Shown here: positions 1 to 64,000 of the stretch, piece by piece
How the letters are laid out: every line of letters begins with the position of its first letter
How positions within the stretch are numbered: the first letter of the stretch is position 1
Origin: Lysobacteraceae bacterium
GTDB taxonomy: Bacteria > Bdellovibrionota > UBA1018 > JAGTJX01
NCBI GenBank assembly: GCA_023657465.1
Contig: JAGTJX010000003.1
Span: 862,830-926,829, forward strand
Length of the DNA stretch: 64,000 nt
Direction of reading: 5' to 3'
Program-made: the position numbers and the translations under genes
Notes under the pieces: generated by a model
Databases searched by the model: none
What the model was told of the DNA's origin: nothing
The model's input: only the letters and a program-made list of their open reading frames with translations

Positions 1-833
1 TTAATTGCAATTTTTACTGGAATCCTTTGTACGACTTTTGTGAAATTACCTGTTGCGTTCTCAGGCGGTAGTAAGCTTAAAATAGAGCCACTCGAAGGGT
101 AAATCTCCACCACTTCTCCTTCCCATTCTCCTTCACTATAAGCATCAAACTTTAACTTTACTTTCTGCCCTGGTTTAATTTTTTGAATTTGAGTTTCTTT
201 AAAATTAGCTCTTACCCAATTATTCTCATAACTTCCAACGAGCATAAAAAGGTTTTGTCCAGGCTGAATGAATTGACCTACGTGCACACTTTTCTTTGCA
301 ATAATTCCATCTGTTTGGGCAATGATTTCAGTAAAAGATAGCTTGAGCTTTGAGCCATCACGATCTGCTTGCATCGCTATAAAATTAGTCTCAATCATTT
401 CATAATCTGATTTTGAGATCGCCTGTGACTTGAATAAGCGCTCTGCGCGCTCAAAATCTTTTGTCGCTTTTTTTAAACGAGCCTCTTTATATTCAAGTTC
501 AATATTGACGTCAGAATGATCAAGCTCCAGTAATTTCATTCCTTTTTTTACAAGTTGGTTTTCTTCTACAAAAACAGCTTTAACAAACCCCATTATTCTA
601 CTGTTGACGGGCAATAACTCTGTCTCAACATAAGCGTTATCTGTGCTCACTTCTGAAATAGCTAACCAATACCAACGCACTCCCAAGACCAACGCTACTG
701 CTATTCCCAAGATTGAAATCAAATATAACTTTTTATTATTTTTTGATTCTGGACGAATGAGACTCTGAACATGAGTTTGCACTGGCTTTTCTTCTACTTC
801 TTCTTTGCGTTTGAAACGGATTACATTACTCAT
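1..833 (-). CDS. EmrA/HlyD-family membrane fusion protein, C-terminus cut by window edge
   Basis: Periplasmic adaptor that would connect an inner-membrane drug pump to a TolC channel. I translated it from ATG at 833; the frame stays open to the window edge, giving 277 codons of a family usually near 350-400. A short cytoplasmic tail (about residues 1-32) is followed by one membrane segment (LYLISILGIAVALVLGV). Next come the family signature STDNAYVETELLPV and a barrel-hairpin region with GFVKAVFVEENQLVKKG. The C-terminal half has the typical DGIIAKKSVHVGQFIQPGQ and ends in QRIPVKIAI. The start overlaps the end of the TolC gene by 8 bp, so the two are probably translationally coupled. The inner-membrane pump would lie to the left. 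The family call is strong; the substrate is unknown. Confidence 0.9.
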   Translation of the reverse strand, partial: MSNVIRFKRKEEVEEKPVQTHVQSLIRPESKNNKKLYLISILGIAVALVLGVRWYWLAISEVSTDNAYVETELLPVNSRIMGFVKAVFVEENQLVKKGMKLLELDHSDVNIELEYKEARLKKATKDFERAERLFKSQAISKSDYEMIETNFIAMQADRDGSKLKLSFTEIIAQTDGIIAKKSVHVGQFIQPGQNLFMLVGSYENNWVRANFKETQIQKIKPGQKVKLKFDAYSEGEWEGEVVEIYPSSGSILSLLPPENATGNFTKVVQRIPVKIAI

Positions 834-2148
834 GACTTAGCTTAATACCTCGTTTAAAGTATTCATCAAAATTTCCAAGGTTTTTGAAAAGTCCTACTTT
901 AGCTAGTTCATAACCATATATAGCGTCTATATTTGAATCATGAGTCTCAGCCACACCGACGAGAGTATTCGTCACTTCGATTCCGCTTCCTGATCCTGAT
1001 TGGTATTTTTTTTGAATAAGTCGCAGCTCTTCATTTAATATTTTAACTTTTCTATTAGTTACATCTACAGCTGCTCTGGTTGTCCTGACTTGATCTAACG
1101 AGAGTTTAATTTGAGATTTGGCTTCTAATCTCAACTGACTTTCTTGTAATTCTGTCTTGAGTGCTTTTGCAGCTTCTTCTTGTTCTTTACCATCCAAACG
1201 TCCACCGGTATAAATCGGCATTGAAATCGCAATGCCACCCAAACCATTTGAGCTTGTTGCAGCTAGACCAAAAGGTGTCGTGCCCGCATTGAACACTCCC
1301 CAGCTTCCGTATATTAATACCTTCGGCCAACGATCGTGCTTGGCTGCAGTCACCATGAGTTGAGTAGCTTTGACACCCTGTTTGAGTGCCTTTAAATCTG
1401 CTCGGTGATCAAGAGGATCTGAAATAGATCGAACCATTTCATCCCCATCCAACAGAATAGGCTCCAAATTTTCTAAATCATCATTCAGTTGTTCTTGACC
1501 TAAGGTCGTAGCTAATTCTTGTTTTGCTTTGGCGAGAGCCATCTCAGCATCAATTCCTTTGAGCTCTTCAGCTGCCACTAAAGCTTCTGCTCTCATCAAA
1601 TCGAGCTTAACTCCTAGCCCTGCATTCACTTTTGCAGAGGCTATCTTTAACACTTCGTTCGCTCTTTTTTTACTTACTGAGAGCATGTCAGTCTTTAGCT
1701 TCATTTTTTGAACGTTCAAATATTGCACCAGCATCAGGCTAATGAGATCGTTTTGGTAACTCTCACTCTGCGCATGGGTGTAAAGCTGATTACTTTCGGC
1801 TGCATCTATTCTCTCTGAAATTGCTTGATCAAACAAAAGATATCCGCCCTCAATTCCAGATGTTCCAACAGCGATTAAGTTCCCATCATTTGCTATGGTG
1901 AGTCCATATTGTAGGGGATTTACTTTACCTAAAAACTCTTTTGCTGAAAAATGGAGCTGGAGTCGTTTGTATGATTTGGCTTCTGACGATTTTGCATCGG
2001 CTTCAAGCTTTAAAACTTCGGTCTGTCTCCACCGCAAACCTCGTCCTTTCAACTGCTCTAAGGCCTTCAATTTAGTGAGAGTTGATGCTGCTGATTCGTT
2101 GAATACTTGAATGAAGAAAATGATGATGAGATTAGATATTTTCTTCAT
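826..2148 (-). CDS. TolC-family outer-membrane efflux protein
   Basis: Outer-membrane channel of a tripartite efflux system, about 440 residues, the usual family length. It has an N-terminal signal peptide (MKKISNLIIIFFIQVFNESA) and two long alpha-helical repeats rich in Ala, Lys, Glu and Leu. The second half contains the typical SMPIYTGGRLDGKEQEE segment. A GTG at 2151 precedes the ATG at 2148. I prefer the ATG because AAGG lies 9 bases upstream. The gene begins a few bases after the stop of the response-regulator gene and overlaps the adaptor gene. The operon is therefore regulator-TolC-adaptor. Confidence 0.9.
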   Translation of the reverse strand: MKKISNLIIIFFIQVFNESAASTLTKLKALEQLKGRGLRWRQTEVLKLEADAKSSEAKSYKRLQLHFSAKEFLGKVNPLQYGLTIANDGNLIAVGTSGIEGGYLLFDQAISERIDAAESNQLYTHAQSESYQNDLISLMLVQYLNVQKMKLKTDMLSVSKKRANEVLKIASAKVNAGLGVKLDLMRAEALVAAEELKGIDAEMALAKAKQELATTLGQEQLNDDLENLEPILLDGDEMVRSISDPLDHRADLKALKQGVKATQLMVTAAKHDRWPKVLIYGSWGVFNAGTTPFGLAATSSNGLGGIAISMPIYTGGRLDGKEQEEAAKALKTELQESQLRLEAKSQIKLSLDQVRTTRAAVDVTNRKVKILNEELRLIQKKYQSGSGSGIEVTNTLVGVAETHDSNIDAIYGYELAKVGLFKNLGNFDEYFKRGIKLSHE

Positions 2149-2153
2149 CACAA

Positions 2154-2912
2154 CTAACCTTTCGGAATAAATGGAATGGGATTGTACTTTTTTAATATTT
2201 TTTCATAAGTGATTATAGAAACTGGATCTAAAATATAGATTTCTACACCAATGCCAGCTGGTAGTTTATCTAATGAATGTAATCTGCCCCATCTGACAAT
2301 ACCTTCTCCTTTAATCTCAGCGCCTTTTTCATTCTGGAAATGAATTTTAAATCCAATTGCTTCTCCCACCTTGACAGCTGCATCTTCGATCGCGATAAAC
2401 ATTCCACCTTGGCCAAAATGAACAAGTCTTTTTTTGACTGAGTCTTCATAGCTTTCTAAGTTAATTTCCAACTCTCCGACAGTCTTCCAAGCAGGAAGCT
2501 GTTTTGTGGCAACATTGAATAACCAGCGTTCACGAGCTGGCAACGAGTGTCTTTTTGCTGCATCGAGGAGTAACTGTCTATTGAATGGCTTTTGAATGAA
2601 AATGTTAATCCCCAGATGATAAGCATCTTCTAATCTTAGCTCTAGATTACCCGTGATCAGTGCGACTGAGGGTCGGCCAGGGTCTTTTCTCGTGCGTAAT
2701 TCCTGAAGAATTTGAATGCCTGTTTTTTTTGGAACATTGGCATCTGTCACAACGAGATCTACATCTGCTGTACTCAAAATTTGGGTAGCAACTTCTCCGT
2801 CAGGTGCTGCAAGTACTTGAAATCCTGCAGCTTCTAAATCGAATACGAAGAACTCCCTGAGAGCAGTCTCATCTTCAATCACCAGTACGCTACGAAGGGA
2901 CTTAGTTGGCAT
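2154..2912 (-). CDS. Response regulator with C-terminal PilZ-like domain
   Basis: Two-domain cytoplasmic protein of 252 residues. Residues 8-125 form a receiver domain with the acidic pocket (VIEDE), the phospho-acceptor Asp in LVVTDANVP, the Thr/Ser region ALITGN and the conserved Lys in FIQKPFN. Residues 145-245 look like PilZ (GQGGMFIAIEDAAVKVGEAI, then GEGIVRWGR and GIGVEIY). The c-di-GMP-binding RxxxR motif is reduced to SVKKRL, and the usual (D/N)xSxxG reads HFGQGG, so c-di-GMP binding is doubtful. It heads the efflux operon; no partner kinase lies next to it. Fusions of this layout are frequent in delta-proteobacteria and Bdellovibrio-like bacteria. Confidence 0.85.
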   Translation of the reverse strand: MPTKSLRSVLVIEDETALREFFVFDLEAAGFQVLAAPDGEVATQILSTADVDLVVTDANVPKKTGIQILQELRTRKDPGRPSVALITGNLELRLEDAYHLGINIFIQKPFNRQLLLDAAKRHSLPARERWLFNVATKQLPAWKTVGELEINLESYEDSVKKRLVHFGQGGMFIAIEDAAVKVGEAIGFKIHFQNEKGAEIKGEGIVRWGRLHSLDKLPAGIGVEIYILDPVSIITYEKILKKYNPIPFIPKG

Positions 2913-3116
2913 CTATCTGTTTTCGTAATTTGCAGTCTTTTTCTTGACTCAATTCTTCTTTACCTAGGCTTTCCTAAGTACTTGGATATAAAGACTTTAT
3001 TATTGTCTAAATTGAATATAATAATCCCGACTGTTTTACTTGTTGACATCAGGTGCCAGAACAGGCATTTTATCGCCGGTTTTCAAATTGTTATTGACGA
3101 AAGGAAACAAACCTCA

Positions 3117-4001
3117 ATGTTAAATAATAAATATATATTGTTGGCGCTATTAACTGCTTCTGTAGCCCAAGCAGATGTCACTCCAGCTGGAATTGAGCAA
3201 AGTGAATCCTCAACAGGTATCTCTGAAACAAAAATGGAACCCGGGTTTATTGAAACTCTGGGCAAGACTATTGGCATTAATTACTATGGACTAGTCAATG
3301 GACCTTCAATTGGTGAAACCAATCAAAGAACAACAAACCTGTATTCTAGTGATCAAAACGGGAATGCAACCCCTATGAATCTCTACAACGAGTTCAGACT
3401 AGACATCAAAACAGGCAAAAGATTCAATGTGCGTTTAAATAACCGTTTCGATATCTATCCGACTACAGATTCTAATAGAACTGGAGATGACAGCGGTTTT
3501 GTGCTTAGAAACTTCCGTTATGGAATCGTGGGTCTTCTCATTGATCCAAACGCAGGTGGATTTAGCATGGCTTCTAGTATGGTTTTGGAACTACCAACTT
3601 CTCAAGGTTCACAGGCAGCACAAATGTTAGTTGCACCTCGTATCTCTCTCAATCCAAACGTTGACTTGCCAGGAACACGTTGGAGCTTAGGAGCTTTTTT
3701 GACAGGAGAAACATTCTTTTATCTAGCTAACAACCCAACTAATAGAGATGTGTTTTTATACTTCGGACCCTATGCGAACTATCGTTTAACAGATAACCTT
3801 CAAGCGACCTTTCAGATCGATGCATCAACAAATCATAGGGTTAGTGGTCTTTTCGCACCAGACCCAACAGACATCCAACTGGGAGTGAACTGGGATGTTT
3901 CCAAGAAATTCTCTTTCAATCCATTTGTACAAATTTTCCCAGAGAATATCTCACTCAGATCCATGTTCTTGGGAGCCAATATTTCGGCGACATTCCTCTA
4001 G
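3117..4001 (+). CDS. Outer-membrane beta-barrel protein of unknown function
   Basis: The frame is open from 2982. The better start is ATG 3117: AAGGA lies 11 bases upstream and the protein then begins with a clean signal peptide (MLNNKYILLALLTASVAQA). The mature part alternates hydrophobic and polar residues in short strands (RFNVRLNNRFDIYP, ATFQIDASTNHRVSG) and ends in Phe-Leu, as barrels often do. It is divergent from the response-regulator operon and followed by an intrinsic terminator, so it is probably monocistronic. I do not recognise the family. Confidence 0.65.
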   Translation: MLNNKYILLALLTASVAQADVTPAGIEQSESSTGISETKMEPGFIETLGKTIGINYYGLVNGPSIGETNQRTTNLYSSDQNGNATPMNLYNEFRLDIKTGKRFNVRLNNRFDIYPTTDSNRTGDDSGFVLRNFRYGIVGLLIDPNAGGFSMASSMVLELPTSQGSQAAQMLVAPRISLNPNVDLPGTRWSLGAFLTGETFFYLANNPTNRDVFLYFGPYANYRLTDNLQATFQIDASTNHRVSGLFAPDPTDIQLGVNWDVSKKFSFNPFVQIFPENISLRSMFLGANISATFL

Positions 4002-4045
4002 TTTAAACCGTTTTTATGTCGTTAATAACGACTAAAAACCAAGCG

Positions 4046-4088
4046 GCGGATGATTCAAAGGCTTGAGTCATCCGCTGTTTTCTTTTTT
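4046..4088 (+). terminator. Intrinsic terminator after the beta-barrel gene
   Basis: GCGGATGA pairs with TCATCCGC (4068-4075), extended by a short TCA/TGA arm around the loop. TTTTCTTTTTT follows. It lies 45 bp after the stop codon at 4001. Confidence 0.85.
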
Positions 4089-4114
4089 GGGGTAATGACC
4101 CTATAATTTGAATC

Positions 4115-4684
4115 ATGATAGATGATCCTAAAAAGAAACCAAGTTCTTCCATAGAGACTCTATTTGAGCTCATGGATTCGCTCCAGCATCACAAAAGAAA
4201 ACTAGCGAACAAGCCAGAACCCACACAGCCTGGACAGATGCTGAAAGAAGAGACTGCTGTTGCCAGTGATACAGAAAAGTCTGATCAAGAATTTTCATTT
4301 CCTATTAAAACAGTTGCTGGGATCGTCATTGCTCTAGGAGTAATTACTTTTTTGACTCTCAAAATCAAGCGCACTGATAACGCAGAGATTAAGAACCCAG
4401 TGATTGTTGAGGCTTCCCCACCGCCTCAGGTAGCTCGTACTCAACCTTCGCACGGCGCTTCAGTGGCTCACACAGTCGTTCCTGCTCAAGTGACGACGAG
4501 TGCTTTTCCCCGACGAATCATGCAACAACCTATTCCAGTTCCTGCACACATGCAGATCCCTCCCGATCCAGAGGAGCAAAGAGAAAGAGAAGACCGAGAA
4601 CGAGAGTATGACAGGCTGCAGAACCCTGATATTCCACCTCCGAATAAAGAAGTACCGCAAGATCAGAACAATATCTCAAACTGA
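4115..4684 (+). CDS. Single-pass membrane protein with proline-rich tail
   Basis: 189 residues of unknown function. A hydrophilic N-terminus (about 1-63) carries the acidic/lysine segment ETLFELMDSLQHHKRKL. One membrane helix follows (TVAGIVIALGVITFLTLKI, about 66-84), then a long Pro/Gln/Val-rich periplasmic tail with a charged REREDREREYDR stretch. The architecture recalls adaptors that span the periplasm (TonB or SPOR-like), but neither a TonB nor a SPOR domain is visible. It lies 36 bp before tmk on the same strand and may start that operon. Confidence 0.6.
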   Translation: MIDDPKKKPSSSIETLFELMDSLQHHKRKLANKPEPTQPGQMLKEETAVASDTEKSDQEFSFPIKTVAGIVIALGVITFLTLKIKRTDNAEIKNPVIVEASPPPQVARTQPSHGASVAHTVVPAQVTTSAFPRRIMQQPIPVPAHMQIPPDPEEQREREDREREYDRLQNPDIPPPNKEVPQDQNNISN

Positions 4685-4720
4685 CTTGACCAAAGCACGA
4701 CTTACCTCTAACCCTACTCT

Positions 4721-5359
4721 ATGGGGAAAAAGGGATTATTCATCACCATAGAAGGTACCGAAGGCTCTGGTAAATCCACTCTGATTAATGGGTTAGCTCT
4801 CGCTCTCGGTGGACGAGGAGTACAAGTCCTGCGCACTCGCGAGCCAGGAGGACATCCCCTCGCTGAGCGAATTCGTGAACTCATCTTGAATGAAGAAATG
4901 GAACCTTGGACTGAAGTGTTCCTCTACGAAGCTTCACGCGCTGAACACGTTTCACAAGTCATACGTAAAGCGGTCGACAAGAACATGATCGTGCTCTGTG
5001 ATCGTTTCACTGCATCGACACTTGCTTACCAATCTGTCGCAAGAGGACTTCCTTGGAAAGTGATTGAGACTCTCAACACACTTGCAATTCAAGGAATGAA
5101 ACCTGATTTTAATATTTTTTTAGATCTCGATCCTAAGCTAGGACTCTCTCGTGCCAACGATCCAAATCGATTTGAAAAAGAAAGCTTAGGATTCCACCAG
5201 AAAGTTCGCTCTGGATTCCTAAAGATCGTGAAGAAAAATAAAAAAGAATGGATCCACATCAAAGTCGATAAAAAGGGGCCACAAGAAGTTCTTCGTGAAG
5301 TCCTCATTCAAATGAAGAAGAAACTTCCCAAGCAGCTCAAAGGAATCACTAACGTATGA
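4721..5359 (+). CDS. tmk: Thymidylate kinase
   Basis: Phosphorylates dTMP to dTDP for DNA synthesis. 212 residues, normal length. The P-loop is EGTEGSGKST (residues 8-17). The dTMP-binding REPGG follows at about 40-44, then the CDRFTASTLAYQ segment carrying the DR(Y/F) motif. LDLDPKLGLSRA stands at the usual Walker-B-like strand. The stop overlaps the start of holB (ATGA), the arrangement seen in many bacteria. Confidence 0.95.
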   Translation: MGKKGLFITIEGTEGSGKSTLINGLALALGGRGVQVLRTREPGGHPLAERIRELILNEEMEPWTEVFLYEASRAEHVSQVIRKAVDKNMIVLCDRFTASTLAYQSVARGLPWKVIETLNTLAIQGMKPDFNIFLDLDPKLGLSRANDPNRFEKESLGFHQKVRSGFLKIVKKNKKEWIHIKVDKKGPQEVLREVLIQMKKKLPKQLKGITNV

Positions 5360-6447
5360 TTTCTCCAGTGCTGACTCATCATCTCCCCACCATGAATACT
5401 CATCTCGCAGGATGGATGGATGCAGGTCAATTACCTGGAGCGATGTTACTGAGCTTTCCAAAAGGTTCTGGTGAGACAGAAGCAACCCAGTACCTCACGA
5501 GCTTCATGCTCTGTGAACACGCGACCAAGCTCAATATTGAAACGGATCAGGACTCACTGTTTGGTGGTGGATCGGAACCACTGGTTCCGATCGTAAGTCC
5601 AGCTCTCACACCGTGTGCGAAGTGCTATCAATGCACAACCATAGCTAGTGGACAGAACGTCGACATGACAGTGATCCGTGCAGAGAGCGAAGATGCTTCT
5701 CGATCAGGCACACTCAAGATTGAAGACTTAGAGCCTATCCGTGCCTCTATGGGCTTCCGCCCACATCAAGCGCGCTTCCGAGTGTTTGTGATCTTAGGTG
5801 CAGAAACTCTCACTCCCACAGCTGCTAACTCCTTGCTCAAGATCTTAGAAGAGCCACCCAGCTCCTGGAAGTTTATTCTCACCACAAGTGATGCTTCACT
5901 CATCCTGCCTACGATTGTCTCTCGTTGTCAGAGAATGAGATTCAAGCCCCTCACCTCATCCATCATCAATTCTGCGCTTCATGCTCAAGACATCTCTCTT
6001 GAACGCAGACAACTCACTTCGAAACTGTCACAAGGCAATCTCGATCGCGCACTCTTCCTAACGGGAGAAGAAATTTGGAAGAAGAGAGCTCTGCTTGGGC
6101 AATTCCTCAGTAAACCTGAGAGCGTATTGAATGATCTCATTGAATGGGCTGCTAAGGATCATACTTCTTTCTCAGCACTCATTGATCAGTGGGAATTTTT
6201 GATTTGGGATTTGAGCATGAAGCTATCACTCGTTCACCATGAATTCGAGAATTCGGATTTGAAGTCTAGCCTTGAACTTTGGTTGAATAAATCTCTTAAA
6301 CAGAATCCAAACCGCAATTATTGGTTGTCCAAGATTCAAATTGCATTGGATAGCACTGCACAAGTGAGACAACGCATGCAAGCCCCTCTCAACAAGAAAC
6401 TCCTTGCACAAGAAATGCTGATTCCATGGCTATCTGTACTGAATTGA
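5356..6447 (+). CDS. holB: DNA polymerase III delta-prime subunit (clamp loader)
   Basis: Clamp-loader subunit, 363 residues. It has the AAA+ fold expected of delta-prime and DnaX relatives. The four-cysteine zinc module is present (Cys in LCEHATK, then CAKCYQC). LKIEDLEPIRASMGFRPHQ is the switch region, and SLLKILEEPPSSWKFILTT with TIVSRCQRMRF forms the sensor-1/SRC motif. A delta-prime identity, rather than DnaX, is supported by pairing with tmk. The start overlaps the tmk stop by 4 bp and the end overlaps the next ABC gene by 22 bp. Confidence 0.92.
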   Translation: MISPVLTHHLPTMNTHLAGWMDAGQLPGAMLLSFPKGSGETEATQYLTSFMLCEHATKLNIETDQDSLFGGGSEPLVPIVSPALTPCAKCYQCTTIASGQNVDMTVIRAESEDASRSGTLKIEDLEPIRASMGFRPHQARFRVFVILGAETLTPTAANSLLKILEEPPSSWKFILTTSDASLILPTIVSRCQRMRFKPLTSSIINSALHAQDISLERRQLTSKLSQGNLDRALFLTGEEIWKKRALLGQFLSKPESVLNDLIEWAAKDHTSFSALIDQWEFLIWDLSMKLSLVHHEFENSDLKSSLELWLNKSLKQNPNRNYWLSKIQIALDSTAQVRQRMQAPLNKKLLAQEMLIPWLSVLN

Positions 6448-7067
6448 TTCAGGTCGGATATGGCGGTCATGCTCTCTTTTCAGCTTCAAGCTTCGAAGTC
6501 AGAAACAATACTGTCCTCTTAGGTAAGTCTGGCTGCGGAAAGTCAACTCTTTTGAAAACATTTGCAGGACTCATTCCTGTGATCTCAGGCTCGTTTAGCT
6601 GGACAAACAAAAAAGAGTTTGGAATGATTTTTCAGAAGAATGCTCTTTTCGATTCCATGACTGTTCTTGAGAATGTGACTTATCCTTTGAGACGTGTGAA
6701 GAGTATTGATGATTCAGAAGCCAAAGATCAAGCGATTCACTTCTTACGGGCTGTTGGGCTCGATCAGTCACTCCACTCTCTCCCTCATGAGCTTTCAGGT
6801 GGAATGCAAAAACGTTTAGGAATTGCTCGTGCGATTGCGATGAAGCCAGAATTTCTCTTTGTTGATGAGCCGACAGCGGGACTAGATCCTCTGACGACCG
6901 AGTCTATCTGCCAATTGTTACTGGATTCCTCTAAGGAGAAGTCGATTCACCTGTGTTTGGCAACGAACGACACTCAAGTTGCAAAACTACTCGGGGAACA
7001 TTTTCTCTTCGTCGATGAGACTGGAATTAAAAAGATTACAAGGGATCAAATTGAACATTCGTTTTGA
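6426..7067 (+). CDS. ABC ATPase of MCE/Mla lipid transporter, subunit 1 (degenerate H-loop)
   Basis: Nucleotide-binding subunit of a retrograde/anterograde phospholipid (MCE) transporter. 213 residues, shorter than E. coli MlaF (about 270). Walker A is GKSGCGKST, the Q-loop GMIFQKNALFD, the signature LSGGMQKRLGIARA (canonical), and Walker B with catalytic Glu LFVDEPTAGLDP. The switch His normally found after the Walker-B strand is replaced: the segment reads LCLATNDTQ. Hydrolysis at the site built on this subunit's own Walker motifs should therefore be impaired. It is followed within the same reading block by a second ATPase with the opposite defect. Confidence 0.85.
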   Translation: MAICTELIQVGYGGHALFSASSFEVRNNTVLLGKSGCGKSTLLKTFAGLIPVISGSFSWTNKKEFGMIFQKNALFDSMTVLENVTYPLRRVKSIDDSEAKDQAIHFLRAVGLDQSLHSLPHELSGGMQKRLGIARAIAMKPEFLFVDEPTAGLDPLTTESICQLLLDSSKEKSIHLCLATNDTQVAKLLGEHFLFVDETGIKKITRDQIEHSF

Positions 7068-7758
7068 ATCCGTCTATAAATCCTTCGGTCCTAAGAAACC
7101 ACTCAATGGAATCACGTTCGAAATTCCACATGGAAAGAATCTATTCATCTTAGGCAAAAGCGGAACAGGAAAGTCAGTACTACTCAAACACGCAGTAGGA
7201 CTCATGATGCCTGATGAAGGACGCATTTCGGTGGATGGAAAATCTACAAGTGATATGAATCGTGAAGAGATCATTCAGCTTCGTAAGAAGTGTGGAATTA
7301 TTTTTCAGAACCCTGCACTTTTTGACTTTCTCAATATCGAAGAGAATATTGCTTTTGGAGTGGAAGATCATTCAGGTGTCGATGAGTTGCTCAGGCTCAT
7401 GGACTTACCGTTGGATATTAAACGCAAGAAACCCCGCGAGATTTCCTTCGGAATGCAGAAGCGAGTCGCAATCGCCAGAACATTAGCAACAAAGCCAGAT
7501 GTACTTCTCTTCGATGAACCCACAACGGGACTCGATCCCACATCCAGAGACGCTGTGAATGATTGGATTGATCACCTTCATGAGAAGCTTGGAGTCACTC
7601 AAGTCGTCGTCTCTCATGACATGGTTTCAGCGAAACGCCTTGCACATGAAGTGATCATCTTAGACCAAGGCAAGATCGTTGCTCAAGGTGCATGGGATGT
7701 GATTCAGTCCTCACCTCATCCCATTGTGAAAGACTTCATGAGAGCAGGGTTCCTTTGA
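7051..7758 (+). CDS. mlaF: ABC ATPase of MCE/Mla lipid transporter, subunit 2 (degenerate signature)
   Basis: Second nucleotide-binding subunit, 235 residues from TTG 7051. This start has AGGGA five bases upstream and yields the expected N-terminus (LNIRFESVYKSFG); it lies 17 bp inside the previous gene. Walker A is GKSGTGKSV, the Q-loop GIIFQNPALFD, Walker B LLFDEPTTGLDP and the H-loop VVSHD, all intact. The ABC signature reads ISFGMQKRVAIART, so the first of the two signature glycines is Phe. A degenerate signature here, paired with an intact one in subunit 1, fits a heterodimer with one consensus and one degenerate ATP site. Confidence 0.88.
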   Translation: MNIRFESVYKSFGPKKPLNGITFEIPHGKNLFILGKSGTGKSVLLKHAVGLMMPDEGRISVDGKSTSDMNREEIIQLRKKCGIIFQNPALFDFLNIEENIAFGVEDHSGVDELLRLMDLPLDIKRKKPREISFGMQKRVAIARTLATKPDVLLFDEPTTGLDPTSRDAVNDWIDHLHEKLGVTQVVVSHDMVSAKRLAHEVIILDQGKIVAQGAWDVIQSSPHPIVKDFMRAGFL

Positions 7759-8504
7759 TCGCGCGTCTAGGTCAGCTTTCTCTTTTCATCGTTCAAATTC
7801 ACCGAGCGTTATTTAGGAATCTCTCCCTTGTAAAGCGAATCATCACCGTGACTGCAGACATCACACTACAGGCGCTTCCTACAGTGATGTTCTCAGGAGC
7901 ATTCGTAGGAGCGATCCTCGTCCTTCAGTTCAATGAAGTACTCTCACAATACGACGCTGTGAGCTTCTTAGGTGGCCTCAATACTTCTGCACTCATCCGG
8001 GAAGTAGGTCCTCTCATCATCTCATTCTTACTAGCAGGTAAAGTCGGCGCTTACATCGCTGCTGAGCTAGGCACGATGCGAGTCACTGATCAGATCGATG
8101 CGATCGATTGCTTGGGCACTGATTCAGTAGAATATCTCGTAGTCCCAAGATTTTTCGGGATCATTGGTGCATCACAGATCCTCTTAGGATTCGGACTCAT
8201 GGCTGGAGTCGTGGGATCACTTCTCATTGCGATTTATGTTTGCGATATGAACGCACTCCAATTCGCTGGAAGCATTCCTAGATTTGTGAGTATCTCCACC
8301 CTCATCTCAGGATTCATTCGTTCTGCGCTTTATGGGTTCATTGTCGCGTCCGTGAGTTGCTTCGAAGGTTTCTTCGCGACCAATGGTTCACGAGGAGTAG
8401 GCATAGCCGTGACACGCACTGCGATCTTCACTAATCTCTACATCGTCATTGCTAATGCATTGAGCTCCCAGTGGATACGTTTACTCTCTGGAGACGTGCG
8501 ATGA
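7755..8504 (+). CDS. mlaE: MlaE-family permease, first copy
   Basis: Inner-membrane permease subunit of the MCE transporter. I start it at TTG 7755, which overlaps the preceding TGA as TTGA and has AGGG five bases upstream; this gives 249 residues, the usual MlaE length. An N-terminal interfacial helix is followed by about five membrane helices. The family hallmark REVGPLIISFLLAGKVGAYIAAELGTMRVTDQIDA is visible around residues 80-115. The next gene encodes a second, clearly different MlaE. Confidence 0.9.
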   Translation: MIARLGQLSLFIVQIHRALFRNLSLVKRIITVTADITLQALPTVMFSGAFVGAILVLQFNEVLSQYDAVSFLGGLNTSALIREVGPLIISFLLAGKVGAYIAAELGTMRVTDQIDAIDCLGTDSVEYLVVPRFFGIIGASQILLGFGLMAGVVGSLLIAIYVCDMNALQFAGSIPRFVSISTLISGFIRSALYGFIVASVSCFEGFFATNGSRGVGIAVTRTAIFTNLYIVIANALSSQWIRLLSGDVR

Positions 8505-9181
8505 ATCTTCTGATGAAAACCAAGATCGAAGTTTTAAACTACATCGAGGACGTAGGAGTAGGATCGGCTCCCATCATCATCCTTGCGACTCTTTTCTCTG
8601 GAATGATCGTCTCAAACGAAATCGCTTGGCACATGCAGAAAGCTCTCGGAGATTACTCCCTTATCCCTGGATTCACGGCTCAGTTTATTTTCAGAGAGCT
8701 TGGGATTGCAGTCCCTGCACTCCTCCTGATCTCTAAGGCTGGAGCTTCTATCAGCGCTACAGTATCCAATATGAAGATCAGTGAGCAGTTTGAAGCAATG
8801 AAGATCTTCGGACTCTCCGCTCGTACTTATGTTTTCTTTCCGATTTGGATCGCAACCCAGATCTCACTCATTCTGCTTACGCTCATGAGCTTGATATCCA
8901 CTCTGATGTGCGCTGCACTTGTGGCTGTGCTCTTTTATGGTTTCACTTGGGGTGAGTATTTTAATGCAGTGAGAGAATTTCTCCACTTCTCGGATCTCGC
9001 TTTAGCCATGGTGAAGGCCTGGGTTTTCGGTGCTTTATTCCCTCTCATTGCGATCTACTCGGGCTACAATTGCGATTCTTCAGCAGAAGGAGTGGGTAGA
9101 GCGGCTACTTCATCTGTCGTTCAGGGAACGATCGTCACCATCGTCTTAGATTTCATCATCACTTTTGTTTTCACCGCATGA
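8501..9181 (+). CDS. mlaE: MlaE-family permease, second copy
   Basis: Second MlaE-type permease, 226 residues from ATG 8501. That start overlaps the previous stop as ATGA and has GGAG seven bases upstream. The MlaE hallmark is present in diverged form (RELGIAVPALLLISKAGASISATVSNMKISEQFEA). Identity to the first copy appears low, so this is not a recent duplication. Two unequal permeases match two unequal ATPases. Confidence 0.88.
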   Translation: MNLLMKTKIEVLNYIEDVGVGSAPIIILATLFSGMIVSNEIAWHMQKALGDYSLIPGFTAQFIFRELGIAVPALLLISKAGASISATVSNMKISEQFEAMKIFGLSARTYVFFPIWIATQISLILLTLMSLISTLMCAALVAVLFYGFTWGEYFNAVREFLHFSDLALAMVKAWVFGALFPLIAIYSGYNCDSSAEGVGRAATSSVVQGTIVTIVLDFIITFVFTA

Positions 9182-9202
9182 GTCTGATAAGATGAGCCGT
9201 AT

Positions 9203-10030
9203 ATGACAAAGGAAGTCAAAGTTGGCGCACTCGTAGCAGCAGGATTACTAAGCGCATTCATGCTTGCTTGGTTTCTAGGAATCAAAAACCCTTTCAGTGC
9301 AAAGACCACATTCCACCTCACCTACCACTTCGCAGGAGGCATCGACGTCGGTTCGCCCGTGCGAGTTTCAGGAATCAAAGTTGGCAGAGTCGAGAACATC
9401 GAGTTTTTCGCACCTCAAGGTAATGGAGCCATTTCCAAACAAGAACCCGGAAGTGATCAATCCGCATCAGGATCAGTCGTCGCACCCCTGAAGCTCAGAA
9501 TTTCTATTTCAGATCGCGCGATGAATAGCGTCCGTCAGGATAGTAAGTTCTACATCAATATGGCTGGCATCATCGGTGAACGTTACATTGAGATCACACC
9601 GGGCACTGTCGCTTCTCCTCAAGTGAAGGAGACTGATACTCTCGCAGGCATCGATCCACCACGCATCGATCAGCTCCTCTCTCAGAGTTTCGATCTCGCA
9701 GGCAAGATCGCTGAAATCGTTGAGAAAAACAAAGGTGACATCACACGTTCGATTGAAATCCTCCTTAAGCTCAGTGAAAACCTGAATAAAACTTTAGGCA
9801 TGGTCGACAAGAGTGGAATGTTTAAAAACGACCTCTCAAAACTCATTAGTAACTTGATTGAAATCACAAGCGATATGAAAACCGTAACAGGAAAAGTACA
9901 AACTCCTGAAGGCAAGAAAGCTCTCACACTCATGTATGACCTCCTCATGCGTTTAGAACCGCTTGATGAGAAGGCCATCAGAAAATTCTTACAAGATGAA
10001 GGCGTTAAAACTCGGGTAAAAATGTTTTGA
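9203..10030 (+). CDS. mlaD: MlaD-like MCE-domain protein
   Basis: Substrate-binding MCE subunit anchored in the inner membrane. 275 residues: an N-terminal anchor (VGALVAAGLLSAFMLAWFLG, about 6-25), one MCE domain (about 40-135; GGIDVGSPVRVSGIKVGRVENIEFF, then NMAGIIGERYIEITPG) and a C-terminal helical tail (about 150-275). The length fits a hexameric-ring MlaD rather than a long tunnel such as PqiB or LetB. No MlaA, MlaB or MlaC gene is in the window. Confidence 0.9.
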   Translation: MTKEVKVGALVAAGLLSAFMLAWFLGIKNPFSAKTTFHLTYHFAGGIDVGSPVRVSGIKVGRVENIEFFAPQGNGAISKQEPGSDQSASGSVVAPLKLRISISDRAMNSVRQDSKFYINMAGIIGERYIEITPGTVASPQVKETDTLAGIDPPRIDQLLSQSFDLAGKIAEIVEKNKGDITRSIEILLKLSENLNKTLGMVDKSGMFKNDLSKLISNLIEITSDMKTVTGKVQTPEGKKALTLMYDLLMRLEPLDEKAIRKFLQDEGVKTRVKMF

Positions 10031-11349
10031 ACCGCGGCCTACTCATTCAAACAGAATTACGTGAAATCGCTGGGCTCTCTGCTCCTATGATTATTGCTCT
10101 CATGGGAACTATTTTAATTGGACTCGTCGACACGATCATCGTGGGTCAATATCGAAGCGCCACTGAACTTGCAGCAGTCGGTGCTGGCGCCTCGCTCTTC
10201 ACTGCTGCTCTCGTCATAGGTTATGGATTCTTAAGTGCCCTCGATACTCTCGTATCTCAAGCTTTTGGTGCTAATCAGCGCTATAAAATGAAGCAACTCT
10301 TCATTCAAGGACTCTGGCTAAGTTTCGTTCTTGGTTTCGTCACTTGCATCACGACAGGGAGCACTGCTTACTTCTACGAACATTTCGGAATTGATCCTGA
10401 AATCGTTGCTCCTGCTAAAGATTACATGTATTGGGTCAGTTTGAGTGCTTTTCCAGTATTTGCATTCACTGCACTCCAGCGCTACTGGCAAGCCGTAGGA
10501 AAAGTAGGACCCATCACTTGGATCACCCTCTTCGGCAATACCATTCACGTGATCTTTGCGGTTGTTCTAGTTCCTACTTATGGAGTGAAAGGAGTTGCAA
10601 TCGCTACTCTCGTTACACGTGTGGTGATGATGATTCTACTTGTGATCTACACTTTGCCACGTATTGGAATCACCCGCAAAGACTCTTGGGCGCTTCGCTT
10701 CGATCAACAGAAAGACATCATGAAACTCGGTGGCCCTGCTGCGATTCAATATGTTTCTGAAGTCGGAGCTTTCACAGTCGCTACTCAGATTGCGGGACGA
10801 CTAGGCACGATCCCACTTGCCTCTCACCACTTGGCTCTCACGATTGCAAGCTTCACATTCATGATGCCTCTTGGACTCGCAAACGCAGGAGCAGTAAGGG
10901 TGGGGTATTGGATCGGAGCTAAGCACCCGAACCGTGCTGAAGTTGCGGGATGGCTCTCCATTGGCCTTGGAGCTGTGATCATGATTGCTTCTTCTCTCGC
11001 ATTTTCTTTTTTCCCTCGTTCCATTCTTGAAATCTTCTCTAAAGACCCTGCCGTTTTAGATTTTAGTGTGAAGGTTTTATTGATCGCTGGCATCTTCCAA
11101 ATCTTCGATGGAATCCAAGTCACAACCGCTGGAGTCCTTCGTGGAATTGGTGATACGACGAGCACGATGTTCACCAACTTGATCGGCCACTATCCGATTG
11201 GTATGTTAGTCGGACTACTCCTGTGCTTTAAATGGGGATTAGGGCTCACTGGAATTTGGATTGGGCTGACTGTAGGCCTATTCTCTGTAGCGTTTCTCAA
11301 TCTCATTATCTGGAGTCAGACGATTCGCGCTCTGGTGCGAACTGAATAG
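10027..11349 (+). CDS. MATE-family multidrug/toxin efflux transporter
   Basis: 440-residue inner-membrane antiporter with 12 predicted helices. The N-terminal half has APMIIALMGTILIGLVDTIIVGQ and LVSQAFGANQRYKMKQLF. The second half repeats the fold (GGPAAIQYVSEVGAF, then GVLRGIGDTTSTMFTNLIGHYPIG). Both MatE domains are complete. The start is TTG 10027, overlapping the mlaD stop as TTGA, so it is probably co-translated with the MCE genes. Its substrate cannot be inferred. Confidence 0.93.
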   Translation: MNRGLLIQTELREIAGLSAPMIIALMGTILIGLVDTIIVGQYRSATELAAVGAGASLFTAALVIGYGFLSALDTLVSQAFGANQRYKMKQLFIQGLWLSFVLGFVTCITTGSTAYFYEHFGIDPEIVAPAKDYMYWVSLSAFPVFAFTALQRYWQAVGKVGPITWITLFGNTIHVIFAVVLVPTYGVKGVAIATLVTRVVMMILLVIYTLPRIGITRKDSWALRFDQQKDIMKLGGPAAIQYVSEVGAFTVATQIAGRLGTIPLASHHLALTIASFTFMMPLGLANAGAVRVGYWIGAKHPNRAEVAGWLSIGLGAVIMIASSLAFSFFPRSILEIFSKDPAVLDFSVKVLLIAGIFQIFDGIQVTTAGVLRGIGDTTSTMFTNLIGHYPIGMLVGLLLCFKWGLGLTGIWIGLTVGLFSVAFLNLIIWSQTIRALVRTE

Positions 11350-11365
11350 TAAGGAATTTTCATCA

Positions 11366-12325
11366 ATGCATTCCTTACTATTCATCCTTTTTATTGCAAC
11401 CACTACATTTGCTGATATCAGAATCCAAGCTTTAATAGGCCCCAAAGAAATGTCAATCAGTTGTGAAAAAGACTGTTCAACTGAAATCCATCCTTTGAAT
11501 CGCTACGCCATTTTCTCACAAACCGATTCAGAGTTTCTAGGGTATGCAGAAATAACAGAAACAAATAAAAACACTGCAAAAGCAACTCTCGTTTCACGCA
11601 CAGAAGACCGTCTCATTCGAGTCAATGATCTGATTTCAACCTTTGACCTCAACACCAAACCTCAAGAAAACGTCGTCTTCCCTGGCAGGATGCATGCTCT
11701 GATCTCAGGAAGAAAAAATATTTCTTCTCGCTATAAGCATACTATTTTTCACAATACAGCTACAGTTACCGCTCAAACATTAGATCAAGGTGAATGGCTC
11801 ATCAACGTAATCGGAGATATCGGTTATGGGATTAATAATCACCTCACGATTGGCACTTCAACTCTCATTACAGCTGTTGCAGGCGTCCCCAATATTAGTG
11901 CTAAACAAATGATTACAGATAACGAGTTTTTTACACTCACAGCGGGAAGTACTTACTATTATATCCCTTCTATTCAAACTCATGCGGGTGCTGCAGCTGC
12001 TTACTTGAGACTCAATGGTTTAGGAAGATTTGTTTCTCACTATTCTTTTATTTTTGATTTTATTTCTTCTCCACAACAACCCATTGGAAGTTTCTTTGAA
12101 TCCAGATTTCAATCAAGCTATGAAGTGATCTTAGATAATTGGAATCGATTATTGTTTGGCCCAACTTACATCCTCGATAACAAAGCGATCGGCGGTTATT
12201 TTGGTTATCTTTGGGTAGGCGATCGATTTCATTTTGGAGTTGGACTGAGATCCTCTAACTTACTTAATTTCTCATTTTCGCCGCTGGGATATCAGCCCGA
12301 GGTTCAGCTCTATGTTAGGTTCTAG
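11366..12325 (+). CDS. Outer-membrane protein of unknown function
   Basis: 319 residues with a signal peptide (MHSLLFILFIATTTFA). The N-terminal domain (about 17-95) carries a Cys pair (SCEKDCS). The C-terminal part (about 130-319) is strand-rich and ends in Phe (PEVQLYVRF), as outer-membrane barrels do. It starts 16 bp after the MATE gene and may be the last gene of the tmk-MCE operon. Family not recognised. Confidence 0.6.
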   Translation: MHSLLFILFIATTTFADIRIQALIGPKEMSISCEKDCSTEIHPLNRYAIFSQTDSEFLGYAEITETNKNTAKATLVSRTEDRLIRVNDLISTFDLNTKPQENVVFPGRMHALISGRKNISSRYKHTIFHNTATVTAQTLDQGEWLINVIGDIGYGINNHLTIGTSTLITAVAGVPNISAKQMITDNEFFTLTAGSTYYYIPSIQTHAGAAAAYLRLNGLGRFVSHYSFIFDFISSPQQPIGSFFESRFQSSYEVILDNWNRLLFGPTYILDNKAIGGYFGYLWVGDRFHFGVGLRSSNLLNFSFSPLGYQPEVQLYVRF

Positions 12326-12452
12326 CGGGTTCTTGTTAGTCTGAAAATCAAACAATAAGTCTGAGTTTCGATACACGAACCTCCTCATCCTCGATAAACT
12401 TGAATAGATCTGGCACCTGCATTGCTGATAGTAGCTGCATGAAAAGATGCAT

Positions 12453-12488
12453 ATATAGGTTTACTTTTACACATATAGGTATTATAAT
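12453..12488 (+). promoter_or_regulatory. Promoter and repeat operator of the TumE/TumA operon
   Basis: TTTACT (12460-12465), a 17-bp spacer and a perfect TATAAT (12483-12488). ATATAGGT occurs at 12453-12460 and 12473-12480, exactly 20 bp (two helical turns) apart and interleaved with the promoter, as expected for an autoregulatory operator. The predicted start of transcription falls on or next to the toxin ATG at 12495, so the mRNA would be leaderless. Confidence 0.6.
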
Positions 12489-12494
12489 ACACAT

Positions 12495-12785
12495 ATGAAG
12501 GCGCGCTTGGTGTTTTATATCAAGTACGCCCATCAGAGTCGCTTTTTGGTCAATCTAGCGATGTACGATGTTGGAGAGTCAACAGAATACCCTCATGGAG
12601 TAAAGTATGGATACATTTGCAAAGACATGAAGACAGGATCAAGTGTGTTATTTGATAACCATTATCCAAAGGGACCTCACATTCATTTCAATGAAGCAGA
12701 GTTTTGCTATGTGTTTATTAATCAAGAAATTTTGAAAATTGATTTTATTGATACAGTCTTTAAACATCTAGGAGTCAAAATATGA
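12495..12785 (+). CDS. TumE-family (DUF6516) toxin
   Basis: Putative toxin of a toxin-first type II module. 96 residues beginning MKARLVFYIKY, like the MKA-start of the TumE family. The family's HGVKYGYIC, VLFDNHYPKGPHIHF and C-terminal FIDTVFKH segments are present in order. No catalytic residues are established that I could check. The ATG is the only sensible start, although it lies only six bases after the -10 box. Its end overlaps the next gene by 4 bp (ATGA). The assignment rests on remembered family features. Confidence 0.7.
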   Translation: MKARLVFYIKYAHQSRFLVNLAMYDVGESTEYPHGVKYGYICKDMKTGSSVLFDNHYPKGPHIHFNEAEFCYVFINQEILKIDFIDTVFKHLGVKI

Positions 12786-13150
12786 AAAAACTAATCGTTT
12801 CTGTCAAAACATCAAAAGAAGTGCTCAATCAAGCCACTCAAGCCATGAAAGACATGCAAGAGGGCAAATTCAAAGAATCTCATTACGAAATCGCATTCTC
12901 AGAATGGAAAGACTTCAGAAAATTTGTAAAAAACATTGATGTCATTATTGCAATCTACAAGCACAAACCAAAATCTATTTATGAGCTTTCCAAAATAATG
13001 GGTATTGATGTTTCAAATCTAAACAAAGTGATTTCATTTTTTGAAGACCTCGAATTGATCAAAATAAAAACTTCAGAACAAAATGGCCGCACCATCAAAA
13101 CGCCCATCGTAGAATACGGACAGATTCAGTTTAATCTCAAAGCAGCTTAG
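12782..13150 (+). CDS. TumA-like antitoxin with winged helix-turn-helix
   Basis: 122 residues, partner of the upstream toxin. The central part is a MarR/ArsR-like winged helix (AIYKHKPKSIYELSKIMGIDVSNLNKVISFFEDLELI, about 60-95). KTSEQNGRTIKTPIVEYGQI forms the wing. The N-terminal SFKES-like segment (about 30-45) probably contacts the toxin. It is expected to repress the operon by binding the ATATAGGT repeats. Confidence 0.7.
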   Translation: MKKLIVSVKTSKEVLNQATQAMKDMQEGKFKESHYEIAFSEWKDFRKFVKNIDVIIAIYKHKPKSIYELSKIMGIDVSNLNKVISFFEDLELIKIKTSEQNGRTIKTPIVEYGQIQFNLKAA

Positions 13151-13334
13151 CTGTGACTGGCCTCAGTATATTCGTGTAGTTAAAACCACCATTAATGGTG
13201 TGATTAACTATATAAGAGAAGTGAGAGAAGAACCTAAAAGATCTTGGATAAACTATAATGGAAAATCTCTCTCGCTAGATTGCCGATCGATCAGACGGAT
13301 GACTCGACCTGGCAAGCGCCGATCATAATTATAA

Positions 13335-16097
13335 CTATTTAGCTTGAGAAACATCACACTGCTGCCTGAATGCGCACTGAGCACAACTCTTGGCTTCTGG
13401 CAGTGGAATGACTGCAGACGGATCATTCACAATAAGGTCTGAGAGCTCTAGCTTCTGCTTGATCCACGATTCAGTCTCAGAAGCATTGTAATCAAAATAA
13501 AACTCATCGATTCCTTTGGGATGAATTTGGACAAGAATGATTTCTGTTTTGTCTTGATCAGATCGCAGGCCGAGTTGCTCCGATGCCCAAGTGTATGCCT
13601 GCAGCTGCTTGGAGTACTTAGCATTCATCTCTGCTTCGCTCGCACGCTTGGAGGTGAGCTTGAAGTCAATGAGCTGAAACTTTGAGTCTTGAGTCTTCTG
13701 AATCCGATCAACCACTCCGACCCAGAGGCTATCGAAGACCTTGATCTCAAACGGATACTCAGCGTAGCTCTCAATACCCTTGAGTAAAGGCGAGGACTTC
13801 ATCCACTCTATCAATGTCGGATGAGTGTAATCACCCAAGTACTTAGGATCACCGAGCTCAAGAGCACGGTGAACTCGTTTGCCTTCGTCTTGCTTGGTTT
13901 CACTATAGAGATCACGCGAATCAGGTCTACGTGGTCTGATGTACTTCCATTCATATTGTCTGGGACACTTCTCTAGTGTGAGCCACTCCGTCACTGAGTG
14001 ACGAGAGCGTTTGAACTGAAACTTCCGAGTCATTGTACGCTTAATGTATGTTTCTAATTGAGCATCAGCCTTGAGTGTCTTGGAGTTCTTGATTTGTGAT
14101 GGATCAATCGTGTGAACTCCCTTCACACCGATGGCTTCAAACCAACCTCTCCAATCTTCATAATCGAATACTTTGTCGATCTCGCCTTCTTTCCACTCAC
14201 GTGGAGAAAGGACAAGAGTGAGACTCTCCATCGCGCGAGTCTGAGCGACATAGAGGAGTCGAGCGGACTCTTCCAGATTCTTTTTCTTCTCAAGAGTTTT
14301 GAATGCCAATTCTTCAGGGTCCTTCTTCACTCGCTCCCCGTCTTCATCACGGCGTGCAAGAAATACCCCTTGTTTACGATCAGAAAACAGGAGCGGAGTA
14401 TCAGGGGACTTAGGTCGCTTGCCAAAGTCAATCAAGATGACATTTGGAAACTCTAACCCTTTAGATCCATGAATCGTCAGAATCTGAACTTGTCCTTGTC
14501 CAGCAGGTGGAGGAACTTCAGCTTCGCGCTCTAGTGTCTTACATTTGTGTTCAAGCTGATTCACTATTGCGCTGAATGAAAGCCCTGTACTCACCCATTC
14601 TTGAATCCTATGAACTAGACCCAACCAAGCTGTTCCAACTTCCTCTTCCACGCAGTCAGAGAATAAAAGCAGCCTCATCACATCAATCGGACTGGTCTGA
14701 GACGGAATAAGGCCTTTTAATCTTGATGCCAGAACGTGACTCGATTCCAGAAACTTGCTGAACACGAGCTCATTCTCTGTCATGTAGGTATGGATCTCCT
14801 CAAGAGAGATCCCCATCCAAGGAGCTCGGAGGAATACTGCTGCCGATAATCTATGAGTAGGATCACTGAATGCTTTGAGGAATGCGACGATTTCTCTTAC
14901 TCTAGGATCATCCCAGAAGAAACCACCACTACTCATGACATAAGGAACTCTCAACTCGTCGAGAGCATCTAACCACTGTTCATTTCCACGGATCTTACGC
15001 ATGAGGATTGCCGTATCTCCCAATGCGATTCCATTATTCTTCTGAGCGATTAAATACTGAGCGAGATCTTTTGGAGTTTGGATCTGAAGTACTGAAACGT
15101 CAGTCACACCACTCTCTTCACGACCTGGGGCGAGCGGATCGTAAGTTTGTTCCAAATTCTCAAACACTCGTGAAGAGAACTGATTCACAAACTGAATAAT
15201 TCCAGGACGGGACCTGAAGTTCTTTGAGAGTTGCTGCCTGACTGGAAGCTTGCTACAGAAATCTTCAAACACAGAAAGATCTGCGTCTCTGAACCTGTAA
15301 ATCGATTGTTTAGGATCACCGACGACACAAAGATTCATGAAGCCAGGACGTGAGAACAGACTCATGATCTGTCCCTGAACCCAGTTGGTGTCTTGGAACT
15401 CATCGACGAGTACTAAGTCGAAACGCTCATGATACATTTTGCGAACAAGTGGATTGCCTAGAGCAACTAACGCTTTCTGTTCAAGATCGGAGAAGTCGAT
15501 CACTCCACTTCGGACTTTAAGCCTCTCATACTTGGACTGAACGAACTTTGATATGAGATAGAGGTTCTTCGCACTTGGGTCTTGTGCTTCTACAAGCGAA
15601 TCTTCATAACCTAGTCCCATGAGCTTGATCGTCCGACTGAGTAAACTCACGACAGAGTCTCTACTCTCACGCTCTAGTAACTTCTCTAAACCCTGATTCA
15701 CGTCTTCAGGTAGATCCTCAAACCAAAGCCACTCGAGTGCTTGCTCCCACAGTCTGTCCGACTCTGGTCCTGTCATCACTCGCTCATCTCCTTGCATTCC
15801 TGCAGCTTCAGGATGTTCGCGTATGATCATTCCACAGAGACCGTGAATGGTTTTGACCCAATGAGATCGATTAAATAAAAAATCAGGAATTTTACTGGAA
15901 AATTTTTGTTCGAGATCGAGAGCGGATTTCTCCGTGAAGGAGACTGCACAGAAGCGTGCCTTAGGATTACGCTCTAATAGCTCTAAGCACTTCTGAACGA
16001 GAGTCGTACTCTTACCGCAGCCTGCACCTGCAATAACGGCCTGTCCCTGCCCCCACACATCGATGACGGCTCGCTGTTCTTCTGAAAATGATCTCAC
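13335..16097 (-). CDS. addA: AddA-like UvrD-family helicase-nuclease
   Basis: Helicase-nuclease for recombinational double-strand-break repair. 920 residues, compact compared with Bacillus AddA (about 1230). Walker A is GAGCGKST (about 22-29), motif II VDEFQDTN, motif III GDPKQSIYRFRDAD, motif V ILTIHGSKGLEFPNVIL and motif VI LLYVAQTRAMESL. The C-terminal PD-(D/E)XK nuclease shows RVHRALELGD, VGVVDRIQ, LIDFKLT and QLQAYTWA. It is bracketed by Cys in CPRQYEWKY and a CxxCxxxxxC cluster (CAQCAFRQQC), the pattern of a 4Fe-4S nuclease. In many bacteria addA directly follows addB; here the addB-like gene is 9.6 kb upstream on the same strand. Confidence 0.85.
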   Translation of the reverse strand: MRSFSEEQRAVIDVWGQGQAVIAGAGCGKSTTLVQKCLELLERNPKARFCAVSFTEKSALDLEQKFSSKIPDFLFNRSHWVKTIHGLCGMIIREHPEAAGMQGDERVMTGPESDRLWEQALEWLWFEDLPEDVNQGLEKLLERESRDSVVSLLSRTIKLMGLGYEDSLVEAQDPSAKNLYLISKFVQSKYERLKVRSGVIDFSDLEQKALVALGNPLVRKMYHERFDLVLVDEFQDTNWVQGQIMSLFSRPGFMNLCVVGDPKQSIYRFRDADLSVFEDFCSKLPVRQQLSKNFRSRPGIIQFVNQFSSRVFENLEQTYDPLAPGREESGVTDVSVLQIQTPKDLAQYLIAQKNNGIALGDTAILMRKIRGNEQWLDALDELRVPYVMSSGGFFWDDPRVREIVAFLKAFSDPTHRLSAAVFLRAPWMGISLEEIHTYMTENELVFSKFLESSHVLASRLKGLIPSQTSPIDVMRLLLFSDCVEEEVGTAWLGLVHRIQEWVSTGLSFSAIVNQLEHKCKTLEREAEVPPPAGQGQVQILTIHGSKGLEFPNVILIDFGKRPKSPDTPLLFSDRKQGVFLARRDEDGERVKKDPEELAFKTLEKKKNLEESARLLYVAQTRAMESLTLVLSPREWKEGEIDKVFDYEDWRGWFEAIGVKGVHTIDPSQIKNSKTLKADAQLETYIKRTMTRKFQFKRSRHSVTEWLTLEKCPRQYEWKYIRPRRPDSRDLYSETKQDEGKRVHRALELGDPKYLGDYTHPTLIEWMKSSPLLKGIESYAEYPFEIKVFDSLWVGVVDRIQKTQDSKFQLIDFKLTSKRASEAEMNAKYSKQLQAYTWASEQLGLRSDQDKTEIILVQIHPKGIDEFYFDYNASETESWIKQKLELSDLIVNDPSAVIPLPEAKSCAQCAFRQQCDVSQAK

Positions 16098-16186
16098 GCG
16101 CTAGTTATGACGCGGTCTGTGCCCAAAGGCAATAACGACCTGGGAAGAGCAGGCAAAAAAATTACCCGACGCACGGCCGCCCTACC

Positions 16187-16215
16187 TTGTGTTTCATCCT
16201 CTGCTCGCATAAATA
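16187..16215 (+). promoter_or_regulatory. Promoter of the 16241 gene
   Basis: TTGTGT (16187-16192), a 17-bp spacer and TAAATA (16210-16215). The predicted transcription start would fall just before the G8 tract, putting the tract in the 5' leader. Confidence 0.45.
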
Positions 16216-16222
16216 TCCACGC

Positions 16223-16230
16223 GGGGGGGG
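16223..16230 (+). repeat. G8 homopolymer ten bases before a start codon
   Basis: Eight consecutive G lie at the ribosome-binding position of the 16241 gene. No other purine-rich ribosome-binding site is visible in this leader. Such tracts can gain or lose bases by slippage and alter translation. Confidence 0.7.
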
Positions 16231-16240
16231 AACTTGAGAC

Positions 16241-17911
16241 ATGAATCTAGTTCTAGTTAATGCATTAGTGTTTAGCGGGATAGTCCAATTCAGCTTGCCG
16301 ACCGCACAAGCTCAACCAACACCAAAAGAGCTGTATAGAGACCCGAAATCGAGTCTCGTTGTGTATGCAGACTCCAGGGACAAAAACCTGTTTTGGTACG
16401 TACCGAAAATGGTTCTCGCAGCGGTGGACGGAAAATCCAACGTACGAAAACGAGTGAAGTCAGACAAGTCAGTGCAGTTCAGTTTCATGATCAAGCCTGA
16501 GTTTACCGATGCAGATGCAAAAAGCTTATCTGCAAGAATTCCGGCATTGAGATCGATGCAACAACTCAAACCAGTAAAAGCCAAAAAATTTGGACTCCAA
16601 GTTCCGGCTTATAACTACGCGCTCGTCGGTGATGATGTTACGAATTACGAATATGTGAATCAAGAGCAGTTGCTCAGGTTCACAGTTCCAGCTGAAGATG
16701 CGTTCGATCTTGAAGATGACTTAGAATATTTGAAACCAGGTCTACCCGCGAAAGTATTCCTTTCATATGAAGCCGAGAAAACCTCTGCATACGCAACGGT
16801 TAAACTCACCATCGATGATGTGAAGAAATCTCTCGGGATCAGAGCAGGTGCTGAGTACAAGTTCCTCGAACCTGAAATCAAAGCACGGGTATCAGAATTT
16901 ATTTCAAACAGAAACCTCGATATCAAAGTCAAAGGCGATGTTCCTCATATTGCAGAAATCGTGACAGCGATCACGAATGCGTGTTTTGCAAAAACGAGTG
17001 AATCCTATCTTGACGAAGATCTTGACGGAAAACCACGTCGTAGAAGAGCTGAACGCCAAGACACTGAAGATGATGATGGAGATTTCCCAGACAGATCTCG
17101 TCGTCGTAGGGCTCCGGAAGATACTGACATTGAGCCCGTCGATGGGACTAGTGGCACTACAACCGATGGCCCGACGACAGAACAACCTGGCTCTTCAACA
17201 TCACCTGAGCACCAAGCAATGGACGCTCTCGAAGAGTCGATGAAGTACTATCGCTCGAAGCGCTCAGGAAAAAGCAGCTTTGTGCCTGGTAGTTCTCAAT
17301 TCCACGCAATGGGTGGTGATCTATTGGTATGGCTCAGATTCGCTCCAGAGAAAGAAACCTGTAAGGGAACGATCTATTACAACCACGAAGCCGTGGTGGA
17401 TAGTCAAGAGATCGCAGTCTATACGACTTACCTCACTACTCAGATGCCAAACAAAGGTGATAAGCCAACAGTGGTCACACCTCTCGGAAGCAAACGTTAC
17501 CGTGTAGACTCTGTCACAAGCCCAACGAATCCGTATAAAACCGGAATCATCGTGAAGAACGATGATCATTGGTCAATCAATACGGAATTTGAGTTCTACG
17601 CAATTTCTGCATACGATATGTCCTCGAAGAAGACACGTTATCGCTGGAATGCAGAATGGCCGTCTCCAGATAGCGAGCTATACTATCGCATTGGTGAAGG
17701 ACCGTGGGCTCCTGTGAATGGTCGTACGATTGCTGATTCGATCGAAGAAGGAGAACTCCAGTTCTACGTCGATCGAGCCAAGCTCTGGTCTAAAATCCCA
17801 GAAGAAGGCTTCCGCAAAGGTAAAATGGGCGGCATCGTTCCACCGATCTATATCTACAAGAACTTCTATCCAGAATTCATCGTCACAGCGACTGGACGAG
17901 CGATTCGGTAG
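16241..17911 (+). CDS. Secreted protein of unknown function with arginine-rich linker
   Basis: 556 residues. A signal peptide (cleavage near TAQAQP) is followed by an N-terminal domain with repeated VYADSRDKN and DDLEYLKPGLPAKVF elements. A low-complexity linker (about 260-320) follows, with two KPRRRRAE / SRRRRAPE clusters in acidic/Thr-rich sequence. The C-terminal domain (about 335-556) ends NFYPEFIVTATGRAIR. The linker is compositionally unlike the rest and may bind an acidic partner. It is divergent from addA, has its own promoter and terminator, and is preceded by a G8 tract. I do not recognise the family. Confidence 0.6.
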   Translation: MNLVLVNALVFSGIVQFSLPTAQAQPTPKELYRDPKSSLVVYADSRDKNLFWYVPKMVLAAVDGKSNVRKRVKSDKSVQFSFMIKPEFTDADAKSLSARIPALRSMQQLKPVKAKKFGLQVPAYNYALVGDDVTNYEYVNQEQLLRFTVPAEDAFDLEDDLEYLKPGLPAKVFLSYEAEKTSAYATVKLTIDDVKKSLGIRAGAEYKFLEPEIKARVSEFISNRNLDIKVKGDVPHIAEIVTAITNACFAKTSESYLDEDLDGKPRRRRAERQDTEDDDGDFPDRSRRRRAPEDTDIEPVDGTSGTTTDGPTTEQPGSSTSPEHQAMDALEESMKYYRSKRSGKSSFVPGSSQFHAMGGDLLVWLRFAPEKETCKGTIYYNHEAVVDSQEIAVYTTYLTTQMPNKGDKPTVVTPLGSKRYRVDSVTSPTNPYKTGIIVKNDDHWSINTEFEFYAISAYDMSSKKTRYRWNAEWPSPDSELYYRIGEGPWAPVNGRTIADSIEEGELQFYVDRAKLWSKIPEEGFRKGKMGGIVPPIYIYKNFYPEFIVTATGRAIR

Positions 17912-17932
17912 TTGAGTTTTATAAAATTGTCA

Positions 17933-17966
17933 CCCCCACGCTGTTGATAGCAACGTGGGGGTTTTT
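17933..17966 (+). terminator. Intrinsic terminator
   Basis: CCCCCACG (17933-17940) pairs perfectly with CGTGGGGG (17954-17961), with a 13-base loop followed by TTTTTA. It ends the 16241 gene. Confidence 0.92.
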
Positions 17967-18044
17967 ATTCGCATTACTCGATGTTCCTGCTGATTACTCT
18001 AACTTCATTATAGATTTCGTATTCATTGATAGAACAATCCTTAC

Positions 18045-18075
18045 AAAACCGTCAAATCAACTAAAACGCTTAATG
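18045..18075 (+). repeat. Direct repeat, left copy
   Basis: 31 bases beginning AAAACCGTCAAATCAA recur at 23906-23936 with one mismatch (A18066 versus G23927). Weaker similarity continues for about 20 bases, including GCAATTCTT. The right copy is the upstream part of a murE remnant. The rest of the 320-bp gap between 17911 and 18231 holds the terminator and AT-rich sequence with no gene. Confidence 0.75.
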
Positions 18076-18154
18076 GAAGGATTGGCAATTCTTTAATAAA
18101 AAAACGGCTTCAAAATTTGGAACGTTATATCTATTAAAGTTTAACAGCTTTTCG

Positions 18155-19564
18155 GAATCTAGCTCAAAAAATGTGAAGTAATAAAAGATATAGAAGAGAT
18201 GAGGTCCTCGCTCAGGGTCTGTTAGGATATTTGTACCAACAAAACGCCGTACAAACCAAGAGAAGGACCTCGAGGATGAGTATACCTAGATTTTTACGTT
18301 CTGCATTCGCTGGATATGAAATTTTTGAAATAAAAGAGTGTTTAAGTGAACAGAGAATCTGTTTATGGGTCAAAGCGGAAGAGAATAAGGAAGCGCTTTG
18401 CCATAGATGCAGATCTCCCATCCATTGTGATGGCAAGTACCTTCAAAAAATTCAATGCATGCCAGTGATGGGACTCAGAGTGGAAGTAACGCTGACTAGG
18501 AGACGTGGGTACTGCAAGGGATGCAAGAAGTCGCGAGCAGAGCTTGTTGAATGGCTCAGTGAAGAGACCCCACATCTGAGCGATGACTACGCTCACTGGC
18601 TAGGAAAGCTAGCGGAGTTTGCTCCGATCTCAAGAGCTGCAAAACTGATGGGACTTGATTCGATGACACTGTGGAGAGTGGATTTTGAGCAAATGAAGCG
18701 GAGACTTCAGAACTATAAGATTCCATCCGTCACACATCTGTCTGTAGATGAGGTCTATGTAGTGAGAAGGCAGAGAGGAGTTCCACTACCGAGAGAGAAG
18801 CGATTTTTTACCATTGTTTCGGATCTAAAAACTAAAAAAGTGATTTGGGTGTCAGAAGGACGCTCAAAAGCCGCATTAGATCAGTTCTATATTCTGATTG
18901 GCAAAGAGGCTTGTAAGAAGATTCAAGCTGTAGCGATGGATCAGTTTGATGGGTATTCGTCGTCTACAGCAGAGCATTGTCCTAGAGCCACAATCGTATG
19001 GGACAGATTCCATCTGATGCAGAACTTAGGTGAGATCATCAACGAGACTCGCTTGCAATTACACTCAGAGTTCGCTAGCGGTTCTCCTCTGCATCGGCTG
19101 ACCAGGGGAAAATACAAGTACATCTATTTGAAAAAAGCGTCTCGACGAACACAACACGAGAAGCGACTGATTGAAGATGTCACAGCAGAGAATGAATACT
19201 TTCTACGCCTAGAGCTCATCAAAGAGAGAATGTTTCAGTTCTTTAATGCAGCTACTGAAGAAGAAGCCAAACATATCTTTGATGAAGTAGGAGAATGGAT
19301 CTATAGATCTGGGTTCACGAGACTGATGGACTGGCACAACAGGCTCGAGAGATCCTGGAGCACACTCAAAAACTACTTCAGACACAGAATCACATCTGCG
19401 ACTTCCGAAGGAATCAACAACGTCATTAAAGCACTCATCAGAAGAGCGTACGGCTACAGAAACATGCACTATTTTAAGCTCAAAATCATGCAAGTCTGTG
19501 GCTATCTCAACTCCCAATTCTGTCCTCTAATGAAATCAACTACTTAACAAAATGTGAGGAAGAG
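18155..19564 (+). mobile_element. ISL3-family insertion sequence (approximate limits)
   Basis: One transposase gene fills the element. ACAGCTTTTCG stands at 18144-18154 and 19565-19575, an 11-base direct repeat that could be, or include, the target duplication. I used it to set the limits. ISL3 members usually give 8-bp duplications, and I could not find clear terminal inverted repeats, so the ends are provisional. Confidence 0.5.
18276..19547 (+). CDS. ISL3-family transposase
   Basis: About 423 residues from ATG 18276 (AAGGA eight bases upstream; the frame is open from 18231). The N-terminal zinc-binding region has CHRCRS and YCKGCKK. A helix-turn-helix-like ISRAAKLMGLDSMTLWRV follows. The DDE domain shows the first Asp in LSVDEVYV, the second in AVAMDQFDGY / IVWDRFHLMQNL, and the Glu in TSEGINNVIKALIRRAYGYRN. 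The gene appears intact. A GAGGTCCT/AGGACCTC pair in its leader (18201-18208, 18264-18271) could fold and limit read-through expression. Confidence 0.92.
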   Translation: MSIPRFLRSAFAGYEIFEIKECLSEQRICLWVKAEENKEALCHRCRSPIHCDGKYLQKIQCMPVMGLRVEVTLTRRRGYCKGCKKSRAELVEWLSEETPHLSDDYAHWLGKLAEFAPISRAAKLMGLDSMTLWRVDFEQMKRRLQNYKIPSVTHLSVDEVYVVRRQRGVPLPREKRFFTIVSDLKTKKVIWVSEGRSKAALDQFYILIGKEACKKIQAVAMDQFDGYSSSTAEHCPRATIVWDRFHLMQNLGEIINETRLQLHSEFASGSPLHRLTRGKYKYIYLKKASRRTQHEKRLIEDVTAENEYFLRLELIKERMFQFFNAATEEEAKHIFDEVGEWIYRSGFTRLMDWHNRLERSWSTLKNYFRHRITSATSEGINNVIKALIRRAYGYRNMHYFKLKIMQVCGYLNSQFCPLMKSTT

Positions 19565-19658
19565 ACAGCTTTTCGACTAAAAGTTGGACACCTGTTAGAG
19601 TTATGGGCAGTGTTCATTACTATTCCTATATTTTATCCACTAATGACTTTTCTAAAAT

Positions 19659-19675
19659 TTGGCACGTTATGTGCT
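19659..19675 (+). promoter_or_regulatory. Sigma-54-like promoter
   Basis: TTGGCACGTTATGTGCT has GG and GC separated by exactly 10 bases and matches all but two defined positions of the YTGGCACGrNNNTTGCW consensus. It faces the small secreted-protein gene at 19776. A decayed 16/17 copy (AAAATTTGGAACGTTAT, 18112-18128) that lost the -12 GC lies on the other side of the insertion sequence. Confidence 0.6.
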
Positions 19676-19692
19676 TTATATGGCTATGTCGG

Positions 19693-19725
19693 AACTCTTC
19701 GATTTGCATGTTAAATCGAAGAGTT
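19693..19725 (+). other. Perfect 13-bp hairpin in the 5' leader
   Basis: AACTCTTCGATTT (19693-19705) pairs fully with AAATCGAAGAGTT (19713-19725) across a 7-base loop. There is no T-run, so it is not an intrinsic terminator. It lies between the sigma-54-like promoter and the gene and is followed by a small GAGC-aat-GCTC stem (19733-19743). It could stabilise the mRNA or bind a regulator. Confidence 0.6.
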
Positions 19726-19775
19726 TAGGTGCGAGCAATGCTCGGTAAACATTAGTTTAGTTAAGAGGAGTTTTT

Positions 19776-20108
19776 GTGAAAAAAATACTATTGATAGCTT
19801 TGGCTATGACCGCGATTTTCTCTAATGCTGTTTATGCTCGCGAGATTGAAGCGACTTGCATGGTGATGGAAAAAGATTACGGAAATTGTGACCTAGATGA
19901 AGAAAACAAGGTTTGTTCAGTAAAAGAAATACAGTTTGCGGCCCATCCATCTGAAAACGGAGAAGAGGCTTTTATTGTAGTTAGCTTTTCCAGCAAAGAA
20001 GAAACAACAATTAAAGCCAAAAAAGGACACTTCTACCTTCTTGATTCACACGTGACTCTTTCAAATGGGCTTAGCGTTACTTGTGCAACACATGCAAAAT
20101 TTAATTAA
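19776..20108 (+). CDS. Small secreted protein of unknown function
   Basis: 110 residues from GTG 19776, with a strong AGAGGAG five bases upstream. A signal peptide (KKILLIALAMTAIFSNAVYA) is followed by a strand-rich 90-residue domain with four cysteines (TCMVM, NCDLDEENKVCSV, VTCATH), probably two disulfides. It sits alone between two insertion sequences with a sigma-54-like promoter and a structured leader. Function unknown. Confidence 0.65.
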   Translation: MKKILLIALAMTAIFSNAVYAREIEATCMVMEKDYGNCDLDEENKVCSVKEIQFAAHPSENGEEAFIVVSFSSKEETTIKAKKGHFYLLDSHVTLSNGLSVTCATHAKFN

Positions 20109-20235
20109 CCCCTAGTTTGTCGCTCAACGATTGCGAGGGTGAATAAGAGATTGAGGCGCAAGCTGTGGATTTAAACCACTAGTTTTAAATATGGGGATAG
20201 CGTCCGAAAGTCCTTGGTACAATTTTCACTTAACA

Positions 20236-21333
20236 TCAATTCACAAACTGAGCTCCAGCAAATTCAATCTTCATTTTCCCGTCTAGTTTGAGTGTATCAC
20301 TCCAATATTTTTCCCATTCATTTGAATTCGTAAATCTCTTCAGAATGATCTTCGTCATCTGTGCTGCTCCCTTGGGACTCCAGTTGCATCCGATTCGTTT
20401 GAGTCGTAGTTTTATTTCTCTCATCATGCGCTCAATGATGGAGCTCACTTTCGGAGGAGCATCCCCCGTCCTGATCCAGACTCTGACATAGTTAAAGAGC
20501 TTTGCTTTTGCATTCTCTACATATGTCGCAGTTTGAAAATACTGCTTTTCTTTCAGATCTTTCACGAGTGCATTCATTTGCCTTTCCGCATTAAATACCG
20601 AGACCTCTAGATTTAGAATTTCTTCGGTTTTTACTTTGTCTCTTGGTTCGTTGGGTAGCGGGATTCTCATGATTTCATGAAGCTGGTCTTTCACTTTTCT
20701 GGTTTCTTCGTTATTTGCTTCATCCTGGTACTTCATCACAGACTTCAGATCATACGTCAGATGCCACTGGCAGCGCTGCTGGGTCTTTGCTAGTTTTCCT
20801 AGTCCTCGTTCAATGGCTAGTTCTCCATCACTCACTAAGAGCTCTGCTATGGGCTTAGATTTCAGCTTGGGATGGTGATTAGCCCGTTTTACGAGTCTCC
20901 CAATTTCGTTCCATTTTTCTTCATTGAAGACTCCCATGGGAATCGTTTTGCCGTGCTTGTCGATCCCTAGAATCACTCGAATTTGTTCAAGAGGTCTATT
21001 GTCAGCATCTCGTTTTGGGTTTTTCTTCTCATCCTCTTTTTGAGCGTTCGTCTTGAACCTGGGATACCCAGTTCCATCTGCAACAATTGTAACGAGCTCT
21101 TTCTGTTCCAGCTTTAAGTGAGCAGAGTCAGTCTTCTGAACCCAAGTATGGATTTTACTTTTTCCGAGTGGGTTGCCACCAATATCTGTCATGTGTTTTG
21201 CTGATCGTCTGTAGCTCTGGTGACTTGCAGTCTCGCATGCAATTTTTTCGAGTTCTAACGTATGCGACGTGTAGAGCTTAACGTTTAAAAACTGTCTTAG
21301 TGGAATGAACGATTCCTTGCAGTTTTTTTGCAT
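20236..21333 (-). CDS. ISH6-like transposase, catalytic part (second frame)
   Basis: 365 residues as an independent frame. Features recall ISH6 and the wider mutator-like group: a PLRQFLNV...SHQSYRRSAKH segment, first Asp in VADGTGYP, second in LLVSDGELAIERGL, the QRCQWHL helix and the Glu in SIIERMMREIKLRLKRIG followed by NWSPKGAAQM. Its natural N-terminus is encoded in the preceding frame, which meets it at an A7 run (21323-21329). A -1 shift there would give about 467 residues, close to ISH6 transposases. Without a shift the N-terminal domain is missing. Confidence 0.75.
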   Translation of the reverse strand: MQKNCKESFIPLRQFLNVKLYTSHTLELEKIACETASHQSYRRSAKHMTDIGGNPLGKSKIHTWVQKTDSAHLKLEQKELVTIVADGTGYPRFKTNAQKEDEKKNPKRDADNRPLEQIRVILGIDKHGKTIPMGVFNEEKWNEIGRLVKRANHHPKLKSKPIAELLVSDGELAIERGLGKLAKTQQRCQWHLTYDLKSVMKYQDEANNEETRKVKDQLHEIMRIPLPNEPRDKVKTEEILNLEVSVFNAERQMNALVKDLKEKQYFQTATYVENAKAKLFNYVRVWIRTGDAPPKVSSIIERMMREIKLRLKRIGCNWSPKGAAQMTKIILKRFTNSNEWEKYWSDTLKLDGKMKIEFAGAQFVN

Positions 21334-21641
21334 TTGAGCCTCATCCAGTGGAATTTGATTTTTCCTATTGTAGAATCAATACGTCTTGGTTCTCTGCTCG
21401 ATCTGACAAAGTAGGGAGTTTTACAGCAGGGTTTTACGTTGATGCTCGCTAATGACTCTTTTGTCTGCACTCCTGTCAGTGAGTCACAGAGATCACCATC
21501 CATCCACTCTAAAATCAGCGTTATCACTGCTGGCATTCCGTTTTTATCGAACACCTCCTTGGTTCTGATCACTAGTTCATCAAACGAAAAGGTTTCTTTT
21601 TTAATATCCGCATCCAAAAACACAGCGATCCGTCGCTTCAT
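21297..21641 (-). CDS. ISH6-like transposase, N-terminal part (first frame)
   Basis: About 114 residues from ATG 21641 (GGAGG six bases upstream). It carries the N-terminal DNA-binding region of the transposase (SFDELVIRTKEVFDKNG; EWMDGDLCDSLTGVQ). It runs out of frame after the A7 run: in zero frame it reads RLKCKKTARNRSFH, whereas the shifted frame reads KKNCKESFIPLRQF and continues into the catalytic part. Either a programmed -1 shift or an inactivating one-base loss explains this. Confidence 0.65.
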   Translation of the reverse strand: MKRRIAVFLDADIKKETFSFDELVIRTKEVFDKNGMPAVITLILEWMDGDLCDSLTGVQTKESLASINVKPCCKTPYFVRSSREPRRIDSTIGKIKFHWMRLKCKKTARNRSFH

Positions 21642-21675
21642 TTTTTCCTCCAATCATTTTGACTAGAGGAAAATT

Positions 21676-22068
21676 CTACATGGAAAGTGTTCTCGACCCA
21701 AACAGCATCTCCTCGATACCCTTTGTGTTGTATTTGTGCCAGTAGTGCTCAGCTGCCATATGCAAAAAAATATCATCAGAAACGTCGATTTGTTCGTTCC
21801 CATTTTTTGCTTTGATCTCGCTCATCCATACATCCGCTAGTTCACTTGATGCTGGAATAAACTCTTTATTTACTTTCCTTGGCTGCCAATCATCGTAAAA
21901 CTTCACCACCTCATTCCAGTTGTGGGTTTTTACTCCGAGTCTTGCTAGTTCACTCAGAACCTCAAATGGCGTTGATTCTTCAATCCATGTGATTGCATCT
22001 CTCAATTCATTTGCAATGAATTCTAATCTTTCTTCAATCTCGATCTCTTGCTTCTTTTTCTTCCCCAT
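21676..22068 (-). CDS. Hypothetical protein next to the insertion sequence
   Basis: 130 residues, start ATG 22068 (a GTG at 22074 is also possible). Lys-rich start (MGKKKKQEIEIEERLEF), then a helical, acidic sequence with THNWNEVVKFYDDWQPRK and AAEHYWHKYNTKGIEEMLFG. Its stop codon lies inside the right inverted repeat of the insertion, so the original C-terminus may have been cut off. No family recognised. The 230 bp upstream contain no gene. Confidence 0.4.
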   Translation of the reverse strand: MGKKKKQEIEIEERLEFIANELRDAITWIEESTPFEVLSELARLGVKTHNWNEVVKFYDDWQPRKVNKEFIPASSELADVWMSEIKAKNGNEQIDVSDDIFLHMAAEHYWHKYNTKGIEEMLFGSRTLSM

Positions 22069-22284
22069 TTTCACATCACCATTAAATTCAGAGTGTCCAA
22101 AACGACACAGTGGCTATGTTCTTAAAGTCTGTAAAAACTTTAGACAGGTTGAATCTGAAAATCCACTCTCTTTTACTCTTAAATTGCTCATAACGCCTGG
22201 CGCAAGACCTGCATTACTACTCAACTAAAGGGTCTTGAGGTTTTAACTACTGGGAAAATAACTTTCCTAGGACTTCGGGACAGT

Positions 22285-22301
22285 TATAATATGGGGAAGG
22301 A
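22285..22301 (+). promoter_or_regulatory. -10 box and ribosome-binding site of the 22306 gene
   Basis: TATAAT at 22285-22290 and AAGGA at 22297-22301 precede ATG 22306. No good -35 hexamer is visible. Confidence 0.4.
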
Positions 22302-22305
22302 ACTT

Positions 22306-22922
22306 ATGAAGAAAACATTGATTCTGACGACCCTATTGACCGCGCAAATTGCCTTTTCTCAAGACTCAATTGAATCCAATCATTTTCTTTCCTTAAATGT
22401 GATTATTGTTTCGGACTCAGATTGGTCCGAAAGAGAAGTCTATGAGCGTTTAAAAAAGTAAACGATGTTTTTTCTCAGTGTAACTTAAAGCTGAGAGATA
22501 TTATGATTAAAAAATCAGAAACAATTTTTAATTCATCTGTGGATCGATGGGGTTATTCAGAAGAAGAGCTTTTTATTAAAGAGACTCGTTTCATTCCTTG
22601 TCGTACAGGAAAAATTACCCTCGTCTTCTATTCCGAGTCAAAATCCGATGCCCACGGACATGCTTGGGTTCCGTCTAAGATATCTTCCTACTATTTGGAG
22701 AATACAGCTTGGATATCAGCTAGACTAAAAAATGAACCATTGGACTCACTCATTTCGGACCACAGTGTGGAATCTCATGAACTAGCGCACATTCTTTTGA
22801 ATCAAGACCATGTGGATCAAGACAATCTTTTGGGCATCCCTAGCCGAACTAATAACTCTCTCACCAAAGAACAATGCGAGCGTATTTTAAGAAGCAAGTT
22901 TGTGGATTCAGATTCAGAATAG
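22306..22922 (+). CDS. Secreted HELAH metalloprotease-like protein, needs a -1 frameshift
   Basis: Two frames form one sensible protein. The first (22306-22461) encodes a signal peptide and NVIIVSDSDWSEREVYERLKK, then TAA. At T TTA AAA (22449-22455), a canonical -1 slippery heptamer, a shift by -1 continues as VNDVFSQCNLKLRDI into the frame ending at 22922. The joined product has about 205 residues with SHELAHILLNQDH, an HExxH zinc-binding motif with a third His seven residues after the second, near residue 158. Without the shift the protease part has no signal peptide. A pseudogene, a phase-variable gene and programmed frameshifting are all possible. Confidence 0.55.
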
Positions 22923-23001
22923 AAAATCAGCTAAGTTCTTTTATCTGATCTTACCCTGAACAGATGGCCATCAACTGCTCATTATAATAAGAGAATCACG
23001 A

Positions 23002-23037
23002 GCGTCCGAAAGTTAATCACTTTTGGGCGTTTTCATT
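23002..23037. terminator. Terminator between convergent genes
   Basis: An 11-12 bp stem with two wobble pairs (GCGTCCGAAAGT against ACTTTTGGGCG), a 5-base loop, then TTTCATTT. It lies between the HELAH gene and the PIN gene. A half copy of the stem (AGCGTCCGAAAGT) occurs at 20199-20211. Confidence 0.55.
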
Positions 23038-23110
23038 TCTATGAAGGAACATTCCCCATTCCCTGCCCTGACTTCTACTAAGTATTGTCCATTCTTAAAT
23101 TGTGAGGCAA

Positions 23111-23518
23111 TTACCTAAGCTGATCTAAAAACTGTCTGGCTGTGACAATTCTTACGTCTTCATATTGTTTGAGGGAAAGGAGGTCGCGTCGATCACCGCT
23201 CACAATCATTTGGCAGTCGCCTTCGACTGCACATTCTAAAACTCGATTATCAGCTGGGCAGCGGTCGATCACGTGAAGGGTCTCGGTTGGAATTACAATC
23301 TCGGCAACTTCAAACAGAGGTGCGGTAAGAGACTTGATCTCTTGTTTTAAAAGTCCAAATTTATTTGAACTTAAAACGCGCTCTGCTTCCTCGATTAATA
23401 CGGGGGAAGTGACATAAATAAAATGACCACCTATTGCTGCCTTTAGTAACTTAAGAGGAACGCCACCAAACAAAAGTCCGGACACGACAATATTTGTATC
23501 AATAACGGCACGAATCAA
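23111..23518 (-). CDS. PIN-domain toxin (COG1569-like)
   Basis: 135-residue predicted ribonuclease toxin. The PIN acidic residues are visible: Asp in AVIDTNIVVSGLLFGG, Glu in LIEEAERVLS, Asp in DRCPADNRVLECA and the final Asp in IVSGDRRDLL. The start overlaps the antitoxin stop as ATGA, the usual antitoxin-toxin coupling. It lies in the accessory segment between addB and addA. Confidence 0.9.
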   Translation of the reverse strand: MIRAVIDTNIVVSGLLFGGVPLKLLKAAIGGHFIYVTSPVLIEEAERVLSSNKFGLLKQEIKSLTAPLFEVAEIVIPTETLHVIDRCPADNRVLECAVEGDCQMIVSGDRRDLLSLKQYEDVRIVTARQFLDQLR

Positions 23519-23754
23519 GTGCGCTTCCTAAACCCAGATAAAATTACTTCCACATCAGATGGCTTTAAGCCCTTTTTCTTCATTCTTTTTGAAACTGATC
23601 TACGAGTGTCTTCGAACTCTCGGAGAGTCATATACTGCCTCAATGCCTCGCGTACATATTCGCTAATCGTTCTGTGCTCAGCCTTAGCATGCTTCTGGAT
23701 TTCTGTTTCAAACTCTGGTGGGACTGAAAACGCAATGACTTTGGTAGTACGCAT
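23515..23754 (-). CDS. Ribbon-helix-helix antitoxin
   Basis: 79 residues from ATG 23754, chosen over an upstream start at 23775 because AGAGGTG lies directly in front. Residues 1-45 form a CopG/Arc-type ribbon-helix-helix (KVIAFSVPPEFETEIQKHAK, then RTISEYVREALRQYM). The basic C-terminus (SVSKRMKKKGLKPSD) probably wraps the PIN toxin. It should repress its own promoter. Confidence 0.85.
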   Translation of the reverse strand: MRTTKVIAFSVPPEFETEIQKHAKAEHRTISEYVREALRQYMTLREFEDTRRSVSKRMKKKGLKPSDVEVILSGFRKRT

Positions 23755-23774
23755 AAAATCACCTCTTAAGTTCA

Positions 23775-23804
23775 ATTATACCCAGTTATACTAAGTATAA
23801 TCAA
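23775..23804 (-). promoter_or_regulatory. Promoter and palindromic operator of the PIN/RHH operon
   Basis: On the minus strand TTGATT (23804-23799), an 18-bp spacer and TATAAT (23780-23775). The promoter is embedded in repeats of TATAC/GTATA, including AAGTATAA-n5-TTATACTT, the kind of short spaced repeats bound by ribbon-helix-helix dimers. Confidence 0.6.
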
Positions 23805-23905
23805 GTTATACTTAACGTATTGAAATCTCTATGGAATAACACCCCAAAATACACTGTTCCGCCTAATGGAAAGAATGTCCATTTAATCCGGTAGGCCTGG
23901 TTTCT

Positions 23906-24076
23906 AAAACCGTCAAATCAACTAAAGCGCTTAATGAGAATAATAGCAATTCTTGAATGGAAGGTGTTTGCGTTCTCATTGCTGGCAAAGGGCATGAGGA
24001 TTATCAGATCAGTGGGTCCAAGAATCACTCGTTAGACGACCGCAACGCAGCGAAAGCTGCTCTGTCAAAACATTGA
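23906..24076 (+). pseudogene. murE: murE 3' remnant (and right copy of the direct repeat)
   Basis: Reading from 23957 gives GVCVLIAGKGHEDYQISG, then NHSLDDRNAAKAALSKH and TGA: the C-terminal end of UDP-MurNAc-tripeptide ligase, whose family motif is VLIAGKGHEDYQ...DR. Upstream in the same frame TVKSTKALNE fits the preceding helix, then TGA (23954-23956) interrupts it. Nothing else of the roughly 490-residue enzyme is present. Bases 23906-23936 repeat 18045-18075. This is a scar of recombination or of excision of a larger element, not a functional gene. Confidence 0.75.
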
Positions 24077-24123
24077 TGCAGTATGGCCTTTATGTGGATC
24101 TTTATCTATTCCGATAAGAAAGA

Positions 24124-25535
24124 ATGTTAGTTTTTATTTCTTTCATTGTTGCCCTTTCGCTGCATGCAGGCCGAGAAAACCCAAAAAATGGGGAAGAAGT
24201 GGCCACCTTCACGCGTTACCAAAAAGCTGGGATTTCAAAAACAGAGTTCGGCGGATATTTTATAAACATCTTTGCAAAAAATGGTGGCTACGGAAGTATA
24301 GGCATCAGTTCAACGACTGGATCAGCGGATCTCCACCTGACTTTTTTTCCTAGCGAAGGCTACACAGTTTGGGGACATGGAATGGCTAGAGACTCTGTCT
24401 ACAATGCTGAAAATCTCGCCAGTAGCCGTGCGGTACTTTTCCCAGGAGCTTCGTTCCCCCTTCAGTCTCCTGTATTCTGTAATCTCACTGGTCCTATTTC
24501 TACTCTGAGTTTCAATTCTGGTGAGACAGGGGCAAAAATGGGATTTAGAATTGTTGAATCCCAACTCTCTCATCCTTTGATAGAAAAACCTGAGCATTCG
24601 TGGATCCAGCTCTTAGTCACTGAAAAAGGTGACGTTCTCCCTATCGGACTCGAACCTTATTCAATTAGAAGTCAAGCAAGTGAGCTATTGAATTTAGTAC
24701 CGAAGACTCTGGCGGCTATCAAAGAAAAGCTATTTAGGGTCTCCTATGAAAAACAAACTGACACTCTCATCGTGGAAAAAAAGACACGAGCGGAACTCGC
24801 ATTCAATTTGTCAGCGATGATATTCCCAGTATTATTTCAGGCCCATTTGCAGCAGAAGATCCATGGAAAATTCTCAGAGATAAAACTCATGGGAGACTCA
24901 CTAAAGAAACAGTTGCTAAAGGACGTGATTCCAAGCCTGATACTATAAAAAGCCGTCAGTTCAAAATAGCTTCACAGCTAGGTGAGGATCAAGTTGTCCA
25001 AACAAGAATCAAAAAAGAAGCAAAAAGGCGAAAGGGAAAACTCAGGCTAGTTAAGAATTTTTCTCCTACTGTCACTCGAGCAGATCACACCGATGAGCAA
25101 CGCAAAATTACTTCGCTCATGAAATATGTTCAAAATGAAAATTTACTCAATCATCAGTCATCGGAACCCATCACTGTTAAACTCGAATGGAATGATGAAA
25201 CGAAAAAAATTCTTTCTGAAGTGATGTCTCATTATCTCCAGGGCCATTATTACGACTCAAGAGGGTACGAGTTGATTGGAAATGAATCTTATCTGTTGGA
25301 CTTAAAGGATTCTGACGCAAATTTCGAAAAACTGATTGAAGATTTTTTAGATATGCGGGATTTAGGAAAACCATTTTTTCTCACACTCATTCAAAATGAC
25401 TTTATTGAAATCACTTTTATCACTCCCGGATCTCAGCAATCGCTCTTGAGTTTGGTCAAAGTGAGTTCAAAGAAAAGATGCATGAGAGCTCTCATTGAAA
25501 ATATTGAGATGAATAAAGAAACGAGGCGAAATTAA
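24124..25535 (+). CDS. Secreted protein of unknown function, needs a -1 frameshift
   Basis: The first frame (24124-24948) gives a signal peptide (MLVFISFIVALSLHAG) and a strand-rich domain. A second frame is open from 24762 to 25535. The two join at A AAA AAG (24777-24783), the classical -1 slippery heptamer. Shifted reading gives TLIVEKKDTSGTRIQFVSD and continues without a stop to 25535, about 470 residues. Zero-frame reading ends after a degenerate-looking SEIKLMGDSLKKQL tail. The shifted product has a Lys/Arg-rich middle (RIKKEAKRRKGKLRL). Family not recognised. Confidence 0.5.
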
Positions 25536-25658
25536 TATTTTATTTAGGCATTCGCTTCAGGTCATCTGTGCTTTTGAATTCATTAATGGATTTTTTCCTT
25601 TTCTTAATAGACTACGATCCTAGAAAAACTACGAAATTGACACTATCAATAATAATGC

Positions 25659-28241
25659 CTAAAGTTCGACGCTTTCAATGTCAGGTTCTGACTGAGCGGC
25701 GAACCTTCTCTTCTGACAGAGATCCATATAAGCGCAAAGTCTGCATTCCTTTACATCTTTTGGCTCAGCTGAGAATTCATTGTTTTTAATTTTTTCAATC
25801 GTAGAGAGGATGTGGCTATCTGCTCGCTTCCATACTTCATCGGGATTAGATGAAAACACATTGAGCTTCGATCTTGTGTTAGTGAGCTTGCCTGCAGTCT
25901 TCCCATTCCATTGCTCGAAGAAGATACCCTTAGAGCGAGAAGGTTTCTTAGTGAGTTCAATGAACTGAACACCGATGATCGGTTTCTTCAACTTCTCCTC
26001 GAGAGCCAAAGCATAGAATGGAAGTTGGAGTCTATATCCCCTCTCCACCATGTCTTGACCACTAGGCAGTGATGACGTGGACTTGAAGTCCATAATGAAC
26101 AAGCCGTCCTTGTGCTCATCAATACGATCAGGTCTACCTTGAAGCTTCACTCCCGATCTCTCCATCAGGAGATCCATATCATCGAGAGCGATTGTCTTCG
26201 TCTCCGAGCGCTCTTTGTACTCATCGTCTTTCTCTTTGAAGAGAGTGACAATTTCTACTAGCCTGCGTTTCAGTAACTTCTCAAGACGGATTGAAGGAAT
26301 GAGACCGCGGATTTTGTTCTTGGTCCAAGCTGTATTGACGGCTTCAGTAGGCTTGACTCCAGACTTGAGTACTTCAGTCACAGAGTCGTGAAGAATCGTC
26401 CCCCTCACATCAGGCCAGAGATCTATCTCTGAAACTCTACGATCTTCTGCCTTCCACACATTCATCGCAAGATAGGTAAACGCACACCTTGAATATCGAT
26501 CCAGATGTGAAGCTGAGAGTTGCGAAGGCTCAACGACGTTAGACACTTTGATGAGAGGTAAGGAATGTGCGCCACGAGTGAGATAGCTTGGCCACCATCT
26601 CGGATGCGCTCCACGCTTATTGACTGAAAGCTTAGCACTTGTTCTCTTCTCCAGGAGAGAGCTCATGAGCGAAGGCTGCTCATTCTCTGATCCATTCCAG
26701 CTCAGACGAGAGGAATGCCACTGAATTTGTGAATCAGACTTAGTGAACCAGGAGAGGAAGGCTTCGATCGTCTTCTCTGTTCTTATCGATGCCGTATCAC
26801 AATCAAACTCTCGCCCAATGTATTCACGTTCACGGTCAGAGAATGCCAAGTTTCCGATTGAGTGATGGATGAGATCCTTTGGTTCAATCCCGAAGAACCA
26901 AACATGATCGAACTCTGAGAGTGAGGATTGAGAGTGGCGGAAGATTTGAATTCCAGAATTCGATCTCAAAATAGGTGCCGGAGCGGTGAAATCCTTAATA
27001 CGGTCTAGGATTCTCTCTGACCATGACCAGAGTGATTCGCGACCAGACTTGAAGACCCCATATTCCTCTTCATCTAACATTCCATCGTAAAGCTTCTCAA
27101 TCGCATTGAAAGTCTCACCCGAAAGTGGAATCGTCATGAGGAAGTCCAGATGAACATCTCTGAGCTCAGTAAGAGTTTTCTTACCACTCCAGGAATCACT
27201 GATCTTCTTCAGTCTTGTATGAAGATCACTCAGCTTCCCTCCCTGATAGGACGAGAGGCCTTCACGGATTCCTCGGTTCATGATCTCTTTAATCCATATT
27301 TGAGTCGAAACACTCTGACCTCGAGTGAGGAGAATGAACTCAATCACTTCATCTATACCAAATCTTGAACTCATGAGCGTGAAGGGAATGAGAGCTGACT
27401 TCAGATCTTCTTTGTTCTTCCAATAGAGTGGATCACGCGGTGATTCTTCAATGAGTCCACGTGATTGCATCGCCAGTTGAAGCGAGAGCCTACTCTGCAT
27501 GTTGCCAGAAAAAATAATCGCATGCTTCTGAGAGAGTTCAGGATCTACTTGTACGAGCTCATCGAGTAAACCTTCTGCAGCATCATCAGGAGTATGCCAC
27601 TCTTCGATTTGAATCTGGGATACGAGAGACTTCGAGTGATTCTCAGGTTCAGTGAGTTTAAACCCCAGATGATCCATCAATTGCTTCTCAATCGAGACGA
27701 GTTTGCGATCAGAAATCAGCATCCAATTCCTAGGAATATCATCACCGAGATTAATCTCGTCCCTTGGAACTGCGGCAGCTTCCTTAATGAGTCTAGTCTC
27801 ATCGTAAAGATGACGAGCACTCAGGTAAACTTCGAAAAATAAAGTGAGCTTGGCCACTTCATGCCTGAGTGGTCTTGCTCCGCACTTCTCATCTAAGAGA
27901 GAATGAAAGGCTTCGCGCTCATGCTCATTAGAATAGAATGATCTCGACTCCTGTACGGATTGATCGAGATTCTCATAGAACTTCCTTTGTCGTCTCAGCT
28001 TATATAATTCTGGGAATTGCCGAGAGATCGCAGGCTTGAGGAAAATTTGTTTGAGAAGCTCTCTTCTGCTTGCTGCGCGAATGAGTTGCACGTTTTCAAG
28101 TTTTAAGACCTTAAGCGCAATCTCTTCCAGGCTTAAGATGACATGTCCTGAGAGAGGAATATTTTGCGAGAGGAGCTGATCTTTGATTTCTTCACGAAGA
28201 AATCCTATTCCGATGAGCCTGCCTAGTAGTTCAACGTGCAT
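25659..28241 (-). CDS. addB: AddB-like PD-(D/E)XK nuclease subunit
   Basis: 860 residues, partner expected for the AddA-like protein at 13335. The N-terminal two-thirds has the helicase-like fold remnant typical of AddB (LSEFDHVWFFGIEPKDLI) but no Walker A motif. The C-terminal nuclease shows RGTILHDSV, GRPDRIDEH, IMDFKST and QLPFYALAL. Four cysteines (SRCAFTY and CRLCAYMDLC) form the AddB iron-sulfur clasp. It starts 19 bp inside the end of purM, so it is transcribed as the tail of the purine operon. Confidence 0.82.
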   Translation of the reverse strand: MHVELLGRLIGIGFLREEIKDQLLSQNIPLSGHVILSLEEIALKVLKLENVQLIRAASRRELLKQIFLKPAISRQFPELYKLRRQRKFYENLDQSVQESRSFYSNEHEREAFHSLLDEKCGARPLRHEVAKLTLFFEVYLSARHLYDETRLIKEAAAVPRDEINLGDDIPRNWMLISDRKLVSIEKQLMDHLGFKLTEPENHSKSLVSQIQIEEWHTPDDAAEGLLDELVQVDPELSQKHAIIFSGNMQSRLSLQLAMQSRGLIEESPRDPLYWKNKEDLKSALIPFTLMSSRFGIDEVIEFILLTRGQSVSTQIWIKEIMNRGIREGLSSYQGGKLSDLHTRLKKISDSWSGKKTLTELRDVHLDFLMTIPLSGETFNAIEKLYDGMLDEEEYGVFKSGRESLWSWSERILDRIKDFTAPAPILRSNSGIQIFRHSQSSLSEFDHVWFFGIEPKDLIHHSIGNLAFSDREREYIGREFDCDTASIRTEKTIEAFLSWFTKSDSQIQWHSSRLSWNGSENEQPSLMSSLLEKRTSAKLSVNKRGAHPRWWPSYLTRGAHSLPLIKVSNVVEPSQLSASHLDRYSRCAFTYLAMNVWKAEDRRVSEIDLWPDVRGTILHDSVTEVLKSGVKPTEAVNTAWTKNKIRGLIPSIRLEKLLKRRLVEIVTLFKEKDDEYKERSETKTIALDDMDLLMERSGVKLQGRPDRIDEHKDGLFIMDFKSTSSLPSGQDMVERGYRLQLPFYALALEEKLKKPIIGVQFIELTKKPSRSKGIFFEQWNGKTAGKLTNTRSKLNVFSSNPDEVWKRADSHILSTIEKIKNNEFSAEPKDVKECRLCAYMDLCQKRRFAAQSEPDIESVEL

Positions 28242-29242
28242 GAACCCTGATCGCGATCCAAAATTTTAATTTGAGATTGCTTACCTGTTTTCTTGATTGT
28301 TTTTCCTATGATCCAGGCTTTTTCTTTTCTCACGGTGAGGGCCTTAAGGACTTTTTCTGCGTTTTTGGATTCAACAGCCAAGACCATTCCAATGCCCATG
28401 TTGAAGGTTTGGTACCACTCAGACATTTCCATTTTCTTCACTCGCGTTGCCCAAGTGAAGATCTCCGCACGCTCATTTAAGGATGGCATGGCGATGTCGT
28501 AACTCACGTTGGTAGAGATCCTAGGAATATTGAGAAAACCACTTCCTGTGATGTGTGCAGCTCCTAAAACTAAACCTTTTTGAATCAGTGGAAGGACTGA
28601 CTTGACGTAGATCCGGGTAGGGACGAGCGCACGACTCCCCTGATAACCCATTGCACTGGTGTCACTGAGAATCTTACGCACGAGAGAATAGCCATTACTA
28701 TGGAATCCACTTGAGGCTATCCCAATCAGTGTGAGTCCAGGTTTGATTTTTTTAGACGGCAGTACATCCTTCGCATTCACGAGTCCCACGGCAAACCCAG
28801 CAAGATCATACTCACCTGCTTGATAAAACCCTGGCATCTCAGCAGTTTCTCCACCGACGAGTGCGCACTCCGCTTGTTTGCAGCCATCGGTAATGCCTCT
28901 GATGACTTCGACATGAGCTGCGGGATCAAGCTTGCCTGTTGCGAGATAATCTAAGAAGAAAAGAGGAGTTGCTCCCACACAGATGAGATCGTTCACTGAC
29001 ATCGCAACAAGATCAATGCCTACGGTGTCGTGCTTCTTCAGCTCGAATGCGAGTTTCAGCTTCGTACCCACTCCGTCAGTCGACGCAGCGATGAATTGCT
29101 TAGGTCCAAGAGCATAGAGAGAGGCGTAACCACCAACGCTTGAGCGTACATTCTTATTAAGAGTGGACTTGACTAAGCCTTTGATGCTTTCAACAAACGC
29201 GTCACCCTTCTCGATGTCTACTCCTGCTTCTCGATAAGACAT
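28223..29242 (-). CDS. purM: Phosphoribosylformylglycinamidine cyclo-ligase (AIR synthetase)
   Basis: Closes the imidazole ring of FGAM to AIR, using ATP. 339 residues, standard length. YREAGVDIEKGDAFV starts the protein. The ATP-binding segment is DGVGTKLKLA. GIDLVAMSVNDLICVGATPLFFLDY and LVGGETAEMPGFY are diagnostic, and SSGFHSNGYSLVRK is intact. The gene is 8 bp after purH. Confidence 0.96.
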   Translation of the reverse strand: MSYREAGVDIEKGDAFVESIKGLVKSTLNKNVRSSVGGYASLYALGPKQFIAASTDGVGTKLKLAFELKKHDTVGIDLVAMSVNDLICVGATPLFFLDYLATGKLDPAAHVEVIRGITDGCKQAECALVGGETAEMPGFYQAGEYDLAGFAVGLVNAKDVLPSKKIKPGLTLIGIASSGFHSNGYSLVRKILSDTSAMGYQGSRALVPTRIYVKSVLPLIQKGLVLGAAHITGSGFLNIPRISTNVSYDIAMPSLNERAEIFTWATRVKKMEMSEWYQTFNMGIGMVLAVESKNAEKVLKALTVRKEKAWIIGKTIKKTGKQSQIKILDRDQGSCTLNY

Positions 29243-29250
29243 CTGATCTC

Positions 29251-30816
29251 CTAGTGTTTAAAGTGCCTGCGTCCAGTGAACGCCATTGATATTTTGTGTT
29301 CATTACAAGCGGTGATGCTATCGCCGTCTTTGATACTACCGCCGGGCTGTACAATATACTTCAGCCCTAAACTTGCGGCTGTATCTACCGTATCTCTAAA
29401 TGGGAAAAACGCATCTGAGACCATTACACAATCTGAAAGTGAGCCACTAGTTCGCTCTAGTGTACTCTGCGCACGAGGAATCGCAAGCCACTTCAACGCT
29501 TCAATCCGATTAGGTTGTCCCTGACCTGCACCTACAAGCTGAAATCCGCTTGGAATTTCTCTTACGAGTGAAATCGAATTGGATTTGAGCTGCTTCGTTA
29601 TTTTGATTCCGAATTGTGCGAGTTTCATCTTGGATTCAGGAAACTCTGCATCAGTGACTGACTTCAGCTTCTCATCAACACAGGAATCTTGAGATTGAAT
29701 GAGTTTACCGCCAGGAATAGTCACTGAATTTAATTCTTTAGAAAATGAGAATCGCTTCACTGCAAGAGCTTTCAGATTCTTACGCTTGGTGAGCATTTGC
29801 TTGAGTACGGGAGCGTCTTTGGAGAGACCTGGAGCAATGACAAGCTCTACAAACTTCTCAGAGAGCCATGTTCCTACGTCTGCTTCGAGTGGATCAGAGA
29901 ACACGAGCACTCCCCCGAATGCAGAAACTGGGTCACCTTCCCATGCACGCTCTAGAGCAATCTTCTGCGCCGATGCTACGGACTTCTTAATGAGTGCAAC
30001 TCCACAAGGATTATTGTGCTTCACAATGACCACACCCGTATGATCAGGGAACTCTTGGACTAATTCATTCATGAGTTCATAGGCATGAAAGGCATCTAAA
30101 ATATTATTGAAAGAGATCTCAGTAGGCGTGAGTCCTTTGTTCCACTCAACTGGAGAATTTGGGGCTACTTCCACCCAAGCCTTCTGATGTGGATTTTCGC
30201 CATATCTCAGCGCCTCTCGACCACCCATTCCCAAGTTTTGTGCAATCGCTAGGTCGTACTCACTCACATGATCCCATGCCATTCTTGCTGCATCAGTCAT
30301 CGTGTCTCGACTCACCGATCCCGAAGCATTCAACTGATCGATCACTCCTGAGTATTGAGTGGGAGAAGTTAAAACCAAAACATGTTCTGCGTTTTTAGCG
30401 GCTGCTCTGACAAGAGTAGGACCACCGATATCAATTTGCTCAATGAGTTCAGGAGGACCATAGCCATCTGCTCCTCCGACTAATGCTAATGTTTTTACAA
30501 ACGGATAGAAATTAACCACCACTACATCAATGGCGGGGATGTTTAATTCCTTAAAATCTTTCTCGTCGAGAGCATCACCTCGGCGAAAGAGAATGCCTGC
30601 GCAGATATGAAACGATAAAGTTTTCATCCTGCCTTTGAAAGACTCACGAAGTTTTGTCAGTTTCTCTACTGGAGTGACATCGATACCTGCAGCTGCAATC
30701 GTTTCTGCAGTTCCACCGGTTGCTACGATTTCGCAACCTTGTTTGGAGAGTGCAGTCGCTAGCTCTACAATTCCTGTTTTGTCAGAGCACGTAAACAGCG
30801 CGCGTCTAGGCTTCAA
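29251..30816 (-). CDS. purH: Bifunctional AICAR transformylase / IMP cyclohydrolase
   Basis: Last two steps to IMP. 521 residues. The N-terminal MGS-like cyclohydrolase domain (about 1-195) has SDKTGIVELATAL, GGTAETI and SFKGRMKTLS. The transformylase domain follows (RYGENPHQKA; the catalytic Lys-His pair in VKHNNPCGVA; DAFFPFRDTVD). The C-terminus FTGRRHFKH matches the family. It overlaps purQ by 4 bp. Confidence 0.96.
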   Translation of the reverse strand: MKPRRALFTCSDKTGIVELATALSKQGCEIVATGGTAETIAAAGIDVTPVEKLTKLRESFKGRMKTLSFHICAGILFRRGDALDEKDFKELNIPAIDVVVVNFYPFVKTLALVGGADGYGPPELIEQIDIGGPTLVRAAAKNAEHVLVLTSPTQYSGVIDQLNASGSVSRDTMTDAARMAWDHVSEYDLAIAQNLGMGGREALRYGENPHQKAWVEVAPNSPVEWNKGLTPTEISFNNILDAFHAYELMNELVQEFPDHTGVVIVKHNNPCGVALIKKSVASAQKIALERAWEGDPVSAFGGVLVFSDPLEADVGTWLSEKFVELVIAPGLSKDAPVLKQMLTKRKNLKALAVKRFSFSKELNSVTIPGGKLIQSQDSCVDEKLKSVTDAEFPESKMKLAQFGIKITKQLKSNSISLVREIPSGFQLVGAGQGQPNRIEALKWLAIPRAQSTLERTSGSLSDCVMVSDAFFPFRDTVDTAASLGLKYIVQPGGSIKDGDSITACNEHKISMAFTGRRHFKH

Positions 30817-31604
30817 TTAGAATCCCTCGCTGCCTTGTATGCGTTCTCAAAAACCATTAGTCCTTGTCCAGGTGAAGATGCTCGGTCTGGATACGCTGTC
30901 CAGTCTGGATGCGCAGTCCATCTCACGAATGCTTCTGGGTGAGGCATGAGACCAAAAATTCTTCCTGTAATGTCGCTAAGACCTGCGATGCGCTCTTCTG
31001 AACCATTCGGATTGGTTTCATACTTAAGACATATCTGACCATGACGTTCGAACCGATTGAGTGTTTCTATCTTAGTAGCACTAGAAAGAACGATGCGGCC
31101 TTCACCGTGACGGATAGGAAGATCGATCGTACCTACGCCTTTGAGCCACACGCACTTATTGCCTTGAGGAGTGACTCTCGTCCACTGATCAACAAACTTA
31201 CCTTGTTCGTTCTGTGAGATCGTTAAATCCTTACCGAAAACACCCATACGAATCAGTGCTTGGAATCCATTACAGATACCGATAACGAGCCCACCACGTT
31301 CTGAAAATGTAGCAAGATTCCACTTCAGACCATGTTGAATCTTGAGTGCTAATACTCTTCCACTTGCCAAGTCATCACCGAATGAGAAGCCACCAGGTAG
31401 GGCCAGTAAACTATAGTATTCACTGAGCGCATCGAGAGGGAAGTTCTCTGCAATGACATCATTGAGATGTCTAATATCAGTTTTGAATCCTGCTAGACGA
31501 AGGGCATCTGCGGTTTCGACTTCGCAATTGATACCATCTCCGGTGAGCACGAGAGCTCTTGCTGCGAGACGTGGACTCATTCCCAATACCCATCCTTTCT
31601 CCAT
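30813..31604 (-). CDS. purQ: FGAM synthase glutaminase subunit
   Basis: Glutamine amidotransferase supplying ammonia to PurL. 263 residues. The nucleophile Cys is in VIGICNGFQALI and the His in GLMPHPEAFVRW. It is longer than typical PurQ (about 225) and carries a tail (TAYPDRASSPGQGLMVFENA) like the glutaminase domain of single-chain large PurL. The start at 31604 lies 28 bp inside purL; an internal ATG at 31580 is possible. Confidence 0.93.
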   Translation of the reverse strand: MEKGWVLGMSPRLAARALVLTGDGINCEVETADALRLAGFKTDIRHLNDVIAENFPLDALSEYYSLLALPGGFSFGDDLASGRVLALKIQHGLKWNLATFSERGGLVIGICNGFQALIRMGVFGKDLTISQNEQGKFVDQWTRVTPQGNKCVWLKGVGTIDLPIRHGEGRIVLSSATKIETLNRFERHGQICLKYETNPNGSEERIAGLSDITGRIFGLMPHPEAFVRWTAHPDWTAYPDRASSPGQGLMVFENAYKAARDSN

Positions 31605-34600
31605 GCTGCAAGCATCTCAGGATACGAGATCACGATCTTCTTCTCACCATCACCTGTGTACCAACGAATATCGAGATCACCCGTACCGGTGACAGCACCT
31701 ACGCGGGTGAATGGAATTTGATATTCTTTCCACTCGGCTTCTAAGATCTGTGATTCAGAGTCACCTGCAGAAACAATGAATGAGTGGAATCCTTCACCTA
31801 GAGTGAACGCCCAAATATCCGTACCTTCTGGAACAAGAATTTGTGCACCCAACTTGCGAGCAAGCATGCTCTCAATGATTGAAATGATGGAACCGCCTTC
31901 AGAAACATCGTGCATGCTTCGGAGAAGAGTTTGCTTCTTACCCATTGCTCCACCGATCCATGCATAGAGGCGCTTAGCTAATTCCCAATTTGGTTTTGGC
32001 CACTCTGGTTTACCAAGAACACCTGTAGGATTCTGCGAAGTAATCACACTAGAAGGAAGAGCAACTTGAGCGACATCTCCGCCGCGTTCCTTCAGTCGAT
32101 CCATCTGCATGACTTGATACTCAGAGCCCATGAGACTCATATTGCCAGGCCCTAACAAATAAATTCGATCACCAGGAACTTTGAAATCGGCTGTTCGACA
32201 ATTTCTAATATCAGAAACACGAGCCATTGCTGTCATGAGAAGTGTGGGAGCTACCGAGATCTTCGCACTCTGGCCTCCAATCTTGCCGTGATAATCATTC
32301 TTCATGCTGTCTTTGCCAGAGATGAGAGGAATACCCAGCGCTACGCAAGCATCGTGGACACCGAAGCCAGCACGGACTAACTGCGCAGTCTTGTAAGTAT
32401 CATTGATCGGATCTGGCCAGCAGAAATTGTCACACATGCTGACAATGGAATCGTCGGTTCCATATTCAGCACCTACGCAGAGAATGTTTCTCAGCGCTTC
32501 ATCCACTGCAGATTGAGCCATGAGATAAGTATCAAACTCTGAAAGCTTAGGATTAATCCCACAACCCACAGCAAGACCCATCCAAGAAGAAGACTTAGGC
32601 TTAATCACTCCCGCATCGTTGGGTGTTGTCATACCTGGTGAAGGCGTCTGAAGAGGTTTAATCACAGATGTACCTTGCACTTCGTGATCGTATTGACGAA
32701 TGAGCCATTCCTTCGATGCAATATTCGGACGAGTGAGGATCTCAAGAATGCGTTTACGAGCTTCTGTATCGTAAGAAATCTCAACGAAACCTGGATTCCA
32801 TTTGATTCCCGTCCATTCTGCTTTGAGTTCGAGTCTAGGGCAACCTTTGTGGAGGAATTCTAAGTTCAGCGAAGCGACGTACTTGTTATCAAAAACAACA
32901 TCGAACCTACCAGAAGCATTGAACTCTCCCAGAACAGAAACCTCTACTCCTCTTCTCTCAGCAAACGCTAAGAAGTAATCGAGTCGTTCCTGAGGAACTG
33001 CTAGAGTCATGCGCTCTTGAGATTCACTGACAACTAATTCGTAAGGTTTAAGACCCATGTATTTTGTTTTTGCGTTCGTAACGTCGAGTCTTGCACCACC
33101 TGAGAGTCTTGCTAGCTCCCCTACTGAAGATGAAAGTCCACCTGCACCATTATCGGTGAGAGTACGGAAGAGTCCTAATTCGCGCGCTTCTAAGAGGAAG
33201 TCACTCATGCGTTTCTGAGTAATCGGGTCACCCAGTTGTACTGCTGACTGAGGAGAGAACTCATCCATCGCCATCGATGAGAAGGTAGCTCCATGAATTC
33301 CGTCTTTGCCGATTCTTCCACCGATCATGACGATCGCGTCGCCAGGAATGATTTCTTTCTTATGAGATACTTGTCCAGCGGTCATCCGAGGAATGATTCC
33401 TCCAGTACCACAGAATACGAGTGGCTTACCGAGATAACTATTATCGAAGAGGACTGCGCCATTCACTGTAGGAATGCCGCTCTTGTTTCCGCCGTGCTCT
33501 ACACCGCGTCTCAACCCTTCAAGAATCCTACGTGGGTGCAAGATGCGATCAGGAATTGTCTTCGTATAATCAAGAGGCGCTACACAGAATACGTCTGTAT
33601 TAAAAATAGGCTTAGCACCACGACCGACTCCTAAAATATCTCTGTTTACTCCGACGATGCCCGTGAGCGATCCACCGTAGGGATCAAGTGCTGACGGAGA
33701 GTTATGAGTCTCTACTTTGATACAGACTGCGTCTTCTTCATCAAAACCAATGATCCCTGCATTGTCATCAAACACTGAGATGAGCCAGGGACGTTTAGTC
33801 TTTTCAGTAGCAGCAACGATTGCGGATTTGAACAATCCATCAATGACTGTAGGAATGTTTTTCTTTTTTTCTTTAGTGGAATCCTTGTAATCGATCTTCG
33901 CAGCAAAAATCTTGTGCTTACAATGTTCAGACCAAGTCTGTGCGAGAACTTCTAGTTCGACGTCGGTAGCGAAGTTGAGTCCCAACTCTTTTCTTCCCGC
34001 TTGAGTCTCAGGATTCACGAAGTAATTCTGAATCGCTTTCATTTCTTTGTTATTCAGCGCAAGGAGTCTCGTGAAGCTTAAGTCATCGAGCTGCTTCTCA
34101 GTCATGCGTTCAAAATTAAAAATCTCAACATGTGCTCGAGCCTTGTTCTCTGGACGAGCAATCTGACGCTTCACTTGGTCTGGATAGAATCTTCCACTCT
34201 TACGAAGTTCATCCTCAGAGAGCAAAGTCCAACTTTCGATGAGTTCATTACAAAATAAGTCGCGCGCAAGAAGTGAGAGATCATCTTCTGTGAGCTTAGG
34301 TCCTTCGATGAGAATCATTGAACCACTTGATGCATGTGCGGATTTTACTTTTTCACCCAGGACAATTTCGAATGCTTCGATGATCGTTCGACCGACGTTG
34401 TCTGTCACGCCAGTACGGTAGCGTTTCTCTAATCCCCAGAACACACCTGGACGCTCTGGAGCATGCTCCATAAGGTCTTCAATATTACCGTGTGAACCTG
34501 CCGCTGAAGGAATGAGATTGCCAGTGAAAAGCCAGTTTAAAACCTTATCTTGGAAAACTTCGGAGATTGCAGAGATCATGCGTTCACGAGTAGAATCAAT

Positions 34601-34744
34601 GTCGATCCAGTACACATCGATCCAACGACCCCATCTGAGTTTGCGATAAATCTCTGGGTGTACGAGTTCGACTTTTCTTAAAAAAGTTTTAATTCCTGGA
34701 TCAGTAAACTCTGGACGAACTGCGACTTCAACTCGTACGAACAC
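31577..34744 (-). CDS. purL: FGAM synthase, catalytic subunit with PurS-like N-terminus
   Basis: Converts FGAR to FGAM with ATP and ammonia. 1055 residues from GTG 34744: longer than small PurL (about 740), shorter than large PurL (about 1300). Residues 1-200 look like two PurS-type repeats (RVEVAVRPEFTDPGIKTF; YRTGVTDNVGRTIIEAF). The catalytic core begins near 260 with AQTWSEHCKHK, then ETHNSPSALDPYGG, DNGAGGLSSSVGE and SGKDSMKNDY. The glutaminase is the separate PurQ. PurL plus PurQ together equal a large single-chain PurL split in two. Confidence 0.95.
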   Translation of the reverse strand: MFVRVEVAVRPEFTDPGIKTFLRKVELVHPEIYRKLRWGRWIDVYWIDIDSTRERMISAISEVFQDKVLNWLFTGNLIPSAAGSHGNIEDLMEHAPERPGVFWGLEKRYRTGVTDNVGRTIIEAFEIVLGEKVKSAHASSGSMILIEGPKLTEDDLSLLARDLFCNELIESWTLLSEDELRKSGRFYPDQVKRQIARPENKARAHVEIFNFERMTEKQLDDLSFTRLLALNNKEMKAIQNYFVNPETQAGRKELGLNFATDVELEVLAQTWSEHCKHKIFAAKIDYKDSTKEKKKNIPTVIDGLFKSAIVAATEKTKRPWLISVFDDNAGIIGFDEEDAVCIKVETHNSPSALDPYGGSLTGIVGVNRDILGVGRGAKPIFNTDVFCVAPLDYTKTIPDRILHPRRILEGLRRGVEHGGNKSGIPTVNGAVLFDNSYLGKPLVFCGTGGIIPRMTAGQVSHKKEIIPGDAIVMIGGRIGKDGIHGATFSSMAMDEFSPQSAVQLGDPITQKRMSDFLLEARELGLFRTLTDNGAGGLSSSVGELARLSGGARLDVTNAKTKYMGLKPYELVVSESQERMTLAVPQERLDYFLAFAERRGVEVSVLGEFNASGRFDVVFDNKYVASLNLEFLHKGCPRLELKAEWTGIKWNPGFVEISYDTEARKRILEILTRPNIASKEWLIRQYDHEVQGTSVIKPLQTPSPGMTTPNDAGVIKPKSSSWMGLAVGCGINPKLSEFDTYLMAQSAVDEALRNILCVGAEYGTDDSIVSMCDNFCWPDPINDTYKTAQLVRAGFGVHDACVALGIPLISGKDSMKNDYHGKIGGQSAKISVAPTLLMTAMARVSDIRNCRTADFKVPGDRIYLLGPGNMSLMGSEYQVMQMDRLKERGGDVAQVALPSSVITSQNPTGVLGKPEWPKPNWELAKRLYAWIGGAMGKKQTLLRSMHDVSEGGSIISIIESMLARKLGAQILVPEGTDIWAFTLGEGFHSFIVSAGDSESQILEAEWKEYQIPFTRVGAVTGTGDLDIRWYTGDGEKKIVISYPEMLAAWRKDGYWE

Positions 34745-35315
34745 ATCGTCTCCCTTCGATTACGAAATTCTCATTGATCACCCAGCTCAGTGTCTCTGGG
34801 TAAAGCTCATGTTCAATTGCGAGGCCTATCTTCTCAACATCAGAGGGGGTTTTACAACCCTCGATTGAGAAAGATTTTTGGGCACAGACCGGTCCGTGAT
34901 CGAGCTTCTCATCGACGAGATGAATCGTGACTCCTGCGACCTTCGAGCCATAGTTGAACGCTTGTTCATAACCATTTAAACCCGTGAACGCGGGGAGTAA
35001 TGAGGGATGAACGTTCACAATCTTGGAGTAATCGCCTTTTTTACTTTTATAAGCGGCAATAAATGACGCAGAGAGAATTTTCATAAAGCCAGCAAGAATG
35101 ACGAACTCCACGCCATGGTTGTGTAACGCTAGCGCATAATCTTGGCCTGCATAGATTGGGATATTTGCTTGCTTGGCCTTCTCAAGCACTGGCGCGTTCT
35201 CTTTGTTAGAAGCGACAAGTACGATCTCTAAATTCAGTTTCTTTGCATTCACTGCACGAAGGATCGCTTCAAAGTTTGATCCGCGACCAGAAGCTAGAAT
35301 TCCTACCTTCACCAT
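34728..35315 (-). CDS. purN: Phosphoribosylglycinamide formyltransferase
   Basis: Transfers formyl from 10-formyl-THF to GAR. 195 residues. The substrate loop is LASGRGSNFEAIL. The catalytic Asn-His pair is in VNVHPSLLPAF, with Asp in HLVDEKLDHGPV. It overlaps both neighbours (purCD by 7 bp, purL by 17 bp), indicating tight co-translation. Confidence 0.95.
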   Translation of the reverse strand: MVKVGILASGRGSNFEAILRAVNAKKLNLEIVLVASNKENAPVLEKAKQANIPIYAGQDYALALHNHGVEFVILAGFMKILSASFIAAYKSKKGDYSKIVNVHPSLLPAFTGLNGYEQAFNYGSKVAGVTIHLVDEKLDHGPVCAQKSFSIEGCKTPSDVEKIGLAIEHELYPETLSWVINENFVIEGRRCVRTS

Positions 35316-37723
35316 CCGATGTCCCGTCTAAACTGTTTCCCAGCAAAATCAATTTTTGAAAGTCTGATATAGGCTTCGGTTTTTGAAAACGTAGGACTAT
35401 TCGATAATCCTAGTGCTCCGAGTACTCTGCCTCCTGAAGTGATCCACTTCCCATTCTCAGACTTCTTCACACCAGCGACGAAGCCGTAAGGCCAGACATT
35501 GTCTCTCATGGGAGCTGACCAAAAATCAAGCCCCGTGATCTCATCACCTAGTGTCGGTGAGTCAGGATATCCAGATGATGCAGCCACCACATAGGTTGCA
35601 AATAGTTTTGAAAACGGAATCTCAGCAGGCATCTCGCGCAGTCTTCCCTTCGCACATGCCTCTAACCAAGGATAGAGATCTCCTTCGATGCGAGGGAGTA
35701 CGACTTGAGCTTCTGGATCACCGAAGCGCGCGTTGAACTCCAAGACCCAGTACTTCTTCGTATCACGATTCCACATGAGGCCTGCGTAGAGCACACCTAC
35801 AAACGTAGTCCCTTTGGACTTCATGAGAGAGAGAATAGGAGCGAAAACTTCTTTCGAAACTTGAGTGCGGAATGCTTGATCTTCTGAAACTTCAGCCACT
35901 GGACAAATCGAACCCATGCCGCCTGTATTAGGTCCTGTGTTCCCTTCACCGATACGCTTGAAGTCTCTTGCTGGATCGAGCAGCCTGAAATCATCTCCAT
36001 CACAAATCGCCATCCAGGAGATCTCTTCGCCAACGAGTTTTTCTTCGATGACAAGCTTGCCGTTTGAGAGTGGCAATAGCTTCTCGACTGATTCCATCGC
36101 GTGCTTCTTAGAATCACAGACGATGACACCTTTACCAAGTGCGAGACCATCGATCTTCACAACGAACCCTGCCCACTCTTCATTATCGATAATCTTCTTC
36201 GCTTCAGAGAGTTGGCTCACGACTCGGTAGCGTGCAGTGGGAACATTGGCTTCACGCATGATGTTTTTGCTAAACGCCTTACTCCACTCGAGTTGAGCTG
36301 CTGCCTTCTTAGGTCCGAAGACAGGCACGTTCTGCTGAGAGAAAAAATCAGCGAGACCATCAGCGAGCGCCTGATCAGGGCCGATGACGACAAGATCAAT
36401 GCCTTCATCCTTAGCTCTACGAGCGAGTGCAATTCCTGTCTCTCGCCAACGCTCAAACGGCATGAAGTCGTTACCTGCGGCCATAATGACCTTAGCTACT
36501 TGCGTAGACTGAGAGAGCTTCCACGCAATCACGTGTTCGCGTGCGCCACTACCCACGACTAAAACTTTTTTGCCACCTGAGGACTTGAGATTGATTCTGG
36601 AATTAAATCTATCGATCCAGCTGGGTAAAGATCCTGCGAGGGGATCAATTTCAGTGCCTGTTATCACTTCTGAGAGTACGGGATAAAGCCTAGTTGCAAG
36701 ATCGAGCATTTCCTTAGGTAATGTGTGAGGTTTTTCTATGCAGAAGGGTTTCCATTCGAGAATTTTTTTGGATTTGGCTTCAGCTTTGGCTCTTACAGTT
36801 GCAGCGAACCAAGCAGATTTACGGTAATGCTCACGTAAGAATTCTTTAGAAAGTTGAATATCGCCTGAGAGGATTCGAAGTTCATCAGGTCCAATCGCAT
36901 CAACGAGAATGATCTTGCCTTCATCTGTCACTGCCCACTCGAGTTTTCCGTCAGCAAGATTGAGTCCATGTTTTAAGAATTCATGTTTGAGGAATCCCCC
37001 CACCCATGAGGTCAAGGTGGTCATCTTCACAAACTGTTCGCGTGAGAGACCAGATATATCGAGAGCCTCAGTCTCTGGTACAAAACGATCCGAGGGTTCG
37101 AGCTTAGTAAAGGTTTCAATCACTGGTGTAGCGAACTGAGTGCCTACTTGAATATTTTTATCCTGAGAGCGCTCAAGATAAGAGCTACCGGGAGGAACAG
37201 AAAACCTAAACACCACTTCAAGCGGAATGAGTCTCGTCTCGCGAGAAGTTTTATTTTGAGAGTAGTCTCCGTTCACTGGAGGAATCACAGTTACTGGTCG
37301 AACAGCCATGAGAGAGTAATCAAAGTTCTTCATCCCCAAGAACTTCAACGGATGAATCGTTTCTTGAGAACGCTCCTCATTGAATTCACTAGGAGCAATC
37401 ACTCCTAAGTAGTGAGTCTTCAGTCCATGTTTCTGAAGTCCTTCGCCGACATCGATGAAATCCGCCTTGTTCCCACGCCTAAGATCGTGCGCTGTTTTAG
37501 ATTTTGAGAATTCTTTCCAAGCTTCAGGATTTTCTAATTTTTCAAAGAAGTAAGCAGCAAGTGCTGTAAGAGCTTGGCCTTTTTTGGGGAGTGAATCAGG
37601 CATCCTTCCCCAATCAAAAACAGAGTAAGCATCCGTGTACTTAAAAACAATCGCGGGACCTTGGTCTGTCTTAAACGTTCCCCACAGATCCTTCACTGAT
37701 CCAGAGTAGAATCGTTTAATCAT
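35309..37723 (-). CDS. PurC-PurD fusion: SAICAR synthetase and GAR synthetase
   Basis: 804 residues carrying two purine enzymes. Residues 1-370 are SAICAR synthetase (YSGSVKDLWGTF start; PLEVVFRFSVPPGSSYLER; LADGKLEWAVTDEGKIILVDAIGPDELRI in diverged form). Residues 385-804 are GAR synthetase: VLVVGSGAREHVIAWKL, VVIGPDQALADGLADFF, the ATP-grasp segment FVVKIDGLALGKGVIV, NTGGMGSICPV and FNARFGDPEAQVVLPR. No stop or frame change separates them. The two activities are not consecutive in the pathway, so direct channelling between them is not expected. Confidence 0.93.
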   Translation of the reverse strand: MIKRFYSGSVKDLWGTFKTDQGPAIVFKYTDAYSVFDWGRMPDSLPKKGQALTALAAYFFEKLENPEAWKEFSKSKTAHDLRRGNKADFIDVGEGLQKHGLKTHYLGVIAPSEFNEERSQETIHPLKFLGMKNFDYSLMAVRPVTVIPPVNGDYSQNKTSRETRLIPLEVVFRFSVPPGSSYLERSQDKNIQVGTQFATPVIETFTKLEPSDRFVPETEALDISGLSREQFVKMTTLTSWVGGFLKHEFLKHGLNLADGKLEWAVTDEGKIILVDAIGPDELRILSGDIQLSKEFLREHYRKSAWFAATVRAKAEAKSKKILEWKPFCIEKPHTLPKEMLDLATRLYPVLSEVITGTEIDPLAGSLPSWIDRFNSRINLKSSGGKKVLVVGSGAREHVIAWKLSQSTQVAKVIMAAGNDFMPFERWRETGIALARRAKDEGIDLVVIGPDQALADGLADFFSQQNVPVFGPKKAAAQLEWSKAFSKNIMREANVPTARYRVVSQLSEAKKIIDNEEWAGFVVKIDGLALGKGVIVCDSKKHAMESVEKLLPLSNGKLVIEEKLVGEEISWMAICDGDDFRLLDPARDFKRIGEGNTGPNTGGMGSICPVAEVSEDQAFRTQVSKEVFAPILSLMKSKGTTFVGVLYAGLMWNRDTKKYWVLEFNARFGDPEAQVVLPRIEGDLYPWLEACAKGRLREMPAEIPFSKLFATYVVAASSGYPDSPTLGDEITGLDFWSAPMRDNVWPYGFVAGVKKSENGKWITSGGRVLGALGLSNSPTFSKTEAYIRLSKIDFAGKQFRRDIGW

Positions 37724-39201
37724 GCCTGTCCGCCTTTTCTATCAGTAGCCCTGCGCTCAATCATGCGTTGAGATGTGGAAACATCGGTTGGATACTTGCC
37801 ATCGAGACAAGCCATGCAAGGCAAGAAATCTTTTGCAATCCCCTCGCCTGCGTCTCTGATCGACTCACGGAGACCTTCAATGTCTTGATAGATGACTGCA
37901 TCAGCTCCCAATTCCTTCTCAATCTCTGCATCCGTACGACCATAGGCGATGAGTTCCTTCTGATTCGGAAAATCAATCCCGTAGAAACACGGATGTTTAA
38001 TCGGAGGACAGGTTGAGACAAAATAAACTTTGGTTGCGCCCGCATTGCGCACAAGTTCAATGATCTTCTTCGACGTTGTTCCGCGAACTATTGAATCGTC
38101 CACCAAGATCACACGCTTCCCTACAAACTCTGATTTCACGGGAGAGAGCTTCATGTTCACAGCTTTCTGGCGCTTGTCTTGATTATCGAGAATGAATGTG
38201 CGCTTGATGTAGCGATTCTTAATGAGGAGCTCACGGTAAGGAACTCCTAATTCTTCAGAGAGAGAAATCGCAGCAATACGAGCAGTATCAGGAACTGGAA
38301 CAACGACGTCGGCTTCAAGCCCTTGAGCCTTCATGCGCTCCTTGATGAGCACTGCTAGCTTCTTACCGAGATTAATACGCGCACCATAAACTGGAATTTT
38401 ATCAATGACGGATTCGGGAGATGCAAAATAAATCCACTCGAACATGCAAGGACGCGCTTGTTTCTGGATCAGAACTTTCGTCTGAACTCCACCATCGACG
38501 TCGATGTAGAGCAGTTCACCTGGAGCAATGTCTCGCTTCAATTCATAACCATTGAACTCAAGCGCCACTGTCTCACTTGCTACCATGTGAGCAATTCCGC
38601 CTGGAGCTGTTGCATCTACTTTCGTTCCCCAAACTATTGGGCGAATACCGTGCGGATCTCTGAATGCCACCAGTCCGTGATCTGCAATCACAGCAGCGAT
38701 CGAGTAACTGCCAATCGCCTTCTCGTGTAGCGTCTTCACAGCCTTGCAGAATGTTTCAAAGCTTAAATGCTCGTTGTTTTCAGTCGTGAGTGCTTGCGCG
38801 AATAAATTGAGTAGAACCTCGGTGTCTGAATGAGTGAGGAGTTGTCTGCGAGTGGATTTTAACTCCTGAGCGAGTTCATCTGAGTTCACGATGTTTCCGT
38901 TATGAATCATTCCAATTCCAAACGGAAAAGTCAGGATCATGGGCTGTACTTCTGCAAGTGTGCCTCTCCCTGCAGTGGAATAACGAGTGTGACCGAGACC
39001 TAAGTCCCCGACTAACTCTTCCATGTTTTCACGATTAAAAACGGATTCGACTAAGCCTGTGTTTCTGACTCTGTGTACGCCTTCGGAGCTCAGGGTGAGG
39101 ATTCCCGCAGCATCTTGTCCCCGATGCTGGAGTGTGGTCAGCGCTAGTAGCGCTTCGCGGGACGCATCTTTTGCGCCGATCATTCCGACTATTCCGCACA
39201 T
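37720..39201 (-). CDS. purF: Amidophosphoribosyltransferase
   Basis: First committed step: PRPP and glutamine to phosphoribosylamine. 493 residues from ATG 39201. I chose this start because it places the catalytic Cys at position 2 (MCGIVGMIGA); the frame is open 33 bp further. The Ntn glutaminase (LQHRGQDAAGI; GLGHTRYSTAG; NGNIVN) is followed by the phosphoribosyltransferase PRPP loop VILVDDSIVRGTT. The ribosome-binding site is weak. A short leader frame with a strong Shine-Dalgarno lies 60 bp upstream. Confidence 0.95.
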   Translation of the reverse strand: MCGIVGMIGAKDASREALLALTTLQHRGQDAAGILTLSSEGVHRVRNTGLVESVFNRENMEELVGDLGLGHTRYSTAGRGTLAEVQPMILTFPFGIGMIHNGNIVNSDELAQELKSTRRQLLTHSDTEVLLNLFAQALTTENNEHLSFETFCKAVKTLHEKAIGSYSIAAVIADHGLVAFRDPHGIRPIVWGTKVDATAPGGIAHMVASETVALEFNGYELKRDIAPGELLYIDVDGGVQTKVLIQKQARPCMFEWIYFASPESVIDKIPVYGARINLGKKLAVLIKERMKAQGLEADVVVPVPDTARIAAISLSEELGVPYRELLIKNRYIKRTFILDNQDKRQKAVNMKLSPVKSEFVGKRVILVDDSIVRGTTSKKIIELVRNAGATKVYFVSTCPPIKHPCFYGIDFPNQKELIAYGRTDAEIEKELGADAVIYQDIEGLRESIRDAGEGIAKDFLPCMACLDGKYPTDVSTSQRMIERRATDRKGGQA

Positions 39202-39260
39202 AGGCATTTTTATTACCATGTCTGGGGGTGACAAGTCGCCTCATAAATAAGTAAAACCAA

Positions 39261-39340
39261 TTAGAACGTGCGTTGCCAAATAGCGGCAAGAGCAGCGCAT
39301 AAGACATGCATTCACCCCTCCTATTACCGTTTTTTGGCAA
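39261..39340 (-). promoter_or_regulatory. purF leader: 16-codon frame and long-range stem
   Basis: AGGAGG (39322-39317) stands five bases before ATG 39311, which opens a 16-residue frame ending in TAA at 39261. TTGCCAAA (39340-39333) and TTTGGCAA (39280-39273) are perfect complements flanking this ribosome-binding site and most of the leader frame. Translation of the leader would disrupt the stem. It could couple or attenuate purF expression. No known purine riboswitch is recognisable. Confidence 0.4.
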
Positions 39341-39528
39341 TGGCACTCAGTACGATGGTTTAAGTTGACAACCAGACGATGTTTCGTCAGTCTTTTGACA
39401 TCGACGAGCATAGATTTGCAACTCGCCGCGTGAATGGGTTACATTCATGCAAGGCGGACGTTTCGGGCGCAGTGACGGGCCCGGAGTAGAGAAAAACAAA
39501 TTTACCGCTCAAGGAGGATACTAGATTA

Positions 39529-39753
39529 ATGAGCACTCAACAGAGCCCTGTCACGGGCGTTATTGATGAGGATTTGGTCATTATTGATTTTGGTAAGTAC
39601 GAAGGACGTAACATCAGGGACATTGCAGAAATCGACCCTGAGTTCTACCAGAAGCTAGTCGCAGAAAAAGAAAACGGCGCATACGCCATCCGAAGAAACC
39701 GCGATAAAACTTTCAGACTTTATATCAATCCGCTTTCAGATATCGATCATTGA
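39529..39753 (+). CDS. Small conserved protein with FGKYEG motif
   Basis: 74 residues behind a good ribosome-binding site (AAGGAGG). DFGKYEGRNIRDIAEIDPEFYQKL resembles the small C-terminal module of exonuclease-X-like proteins and stand-alone homologues (FGKYKG...DP.Y). NGAYAIRRNRDKTFRLYI follows. It is divergent from purF and convergent with the next gene, overlapping its end by 7 bp. Function unknown, possibly nucleic-acid related. Confidence 0.65.
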   Translation: MSTQQSPVTGVIDEDLVIIDFGKYEGRNIRDIAEIDPEFYQKLVAEKENGAYAIRRNRDKTFRLYINPLSDIDH

Positions 39754-40796
39754 TTGACCAGACTTAGAGCTACCTGGGCTGCGAGCCTATCAGTGTAATA
39801 GATCATGTCCATGTAGACGTCTTTCAAGAGACTGACTTGAGTTATATTTGGATCACCTGGATATCTTGTTAGAGAAAACAAATTCAAAACATCGATTTGT
39901 TCTTCACGTTCTATAAAATAAATAAAATCTGGAGCTCCATCTGTATCTAGTAATTTGAAGCTCTGTTTTTGATTATAAATAGAGTTCACCATTAAAATAT
40001 TCATATTTTCATAAAGACCTGGACTGACCTTGCTCCAAATTTCTGATTGCATATCGATAGGACCGAACCCCACCACTGGCATGACATGAATCATTCCTTC
40101 TTCTTCAGGATCACCAAAAGTCTTCCACTCGTTTCTATCTACACTTGTCATGATTGGATAAATTCCCTGGTTCAAGTAATTCTTGGTATTCTCCGTCAGG
40201 CTATTCCAGTCAGTTTTCTTGCCCTGAAATTTGCCCATATAAACTTTGAGTCCATCGATCCCTACGCTCTGTTCTTTCCAAGCTCTACCAATAGCGAGTT
40301 TCAAATAACGGTTCACCTCGGGAAGTGATGAAAGAGACTTAAGTCCCGCAACTCCTGTGAACTTCACTGGCTTCAATTCAAAAATCGCTTGATCGAGAAG
40401 CTTTGTCATTGTCTCTGTCGATTGAGCAGCTCCTGCCGGATCATAGGTAACAAGGTAGCGAAGTACCCAAGTCACATAGGTGTATCCACTGCAGAATCCA
40501 TAGCGTCTGATGTAGACATCTGTCATGTCATTGTAACCAAAACTGAGGAAGTTCTCTGGGTTGTTCAAATCCCAATTAGTTTTTTGTTTCTGCTTGAGTA
40601 ACTCAACAGCCTTCGGATACTACTTGATTACATCTGAGAACTGGGGTTGAGTGTGCCTCTGATAAAGGAATGCAATCGGATTGAGAACATAATGAAAGGC
40701 TCTGTTTCTCAAACCCTCTTTGAGCAAATCCTCTTGATCGATGATCTGTTGGGCTTGTACTGAAAGCAAACTCACTAATACTAAAAACAAATTCAT
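39747..40796 (-). pseudogene. Secreted paralogue interrupted by an in-frame amber codon
   Basis: From ATG 40796 a signal peptide (MNLFLVLVSLLSVQAQ) leads to QPQFSDVIK, then TAG at 40622-40620. The same frame then runs intact for 290 residues to 39747 (YPKAVELLKQ, FCSGYTYVTWVLRYLVTYDPAG, MIHVMPVVGFG, DRLAAQVALSLVNQ). The neighbouring gene is a full-length paralogue that reads NDPEAIRILKK at this place. A single nonsense change is the simplest reading; suppression is possible because the rest has not decayed. Confidence 0.75.
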
Positions 40797-40799
40797 GTT

Positions 40800-41858
40800 C
40801 TACTTTCCCCCGAAAGCTTTCTTCAAATTCATCGCTACTTGTGCAGCGATACGGTCTTGGTAATAAATGAGGTCAATGTAGGAACTCATGAGGACTGAGT
40901 TTTTCTCTTCATCATATCCCACCATCAGAGCATCATTGCCTACTTGTAAGAAACCCTTCTGAAAATTCCGATTCACAGTATGAAGCATGCTGATTACAGG
41001 TCGACCGACATGCTGAGTGAGTTCATTCATGTATCTTGGATTCTTCTTAAAAAAATCTTCATCTTGAAAATCCGATAACTCTAATGTCTTGGTATTCATC
41101 ACAGGCATGACATGAATCATTCTCACGCCTTGTGGGTCTCCTAACTTCTTCCAAGGTTCTCTTGCCACTGCATAAAAAATCGGTTGAATGCCATTCTCGA
41201 TGTAGAATTTGATTTTGGAATTTACTGACTTCCAATCGACAGACTTGCTTCTGTATTGATCGAGATACATGCCTAGTCCTGGAGTCGTAATACTTTGCTC
41301 TTTCCAAGTTCTTGCTACTTGGCGCTTCAGATAGAGCTCGATCTCAGGCTGAGAAGATAATTCAAGAAGACTTCCTACTCCACTGATCGTCACAGGTTTC
41401 AGCTGATAGAGAGCTTGATTCAACCTCTTGATCGTTTCCTTCGGTGTGAGGAGCTCACCAGCTGGATCGTAGAACACCAAGTAGCGCATGAGCCAAGTCA
41501 CATAAGTATAACCACTACAGAATCCTACTTCATCAATATAGATATCATCCATCTCTTGGTAATCAAACGAGAGGAAGTTTCTCTGATCATTCAGATTCCA
41601 ATGACGGATCTGAATTTTTTTAAGAATACGAATCGCTTCGGGATCGTTCTTCACTACTTCTGCAAACGTCGTGACTTGAAGATTCTTCTCCATGATGAGA
41701 ACGGGCAGTGGAGTGACGAGAAGTTTCAATGCCTTGAATGCGAGCTCTTCCCACACTAACGACCACTGACTGGGTACCTGAGTGTCATCTATGGGTTGAC
41801 CATCTTGTGAGAAAGCAGGAGTGGATAAACACAAAATAAGAATGAGAATTGTTTTCAA
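40800..41858 (-). CDS. Secreted protein, intact member of a tandem pair
   Basis: 352 residues with a signal peptide (MKTILILILCLSTPAFSQ). Shared with the neighbour: FLSFDYQEMDDIYIDEVGFCSGYTYVTW, YDPAGE, RTWKEQS, MIHVMPVM and DLIYYQDRIAAQVA. The conserved Cys (GFCSGYTYV) and His (MIHVMP) could be a cysteine-peptidase-like pair, but I do not recognise the family. It is upstream of the amber-interrupted copy, 4 bp away, so the pair forms one transcription unit. Confidence 0.7.
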   Translation of the reverse strand: MKTILILILCLSTPAFSQDGQPIDDTQVPSQWSLVWEELAFKALKLLVTPLPVLIMEKNLQVTTFAEVVKNDPEAIRILKKIQIRHWNLNDQRNFLSFDYQEMDDIYIDEVGFCSGYTYVTWLMRYLVFYDPAGELLTPKETIKRLNQALYQLKPVTISGVGSLLELSSQPEIELYLKRQVARTWKEQSITTPGLGMYLDQYRSKSVDWKSVNSKIKFYIENGIQPIFYAVAREPWKKLGDPQGVRMIHVMPVMNTKTLELSDFQDEDFFKKNPRYMNELTQHVGRPVISMLHTVNRNFQKGFLQVGNDALMVGYDEEKNSVLMSSYIDLIYYQDRIAAQVAMNLKKAFGGK

Positions 41859-41923
41859 CCTAAGCCCCCCGAACTCAATTCAACTAGCGGGGTGTATTTC
41901 GAATCACACTCAAAAACAAGAGC

Positions 41924-42721
41924 CTACTTCCACTCTCCAACAAAAACTCTCGACGCAGGACCTTCCATCCACACCGAATCAGACTGCGCGCCGCTCCACT
42001 CGATCGATAGCATCCCACCTGGGAGATGCACCGACACCTGTGCGTCACACTTCTTCTCGGCTACCATCGCTGCAACCACTGCACACGCACCGCTTCCACA
42101 CGCGAGAGTCACTCCTGCACCGCGCTCCCATACACACATGTGGATGTTCTTACGATTCTCCACCCACGCCCACTCGACGTTGGTGCGATTGGGGAATCGG
42201 GAATTGAGCTCGATTTGAGGACCTAGAGTAGTGATGTTGAGATCGGTGAGATCTTTGTGAGAGTCCAATTCAATCACTGCATGAGGATTGCCCATGTTCA
42301 CTTCGGTGAATGAAATCTTGTCTACTGATTGTGAGAGATTCAATACTTGCGGTGCACCCATGTCCACTCGTGCGCCTTTGCTTGTCAGAGTGATGGGATA
42401 CACACGGCTCATGACTTCGATCGGGATTTCCTTGCGGCCCGGATGTTTCTCGGCGAAGTAAAGTGCGACAGCTCGAATGCCGTTGCCACACATCTCAGAA
42501 GTTTCACCATCAGCGTTCCTGAGATCCATGCGACCGAGCGCTAGTGGACTCATAGGAAGTGTGAGGTGTAGGATCTGATCTGCACCAATGCCGTAGTGAC
42601 GATCACAGAGTTTGCGCGCGAGATCAGCGTTCAGTTTCAACGATGGATTCTTAGCTTGGTCAATGAGAATGAAGTCATTGCCTAAGGCTTGCCATTTTTC
42701 AAAGTGGATCGCGGCGGACAT
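41924..42721 (-). CDS. dapF: Diaminopimelate epimerase
   Basis: Interconverts LL- and meso-diaminopimelate for lysine and peptidoglycan. 265 residues. The two catalytic cysteines are in ADGETSEMCGNGIRAVALY and VTLACGSGACAVVAA. The N-terminal FEKWQALGNDFILID and the middle NMGNPHAVIE are typical. It appears monocistronic or leads the tandem secreted pair downstream. Confidence 0.95.
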   Translation of the reverse strand: MSAAIHFEKWQALGNDFILIDQAKNPSLKLNADLARKLCDRHYGIGADQILHLTLPMSPLALGRMDLRNADGETSEMCGNGIRAVALYFAEKHPGRKEIPIEVMSRVYPITLTSKGARVDMGAPQVLNLSQSVDKISFTEVNMGNPHAVIELDSHKDLTDLNITTLGPQIELNSRFPNRTNVEWAWVENRKNIHMCVWERGAGVTLACGSGACAVVAAMVAEKKCDAQVSVHLPGGMLSIEWSGAQSDSVWMEGPASRVFVGEWK

Positions 42722-42766
42722 GTAACTAAATTGACCGATGATGCCTTTTACGTCAATGAATAGTAA

Positions 42767-45700
42767 TTAAGGAGTAGTAACACCAGAACCACTAACAGCT
42801 TTGCTTCCTAGTTTTTTATACTTTTCATGATATTCAATCACTTTAGCATTTATAGACTGGTTTACTTCTGCACAATTCTCATCACCAGAAGGTAGTTTGA
42901 GTTGATCCCTACATTCTTTAAATTTTGCAAGTACTCCTAACATTACATTGTCTTTAAATAAACGACCTATATCAGAAATTCGAAGGATTTCCACTTTATC
43001 TTCTGATAGTTCTACATTGTCCCAAAAGCATTTTACTTTTTTATTGTCTTTAGGATCTTCTATGCATTTTAACTTACTTTTTACTGTATCATCATCCATT
43101 ATAGCCATTTCGCCAAATCCGCTTCGTGGATTTATTTGGGGCATCAGAGCACTACAACCACTAATGTTTTTAAACACTGAATTTTCATCTTTCGCTTGTT
43201 GTTTATTTATAATTTTTTTTAAGTCATGCAAAATTGACCCATTTTCACCCAGGAGGTCTAGAGAAGAAATTAAAGGCAAACCTGCTCTTGATACATCACC
43301 TTGACCGCCATGTAATAGCAGACAACCATTTCTCTCAAGAGCTGTTTTCTTTAAATTTTCAATAGCTGTTTTCGCTTCATCTCCGCACTTCTTCTCATCC
43401 TCACCCATCTTTGTAAGGTACTTATTGATCTCTCCACTTTTCTTGCTGATTTCTTTATTAGCGTCGACGGTTCCCTTAGTGAGTGCACCGAATGGATTCT
43501 TACGGAAATCAATTGTTCCACCAGCGACTGCGCTGATTGGATCTTTCGGACGTTGAACGAATCCATTAAGCGGATTGTTATCACCTGAAATCGGTGACCA
43601 TTCCGCTTGTGGAATGAGCGGAATCTCAGTAGAGATACTCACACCAAAACTTGAAAGCTCATTCTGCAAGCTAGCAATCTTTGTATTCAAATCATTAGTA
43701 GCAGATTGAAGTGATGGTAGACCCAAAGCTGGATTACCCATATTGGAGAGCTGCATCCCAAAACCTTCAATGTGTTGAGTTGCAGCGTTAGTGTACTTCT
43801 CATGATCGGACTTCAGGTCATTGATGTCAGTGAGTAAACGGTTTTTGTATCTCTCGATCGCTTCAATACAACGATCCAGACCTAAACAAGAGATGCTATC
43901 TTGCGCTTTCAAGGGTTGAGAGCCTTTCATAGATAATCCTAGTGTAGCGATCGTCTGTGGAGGAAGTGCTGATAAGTTCTGAAGAGGAACGAATCTAGAG
44001 TTAACTGGAAATACAGATGCCATCTGTGGGTTCCCCTGAGATAAACCGTACATATAAACTTTAAACGTATCGAAGCAATTGATCATCGCTTGAATATTAC
44101 TGCCGTTACCCAAGCATGCATTCATATCTACTCCGTATTGTTCAGGAGTAGCCTTTGGTAATCTCAGCACGTTTGAAGCTTTAACAAACACAGATCTAGC
44201 GTCTGCCACTCCCTCTTGAATCTCTTTAAGGAGTGCGAGTCGTTTAGTTTCAATTCCATCTTTGCCGTTAATCGCGTTCTCACGTCTCAAATAGGGTCCA
44301 CTGTTCTTGGCATTCGCTAATTGGAAACACTCTTCAATCTCAGCATTCATGTCTTGAGCTAAGCTTTTGTAAGAATTGCCTATCAATAGGAACTGCATTT
44401 GACCGAATCTCGCAGAGATTGCGGCTTTAATATCTGCCTTAGTTCTTAAGCCACCAGAATTTCCAGAAGGTCCTACTGCTGTACTTGCAGGATCTGGCAC
44501 TTGTCCAAACACACTACTGAGTGCACCAGCAATATCTACGGTTCTCGTTTGCATCTCACCTTGTCTAGATAATGATTGATTCGTGCGAGACATCACAGAC
44601 TGATAATATGCAGGGAGAGTAGGGCTACTACCATCGTTCAGCTGCTTAGTTCTAGTAATAAAAATATTAATTGCCGTACGCGCAACATCGGCTTCATAGA
44701 ATGCTTTAGCATTCTTTGTATCTTGCTCGAGATTCATGAGTTTAGTTTTGATATCAGCAGATTTATCCCAGATCCCACTACGACGCGTGAGAAGATCATT
44801 CAGCTCTTTCTGCATTTGATACATTTTTCCATTAGAGCCATCACCTTCGCCTCGTAAAATTTCCCTCACAACGACTTCATCTAATACTCTTTTGCGTTCT
44901 TTCCTGTGATTGTCTAAAACAGTAAGAGTATCAGCATGCTGCCTATAAACAGCATCGAACTGACCAGACAACATTTGTACATTCTGTTGAATGGATGCTG
45001 ATTTATTTGTTAAGCAAGTTGCAACATCAGCAATCGCTTTGACATGGTTTTTTTGGCAGCTGAGTGCTTTCTTTTCTATTTGGATGAGTCTCATTAAATT
45101 ATTTTTATAAGATGTTTTATTGAAGTTTGTGCAACTAATTGGCGTCGGAAGCTGGTCAATTCCGAAACTCAGACAATCTTCACTCGCCATTGTCTCTAAC
45201 TTATTCAACAGGGTTTCTGTACTGTATCTTTTCGCAGCTTGAGAATCCCGATTAATTTCCAACGTATCCCAATTAAGTGCATCAGGAAGATCCATATCCG
45301 CTTTGGCTTGCTCAATTTGCTTATCTGTATACTCTTTTTGCTTCTTCTTGTTCTCCTTGTTTTCTTTGTCGAAGCGAGCCCATTCATCCTGACAATCCTT
45401 GGATTCTTTGTTCTTCTTATCATTTCTGTCTTTGCATTCTTTTTTAACAGGTTTTGTTTCTGTAAAAATTTTTCTATTTTGCTCTAATTTCTTCTGAAAC
45501 TCTTGCATGCGCTCTGTTGCCTTCACGGCAGGATCTATGAGGGGATTATAAATTCTTGTCTGCAGTCTTAACTCAGCTGGAAAACAGCTGTCATATTGCT
45601 TAATAGAATTACTCATTGGATTGAGTAATGCGTTCGCTGCTGCTCCCATCGGATCTTTGGGATTGAAGTATTGACCTTTGTTTATGGCATTGAGTGGATT

Positions 45701-45793
45701 TGCATCAGCCCGCGCATAAGGAAGTGGGAGCGCAATCGAGAGAGCGACTGTGGTAGCGACTACTTTTTTAACTACATTCAATTGGTTAAGCAT
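42767..45793 (-). CDS. Large secreted coiled-coil protein of unknown function
   Basis: 1008 residues with a signal peptide (TVALSIALPLPYARA). Residues 85-170 are extremely Lys/Glu/Asp-rich (KKECKDRNDKKNKESKDCQD; KENKENKKKQKEYTDKQ). The rest is mostly helical with about 20 cysteines spread along it (SCTNF, SCLGLDRCIE, CGDEAKTAIENLKK), consistent with a disulfide-stabilised periplasmic or surface rod. No enzymatic motif is seen. Flanked by dapF and, across a 250-bp gap, an ATPase gene on the other strand. Confidence 0.65.
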   Translation of the reverse strand: MLNQLNVVKKVVATTVALSIALPLPYARADANPLNAINKGQYFNPKDPMGAAANALLNPMSNSIKQYDSCFPAELRLQTRIYNPLIDPAVKATERMQEFQKKLEQNRKIFTETKPVKKECKDRNDKKNKESKDCQDEWARFDKENKENKKKQKEYTDKQIEQAKADMDLPDALNWDTLEINRDSQAAKRYSTETLLNKLETMASEDCLSFGIDQLPTPISCTNFNKTSYKNNLMRLIQIEKKALSCQKNHVKAIADVATCLTNKSASIQQNVQMLSGQFDAVYRQHADTLTVLDNHRKERKRVLDEVVVREILRGEGDGSNGKMYQMQKELNDLLTRRSGIWDKSADIKTKLMNLEQDTKNAKAFYEADVARTAINIFITRTKQLNDGSSPTLPAYYQSVMSRTNQSLSRQGEMQTRTVDIAGALSSVFGQVPDPASTAVGPSGNSGGLRTKADIKAAISARFGQMQFLLIGNSYKSLAQDMNAEIEECFQLANAKNSGPYLRRENAINGKDGIETKRLALLKEIQEGVADARSVFVKASNVLRLPKATPEQYGVDMNACLGNGSNIQAMINCFDTFKVYMYGLSQGNPQMASVFPVNSRFVPLQNLSALPPQTIATLGLSMKGSQPLKAQDSISCLGLDRCIEAIERYKNRLLTDINDLKSDHEKYTNAATQHIEGFGMQLSNMGNPALGLPSLQSATNDLNTKIASLQNELSSFGVSISTEIPLIPQAEWSPISGDNNPLNGFVQRPKDPISAVAGGTIDFRKNPFGALTKGTVDANKEISKKSGEINKYLTKMGEDEKKCGDEAKTAIENLKKTALERNGCLLLHGGQGDVSRAGLPLISSLDLLGENGSILHDLKKIINKQQAKDENSVFKNISGCSALMPQINPRSGFGEMAIMDDDTVKSKLKCIEDPKDNKKVKCFWDNVELSEDKVEILRISDIGRLFKDNVMLGVLAKFKECRDQLKLPSGDENCAEVNQSINAKVIEYHEKYKKLGSKAVSGSGVTTP

Positions 45794-45853
45794 GTGGCTC
45801 GATACCCCTTACCTTCAATCCTATCGGCATATTGGGAAAAAAAAAGAAGTTTC

Positions 45854-45868
45854 TGACTAAATTAGTCA
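45854..45868. repeat. Perfect 15-base palindrome
   Basis: TGACTAAATTAGTCA lies 61 bp upstream of the 1008-residue gene in an AT-rich region. It could be a dimeric regulator's operator. The rest of the 45793-46043 gap holds only promoter-like AT-rich DNA and the repeats listed next. Confidence 0.4.
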
Positions 45869-45993
45869 TTTATTAAAACAAACGACGATCTATTAAAAAA
45901 TAAGCGAAATCTAAGTCTTTTTGGACATAGATGTGTCGGAAGTGACCTGTGATAGACTTTAATGAGTGAAGATCACCGGACCATTTGTTCTCT

Positions 45994-46040
45994 AATGACA
46001 AAATAGTCTTGACTATTTATTCTTGTATGACAAAATAGTC
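45994..46040 (+). promoter_or_regulatory. Repeated operator-like motif before the ATPase gene
   Basis: ATGACAAAATAGTC occurs at 45994-46007 and 46027-46040, with an inverted GACTATTT at 46011-46018 between them. The second copy ends two bases before the ATG. ACAAAATAGTCGA recurs at 49360-49372, ten bases before the histidine-kinase start. Confidence 0.5.
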
Positions 46041-46042
46041 GA

Positions 46043-47176
46043 ATGCGGTATTTAGAGCCTTACATAAAAACTGACTTAGCCAATAAAATGGTCTTTCTAG
46101 GAGGACCTAGGCAATGCGGCAAAACAACCCTGGCAGAGACTCTCCTCAGCCAAACAACTGGACAGTACTTCAACTGGGATTCGAGCTCCCAACGAAAAGA
46201 CATCTTGGCTGAAAAGTGGTCTGATGACAAAAAACTCATAGTATTCGATGAACTCCATAAATATGGAAAATGGAAAAATTGGATCAAAGGCGTATACGAC
46301 ACCCAGAAGAATAAACATCAATTCATGGTTACGGGAAGCGCAAGACTAGATGTCTACAAACGAGGTGGGGACTCGCTCTTAGGCAGATATCACCACTGGA
46401 GACTACATCCTTTTTCACTCACAGAAATACCGAAAGGAATATCCAGACAAGATGCGTTTGCAAGACTCATGAAAGTAGGTGGATTCCCTGAGCCATTCTT
46501 AAATCCAGAGGAGAGAGAAGCGACTCGATGGAGAAGAGAGCGTGTGACACGGATTTTCAGAGAGGACATTCGTGATTTGGAGAATATTCGAGATCTATCT
46601 GCTATGGAGCTATTCATTGATGCGCTCAAAACTCGCGTAGGAACTCCTGTTGTTCTCTCAAACATTGCAGAAGATCTTCAAGTCTCCCCAAAAACACTCG
46701 CACGCTGGCTAGTCATACTAGAAAAAATGTATCTGATTTTCGTCGTTCGACCATTCACAGAAAAAATTCCACGCGCTATTCAAAAGCCACCAAAGGTCTT
46801 CTTTTTTGACAACGCAGATGTTGAGGGAGATGAAGGTGCAAAGTTTGAAAACTTTGTCGCCACGCATTTATTAAAAAAAATCCAGTTCTTAGAGGACTAC
46901 ACAGGCAATCATTATGAGCTAAAATACATCCGCGATAAAGAAGAGCGTGAAGTAGATCTCGCTATAGTGAAAAATAAAAAAATAGTCGAGCTCTATGAAG
47001 CAAAGTTATCAGACGGTGTGATTTCGAAGGGACTGAAGTATTACGCCGATCGATTGAACCCAAATTTAGCCGTTCAAATCCTAGGAACAGAACAAAAAGA
47101 GCTCCTCAAAGGAAAGATGCTACTCACAAGCGCACTAGAGCACTTTAATGAAAATTGGTTCACGAATGAACCGTAA
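46043..47176 (+). CDS. AAA ATPase with DUF4143 domain
   Basis: 377 residues of the widespread AAA_14/DUF4143 family. Walker A is GGPRQCGKTTLA (about 19-30), Walker B LIVFDELHKY, sensor-like FMVTGSARLDVY. The middle VGGFPEPF / FREDIRDLENI and a winged-helix segment (NIAEDLQVSPKTLARWLVILEKMYLI) follow. The C-terminal restriction-endonuclease-like core shows ELKYIRDKEEREVDLAIV and VELYEAKLS (D...ExK). Length is full. Cellular role of the family is unsettled. The operator-like repeats suggest its own regulation. Confidence 0.88.
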   Translation: MRYLEPYIKTDLANKMVFLGGPRQCGKTTLAETLLSQTTGQYFNWDSSSQRKDILAEKWSDDKKLIVFDELHKYGKWKNWIKGVYDTQKNKHQFMVTGSARLDVYKRGGDSLLGRYHHWRLHPFSLTEIPKGISRQDAFARLMKVGGFPEPFLNPEEREATRWRRERVTRIFREDIRDLENIRDLSAMELFIDALKTRVGTPVVLSNIAEDLQVSPKTLARWLVILEKMYLIFVVRPFTEKIPRAIQKPPKVFFFDNADVEGDEGAKFENFVATHLLKKIQFLEDYTGNHYELKYIRDKEEREVDLAIVKNKKIVELYEAKLSDGVISKGLKYYADRLNPNLAVQILGTEQKELLKGKMLLTSALEHFNENWFTNEP

Positions 47177-47179
47177 GAA

Positions 47180-48238
47180 CTAAGCTCTCTCGTTAGCTAC
47201 TTCGCGTGCCATCTCTATAATGTGATTCAACTGCGGAGCAGATGCCATCTCAAGTGGGTCAGCAAGCCCTATACCAGGAGTGAAAGCACCGGCAAGGAGT
47301 CTAGGACGAGCCTCTAAGTCATAGAAGAGCTCTTCCACAGTTCTACGCACGAGATGCTCACCGAAGTTGGTTACTTCAGTGTCTTCGTTCAAGAAGATCA
47401 CTCTACGAGTCTTACGAATAGAAGATGAGATCATCTCCCAGTCATAAGGCCAGAGGGTACGCATATCGATGACTTCTACTGAGATATTCTCACTCTTCAA
47501 CTGATCAGCGGCTTGGACAGCGAGAGGGAGCGTACGACCGTAAGTCACAATCGTCACATGCTCACCTTCACGTTGAATTTTGCCTTTGCCGATTTCTACT
47601 GTGTAATCGGTCAAACCTTCAGGCCATCTTGCCTTCCACTTGGATCTATCACCGAGTGGTGCATCGATTCTGTCTCGCAACTCTTTTTCGTTTTCTGGCT
47701 CACCTGGGATGAGTTCATCACCACGAACACGAAGGAGCGCCTTAGGCTTCAGAAACATTGTAGGATTAGGATCCTTCAAGCATGCAATCATGAGGCCATA
47801 AGCATCAATCGGGCTTGATGGCATGACGATTTTCCAACCAGGAATATGAGTCATCGTCGCATCGAATGAATGTGAGTGATAAATCGATCCGCGAATACCG
47901 CTACCGACTGGAGTCATTACGGTCATGGGGAAATTCCATTGGCCATTGGATGCCCAGCACATGTTGCCTGCGAGCTTCAGTAGATCGATTGTGTTGTAAA
48001 TGTAATCGCAGAACTGAATCTCAGCGACACAGCGAGAACCAGTCGATGCTAAACCCACAGCTGCACCGATGATTCCACGCTCATCGAGGGGAGAGTTCCA
48101 TGTCGTCTTCAAGCCTTGGGTCGCAGTGAAAACGCCACCCAATGGTGGACCTACATCCTCACCAAAAATATCAGTCACGCCTAATTTTGTTTCACCGTAG
48201 TGAAGGGCCATACGAATGGCCTGTGCCATGCTTGCCAT
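47180..48238 (-). CDS. 2-oxoacid dehydrogenase E1 component, beta subunit
   Basis: 352 residues. ThDP-dependent decarboxylase beta chain: VTDIFGEDVGPPLGGVF with the cofactor-contacting Glu, then PLDERGIIGAAVGLA, AEIQFCDYI, GSGIRGSIYHSHSFDA and PSSPIDAYGLM. The C-terminal transketolase domain has TIVTYGRTLPLAV and VIDMRTLWPYDW. It overlaps the alpha gene stop by one base. Substrate (pyruvate, acetoin or branched-chain acids) is undecided; the HSHSFDA motif is common to all. Confidence 0.92.
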   Translation of the reverse strand: MASMAQAIRMALHYGETKLGVTDIFGEDVGPPLGGVFTATQGLKTTWNSPLDERGIIGAAVGLASTGSRCVAEIQFCDYIYNTIDLLKLAGNMCWASNGQWNFPMTVMTPVGSGIRGSIYHSHSFDATMTHIPGWKIVMPSSPIDAYGLMIACLKDPNPTMFLKPKALLRVRGDELIPGEPENEKELRDRIDAPLGDRSKWKARWPEGLTDYTVEIGKGKIQREGEHVTIVTYGRTLPLAVQAADQLKSENISVEVIDMRTLWPYDWEMISSSIRKTRRVIFLNEDTEVTNFGEHLVRRTVEELFYDLEARPRLLAGAFTPGIGLADPLEMASAPQLNHIIEMAREVANERA

Positions 48239-49272
48239 TACCAGTACTTACCTTTCTGTCCGAAGTATGTGTAGTCATAGATGGTCGAAGGATCCGGCAT
48301 CGGCTCCTCACGAACTTGTTTTTGCATCTCAAGGAGATCAGCTGCTTTCTTCTCACGAAGCTCGTCCATCTCCTTACGAGAAAGAACACCTGCAGCTTCA
48401 AGCTTCTGCTCGAAGATCACAACAGGGTCTACTTCATTCGGTTGGAAGTTTGCGCCACTCGCAGAAGAGTGGCCATAGAGACGAGAAACACGAGACTCAA
48501 TGAAGTAAGGCTTACGCTCAGTGCGTACGTATTCCATCGCCTCTTTGATTGCGAACCAAGACTCTTCGACGTCGTTTCCGTTAATGACCTTGGCTTCAAT
48601 ATTGAATGCCTTCGCACGATCTGCAATGTGAGTTTCACCATGCTGTGTACTCGCTGGAGTAGAAATCCCATATTCATTGTTCGTGACTATGATGAGCATC
48701 GGGAGCTTTTGCTCTGGACGTGAAGACCAAATCAAACACGAAGCGAATTCTCCTTCAGCTGTACCTGCGTCTCCACCGTTCACGACCGTTATGCCCTTGC
48801 CACCGTGACGTTTGTGAGCAATGCCGCTACCGATGGCGGTTGCAAACTGTGTTTCGATTGTTGATGTGATCGGAAGTACATTCCATTTTCTGATGGAAGA
48901 GTGATTACAAAAATTGCGTCCGCCTGAGAATGGGTCAGTGACGGTGTTCTTCATCTGACGAATAAAATCGATTTGTTCAGCACCCATGGATAGCAAAATT
49001 CCGCTTGAACGGTAATGGAGATGCCAGAAGTCATAATCGAGGCCTTCACCTACATGACCTTGAAGACCCAGTGGAATATTGAACGCTTCTTCTCCTGGTC
49101 CGCCTAACCAAAAGTATCCTTCGTTCTGTTTGTACATTTTGATCATGCGCTCCTCAAGCATACGAGTCGTCAGCATGAGATCGTGGATCTTGATCAGCTG
49201 TTCTTGAGCTAGCTTGAACTTTACGTTGGTAAGATGCTTGCCACCGCTAGATGGCTTCACTTGAGTCTTCAT
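48238..49272 (-). CDS. 2-oxoacid dehydrogenase E1 component, alpha subunit
   Basis: 344 residues. The ThDP-binding motif is GGDAGTAEGEFASCLIWSS...IIVTNNEYGIS (the usual GDG is GDA). LGGPGEEAFNIPLGLQ and HLHYRSSGILLSMG form the N-terminal part, and SRVSRLYGHSSASGAN is the phosphorylation-loop region, closer to branched-chain than pyruvate enzymes. No E2 or E3 gene follows, so the complex must borrow them from elsewhere. Confidence 0.9.
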   Translation of the reverse strand: MKTQVKPSSGGKHLTNVKFKLAQEQLIKIHDLMLTTRMLEERMIKMYKQNEGYFWLGGPGEEAFNIPLGLQGHVGEGLDYDFWHLHYRSSGILLSMGAEQIDFIRQMKNTVTDPFSGGRNFCNHSSIRKWNVLPITSTIETQFATAIGSGIAHKRHGGKGITVVNGGDAGTAEGEFASCLIWSSRPEQKLPMLIIVTNNEYGISTPASTQHGETHIADRAKAFNIEAKVINGNDVEESWFAIKEAMEYVRTERKPYFIESRVSRLYGHSSASGANFQPNEVDPVVIFEQKLEAAGVLSRKEMDELREKKAADLLEMQKQVREEPMPDPSTIYDYTYFGQKGKYW

Positions 49273-49381
49273 ATCGCTCCAAACTTACTCATTTTATCGG
49301 CCGGTTCAAGCAGAGACTTAAACCAGGGAGCGTCAATTCAATGACTCTCTAGTTAATTTACAAAATAGTCGATAGTTCCCT

Positions 49382-50812
49382 GTGAAGTTACACTACAAGA
49401 TCGCCTTAGGCGTCACATTCATTCAGACCCTTTTCCTACTATTCTCTACTGTATTCAATGCTGAGCGCTTTAAAACCTCCATTCGTGAGGAGTTCGCGTC
49501 AAAAACCGACAGTAGAGCACAACTACTTGCTCTCAAAATTTCTCGTTTCATCGAAAAGAACGACATCCAAGCCGCCATCACAGTAGCCAAAAAATACCAA
49601 ACGGGCTCCCCCATTACATATGTCAAAGTCGTCAAAGGCAAAAATACTCTACTCGATATTCACACCACTCAGTTCGTACCCAGCGCGAGCGAATCAGAAG
49701 ATTTCTCTGAGTACTTAAAGAAAACTCAAAATGAGAGTAAAATCCTTGATGCCTACGCAGAAATCATAAACTCATCTGGGCAAACCATCGCTGAGCTTCA
49801 AATAGGAATGTCGTTCTACGAGCTTGATGAAACCATTTCAATATACTATCGCAGACAAATTCTTTTTTTATTTTTCCAAGTCATGCTGATGAACTCATTC
49901 GTGTGGCTACTCTCCTACCTTATCACTCGCAGACTCACTAGACTTGAAAAAGCATGTGAACAGGTGGGATCTGGCAACTTATCCATTGCATTCAAAGCAG
50001 ATACATCTCACGATGAAATCGGGTCACTCTCAAGAACATTTCAGAAAATGACCTTAGAACTACAAACTGCACTCCTAGAGAGAGATTCACAAAAAGAAAA
50101 AACACTATCCGCATCTAAGATGTCTTCTCTAGGTGAAATGGCTGGCGGAATCGCGCATGAGATCAATAATCCACTCACCATCATCATTGGGAAAATAGAA
50201 CTCATTGGAATTAAAGTTAAAAATGGATCGATCACACCAGAACAACTTGCAGTTGAGCTTTCCAAAATCCACGCCACTTGTCAGAGGATCGATAGAATCA
50301 TTCGCGGTCTGAGAAACTTCTCCCGTGATGGAGAACAGGATCCATTCGTTGAAAGCAACATCAAACAAATTTTCGATGATACCCTAGAACTCTGTCGTGC
50401 AAGATTCAATAACTTAGGTATTGATTTGAAAATCAGCGTTGATCCGATGATCACTGCTGAATGTCGAACGGTTCAGATCTCACAAATCATTCTCAATCTA
50501 CTCAATAACAGTATTCATGCTGTAGAGAATTTAGATAAAAAATGGATCACTCTAGAAGCTTCCGTCAAAGAAAACTCTATCATGATTGAGGTCACTGACT
50601 CAGGTTCTGGCATCCCCAAACACATTGCAGAAAAACTCAGTCAGCCTTTCTTCACTACAAAAGAAATAGGCAAAGGCACTGGACTAGGACTCAGCATCTC
50701 CCGCGGAATAGCAGAGCAACATGGTGGATCCCTCAAGCTAGACACAGAATGCAAAAACACGAGTTTTAAATTGTTAATACCAAAAAAGAGGAACATGAAA
50801 ATTGCGGCTTAA
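49382..50812 (+). CDS. Membrane sensor histidine kinase
   Basis: 476 residues from GTG 49382. One membrane helix at about 5-22, a periplasmic sensor (about 23-155), a second helix (FLFFQVMLMNSFVWLLSYLI, about 161-180), a HAMP linker, HisKA with the phospho-acceptor His259 in GEMAGGIAHEINNPL, and HATPase_c (N box LLNNSIHAV, G1 DSGSGIP, F box QPFFTTK, G2 GTGLGLSIS). No response regulator is adjacent. Convergent with a small phosphate-binding-like protein and a porin, which may provide ligand sensing. Confidence 0.93.
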   Translation: MKLHYKIALGVTFIQTLFLLFSTVFNAERFKTSIREEFASKTDSRAQLLALKISRFIEKNDIQAAITVAKKYQTGSPITYVKVVKGKNTLLDIHTTQFVPSASESEDFSEYLKKTQNESKILDAYAEIINSSGQTIAELQIGMSFYELDETISIYYRRQILFLFFQVMLMNSFVWLLSYLITRRLTRLEKACEQVGSGNLSIAFKADTSHDEIGSLSRTFQKMTLELQTALLERDSQKEKTLSASKMSSLGEMAGGIAHEINNPLTIIIGKIELIGIKVKNGSITPEQLAVELSKIHATCQRIDRIIRGLRNFSRDGEQDPFVESNIKQIFDDTLELCRARFNNLGIDLKISVDPMITAECRTVQISQIILNLLNNSIHAVENLDKKWITLEASVKENSIMIEVTDSGSGIPKHIAEKLSQPFFTTKEIGKGTGLGLSISRGIAEQHGGSLKLDTECKNTSFKLLIPKKRNMKIAA

Positions 50813-50832
50813 TTAACTTATGCTTCGCTGAA

Positions 50833-51258
50833 TCATTTCAACTGGAGAAGAACTTTTACTGAACTATCTACTTTTGATGATGAAATGTAACCAATCGCAT
50901 TCTGGCTCTCTGCAACCATACGCTTCATCTCATCTTCCGAGCTCACCACTTTTGGTGGTAAGCCTTTGCCCGTGAACATCAAATAAGACCAATGTGACTT
51001 CATCTCACTTGGGTTTTTGTCGACGAGTTTTTCATAGAGTTCATCACGAATATGATCGCCTTCAGATAAATCTAAGAGCTGTACGATCGGTCCTTGTGGA
51101 ATCTCTTTCTCTCTACCCAGAAAGATCTTAGAGAGAAAGCTTGAATTCACTTCGTAGTTGAAATTCTTATTCACAATCACCACAACATCACTCTGAGCAG
51201 CATTAATATTGATGATCTGTGTTTCAAATACAAGTAGAGCAAATAGTATTATTTTCAT
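50833..51258 (-). CDS. Small PstS-like periplasmic protein
   Basis: 141 residues with a signal peptide. QSDVVVIVNKNFNYEVNSSFLSKIFLGRE, a middle ELYEKLVDKNPSEMKSHWSYLMFTGKG and a final QNAIGYISSSKVD are the hallmarks of one-lobe relatives of phosphate-binding PstS. No transporter genes are near. In many bacteria such proteins are encoded beside a porin and a sensor kinase, as here. Confidence 0.75.
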   Translation of the reverse strand: MKIILFALLVFETQIININAAQSDVVVIVNKNFNYEVNSSFLSKIFLGREKEIPQGPIVQLLDLSEGDHIRDELYEKLVDKNPSEMKSHWSYLMFTGKGLPPKVVSSEDEMKRMVAESQNAIGYISSSKVDSSVKVLLQLK

Positions 51259-51273
51259 ATTCTTTCCTTTTCC

Positions 51274-52422
51274 TTAGAACACAAAATCCAAGCTCGTACT
51301 GACTACTTGAGCATTTTTTGACATGACAGCGTTGGTATTATTAGTTCTCACATAATCGTACTGAAGCTTCCATACCACGCTAGGACTGACTCTGTAGTTT
51401 ACACCACCACTGAGAGTGTACTGATTGTCCAGAGGAGATAAACTAGTCGTCGCAGTTGCAATAGTTGCAGGGTCAGGATCAGGCCAGCCTGTACCTAATA
51501 AATTACCTAACCAAGATCCACTCGCAAACGGCATCAACTCTCCGACGTGATAGCCCACAGTTAAATAAGCTGAGTTTGCAACGGCAAGGTAGTTTCCAGT
51601 GATGATTCTGCGAGCTGCCTCAGTCATGACCAAAAAGTTACCTATGTCAAATTTTCCTCCGATAGAAATCAATTGGCCTCTTTCAGAATTAAATAATGTC
51701 GAGGGAACTGTAATACTTCCAATAGGCATTGAAGGATAAATAGTCGATGCAGCCACAAGTGCATTAGCTGTACCATTAATCAGAGCATTCACATAAGAAG
51801 CTCGTAAGAGAACATGCTTGTCATCCGAGAGAGTAACATTCCCGCCGAAGGTTTCTGGCATGTTAACGTATGAAATCTTGGAATCATCAAATGACTTATC
51901 CTTATAGGTAGATGATCCACCCATCACTTCTATTCCTAAGCTCCAATCTCCCATCTGCTGAGTCCAAGCCACACTTAACCCGTCAAAAAATCTCAAAGGA
52001 TTAAGAATGTAGACTTCGTAGGGAAGCCTCACCCATGGATATGTGAGACCCACTTCGATCTGTTCAGAAAGCAACCAAGTAGGCGCAATCATTCTTCCAG
52101 CTCTAATATTGAATTGAGACGATGCATGAAGTCTGATGAAAAAGAACTGAGCGGTAATTGGCTCAAAAGAATTCGCTTTAGTAATAAATTGAGATGAAAT
52201 ATCCCATCGATCAGATAGTTTGGCGCTGACATTCAATCCGAAGCGACTGTCTCTTGCAAAAGTAGGTCTAGGACCTTCATTGCCAATATCATTCACAGAA
52301 AACTTGGAATCTGACTTCGCTACACCTGCAGTACCGAATCCATGCAATTGAACATCAACAGCAAGTACAGAGGCAGAACTCAGCATCAAAAGCATCGCTA
52401 AAGCAACTATTTGTTTTTTCAT
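51274..52422 (-). CDS. Porin-like outer-membrane protein
   Basis: 382 residues with a signal peptide (KKQIVALAMLLMLSSASVLA). The mature start VDVQLHGFGTAGVAKSD and repeated amphipathic strands (RWDISSQFITKA; FNIRAGRMIAPTWLLSEQ) end in STSLDFVF with C-terminal Phe. Fits a 16-stranded porin. It lies 15 bp upstream of the small PstS-like gene, forming a two-gene operon. Confidence 0.8.
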   Translation of the reverse strand: MKKQIVALAMLLMLSSASVLAVDVQLHGFGTAGVAKSDSKFSVNDIGNEGPRPTFARDSRFGLNVSAKLSDRWDISSQFITKANSFEPITAQFFFIRLHASSQFNIRAGRMIAPTWLLSEQIEVGLTYPWVRLPYEVYILNPLRFFDGLSVAWTQQMGDWSLGIEVMGGSSTYKDKSFDDSKISYVNMPETFGGNVTLSDDKHVLLRASYVNALINGTANALVAASTIYPSMPIGSITVPSTLFNSERGQLISIGGKFDIGNFLVMTEAARRIITGNYLAVANSAYLTVGYHVGELMPFASGSWLGNLLGTGWPDPDPATIATATTSLSPLDNQYTLSGGVNYRVSPSVVWKLQYDYVRTNNTNAVMSKNAQVVSTSLDFVF

Positions 52423-52471
52423 ATTTAGAAATTATGCAAACGAGTGATCGATTCTACAAGAAAATAAAACT

Positions 52472-55174
52472 TTAAATCACCATCCAGTTATCGCCTACTC
52501 CACTATTCACCTGAAGTGGGACTCTGAACTTCATCGCGTGAATCATGCAATCTTCGACAATTTTTTGGACTGCTTTCAATTCTTCTTCTGGGCAATCGAG
52601 CACGACTTCATCGTGAACTTGGATTGCTAGACGGGTCTTGAATCCTTTGGATTCAAGTTCTTCATCGATTGCGATCATCGCAAGTTTCATGAGGTCTGCT
52701 GCTGTCCCCTGAATGGGAGAGTTCATCGCCATGCGCTCAGCATTCGCCCGGATGGCCGAATTGCTAGAATGGATCTCTGGGAGTGGACGCTTACGACCGA
52801 GCTCAGTCTCAGCATAACCCAACTCCTTAGCAGTCGTGATGAGACCGTCTAAGTACTTCTTCACGCCACTGTAGCGCTCGAAGTACTTGTCGATGATGGA
52901 CTTGGCTTCACCTCTTGGGATTCCTAATTCTTGCGAAAGTCCAAACGCTGTCTTCCCATACATAAGACCGAAGTTCACAGCCTTGGCAACTGAGCGCTGC
53001 TCGTCTGTCACTTGATCTAGAGCCACATGATAAATTTCTGAAGCCGTTCTTCTATGCACATCTTCATTGATCTGAAACGAATGACAGAGATCCTTGTCTC
53101 CACTCATGTGTGCAAGGAGCCTGAGCTCAATCTGCGAATAATCCACAGCAAGGAGTTTCGATCCCTTCGAGGGTACGAACGCCTGACGAATGAGCCTGCC
53201 TCGCTGGCTTCGGATCGGGATATTCTGCAAATTAGGATCTGAGCTTGAGAGTCTTCCTGTCGCAGCCACAGTCTGCTGAAAACTTGCATGAAGCTTGCCT
53301 GTCTTCTGATTGATCATCTCAGGAATGGGATCAACATAGGTGCCTTTGAGTTTAGAGATCTCTCTATATTCAAGGAGAAGCTTAGGGACTTCGTGAAGTG
53401 GCGCAAGTGCTTCAAGTACGGAAGCATCTGTAGAGAATCCTGTTTTGGTTTTGCCTTGAGTAGGAAGTTTGAGCTCTTCAAACAGCAGAACGCCTAGTTG
53501 CTTAGGCGAGTTCAGATTCACTGGACCTTTAGTATACTTCTGGATCTTAAGTTCAATCTCTGCGATTTCTTTTTCGAATTCTTTTGAGAGTCCATTCAGA
53601 TACTTGGCATTCACATGAACTCCGAAGGTTTCCATCCTAGCGAGTACCTTCACGAGTGGAAGTTCGATCTCTGCGAAGACTCGCATGAGCTTTTCTTCAT
53701 TGAGCTTCTTCTCCATCACTTCCCAGAGTTTCCATGCAGCGAGAGCGTCTTCTCCCGAGTATCGGGTCGCTACATCGATGGGAACATCAGCAAACGAGAT
53801 CTGCTCCTTACCCTTACCCGCTACGTCGTCGTACTTCACCACTTCGTAGTCGAGGTACTTAAGACAGAGTGCCGCAAGATTATGCCGAGACGCTGGATCT
53901 AAAATATAATCAGCAATCATTGTGTCCGCTCCGATGCCTTCGGGGTTGAGACCTTGAGCAATCAATACACTGAAATCGTATTTGAGGTTCTGACCGATTT
54001 TTTTGTATTTGGGATTCTCTAGATAGGGTTTCAGCCTAGAGATGACATTCGCTCGATCCAACTGCTTGCCTGTCATATGTCCCACAGGAATATAGAATCC
54101 CTCATCGGAGTCCATCGCAAGAGCAATTCCTACGATCTCAGCATCGTGAGGGCTAAGAGACGTGGTCTCAAGATCAAACCCGAATTGCTTCGTCTTCTCA
54201 ATTTTCTCTAATACTTTTTTGAATGCTTCTTCAGTGTCGACGGTGGTGAATTTTCCCAATTTTGATTGGGTGAGGTCCACTGCTAACTTTTGATCTGCGA
54301 CTGATGCAGGAGCGCAGGCTAGTCCTGCCCACTTCGTGATGAGAGTATTGAACTCACATTCCTTCAGAAACTCAGTCAATCCATCGCTAAGAGAGAACTG
54401 GTATTCGAAGTCTTTGTCTTCCAAGTGAAGATCGACATCTTCTTTGAGCGTGACGAGATCATACGAAAGCTCTGCAGCCTTCACATGCTCCTTGAGCACT
54501 TCACCCTTCTTACCTGAGATCTTGCCATCGCGCGCTGCCTGGAGGATCCCTTCCATAGTGCCGTATTCTTGAATGAGTGTGACTGCAGACTTAGGTCCAA
54601 TAGATGGCACTCCTGGAATATTGTCAGAGCTATCACCGATCAGAGCCAAGTAATCACGGATCTGCACTGGTGAGACACCGAACTTCTCAGTAACTCCTGC
54701 GACATCATAGAATTTGTTGTTCATCGTATCGAGCACTTGAATTTGCTCGTCCACAAGCTGCATGAGATCCTTGTCACCAGTGACAATGAAGACTTTGGAC
54801 TTAGGGTGACGCTTCCGCCACTGCTTCGCCACTGTTGCAATGAGATCATCCGCTTCAATTCCAGCACGACGGTAAGAGTGAATCCCCATTTCCTTCACCA
54901 GTTTCTCAACCATGTCGAATTGTGGGATGAGATCATCGGGTGGAGCGGATCTATTGGCTTTGTATTCCTTGTAGGTTGTCTTCCTGAATGACGGCTCCTT
55001 CGAATCATAGAGCACAGCCATGTGTGAAGGCCCTCGTTCTTCGATGAGACGCTGAAGCATCGTCGCCACTCCATACACCGCGTTCGTTGGTATGCCCTTG
55101 GAATTAGAGAGCGCGCGAATAGCGTAAAATGCCCGGAAAATAAACGAGCTGATGTCGACTAAGTAGAGTTCCAT
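52472..55174 (-). CDS. polA: DNA polymerase I
   Basis: 900 residues with all three domains. The 5'-nuclease (about 1-290; DISSFIFRAFYAIR, GIEADDLIATVA, GDSSDNIPGVPSIGPKSA) is followed by a 3'-5' exonuclease that keeps its catalytic residues (FDLETTSLSP, GQNLKYDFSVL, YSGEDALAAW), so proofreading is likely active. The polymerase has DYSQIELRLLAH, RSVAKAVNFGLMYG and QVHDEVV. It starts 16 bp inside the RDD gene. Confidence 0.97.
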   Translation of the reverse strand: MELYLVDISSFIFRAFYAIRALSNSKGIPTNAVYGVATMLQRLIEERGPSHMAVLYDSKEPSFRKTTYKEYKANRSAPPDDLIPQFDMVEKLVKEMGIHSYRRAGIEADDLIATVAKQWRKRHPKSKVFIVTGDKDLMQLVDEQIQVLDTMNNKFYDVAGVTEKFGVSPVQIRDYLALIGDSSDNIPGVPSIGPKSAVTLIQEYGTMEGILQAARDGKISGKKGEVLKEHVKAAELSYDLVTLKEDVDLHLEDKDFEYQFSLSDGLTEFLKECEFNTLITKWAGLACAPASVADQKLAVDLTQSKLGKFTTVDTEEAFKKVLEKIEKTKQFGFDLETTSLSPHDAEIVGIALAMDSDEGFYIPVGHMTGKQLDRANVISRLKPYLENPKYKKIGQNLKYDFSVLIAQGLNPEGIGADTMIADYILDPASRHNLAALCLKYLDYEVVKYDDVAGKGKEQISFADVPIDVATRYSGEDALAAWKLWEVMEKKLNEEKLMRVFAEIELPLVKVLARMETFGVHVNAKYLNGLSKEFEKEIAEIELKIQKYTKGPVNLNSPKQLGVLLFEELKLPTQGKTKTGFSTDASVLEALAPLHEVPKLLLEYREISKLKGTYVDPIPEMINQKTGKLHASFQQTVAATGRLSSSDPNLQNIPIRSQRGRLIRQAFVPSKGSKLLAVDYSQIELRLLAHMSGDKDLCHSFQINEDVHRRTASEIYHVALDQVTDEQRSVAKAVNFGLMYGKTAFGLSQELGIPRGEAKSIIDKYFERYSGVKKYLDGLITTAKELGYAETELGRKRPLPEIHSSNSAIRANAERMAMNSPIQGTAADLMKLAMIAIDEELESKGFKTRLAIQVHDEVVLDCPEEELKAVQKIVEDCMIHAMKFRVPLQVNSGVGDNWMVI

Positions 55175-55599
55175 AATTTGTGATCACTGTGCACGACTTC
55201 GGTATCGGCCATGACATCCCCCAAGCGATGTCCTTGTTCTGTACGCATGAGTAAAAACGCTTCAATGAGGAGCATCGGCACTCCCATCACGACCATGATG
55301 AGCCAACCCCAAAACGGAATGATGGAAAAGAATGTCGCAACCCCTATCGGCGCGTTTCTGATGATCGAATCTCTGAGTCCAGCAGGCTGTCCACTCACAC
55401 GGCTTACGACCTTGAGGCCTACGACCATCTTGCCGAAGGATTGACCTCTAAACACACTCACTCCGATTGCATCCCCTACCATTGTGTAAATAAAACCAAT
55501 CAAAGGACCAAAAAATTGTGGAAGCACAATAGCCGCAAACACGAAGACCAAGAGATCTACTGATTTTGCGACAATTCGTTTTGAGGAGAGTGATTTCAT
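55159..55599 (-). CDS. RDD-family membrane protein
   Basis: 146 residues, three membrane helices. Family pattern: RIVAKSVDLLVFVF (Arg-Asp pair region), SVFRGQSFGKMVVGLKVV, LRDSIIRNAP and RTEQGHRLGDVMADTEVV. Role unknown; some relatives are ion antiporters. Overlaps gmhA by 4 bp and polA by 16 bp. Confidence 0.88.
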   Translation of the reverse strand: MKSLSSKRIVAKSVDLLVFVFAAIVLPQFFGPLIGFIYTMVGDAIGVSVFRGQSFGKMVVGLKVVSRVSGQPAGLRDSIIRNAPIGVATFFSIIPFWGWLIMVVMGVPMLLIEAFLLMRTEQGHRLGDVMADTEVVHSDHKLWNST

Positions 55600-56177
55600 A
55601 TGAAGAAACGATCGAGAACATCCACCAGAGAATGAAGTGCAAACAAATGTGATTCTTGAATGCGACTCGAATTAGGTCCTTCTTTCACACAAAGTTTTAC
55701 ATCACCTAAGCCCAGTAGTTTTCCACCGCCGCCGCCTGTTAGTACGATGATTTTGCATCCGATAGCCTTGGCAACTTCGACCGCTTTCAACACGTTAACG
55801 CTGTTTCCAGAAGTAGAGATCGCTAGGAGCACGTCTTCAGGTTTTGCAATGGCTTGAACCTGACGAACGAAGACTTGGTCGTAGCCATAGTCATTGCCGA
55901 TTGCAGTGAGATTAGATGAATCTGTAGTGAGTGCTATTGCAGGAAGTGGCTTACGCTCAATGAGCATGCGGCCCACCATCTCAGCTGCGATATGCTGAGC
56001 ATCTGCTGCTGATCCACCATTACCGATGATGAGGAGCTTTCCGCCCTTGCGTATAGAGTCTCCAATCAACTTTGATGCATTAACCAGTGCTGAACTGTAT
56101 TGATCAACAAATGCTTTCTGAATGCTCAATGATTCTGAATGAGTTTTTTTGACGTACTCGAGTGGGGTTTCAGCCAT
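55596..56177 (-). CDS. gmhA: Sedoheptulose-7-phosphate isomerase (SIS domain)
   Basis: Makes D-glycero-manno-heptose 7-phosphate for LPS core. 193 residues: LLIIGNGGSAADAQHIAAEMVGRM (phosphate loop), LTTDSSNLTAIGNDYGYDQVFVRQVQA and ISTSGNSVNVLKA are as in GmhA. DiaA-type paralogues are similar; the IGNDYGYDQVFVRQ segment favours GmhA. First gene of the gmhA-RDD-polA unit. Confidence 0.9.
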   Translation of the reverse strand: MAETPLEYVKKTHSESLSIQKAFVDQYSSALVNASKLIGDSIRKGGKLLIIGNGGSAADAQHIAAEMVGRMLIERKPLPAIALTTDSSNLTAIGNDYGYDQVFVRQVQAIAKPEDVLLAISTSGNSVNVLKAVEVAKAIGCKIIVLTGGGGGKLLGLGDVKLCVKEGPNSSRIQESHLFALHSLVDVLDRFFI

Positions 56178-56221
56178 ATTTGTGGTAACCTTAGACCAAT
56201 TTCTTAGGAAAGGAAATCGTT

Positions 56222-56554
56222 ATGGCAGGTACAAATACACTCACAGCAACTGACAGTAATTTTGACTCAGAAGTTCTAAAAAACAATGAGCTCACCATTG
56301 TAGATTTCTGGGCAGAGTGGTGCGGTCCATGCAAACAACTCGGTCCAAAAATCGATGAAATTGCTAGCGAGTACTCAGGCAAAGTGAAGGTTTACAAAAT
56401 GAACGTCGATGAAAACCCAGACGTTCCAACTCGCTTTCATATCCGCGGAATTCCTACTGTGATCTTCTTCAAAGGTGGACAAGTCGTTGACCAAGTGGTG
56501 GGCAATCAGTCCAAAGATGTGTTTGTTGAAGTCATCAACAAGCGCGGCGCGTAA
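56222..56554 (+). CDS. trxA: Thioredoxin
   Basis: 110 residues. The active site is DFWAEWCGPCKQLGPKI, with the cis-Pro in RGIPTVIFFKGG. No signal peptide, so cytosolic. AAGGAAA precedes the ATG. It is divergent from gmhA across a 44-bp gap and convergent with the ExbD genes. Confidence 0.97.
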   Translation: MAGTNTLTATDSNFDSEVLKNNELTIVDFWAEWCGPCKQLGPKIDEIASEYSGKVKVYKMNVDENPDVPTRFHIRGIPTVIFFKGGQVVDQVVGNQSKDVFVEVINKRGA

Positions 56555-56576
56555 TTTTTTTAGATTAAAAAAAGAA

Positions 56577-57158
56577 TCACATGACTTCGCGTTTCATCGC
56601 GAGAAGTCTGAATACTCGATAACCAGCTGCGCCAGCGGTGTACATCACCTTTCGCAGTGTATCGTAACTGATCCTCTTATCTGCTTGAATGGCTAAGATT
56701 CCATCAAACGGAAGTGGCGCACCCTTATCATCTCTCGCTTGGGACTTGGCTCGGAGGAGCTCGGACTTGTCCTTTGCTTTCACCAGAGCATCAAACAGCG
56801 GCATGATTCGGAATCCGCGTTCATCGAGATCACCCTTCTTAAACGCATAAGTCACTTCCTCCTTAGAAGTATTGAGATCTGCGGTCGTATTGAAATCCAA
56901 AATCCTCTCGGATTCGAAAGTCATTGCTTCAGGTGTGATCACGAGATGCAAACTATCAGGCGGATTGAGCTCGGACTTGGAATAAGGAATTTGAATTCCC
57001 TTCACACTAGAAAAATTATTCTGAGAAGTAGAGTAGCTCTTGAGTAAGAAAACAAGAATGATGACGAGAACGTCCATCATAGAAGTCAATTGAAGTTCGA
57101 ACGAACTATCAATCCTACGGCGAGCTCTACGATTTCGAATTGAACCGCGAAATCCCAT
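56577..57158 (-). CDS. ExbD/TolR-type protein, second copy
   Basis: 193 residues. One N-terminal membrane helix (LTSMMDVLVIILVFLLKSYS) carrying the proton-path Asp in MMDVLVI, then a periplasmic domain ending ILAIQADKRISYDTLRKVMYTAGAAGYRVFRL. An Arg-rich cytosolic start (RGSIRNRRARRRIDSSFE). It directly follows the first ExbD. Confidence 0.88.
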   Translation of the reverse strand: MGFRGSIRNRRARRRIDSSFELQLTSMMDVLVIILVFLLKSYSTSQNNFSSVKGIQIPYSKSELNPPDSLHLVITPEAMTFESERILDFNTTADLNTSKEEVTYAFKKGDLDERGFRIMPLFDALVKAKDKSELLRAKSQARDDKGAPLPFDGILAIQADKRISYDTLRKVMYTAGAAGYRVFRLLAMKREVM

Positions 57159-57704
57159 TTAGGAGTCCCCCAGAAGATTCCCGAAAACAATCTCGGAGAA
57201 TAAATTTTTCACCACTTCGTCGACACCTGTCGTTTCGTTCTTAAGGGCGATGGGAGGATCAGTAGGCTCTAGTCCTCGAGAGGTATCCATCACGGAAACT
57301 AAGATGTCGTAGTTCACGCCACCTTCGGGTGCGAATACGATTTTGGTTTCCTTCGGGAACTGCTGTTTGATCTTCACTAGAGCATCATGAACTTGAGTGA
57401 GGTCAGGCTTACCGGGTTCGAGTGCTGGAATCTTCTTCGCAGTGATTCTCTCAAACGGACTCCAGATCTCTACTTCGTTTGATCTTAAAGTAAGCGTGAG
57501 CTGGAGTGGCTTCTCTTTCATCACTACATCATTGATCGACTTAGAAGCGACAGGAGCTTGAGACTCGACTGCTACTAAGGTGAGGAACGACATCGTGAAG
57601 AGCAAGAATGAGATCATCGTAATGAGAGCGTCCAACATCGGAACTAAGTTCAGTTCGATGTTCTTCTTATTCGATTTTCTTAAAAGACTCGGCCGTTTGA
57701 GCAC
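57159..57704 (-). CDS. ExbD/TolR-type protein, first copy
   Basis: 181 residues. The proton-path Asp is in NLVPMLDALITMISFLLF. The periplasmic part contains KIVFAPEGGVNYDILVSVMDTSRG. Low similarity to the second copy, so the motor probably uses an ExbD heterodimer. Confidence 0.88.
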   Translation of the reverse strand: MLKRPSLLRKSNKKNIELNLVPMLDALITMISFLLFTMSFLTLVAVESQAPVASKSINDVVMKEKPLQLTLTLRSNEVEIWSPFERITAKKIPALEPGKPDLTQVHDALVKIKQQFPKETKIVFAPEGGVNYDILVSVMDTSRGLEPTDPPIALKNETTGVDEVVKNLFSEIVFGNLLGDS

Positions 57705-57710
57705 TAACGG

Positions 57711-58376
57711 TTACTCCTGTTCGCTGGAATGGCGATATTTACGTGCAGAAAGTAGATCCATGAGTTTCACACCGAATTCATCGATCTCTTCTAAGATCTT
57801 AGTCGCTCGGTTAGAAAGGATTGAGTGAGCCACCATGGTGAAAATCGCTGTCACAAGTCCGAACGCTGTAGCGTTCATCGCTTCAGCGATACCCGCAGAG
57901 AGAATCGCTTGTCGCTGTGCTGGATCTGCAAGAGCAACAGCGTTGAATGACTTAATCAGACCCGTGATCGTTCCTAATAATCCCAAGAGAGTGGCGATAT
58001 TCGCAATGAGTGCAAGATACGGAAGACGTTTCTCAAGTTTTGGAATCACTTCCAAGCTTGCTGCATCGATTGCGTTTTGAATTTGTGATTGATCACGTGA
58101 AGCGCGCTGTAGACCTGATTTGATCACCTTTGCTAAAGCTGCTTTTCCAGCACCATTACAAACTCGGATCGCTCCATCCAGATCGTTTGCTAAAATATAT
58201 TTTTGAACTTCGAACATGAAGGAAGTTCCATCGACATTGTAATGTCCAAACAGTCTGATGAATCGCTCGATGACAAGTGCTACCGAAACCGCAAATGCGA
58301 CTGCGATGGGCATGACCCAGAAACCGCCTTGTTGAAACATGATGATAAAACCTTGGATTGCGCCTGCTTGCTCCAT
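57711..58376 (-). CDS. MotA/TolQ/ExbB proton-channel protein
   Basis: 221 residues from ATG 58376, preferred to the upstream start at 58442 because GGAGG lies nine bases before it. Three membrane helices: FWVMPIAVAFAVSVALVIERF, then LALIANIATLLGLLGTITGLIKSF and AEAMNATAFGLVTAIFTMVAHSI. First gene of an ExbB-ExbD-ExbD operon that could energise a TonB- or Tol-type system. No TonB or TolA is in the window. Confidence 0.92.
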   Translation of the reverse strand: MEQAGAIQGFIIMFQQGGFWVMPIAVAFAVSVALVIERFIRLFGHYNVDGTSFMFEVQKYILANDLDGAIRVCNGAGKAALAKVIKSGLQRASRDQSQIQNAIDAASLEVIPKLEKRLPYLALIANIATLLGLLGTITGLIKSFNAVALADPAQRQAILSAGIAEAMNATAFGLVTAIFTMVAHSILSNRATKILEEIDEFGVKLMDLLSARKYRHSSEQE

Positions 58377-58456
58377 CTGATTGATCCTCCCGATCAGTAT
58401 ATTATTAAGGATAACCGATGGTTGAGCAGCGTCAAACGTCATGATTTTGGCGACAA

Positions 58457-59185
58457 TTAGTCTGCTGGAGTAAATCGAAGTAACCGATAACCCATCATAC
58501 CTAGAGTGCTAGTATCAGCATTATCTGTAAAAGATTCACAATCACTGATGTATTGATCCCCTTCCATGTTGTAAACGACTGAACATTCATACTTGTCCTT
58601 CTCATTTGGAATGACATCTACGACTGTTACCCAATGCCAATTCGTTAGCGAGTATTTAAGTAAAACTGGAGTGGGTTGAATTAAAACCGAATAAACACCA
58701 CGGTTTCGACTTGCAGTTGGATTAGCATTTGGAAATTTAGACCAATACAAAGTTGCTTTCAGTTCTAATAAAAACTCATTTGATGTCTCAGGCTTTACAA
58801 CTGACCATTCACCTTTTGGACAAAAGAGTGCTGTGTATTGACGCTCACTAAAGAGTTTTTTGAGTGTTTTTTTCAATGTTTTAGGCTGCGAACCAGGAGT
58901 GAGGTCATACGCTCCGTAAGCCTCTACACCCTTAGGAGAGACATGTTTTCCGCACATCATAGTCGTAATATTAGCTGCAGCTGTTTGGCCGCACTTACCT
59001 TCATATCCAGAAAACTCAGGAACGGGCTGTGGGCTAGAAATTGTTTCATCAGGGCAAACATGAAGAGTTGCTTTCTCCATGAGAGGCTTTATTCCCTGAT
59101 CATAGTTAGTAATTTTTTTTGAGCAAAGCACGACCTTAATTTCAGCATAAGAAGCAAAACTGAATAAAAAAACAAACAGCATCAT
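58457..59185 (-). CDS. Secreted papain-like (C39-type) protein
   Basis: 242 residues with a signal peptide (MLFVFLFSFASYA). GKCGQTAAANITTMMCG (Cys65) and TNWHWVTVVDV (His184) followed by a Asp/Asn-containing strand form the Cys-His arrangement of C39/papain-like peptidases. Several further cysteines suggest disulfides in the periplasm. Substrate unknown. It lies 15 bp upstream of the extended ExbB frame. Confidence 0.6.
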   Translation of the reverse strand: MMLFVFLFSFASYAEIKVVLCSKKITNYDQGIKPLMEKATLHVCPDETISSPQPVPEFSGYEGKCGQTAAANITTMMCGKHVSPKGVEAYGAYDLTPGSQPKTLKKTLKKLFSERQYTALFCPKGEWSVVKPETSNEFLLELKATLYWSKFPNANPTASRNRGVYSVLIQPTPVLLKYSLTNWHWVTVVDVIPNEKDKYECSVVYNMEGDQYISDCESFTDNADTSTLGMMGYRLLRFTPAD

Positions 59186-59333
59186 ACTTCATCTATAAAG
59201 CAATTGAAGTGCCACTCTCAGTGGCTGAGAGCGTTGAAACAATTGAGTTTTATATGATTTTAGTAACAAAATCTGACTATGAAATAGACAGCTGTGCTTT
59301 TGTTAAACAGGTTTTCAAGGTACAAGTAATCCT

Positions 59334-61088
59334 ATGCAACGTTTCGCTATTCAGGCTGCTGAACTCATCGCCGATTCCCTAGGGAAACCCTTCACTGTAG
59401 AGGAACTCTCCATTCCACAGGATAGAACTCACGGTGACTTCGCCTTCCCTTGCTTCAAAATGGCAAAGGAACTGAGAAAAGCACCTCCCGAAATCGCAAA
59501 AGATTTCGCTTCGAAGATCCAATCTTCTGCACACAAATATTTAAGTTCATTCACGGTTGCGTCTGTTGGCCCATTCGTCAACTTCACCGTCACTCGTGAA
59601 GCAGCGATGAACGCATTCCTTCCTCAAATTCTAGAAGGTGCTGATTGTGGATCATTTGGAAAGTTGAAGCCTGGTTCACGTGGCAAGTGGACTCTCGAAT
59701 TCAGCTCACCCAATATCGCAAAGCCTTTTAATATTTATCACCTTCGAGGAACAGCTCTCGGCGCTGCTCTCTCTCGAGCGGGTGTACACCGTGGATTCGA
59801 TGTCGTAAAAATCAATCACTTAGGTGATTGGGGAACACAATACGGTAAACTTGCTGTCGCGTTCAAACTCTACAAAAACGAAATGCCAGCCAATCCCACG
59901 ATTCCTGATTTGGTGAACATCTACGTGAAGTTCCACCAAGATCTCGAGAAAGATCCCACACTCGAAGATCAAGCTCGCCAGGCATTTGTTAATCTCGAAA
60001 ACAACGAACCCGAAATCACAGCCCTGTGGAAGAACTGTGTAGAGATCGCGCTCAAAGAATTCACAGCAACCTACAAAAGACTCGATATCGAGTTCGATCA
60101 TTACTGGGGTGAGAGCTTCTACAAGGACTTACTGAAGCCACTTGTTCAAAAACTAAAAGATCAAAAACTATTAGTCGAAAGCGAAGGCGCATGGATTGTT
60201 CCTGTCACCGACCGTGAAGGCCGAGAGATTCCTCCTTGCATCTTGGAGAAGAAAGACGGCGCTTCGATTTATGCAACTCGAGATCTCGCGGCTGCAATCT
60301 ATCGCCATGACAAGTTCAAGTTCGATCGCATGACTTACATCGTAGGCCAAGAGCAGAAGCTTCATTTTCAGCAAGTCTTCGGTGTACTCCGCAAGATGGG
60401 GTTCGAGTGGGAGAAAGTCTGTGAGCATGTCGCTACAGGCCTCTACCGATTCAAAGATGCTAAAATGTCTACTCGCAAAGGCAACTTCGTCACGCTTGAT
60501 AGCGTCCTTGAAGAAGCCAAAACAAAATCAAAAGAATTACTCATCGCTCGCACTCAAGATACGCGCACTCAATACCAAGACTTCCCTGGTGGCTACGATG
60601 GATTCATTGAGGAGACTTCAGAAGCAGTCGCAATTGGTGCTGTCGTATTCCATGACCTCTCTACAGATCCTGCACGTGATGTAGAATTCGACTTGGATAG
60701 AGTCGTGAGTTTCGAAGGCGAGACTGGACCTTACCTTCAATACGCTTATATCAGGTGCTTGAGCATCTTAAGGAAAGCAGGACGTGATGCTGATTTCAAC
60801 CCTGCTCTCATCGCTCGGCTTACTCATCCAGCTGAACTCACTCTCGTGAAACAGTTGGGACTCTTCGGAACACATCTGGATCGCACACTGAATTTCGCCA
60901 AGGCTTCTCAGCTTTGTAACTTCCTCATTGATGTCTCTAAGGACTTCGGACACTTCTATAGAGAGTGCCATGTGATGGGAGATGACCCAGAACTCACCAG
61001 TGCACGTCTCATGCTCGTCGAGTCCACTCGCAGGATCATGGGCTTGGGCATGAAGATCTTAGGCGTTCCAAGACCGAGCCGAATGTAA
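59334..61088 (+). CDS. argS: Arginyl-tRNA synthetase
   Basis: Class I synthetase, 584 residues. The N-terminal add-1 domain (about 1-110) precedes SSPNIAKPFNIYHLRGT, INHLGDWGTQYGKL, the KDAKMSTRKGN signature and the anticodon-binding DALR domain (LQYAYIRCLSILRKAG onward). The HIGH motif, usually HxGH after KPF, reads NIYH: both the first His and the Gly are replaced. The rest of the active site is normal, so I expect a functional variant. Confidence 0.95.
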   Translation: MQRFAIQAAELIADSLGKPFTVEELSIPQDRTHGDFAFPCFKMAKELRKAPPEIAKDFASKIQSSAHKYLSSFTVASVGPFVNFTVTREAAMNAFLPQILEGADCGSFGKLKPGSRGKWTLEFSSPNIAKPFNIYHLRGTALGAALSRAGVHRGFDVVKINHLGDWGTQYGKLAVAFKLYKNEMPANPTIPDLVNIYVKFHQDLEKDPTLEDQARQAFVNLENNEPEITALWKNCVEIALKEFTATYKRLDIEFDHYWGESFYKDLLKPLVQKLKDQKLLVESEGAWIVPVTDREGREIPPCILEKKDGASIYATRDLAAAIYRHDKFKFDRMTYIVGQEQKLHFQQVFGVLRKMGFEWEKVCEHVATGLYRFKDAKMSTRKGNFVTLDSVLEEAKTKSKELLIARTQDTRTQYQDFPGGYDGFIEETSEAVAIGAVVFHDLSTDPARDVEFDLDRVVSFEGETGPYLQYAYIRCLSILRKAGRDADFNPALIARLTHPAELTLVKQLGLFGTHLDRTLNFAKASQLCNFLIDVSKDFGHFYRECHVMGDDPELTSARLMLVESTRRIMGLGMKILGVPRPSRM

Positions 61089-61090
61089 CC

Positions 61091-61360
61091 CCGCTCCCGT
61101 TCGTACGTCTGATATTTTACTCCTATCTATCCAAACGACCAGCTTGCTGAGTTTCATGCCAGCGGATGCGTGCTCCCTTTTTCTTTTTCAAACCGCACTC
61201 GAACGGGCTCCTGCCCTTTTATGGGAGCGCATCCAGCTCCATAAAATCTCGTGCTCATTGAAAAAGAAAGAGGGAGAGGCATGCAAAGCAGGAGCTGTAC
61301 TCAGCAAGCTGGTCGTTTGGATAGATAGGGATAGAGAATGAGATGTACGAACGGGAGCGG
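61091..61360. repeat. 270-bp imperfect palindrome filling a convergent gap
   Basis: Starts two bases after the argS stop and ends two bases before the stop of the next (minus-strand) gene. Terminal 16 bases (CCGCTCCCGTTCGTAC) are perfectly complementary. 61122-61152 and 61299-61329 give a further 31-bp perfect stem, and the CTTTTTCAA/TTGAAAAAG region a third. The centre has its own stem (TTTTATGG...CCATAAAA). An internal CGAACGGG can also pair with the outer ends, so alternative folds exist. Could be a bidirectional terminator, a MITE, or a structured RNA. Confidence 0.85.
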
Positions 61361-61362
61361 AA

Positions 61363-61734
61363 TTAGTTCGACTCAGTATCAGTCTGATCGAGGATCACAT
61401 GAGCAAGCTCAAGATCTGTGACTTGCTCGTCTAGCTTCTTGAACTCATCGGACTCGCGCATCTTGCTCATCAATGATCGAAGTAACTCTGAAGAGCCTTC
61501 GCCTTCGTTCATGATGAATATTGCTGCGTCTTCAGCGATGACATTCATCGCAGCTTCTTTGTTCTTCGAAGATTCCTGAACTGATCCTGTATCAGAAGCA
61601 ACCAAGTAAACCGCAACTGCTGTCACAGCTAGTCCACCAATCGTTGTCCATGTGAGTGTCGAGAGTGCCTGGGCTCTCGGAGCAGAAACACTGAGGGTAA
61701 CGATGGTCAAGAGTGACAAGATTAAGTTTTTCAT
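61363..61734 (-). CDS. Small secreted protein, paralogue of the gene at 63651
   Basis: 123 residues with a signal peptide (LSLLTIVTLSVSAPRAQA), a short hydrophobic segment (IGGLAVTAVAVYLVA) and a conserved C-terminal region NVIAEDAAIFIMNEGE...LRSLMSKMRESDEF, DLELAHVIL. The same blocks occur at 63651-63998. It follows the Lnb/zincin gene and may serve it. Function unknown. Confidence 0.7.
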   Translation of the reverse strand: MKNLILSLLTIVTLSVSAPRAQALSTLTWTTIGGLAVTAVAVYLVASDTGSVQESSKNKEAAMNVIAEDAAIFIMNEGEGSSELLRSLMSKMRESDEFKKLDEQVTDLELAHVILDQTDTESN

Positions 61735-61780
61735 AGGGCCAGCGTATCCGTGAACTGAAGCACGGTCAAGCTGCAGAGGG

Positions 61781-63607
61781 TTACTCTAATTGCTTCAAAA
61801 TCCACTTACGAAAGAGAGTTTTATTGGCCTGAATATTCCTCAGCTCCTCTAGCTCTGACTTGAAAAGAGCTTCAAGTATCTTCCTCAGCTCAGGTGAACT
61901 GATTCCAGCGCTCTGCGTATGATCAGGTATCACCTCCAACCACTCGCCCACTAATGGAATTCCGTAACCTGGCTGGATCATCTTCCAAGGTTGTCGTTCC
62001 TTGAGCTCAAGTGAGAGTCTATCGACTTCTTTTTTGACCTCAGAATTTGTGTCTTCCATTTGTTGAAGAACATGCTTCTCGAATTCTTTGTTTTTAGAAT
62101 ATTCGACTGAAGACTCAATGATGAATGCAGCTGCTGCGATTTTTTCTCGACGTGCAGAGTCTGCGACAATTCTCGCTCTCACATGATCTCGCCTCTCAAT
62201 TGCACCCAGGACAAAATATTTTTCCTGAGTCACTCCAAGAATACCTAAAGCAGAATCGAAGTCCGCCTTCTTGGAACGAAACACTGTTTTGCTCGCCTTG
62301 TCGACCCAACCTGATTTGATCAGTGTCTTATAAAACTTTTTAGGAGTGAGTGTATGAAGACCCGATCCTGTTACACTCTCGTCTGCAACTTTCATAAGAT
62401 GAAGCGATTCTGTACCGCAGTTGTTGGTGATGAAAGTGTATTTACCGAGATATCCCCAGTAGGACTCAATCGTTGATTCAATGAAAGCTTGCTTCTCAAG
62501 CTCAGTGAATTGAATGGGAAGACTGATGAGATCACGCATCTCTTCCTTCGTGTATTCAGTGATGACTTCAGAGAAGGGTATGAGGAACATCTTCGAGGGA
62601 TACTTGCCTATAATGCCCTTGATGTAATTGATCATGATGTCTGAAACATTGGCTCTATAACTAATAACGACATGGTACGCGACGTCGTTACGACACTCAG
62701 GCCCTACGGTTTTGCGCTCGGGAGCACAGATGATTAGTCTAAACATCGCATGTCCCCACTTGCTCATTGCAGCTGTACCCGTATCTGCATAGAGATAATG
62801 AACCTCAGCGATACGTGCAGGATTAAGATCAGAAGTGATCTTCAAGTCCAAGTTGGGATTACGTGAACTGAGCTTCACAGTGGTCTGTGGTTTGCATGAT
62901 CTCGAACCTGCAAAAGGATCTGAGAAGTGCTCTAAGAAGTATCCTTGAAGAGCAGGACGTCTACATGCGAACTCAGGATCAAGTAGGAAGTATTCGAAGT
63001 TTACTGCGAGTGCTTCTCTGGGGTTTTTTAACTCATAACGATCTGGACTGCGTGCTCCTAATTTGTTCTTTTGAGAAAGGGGTGTGTAGAAACCCATGAA
63101 TACGAGATCGCTCCACCACTTGTGCAACTTCTGAAAGCGTGTGAGCGCGCGGAAGCGAGAATTAATCGAGAGCTTCATGACCGAATCATAGATGTGCATC
63201 CATTCATGTATGAGGGTAGCGACAGCAAGTCTATATCCCGTTCTATGACCGCAGCCGTACTGAGTAGAATCGTTCTCGCCTAATTGGATCTCATCCAAAA
63301 GCCCTGAGTGGATTTTGATGATGGGAGCTGAAAGAGGAAGGTCAGTGGTGTGACCATAGAAGAGTCGGCCTTTAGGTTTAGGATCAGACTCACTCACGAC
63401 ACAAAGAGGAAGGCCAAACTCACGGCTTCCTAATTTCTTAAATTTGATAGTGAATGCTACCGGACTGACGAGAGTGCGCTGAACCTGAATGGGGAGTCTT
63501 CTCCATGAGTCCTGAATCCAGGCCTGAACATATGCCGGCTTTTCTGCTGATTGAGCAGAATGAGGAATCAGACTATAAAAAAGAAGAAGCCCCGCGTTAA
63601 CTAACAC
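61781..63607 (-). CDS. Secreted zincin-like plus Lnb/DUF4105 two-domain protein
   Basis: 608 residues from GTG 63607 (no ATG nearby), with a signal peptide (LLLFYSLIPHSAQSA). An N-terminal domain carries VATLIHEWMHIYDS, an HExxH zinc-binding motif near residue 135. The C-terminal half is DUF4105/Lnb: YLYADTGTAAMSKWGHAMFRL (His near 287) and FITNNCGTESLHLMK (Cys near 395), the pair used by lipoprotein acyl-transferring Lnb enzymes. A helical tail follows (about 480-608). I infer an envelope enzyme; which domain is active needs testing. Flanked by two paralogous small secreted proteins. Confidence 0.75.
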   Translation of the reverse strand: MLVNAGLLLFYSLIPHSAQSAEKPAYVQAWIQDSWRRLPIQVQRTLVSPVAFTIKFKKLGSREFGLPLCVVSESDPKPKGRLFYGHTTDLPLSAPIIKIHSGLLDEIQLGENDSTQYGCGHRTGYRLAVATLIHEWMHIYDSVMKLSINSRFRALTRFQKLHKWWSDLVFMGFYTPLSQKNKLGARSPDRYELKNPREALAVNFEYFLLDPEFACRRPALQGYFLEHFSDPFAGSRSCKPQTTVKLSSRNPNLDLKITSDLNPARIAEVHYLYADTGTAAMSKWGHAMFRLIICAPERKTVGPECRNDVAYHVVISYRANVSDIMINYIKGIIGKYPSKMFLIPFSEVITEYTKEEMRDLISLPIQFTELEKQAFIESTIESYWGYLGKYTFITNNCGTESLHLMKVADESVTGSGLHTLTPKKFYKTLIKSGWVDKASKTVFRSKKADFDSALGILGVTQEKYFVLGAIERRDHVRARIVADSARREKIAAAAFIIESSVEYSKNKEFEKHVLQQMEDTNSEVKKEVDRLSLELKERQPWKMIQPGYGIPLVGEWLEVIPDHTQSAGISSPELRKILEALFKSELEELRNIQANKTLFRKWILKQLE

Positions 63608-63615
63608 AGGGCTTC
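63573..63615 (-). terminator. Intrinsic terminator or attenuator overlapping a start codon
   Basis: On the minus strand GAAGCCCTGTG (63615-63605) pairs along 11 bp with CGCGGGGCTTC (63596-63586), with an 8-base loop and TTCTTTTTTAT following. It terminates the 63651 gene, but the GTG start of the Lnb/zincin gene lies in the stem and the T-run encodes part of its signal peptide. Confidence 0.8.
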
Positions 63616-63650
63616 TATATCGAACTTAAAATTTTAGGTCAATTTAAAAA

Positions 63651-63998
63651 CTATTGCTCGAGAGCAAGTTCAGACTGATTGAGGATAGCGCGAGCGAGAT
63701 CCATATCAGTGATTTCTTCGTCGATTTTCTGCATATCTCCATTTGCTCTCATTTCATCCATCATCGAGCTCAAGAGAGCTGATGGGTTCTCGCCATCGTT
63801 CATGATGAAAGCTGCTGCATCGTCAGCAACTACGTTAAGAACAGCTTCTTTACCACCTGAAGAGGCCTGAACAGAAGCGACTCCACCTGCTAAAAAGTAG
63901 GTAAGAACAAGTCCTGCTGTTGTACCCAAAATTGTAATGGCTACATCAGAAATTGCGTGTGCTTTTGGAGGAGCTACAAATAGAGTTGCTGCCACCAT
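63651..63998 (-). CDS. Small secreted protein, possibly cut at the N-terminus by the window edge
   Basis: At least 115 residues. The visible start (MVAATLFVAPPKAHA) is the hydrophobic end of a signal peptide lacking its basic residues, so the true start probably lies beyond 64000. Shares NVVADDAAAFIMNDGE, SSMMDEMRANGDM and DMDLARAIL with the gene at 61363. Upstream of the Lnb/zincin gene and separated from it by a terminator-like hairpin. Confidence 0.7.
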   Translation of the reverse strand: MVAATLFVAPPKAHAISDVAITILGTTAGLVLTYFLAGGVASVQASSGGKEAVLNVVADDAAAFIMNDGENPSALLSSMMDEMRANGDMQKIDEEITDMDLARAILNQSELALEQ

Positions 63999-64000
63999 AA

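Follow-up and report, generated by a model that had tools for sequence, protein, structure and literature searches.

Why a gene for a small secreted protein, apparently alone in mobile DNA, should carry a sigma-54-like promoter and a perfect hairpin in its leader is the question raised by this locus. The window (the whole 64-kb stretch of DNA that was analysed) was examined together with the rest of its genome and the genomes of relatives, and the apparently lone gene seems to belong to a secreted-protein regulon; with a probability of about two in three this is a group of envelope and secreted proteins under a sigma-54 activator, which this lineage has equipped with a structured 5′ leader that acts post-transcriptionally. 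The promoter word, the activator site, their recurrence, the covariation of paired bases and the signal peptides are observed features, to which the other steps of this reading are a proposed extension. The encoded protein (cysteines at residues 28, 38, 47 and 103) has no relatives in 58 genomes (self only) or in GTDB contigs and no Pfam match above cut-off, and an AlphaFold2 model of the mature protein is uninformative (mean pLDDT 42.9).

Table 1. Features at and around the window gene (window coordinates).
Feature	Position	Strand	Evidence or remark
Repeat A (~180 bp), right half	18041-18100	+	nhmmer E 6e-13; blastn to C3_328 and C1_345
TTTGGAACGTTAT..., 'decayed promoter' of the original prediction	18116-18131	+	Excised site aligned with C3_328 and C1_345
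ISL3-type element (18154-19566) with its duplications	18146-19574	+	Pfam DDE_Tnp_ISL3, E 2.9e-49
UAS (predicted activator site) TGGACACCTGTTAGAGTTATGGGCAG, consensus TTgACAgCTGTCTAAAtTTTAGACAG	19585-19610	+	Relatives-trained matrix
Sigma-54 -24/-12 promoter TGGCACGTTATGTGCT	19660-19675	+	Word match
Leader helix 1, AACTCTTCGATTT-GCATGTT-AAATCGAAGAGTT	19693-19725	+	13-bp perfect stem, 7-nt loop
Leader helix 2, CGAG...CTCG	19732-19744	+	Family's outer pair broken in window copy
Conserved tail TAAACATTAG (family NAAACATTGG)	19746-19755	+	Unpaired in family consensus; 9-row and 20-row alignments
RBS AGAGGAG	19764-19770	+	5 nt before GTG
Orphan secreted protein, 110 aa	19776-20108	+	GTG start at 19776; signal peptide by eye; 4 Cys
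Two further A repeats	23006-23093, 23823-23978		Flank PIN toxin / ribbon-helix-helix antitoxin pair

The promoter TGGCACGTTATGTGCT differs from TGGCACGN4TTGCW by one mismatch, and 10 nt separate its GG (19661-19662) from its GC (19673-19674), so the spacing is that of a sigma-54 promoter, just as the original prediction had described it. Within the window such a word is weak when taken alone (11 matches with up to 2 mismatches, 7.3 expected), and over the whole genome TGGCACGN4TTGC is found 57 times with at most 1 mismatch versus 15 times for the reversed control. A second conserved block, first spotted by eye, lies 60-100 bp further upstream of the promoter; a matrix for this predicted activator site (UAS) was built from 25 sites of relatives and none of the own genome. 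With that matrix the window UAS scores 17.3 bits, a value matched by none of 1000 shuffles. It begins 10 bp past the target duplication of an insertion sequence and 75 bp ahead of the -24 box; an enhancer site had been envisaged upstream of 18144, and the candidate that was found lies downstream of that element. The UAS would be bound by a bacterial activator, for which the genome offers some 18 full Sigma54_activat domains as candidates; rpoN is present (Sigma54_DBD at C4:671349, E 2.2e-65), as it is in 52 of the 56 other genomes searched. With rpoN, a near-consensus box and an independently trained matrix that matches at the expected distance, the predicted sigma-54 control is well supported at the level of sequence, and the gene is very probably sigma-54-dependent. 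The usual spacing from the -12 element to the transcription start, by which starts are placed here, would put that of the window gene at about 19685-19687.

Recurrence of the UAS-promoter pair was assessed with the pattern ACANNTGT-N58-88-TGGCAYN6TGC and its reversal as control. The pair occurs 15 times in the own genome (reversed control, 0) and 62 times across 57 relatives (reversed control, 4), with at least one copy in 39 of them. All 14 promoter copies tested with the UAS matrix (those at 13 of the leader copies described below, and C3_328, whose leader is truncated) are matched, each at p ≤ 0.011 and 12 at p ≤ 0.001; among 12 other sigma-54-like sites, chosen by the authors from the 57, the UAS is present in 5 and absent in 7. 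Behind the relatives' sites stands a secreted- or lipoprotein-type ORF in 27 of the 41 distinct readable cases (of the 62), and in 18 of 25 where the second half-site is present. Because UAS-promoter sites of relatives precede such ORFs, the sigma-54/UAS regulon extends beyond the leader. The UAS-promoter pattern also stands before the gene of an AAA+ activator at C2:780781 (L154), which for that reason was considered as the regulator and was dropped when the UAS matrix rejected its upstream site (p 0.48); its best NCBIfam models describe sigma-54 activators in general, and none of the top 25 passes its cut-off. At C2:780781-782401 two sigma-54 activator genes stand back to back, one of them encoding 303 aa without a sensor domain.

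In its -24 GG and -12 GC elements, its palindromic site 60-100 bp upstream and its envelope and lipoprotein targets, this arrangement resembles promoters served by sigma-54 (RpoN) and bacterial enhancer-binding proteins; PMC3162934 argues that sigma-54 is a controller of the cell exterior, envelope and lipoprotein genes included. Unlike the described systems, it has a site sequence and an orphan secreted target set that match no description found; in open-licence papers, as represented by their titles and the openings of their abstracts, no description of the leader or the UAS was found. Sigma-54 control of a lone secreted protein had been called unexpected. Neither word is supported: such control of envelope genes is established (PMC3162934), the UAS precedes secreted and lipoprotein genes order-wide, and a sigma-54 box stands before the leader at 14 of its 19 places in the own genome.

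The hairpin in the window's leader is indeed a 13-bp stem without mismatches; the whole window has only two other perfect inverted repeats of at least 10 bp (loop 3-12). As had been foreseen, no T-run follows the hairpin and a strong ribosome-binding site does; no terminator is predicted at the leader. The window leader folds with z = -3.0, and 2 of 200 shuffles fold equally well. When 191 bases around promoter and leader were compared with the own genome, 5 further matches (E<1e-9) were obtained, and the genes behind them all differ, each with a signal peptide by eye. Leader models were built stepwise (R1, 6 MAFFT-aligned rows; R2, 16 rows; R3, 20 rows), and the leader is found at 19 places in the own genome, 18 of them with E<0.01; since these 18 are training rows of R3, C4:853240 (E 0.10) is the only own-genome copy new to that model. 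Before that, R1 with its six training rows had detected 16 places (E<1).

Comparison of the copies shows that the most constant stretch is the near-invariant tail AAACATTGG. In helix 1 and helix 2 (CCGAG/CUCGG) 13 of 22 pairs are changed on both sides among 20 rows, and the covariation is 0.353 versus 0.193 (sd 0.016) when shuffled, in an alignment that was fitted to the model and leans towards its structure. In a structure-free MAFFT alignment of 9 rows the covariation is 0.276 versus 0.178 (sd 0.021) when shuffled, a value reached in 0 of 500 shuffles, and 5 of 18 pairs are changed on both sides, a number reached in 31 of 500; kinship among leader copies inflates such shuffle tests. In C4_42, C3_72 and C4_434 helix 2 is replaced by CUCACG/CGUGGG, a compensatory replacement. 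The family displays the conserved secondary structure and compensatory changes expected of a structured cis-regulatory leader RNA. The C3_174 leader has no folding advantage over shuffles, and the C3_40 leader reaches its lowest energy in a fold other than the family structure. None of 22 loci, nor the window region, matches Rfam 15, and a c-di-GMP-like motif considered in class-2 leaders found no Rfam support. The three copies with replaced helix 2 (L071, L074, L084) also share a larger helix-1 loop (ACGARAGG...UGGGCGG...) and form a subclass; the gene behind L084 (C4_434) encodes a 272-aa protein that is ADP-ribosyltransferase-like by eye.

Among the relatives the leader is convincing only in G021 and G027, both in the R3 training set, and G018, all of one genus; the G018 leader (E 0.0058) is outside the training set, in a genome of another family, and closely resembles the G027 training row. 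The stretch checked near it contains no ORF over 50 aa. R2 matches L079-L082 in relatives were discarded as coding-like or missing the tail, and L086 likewise; an exact leader pattern had one match in GTDB contigs, by chance, inside a GC-rich coding region, and none in viral contigs.

Of the 19 own leader copies, 13 have a sigma-54 box (score ≥11.5 of 13.5) no more than 80 nt upstream, 8 of these with a box-to-leader spacing of 10-12 nt, and C4_434, with a one-change box further upstream, brings the count to the 14 given above. No box was found at the other 5, and by eye the three relatives' copies have no clear one; among these eight, only G018 scores for the UAS, weakly (p 0.024). Because eight leader copies lack a clear sigma-54 box, leader and promoter are, as far as sequence tells, not inseparable. 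The proteins behind the leader copies are mostly unrelated and mostly bear signal peptides: a crude signal-peptide rule is positive for 15 of 18 leader genes versus 25 of 113 baseline ORFs, excluding one place where an insertion sequence follows the leader (C4_439), and two of the three genes missed look signal-peptide-bearing by eye. Two leader genes depart from the secreted type: the one at C4_443 encodes a GNAT-like protein, and the one at C4_263, which lies 90 nt downstream of its leader and is rule-positive, encodes a membrane protein.

Around the gene lies cassette DNA, bounded by repeats, that includes toxin-antitoxin genes, with Fic, TumE, PIN and antitoxin-type domains recognised by Pfam. 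Repeat A (24 nhmmer matches in 16 stretches plus the window; by DNA found in the own genome only, 1 of 58) follows several leader genes and also separates toxin-antitoxin genes and secreted orphans. The ISL3 element of the original prediction is borne out by its transposase domain and by a target duplication of 8 bp, AGCTTTTC, found at 18146 and 19567; its left end has a 92.5% match at C4_263. Insertion split the upstream unit of the window gene just upstream of the UAS, which was spared. The supposed decayed copy of the promoter does exist as TTTGGAACGTTAT, 121 bp rather than 118 bp away once the element is removed, but it is not a relic: because it also occurs in C1_345 and C3_328 without any -12 box, it is by its sequence context a shared piece of the unit and no relic promoter.

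These surroundings bear on other explanations of the leader. It could be functionless if promoter, leader and signal peptide were duplicated as a unit whose genes diverged or were swapped, the likeness of the copies being that of recent descent; the window, C1_345, C3_174 and C3_328 do share upstream DNA (up to ~300 bp, 73-86% identity), and the 3′ repeats suggest that units have been shuffled repeatedly. The other copies, however, have the leader alone in common, with promoter spacing changed or the promoter absent, paired bases change together, and three genomes of a different family contain diverged copies that retain helices and tail, so that this origin appears unlikely. A read-through switch, with helix 1 acting as attenuator, terminator or ligand switch, would suit a structured leader directly behind a promoter, but it fits poorly with the missing T-run and terminator prediction and with the lack of any Rfam riboswitch match at the 22 loci and the window region; in the window copy helix 1 could form an anti-RBS pairing, which by eye is not kept in others. 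We regard such a switch as very improbable.

Chromosomal integrons carry cassette arrays in which orphan secreted proteins and toxin-antitoxin genes lie between repeats, and the integron core site is GTTRRRY. The cassette-like arrays of this genome are similar in that their repeats enclose secreted orphans and toxin-antitoxin pairs, copies of repeat A tend to break near one point, and the tail contains GGTAAAC, one base off that core; hairpin and tail might accordingly be a DNA recombination site (attI/attC-like) that captures cassettes behind the promoter. Unlike in such arrays, no integron integrase was found among 18 Phage_integrase matches (genome 96% complete). Three Xer-sized proteins of these were scanned with NCBIfam and the remainder judged by eye; two score 122 and 126 bits versus an integron integrase cut-off of 265 and match far better as XerC/XerD, and the third is unmatched. 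Most leader copies, unlike integron cassettes, have their own promoter, and inspection by eye showed no attC cores (RYYYAAC...GTTRRRY). The leader is sense-oriented before the gene in the copies read, and the GTT core is missing at the tail; a recombination site has very little likelihood.

The preferred reading remains a sigma-54/activator regulon with a leader that functions as RNA. Promoter and leader structure are well supported; the role of the leader we infer. An enhancer-binding protein would bind the palindromic CTGTCTAAANTTTAGACAG, at a distance of ~60-100 bp ahead of the -24 box, and open the sigma-54 promoter, the transcript would start ~7 nt before helix 1, and the mRNA would carry between its 5′ end and the RBS a compact leader comprising helix 1, helix 2 and single-stranded AAACAUUGG. 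Because it is kept across otherwise unrelated secreted genes, the leader most likely acts at a post-transcriptional step: the 5′ helix may shield the mRNA against decay from its 5′ end, and the conserved tail may offer a place to bind for one shared trans-acting factor, either an RNA-binding protein or a small RNA, which would set translation or stability of the gene group. That the leader is a functional RNA is probable; this specific post-transcriptional mechanism is tentative, at somewhat less than even odds. More speculative, and rather doubtful, is the idea of a regulon-wide RNA address, in which the leader was repeatedly placed behind sigma-54/UAS promoters and its AAACAUUGG tail is read by one trans-acting factor; such an address might conceivably mark orphan secreted-protein mRNAs for shared handling, be it stability, translation or membrane delivery.

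Stem-loops at the 5′ end stabilise mRNA, as in the ompA 5′ UTR, and the leader is similar in placing a stem-loop a few nt from the predicted 5′ end of an mRNA for a secreted or envelope protein; it differs in that two helices and a conserved tail are common to many unrelated genes. A single odd promoter thereby becomes a two-layer regulon open to testing, the one layer a predicted activator site, spread over the order, through which sigma-54 would control secreted proteins and lipoproteins, the other a class of leader RNA that is enriched in this lineage, has no Rfam entry and stands before mostly orphan secreted proteins. Should the leader be read in trans, a whole set of secreted proteins sharing no other feature found here would answer to one factor.

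Further observations concern the cassette DNA. At L108 9000-19000 (C3:38-48 kb) secreted orphans and toxin-antitoxin genes (Fic with a Phd-type partner, TumE with its neighbour) form an array with 180-bp repeats between them, and no integron integrase was found. Half copies of repeat A, a repeat seen for example at L108 17894-18068 and window 23823-23978, tend to have an end around the CCATTTAATCC/GGTA junction, as if recombining there. A second transposase-like region lies at window 20196-21000 (ORF 20236-21333), and an identical copy of it (805 bp compared) is located directly behind the C4_439 leader.

What the first reader, a model, noticed from the sequence alone, without database searches (positions are those of the whole stretch)
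61091..61360. 270-bp near-palindrome exactly filling the gap between two convergent genes
The element begins 2 bases after argS and ends 2 bases before the opposing gene's stop. It has nested perfect stems of 16 and 31 bp and an alternative pairing through an internal CGAACGGG. A simple terminator needs about 35 bp. Transcribed from either side it would form a very long hairpin. A MITE, an RNA processing or double-stranded RNA element, or a structural chromosome site are all possible. Long palindromes are usually unstable, so persistence suggests selection or recent insertion.
Basis: seen in the sequence. Interest (0 to 1): 0.75.

Follow-up and report, generated by a model that had tools for sequence, protein, structure and literature searches.

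The report
Capped long-hairpin repeat after gene ends
The long palindrome between argS and its neighbour is one copy of an undescribed family of hairpin elements in Bdellovibrionales bacteria, in which a conserved folded tip sits on arms that pair with each other but differ at almost every site, directly behind gene stop codons.

Summary
The palindrome is real (MFE -174 kcal/mol, z = -21) and not single-copy. Its inner ~150 bp recurs about 13 times in the same genome. Its tip, a 57-73-nt three-way-junction "cap" (hairpin GGGC-TCCT-GCCC plus a helix with a CGC[A/T]TCACGCTT bulge), recurs in 7 of 58 genomes of the class (31, 13, 9, 3, 2, 2, 1 copies) and in two further Bdellovibrionales MAGs; Rfam has no match. 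Cap helices covary strongly: 22 of 24 pairs change on both sides, with almost no G-T pairs. Below the cap the arms stay self-complementary but are mostly unrelated between loci (16-139 nt here, up to ~178 nt elsewhere). They usually begin at a stop codon, mostly between convergent genes or, in one genome, in sense orientation behind a gene. Cap-less gene ends almost never carry such stems. Best reading: a dispersed structured hairpin element at gene 3' ends, whose arms are made or kept complementary by fold-back/template-switch copying, acting as a large 3'-end structure and transcription barrier. The family is shown; mobility, copying mechanism and transcriptional role are inferred. It failed the tests for a RAYT-type REP and, at this site, for a classical terminator.

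The parts
61086..61152 (.). outer left arm, locus-specific; strong pairing from the ArgS stop codon inward
   Evidence: inverted repeat I1, 87% complementary; no counterpart in the other copies of the genome
61299..61365 (.). outer right arm, locus-specific; reaches the stop codon of the opposing gene
61151..61171 (+). internal-loop module, left strand (GTTTCATGCCAGCGGATGCGT), shared by 8-9 copies of this genome
   Evidence: pattern search in own genome, 9 places at up to 3 mismatches; 3 reversed-pattern control hits
61280..61302 (+). internal-loop module, right strand (CATGCAAAGCAGGAGCTGTACTC), shared by 8 copies
   Evidence: pattern search, 8 places, 0 control hits
61173..61198 (.). inner stem, 5' side; sequence varies between copies while pairing is kept
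   Evidence: I2; helix 4 has both-side changes at 15 of 20 pairs
61251..61276 (.). inner stem, 3' side
61196..61252 (+). conserved three-way-junction cap
   Evidence: covariance model R2, 51.4 bits in L001:1606-1662, which is window 61196-61252
61205..61216 (+). cap hairpin H1 GGGC-TCCT-GCCC; 4-bp stem covaries, TCC loop largely conserved
   Evidence: helix 2; alignment printed
61217..61246 (+). cap helix H2/P3 with the CGCATCCAGCT loop (CGC[A/T]TCACGCTT bulge elsewhere)
59334..61088 (+). argS, gene on the left
   Evidence: TIGR00456 427 bits; PF00750/PF05746/PF03485
61363..61734 (-). small exported DUF2388-like protein, opposing gene
   Evidence: ORF; TIGR02448 19.7 bits, below cut-off; its paralogue 63651-63998 matches PF09498

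Best explanation
The palindrome is one copy of a dispersed, non-coding hairpin element of Bdellovibrionales. Shown: a conserved three-way-junction cap sits on stems whose sequence is free but whose pairing is kept; in this genome and in G039 the stem is interrupted by a conserved two-stranded internal-loop module; the base of the hairpin lies at a gene stop codon, mostly between convergent genes. Inferred: the element spreads as a structured unit recognised through its cap and loop sequences (as single-stranded DNA or RNA); after it lands behind a gene, its hairpin lets a nascent DNA strand fold back and copy the adjoining flank (template switching), which makes the locus-specific arms and keeps them matched; the finished structure acts as a 3'-end hairpin and a barrier between converging transcripts. 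Of the inferred steps, arm formation and maintenance by fold-back copying is the best supported, the identity of the mobilising enzyme the least.
For: Multi-copy core in own genome. Cap in 7 of 58 genomes of the class and in two further Bdellovibrionales MAGs by an exact pattern over 85k genomes. Covariation of the cap: 92.7% of cells paired, 22/24 pairs with both-side changes, 226 such cells against a shuffled mean of 65, 0/500 shuffles; slid controls 37-49% paired (alignment fitted to the model). Full core of this genome: 20/49 pairs, 0/500. Almost no wobble in the cap helices: 543 Watson-Crick, 4 G-T, 3 A-C; in the arms G-T is not commoner than A-C, 11 v 24. Compensation without G-T intermediates is what template switching predicts (PMC8794818). 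Arm complementarity far above chance (scores 16-126, null maximum 14) while arms of different copies mostly do not match. In G039 the left and right arm of a copy agree at 90% in the first 30 nt, different copies at 70%; the pattern reverses in the internal-loop zone. Long stems are rare without a cap: no exact stem over 12 bp at 327 gene ends of this genome, none over 7 bp at 98 ends of G026. Position: in this genome 7 of 9 caps convergent against 53/305 gene pairs, p = 1e-4; other genomes agree; tandem copies 23 sense v 7 antisense, p = 0.005. Arms start at or just inside the stop codon in most of 19 G026 copies, in 9 of them including the stop or last codons.
Against: No empty site could be compared: no genome of the same family is held. 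No transposase or other enzyme is linked to the caps in the regions examined. G000 and G039 copies lack a T-run after the hairpin, so termination is not shown. The conserved asymmetric internal-loop strands would be erased by unlimited fold-back copying, so selection on structure must act too. The coding-tail similarity at the argS site is partly native: the DUF2388-like tail shares its ELAHVILDQ stretch with its paralogue. In 336R the arms are shared between copies, as for an element with its own arms.
Confidence: 0.5

Rival explanations
1. A structured RNA element of the 3' untranslated region (a processing signal, protein-binding element or 3'-derived small RNA). The cap is bound as RNA, and stems drift under compensatory selection in copies that are old at each site.
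For: Conserved loops with covarying stems; sense bias of tandem copies; position directly behind the stop codon; in G026 10 of 31 copies have a T5 run within 45 nt behind the cap, against about 9% by chance.
Against: G-U pairs are almost absent in the cap helices and not favoured in the arms, unusual for RNA-level selection. Four copies with ~90-93% identical cores have completely different arms, which gradual drift does not explain. Sense and antisense copies coexist. Rfam has no match.
Confidence: 0.27
2. A mobile hairpin element that targets existing terminator hairpins and inserts at their tip; the locus-specific arms are the pre-existing terminator stems.
For: Arms are locus-specific while the core is shared; some G026 arms look like terminators with A- and T-runs; in 336R an element with its own shared arms is flanked at L127 by a further short locus-specific inverted repeat.
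Against: Cap-less gene ends with long stems are very rare in both genomes, so suitable targets hardly exist, and arms of 60-139 nt have almost no cap-less counterpart apart from L078/L094 and the second palindrome of L011, of which L078/L094 belong to another repeat family.
Confidence: 0.15
3. A REP/REPIN or other RAYT-mobilised palindrome.
For: The genome encodes one IS200-type Y1 transposase (26 bits); dispersed and extragenic.
Against: A different short palindrome (GAGCGGGAAACARCGAAGYTGTTTCGTG, 10 copies, no long arms) lies next to that transposase gene; no GTAG tag at the foot; size several times that of a REP; low copy number.
Confidence: 0.05
4. An ordinary, unusually long bidirectional terminator or an assembly artefact of no wider meaning.
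For: Convergent genes often share a terminator.
Against: No T-run at this site; shared core and cap in many copies and several genomes; copy lies well inside a contig.
Confidence: 0.03

Closest known systems
REP/BIME/REPIN palindromes with RAYT (TnpA-REP) transposases
   Same: Dispersed extragenic palindromes that can be recognised as single-stranded hairpins; loop and bulge bases matter for recognition (PMC8266576)
   Different: REPs are 20-40 bp with a GTAG or CGTC tag (PMC3733652); here 100-400 bp, no tag found, a multi-branched cap, site-specific arms, and the genome's RAYT-like gene has another palindrome beside it
Intrinsic transcription terminators
   Same: Hairpin immediately behind stop codons; some G026 copies carry A- and T-runs
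   Different: Conserved cap and internal-loop sequences, very long arms, no T-run in the window copy
MITEs and long imperfect palindromic repeats such as ERIC (from own knowledge)
   Same: Non-coding dispersed inverted-repeat elements
   Different: MITEs conserve their terminal repeats; here the terminal arms are the least conserved part and the centre is conserved
Template-switch mutations that create and repair hairpins (PMC8794818)
   Same: Produces perfect arms in one event and multi-base compensatory changes without G-U intermediates
   Different: Described there for RNA genes; here arms of 60-139 nt grow around one recurring conserved cap
Structured RNA families of Rfam
   Same: Covarying helices around conserved loop sequences
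   Different: No match in Rfam 15

Membership tests
RAYT-associated REP | GTAG or CGTC tetranucleotide at the foot of a 20-40 bp hairpin | tested here: not met
   No GTAG at the foot; hairpin about 270 bp; a lone CGTC at 61107 lies within the arm and is not conserved
RAYT-associated REP | copies flank the RAYT gene of the genome | tested here: not met
   The gene at C2:508923 is next to a different palindrome family; the second, weak Y1_Tnp hit on C3 was not examined for neighbours
RAYT-associated REP | high copy number (often over 100) | tested here: not met
   About 13 partial or full copies here, 31 at most in a relative
Intrinsic terminator | GC-rich hairpin followed by a run of T | tested here: not met
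   0 of 9 copies in this genome have T5 within 45 nt behind the cap; G026 10 of 31
Intrinsic terminator | stops transcription | not testable with these tools
   needs RNA-seq or a reporter
MITE | conserved terminal inverted repeats | tested here: not met
   Outer arms are locus-specific in this genome and G026; shared in 336R only
MITE | target-site duplication | not tested
   no empty site available
Rfam RNA families | match to a curated covariance model | tested here: not met
Structured RNA (general) | covarying helices with conserved loops | tested here: met
Structured RNA (general) | wobble pairs used as intermediates | tested here: not met
   4 G-T against 543 Watson-Crick cells in the cap helices
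IS200/IS605-type single-strand transposon | own Y1 transposase between the ends | tested here: inconclusive
   No obvious element-borne gene between neighbouring caps in seven G026 regions by ORF layout; those ORFs were not searched against family libraries

The most novel reading that the evidence does not exclude
The cap is a snap-back device: each time it is copied behind a gene, its folded tip primes DNA synthesis (or reverse transcription) back along the strand just made, writing a reverse-complement copy of the gene's own tail behind it, so that the element builds a made-to-measure long hairpin at each new site.
Probability: 0.18. Interest if true: 0.9.

Novelty: new variant of a known kind. 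Interest (0 to 1): 0.62.

Why it matters
A repeat whose centre is conserved and whose ends differ at each site inverts the usual anatomy of mobile elements. If arms are written from the neighbouring gene end, it is a natural system for watching how long hairpins arise and stay matched, a question studied so far mostly by reconstructing RNA genes, and it would mean that small parts of protein tails can be rewritten by a neighbour. It also adds a new structured motif to a bacterial order whose gene ends carry few ordinary hairpins.

Tried and rejected
Twin pseudoknots: in this genome GCAGGAGC (61288-61295) is complementary to GCTCCTGC in the cap (61207-61214), and GGATGCG (61164-61170) to CGCATCC (61228-61234), but 3 of 8 aligned copies break one of these pairings (L002, L006, L008) and I saw no such complementarity in G026 or G039, so it is not claimed. 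Strand-specific RNA test by energies of the two strands: no consistent asymmetry. ArgS search over named genomes: no relative found. Pattern in viral contigs: no match. Six Pseudomonas pattern hits are near-identical among themselves, lie beside a strong terminator, do not form the cap arrangement and were set aside as chance matches in a conserved stretch. Tail overwriting at the argS site: score 36 against a null maximum of 28, but part of the similarity is native to the DUF2388-like family, so it is only suggestive. RAYT link rejected.

Full report
Observation. The 270-bp near-palindrome is present as described. It lies between the stop codons of argS (59334-61088, +; TIGR00456) and a small DUF2388-like exported protein (61363-61734, -). 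Its + strand folds at -174 kcal/mol against -81 for shuffles, and nothing else in the window comes near.

Copies in the same genome. The genome (G000, 2.83 Mb in four contigs) holds about a dozen further full or partial copies of the inner ~150 bp, three of them 90-93% identical. Reading them side by side shows four layers: a tip, an inner stem, an internal-loop module with two conserved and different strands (left GGYTCATGYNAGCGGATGCGT; right CATGCGAAGCAGGAGCTGTACTC), and outer arms. The tip and the module are conserved. The inner stem changes sequence but stays paired: 20 of 49 pairs have changes on both sides, 0 of 500 shuffles reach this. The outer arms are different at almost every site yet complementary to each other, from 16 to 139 nt. 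Only three copies (L006, L009, L013) share an outer motif.

Copies elsewhere. A search of order relatives with the tip pattern GGGCTCCTGCCCN{6,36}CGCATC gave four copies in genome G026 of another family, none with the reversed control pattern. They have the same architecture, with an extra apical hairpin in the second cap helix. An exact 24-letter pattern run over 85k genomes hit Bdellovibrionales MAGs (SYLX01, JANXMF01, JAIXQO01) and one conserved stretch in six Pseudomonas genomes that does not form the cap. A covariance model of the cap found it in 7 of 58 genomes of the class with 31, 13, 9, 3, 2, 2 and 1 copies. On 39 distinct sequences 22 of 24 pairs have both-side changes and 92.7% of cells are paired, against 37-49% when slid (the alignment was fitted to the model, which leans towards the structure). 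Rfam 15 has no match.

What kind of structure maintenance. In the cap helices 543 cells are Watson-Crick, 4 are G-T and 3 are A-C. In the arms G-T (11) is not commoner than A-C (24). RNA-level compensation normally passes through G-U; matched changes without it are what DNA template switching produces (PMC8794818). In G039 the arms continue to about 108-178 nt and fill the gap between convergent genes just as in the window; within a copy left and right arm agree at 90% next to the cap whereas copies agree with each other at 70%, and in the internal-loop zone the order reverses. Unlimited fold-back copying would erase that asymmetric module, so selection on the structure must act as well.

Position. 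Using simple ORF calls, 7 of 9 scored caps in this genome are between convergent genes (base rate 53 of 305 pairs, p = 1e-4), and 23 of 34 in all genomes other than G026 (p = 1e-10, taking the G000 base rate as reference). In G026 tandem copies are sense to the upstream gene 16 to 3; in all genomes 23 to 7, p = 0.005. The cap usually lies 8-22 nt behind the stop codon in G026 and the arm begins at the stop; in 9 of 19 the arm includes the stop or last codons. Cap-less gene ends carry exact stems of at least 6 bp in only 13 of 98 cases in G026 and 51 of 327 in G000, none longer than 12 bp. So long stems go with the cap, and the idea that the element merely fell into ready-made long terminators is weak.

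Arms and coding tails. At the argS site the similarity of the two arms continues into both coding tails; a tail-against-tail test gives a score of 36, null maximum 28 in 1500 pairs. Tails at L078, L004 and L005 are weaker (p 0.003-0.02) and five other pairs show nothing. Because the opposing gene shares part of that tail with its own paralogue in the window, I treat this as suggestive only.

Other readings. A RAYT-type REP is not supported: the one clear Y1 transposase gene has a different palindrome next to it. A classical terminator is not met at this site for lack of a T-run, though about a third of the G026 copies have one. No autonomous partner gene was recognised among the ORFs between neighbouring caps in G026, but they were not searched against protein libraries. 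A pseudoknot between loop module and cap was considered and not supported.

Conclusion. The family, its anatomy, its covariation and its position at gene ends are shown. That it spreads as a unit, that its arms are written by fold-back copying, and that it blocks transcription are inferences. I rate the composite explanation at 0.5 and a purely RNA-level element at 0.27.

Noticed in passing
L078:1605-1845 (G000 C2:21604-21844) and L094:1501-1648 (G000 C2:659543-659690): A second, unrelated family of long hairpins (75% identity over the inner 150 bp) with the same habit. L094 follows an AbiEii (PF08843) toxin-antitoxin operon; L078 lies behind a two-gene operon of similar layout that has no AbiEii match in Pfam.
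   Followed up: partly
L011:1700-1910 (G000 C2:440299-440509): A second palindrome beside the cap copy; its left arm resembles an inverted copy of the C-terminal codons of the neighbouring spoVR-like gene.
   Followed up: partly
L021:8669-9286 (G000 C2:508668-509285): A 178-aa IS200-type Y1 transposase with a 10-copy REP-like palindrome GAGCGGGAAACARCGAAGYTGTTTCGTG next to it; one REP copy is nested inside cap-family element L013.
   Followed up: partly
G026 copies, right flank of the arms (listed): GCA, often GCAA or CGCAA, within about 10 nt behind the right arm in 13 of 27 copies against 11% by chance; it may mark an element border.
   Followed up: no
L006, L009, L013; also L068 and L072: Shared outer motif GGTANTCCCATACTTCACGTAGCG, six places in the genome, with or without the cap family.
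   Followed up: no
L189-L201 (G039): G039 copies carry their own conserved internal-loop module (left about ATATCCGCAGCCACCTGTGCCGT, right arm read inverted about ACGTCCTCGCCACCTGAAATC) at the place of the G000 module, with a different sequence.
   Followed up: partly
window 61363-61734 and 63651-63998: Two paralogous small DUF2388-like exported proteins flank a large Lnb_N/DUF7844 protein.
   Followed up: no
L008 (G000) and L115/L169 (G026): Cap copies next to a lolA-like gene in both genomes, behind it in G000 and before it in G026; possibly coincidence.
   Followed up: no

Follow-up and report, generated by a model that had tools for sequence, protein, structure and literature searches.

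What could a secreted enzyme with two candidate active sites be doing between two small secreted proteins? The question is raised by a group of three genes at the end of a window of 64,000 nucleotides (the whole stretch of DNA that was analysed). An earlier note had described one secreted chain with the zinc site HEWMH and the His/Cys pair of DUF4105/Lnb, flanked by small secreted proteins, and had suggested a conserved envelope system, perhaps for remodelling of lipoproteins or peptidoglycan. We analysed the three genes, their counterparts in related genomes, and the linkage between them.

Organisation of the locus

The open reading frames of the window confirm a minus-strand triplet, a two-domain enzyme gene with a small secreted gene on each side. 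The enzyme (61781..63607, minus strand) starts at a GTG codon and has 608 aa. A predicted signal peptide MLVNAGLLLFYSLIPHSAQSA is followed by the domains DUF7844 (PF25226) and Lnb_N (PF13387, formerly DUF4105), in this order. The downstream gene (61363..61734, minus strand) encodes a small secreted DUF2388-like protein of 123 aa. The upstream gene, encoding a small secreted DUF2388 protein, is partial in the window (63651..63998, minus strand). Its full coding sequence reaches window-equivalent position 64031, 31 bases beyond the window edge, where the ATG codon is found (position 8031 of locus L002), and it encodes 126 aa (L002:7651-8031). Within this genome, the enzyme and partner families were found at this locus only, the enzyme in a single copy. 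Small proteins on both sides, as described earlier, are thus present here; the relatives often have one, on either side and on either strand.

The two partners are diverged DUF2388 paralogues that are 44% identical. Their proposed paralogy stands, but the shared block EDAA(I/A)FIMN needs a correction, as the upstream protein has DDAAAFIMN and not EDAAAFIMN. The upstream partner matches PF09498 (E 2.5e-6) with 27.8 bits, above the Pfam gathering cut-off of 25, but does not reach the cut-off of the other DUF2388 model, TIGR02448. The downstream partner scores 16.9 bits, below the Pfam cut-off of 25; in the profile search of genomes it was retrieved at E 7e-25, being itself a seed of the profile. 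Of 20 partner proteins, 13 match PF09498 with E no higher than 0.1, the best value being 6.9e-24. At the start of the mature partner there is a hydrophobic segment, and after it a conserved helical block with the pattern D-A-A ... L ... R ... S-D-x-E-(I/L)-A.

A strong intrinsic-terminator-like hairpin (63585..63616, minus strand; -22.7 kcal/mol, z -4.0) lies between the upstream partner and the enzyme. It consists of 14 pairs followed by the T run TCTTTTTT, and the GTG start codon of the enzyme is inside it. If the hairpin terminates transcription, in this genome the upstream partner and the enzyme may be produced at different levels. Conservation of such a terminator was considered and rejected, since besides the window the same arrangement was seen in locus L111 only.

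Two other secreted proteins are encoded in the vicinity. Just upstream of the partner (L002:8126-9724) there is a protein of 532 aa with a papain-like motif QGESSWCAHF and no Pfam match. A protein of 242 aa (window positions 58457-59185) contains GKCGQTAAAN and is perhaps cysteine-peptidase-like; it has no match in Pfam or NCBIfam.

Two candidate active sites in the enzyme

The domain DUF7844 (PF25226, E 1.5e-28) extends approximately over 62921..63520 of the minus strand. Its zinc motif HEWMH is formed by residues 134-138 (63194..63208, minus strand), and HExxH is intact in 69 of the 82 homologous loci. The candidate third zinc ligand is Glu198 (63014..63016, minus strand) in the segment NPREALAVNFEYF, which is aligned with the segment PAECFAVLSEYF of MtfA; Glu is found here in 76 of 82 loci. 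The similarity to MtfA is weak. A profile of 11 homologues (A1) compared with the MtfA structures 9srw and 3dl1/3khi gave E about 0.005; HExxH, the Asp after it and the downstream Glu all fall in register. Five of the 11 homologues matched Peptidase_M90 (PF06167; best E 2.8e-4), which was not among the matches listed for the window protein up to E 1. Three matched NF011939, the MtfA model of NCBI (best 0.006). Based on this alignment and on the model matches of the homologues, we interpret DUF7844 as a divergent gluzincin of the MtfA/M90 type that is exported, and the domain thereby gets a likely gluzincin active site. Unlike MtfA (family M90), the window enzyme is exported and fused to Lnb_N. 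AlphaFold2 models built from two sequences each had pLDDT 32 for the enzyme and 45 for the partner.

The second half of the enzyme, residues 258-430 (62318..62836, minus strand), is a permuted NlpC/P60-type domain, Lnb_N (PF13387, E 1.3e-18). The putative catalytic residues are His286 in SKWGHAMFR (62750..62752, minus strand) and Cys397 in NNCGT (62417..62419, minus strand), each kept in 80 of 82 loci. Given this conservation, together with that of HExxH and of the downstream Glu, the motifs do not arise by chance. The zinc site and the Lnb His/Cys pair are indeed present in one secreted chain, as the earlier note had it, and are conserved over the 82 homologous loci.

A 2026 paper assigns DUF4105 to a permuted, lipid-directed group of NlpC/P60 domains, and reports it to be the enzyme Lnb, which N-acylates lipoproteins in Bacteroides (PMC12994826). 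One could therefore suppose that the enzyme is an Lnb-type lipoprotein N-acyltransferase as in Bacteroides, with which it shares the Lnb_N domain with conserved His and Cys. However, this is very unlikely. The same genome contains a full Lnt gene (G000:C2:103436-104659; TIGR00546, 254 bits against a cut-off of 132.9). No transmembrane segment was found in the 82 enzymes, using 19-residue windows with hydropathy of at least 1.8 beyond residue 90; the use of a membrane domain as a criterion for Lnb follows from the Pfam name 'N-terminal periplasmic domain'. Finally, the window protein gave no match to NF051878, the equivalog model for Lnb, and of the 11 homologues one matched it, at only 0.02. 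For these reasons the enzyme is probably not a substitute for Lnt, and on the same observations standard lipoprotein remodelling is not supported as the role of the system. In contrast to Bacteroides Lnb, it lacks a membrane segment, carries an N-terminal zincin, has a DUF2388 partner, and is encoded alongside Lnt. It may share the chemistry of Lnb; we do not apply the name Lnb to it. The other suggested role, peptidoglycan remodelling, received no support, the permuted group to which DUF4105 belongs being directed to lipids (PMC12994826). The Pseudomonas gene PA3786 was considered as a DUF4105 gene and dropped, as it is a gene of 390 bp.

Linkage and joint divergence of enzyme and partner

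Among the gathered loci, 61 of 63 matches of the partner profile lie at most 600 bp from the enzyme gene. They come from 52 loci and occur on both sides of the enzyme and on both strands; loci without DUF7844 are excluded from this count. A profile of 20 partners was then compared with 290 genomes of the phylum, giving 79 matches in 48 genomes. At least 60 of these 79 DUF2388-like matches are within 2.6 kb of a DUF7844 gene. This is a lower count, because the places of DUF7844 were taken from listed matches: for example, the partner match in genome G127 adjoins an enzyme gene truncated where the contig ends (E 0.0046). The survey of gene neighbourhoods proposed in the earlier note, for which absence of co-occurrence between the small family and DUF4105 would have counted against the proposal, thus revealed co-occurrence.

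DUF7844 itself is carried by 87 of the 290 genomes, which makes the unit a frequent one in this phylum. When the genomes that supplied profile members are left out, it is present in 27 of 30 partner-bearing genomes and in 42 of 242 others (Fisher p 2e-15, an optimistic value because the genomes are related). The profile was built from enzyme-linked members, and thus the search favours such members. In three genomes the partner was found without a DUF7844 match, and several genomes have extra orphan copies. Orphan DUF2388-like genes occur away from any DUF7844 gene, e.g. four in G153, and thus the partner may also act alone. One orphan gene is located beside a gene for a secreted HELTH protein (L161:2767-4170), weakly similar to the putative metallopeptidase family DUF6782. 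No relatives were observed in viral contigs. In plasmids, DUF2388 had no match, and all relatives seen there were DUF4105 ones lacking DUF7844.

The enzyme and the partner diverge together. Pairwise identities of enzymes and partners in 52 loci are correlated (Mantel r 0.82, with none of 2000 permutations as high), and the correlation is retained when only enzyme identities below 0.6 are considered (r 0.73). In genomes with two or more loci, a partner is closer to the partner of the nearest enzyme elsewhere than to the other partner of its own genome; this held for 18 of 18 comparisons, among which there is some dependence. An alternative explanation for such linkage would be vertical inheritance of mere neighbours with no functional link, and the genomes in the analysis are indeed related rather than independent. 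However, the partners are found on either side and strand, at median identities of 20% for the partner and 28% for the enzyme, and they follow paralogues rather than genomes; this already disfavoured explanation is highly improbable. Within this one phylum, the enzyme is usually encoded beside a small secreted partner that is inherited with it as a unit. Linkage and joint divergence give strong support to a conserved envelope system composed of a zincin-Lnb fusion together with a small secreted partner.

Fast divergence, duplication, orphan copies and correspondence with the enzyme clade are also features of immunity genes. Further, the sister clade of DUF4105 is the phospholipase toxin Tox-Act1 (PMC12994826), which shares with it His/Cys chemistry on acyl bonds. 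The enzyme might then be a lipase with an antibacterial or prey-directed role, against which the DUF2388 proteins would confer immunity. We consider this improbable, as inspection by eye of the ORFs that surround the window gene revealed no secretion-system or polymorphic-toxin gene, PADLOC gave no match, no toxin-delivery domain was found, and the enzyme is present in a single copy in this genome. Also, it is common for a partner gene to be on the opposite strand. Thus, in contrast to Tox-Act1, neither a toxin-delivery module nor a neighbouring secretion system is seen around the window enzyme.

Possible role of the partner

The natural loss of either active site allows one to ask which half of the enzyme the partner serves. 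At five loci (L129, L136, L137, L139, L140) HExxH is lost while His and Cys of the Lnb domain are intact, and all five retain a DUF2388-type partner. At two loci of one genus (L049, L050) the situation is reversed: both Lnb His and Cys are lost, HExxH is kept, and no partner was detected. As the partner is kept after loss of the zinc site and is undetected after loss of the Lnb residues, this suggests that the half of the enzyme it serves is Lnb and not the zincin, on the evidence of few lineages, the case of the dead Lnb domain being a single one. This natural dissociation points to the Lnb domain as the target of the partner.

Several loci have other neighbours. The enzymes without Lnb His and Cys are directly adjoined by genes for a matrixin-like secreted metallopeptidase (L049:5111-5893, L050:7362-8144). 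In some loci the DUF2388 partner is replaced by long secreted helical repeat proteins rich in Ser, Ala and Thr (L098:5388-6326, L099:5473-6351, L100:5504-6508, L141:4829-5728, L144:1789-2637 and L145:4364-5650). In Pseudoalteromonas and Salinivibrio, a different small secreted protein, DUF3015, is encoded directly upstream of a DUF4105 gene without the zincin (L146:2068-4419, L147:1803-4258), which likewise points to the Lnb half. This parallel is only positional, because no relation of DUF3015 to DUF2388 was detectable: DUF3015 as a remote relative of DUF2388 was rejected, since the profile comparison aligned the signal peptide only, and its appearance in the iterated partner profile was treated as drift.

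One possibility is that the small proteins are substrates, being acylated by the Lnb domain or cleaved by the zincin, so that a secreted protein is anchored or released. The partners adjoin the enzyme, are exported, and are sometimes present in several copies (L114, L087); their N-terminal parts are diverse and rich in Ser, Thr and Ala, as are, in Ser and Ala, the unrelated replacements, and the orphan copies are consistent with several substrates for one enzyme. On the other hand, no invariant Ser, Thr, Lys or Cys was found in the aligned partner block, so a nucleophile common to all partners is lacking there, and the persistence of partners despite loss of the zinc site means that cleavage by the zincin is not required. 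On balance, a role as substrates is rather unlikely. In a more specific version, a soluble periplasmic transferase of the Lnb type would have the DUF2388 proteins as its dedicated acyl acceptors. This would give exported proteins a second route of lipid modification that does not depend on the lipobox pathway of Lgt, Lsp and Lnt, and the zincin fused to the transferase would trim the enzyme or the substrate; we regard this as a long shot. The lack of an invariant nucleophile in the block speaks for binding and not for one fixed acylation site, and we therefore prefer a regulator that binds to an acyl acceptor with a single site as the role of the DUF2388 protein.

Tentatively, and from sequence comparison, we propose that the enzyme is a soluble exported protein that hydrolyses or transfers acyl groups, carries a zincin module, and has a cognate DUF2388 regulator at its Lnb half. 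The enzyme would be exported and act as a soluble periplasmic or secreted protein. The Lnb domain would form a thioester on Cys397 and hydrolyse or transfer fatty-acyl groups of lipids in the envelope, and the zincin domain could be an accessory module for processing or binding. The DUF2388 protein would bind the Lnb half as the cognate regulator, either an inhibitor or a membrane-docking subunit.

In the literature searched, with subscription journals mostly outside the search, we found no publication linking DUF2388, DUF4105 and DUF7844, and no mention of DUF7844; DUF2388 and DUF4105 are named in two papers each. DUF2388 gains a proposed partner, none having been found in the same literature. 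The locus thus ties together, as one testable unit, three families of which little is understood: DUF7844, DUF2388, and the DUF4105/Lnb superfamily outside Bacteroides. The genomes with DUF7844 seem to include Bdellovibrio-like predators, in which enzymes acting on envelope lipids matter for prey entry and growth.
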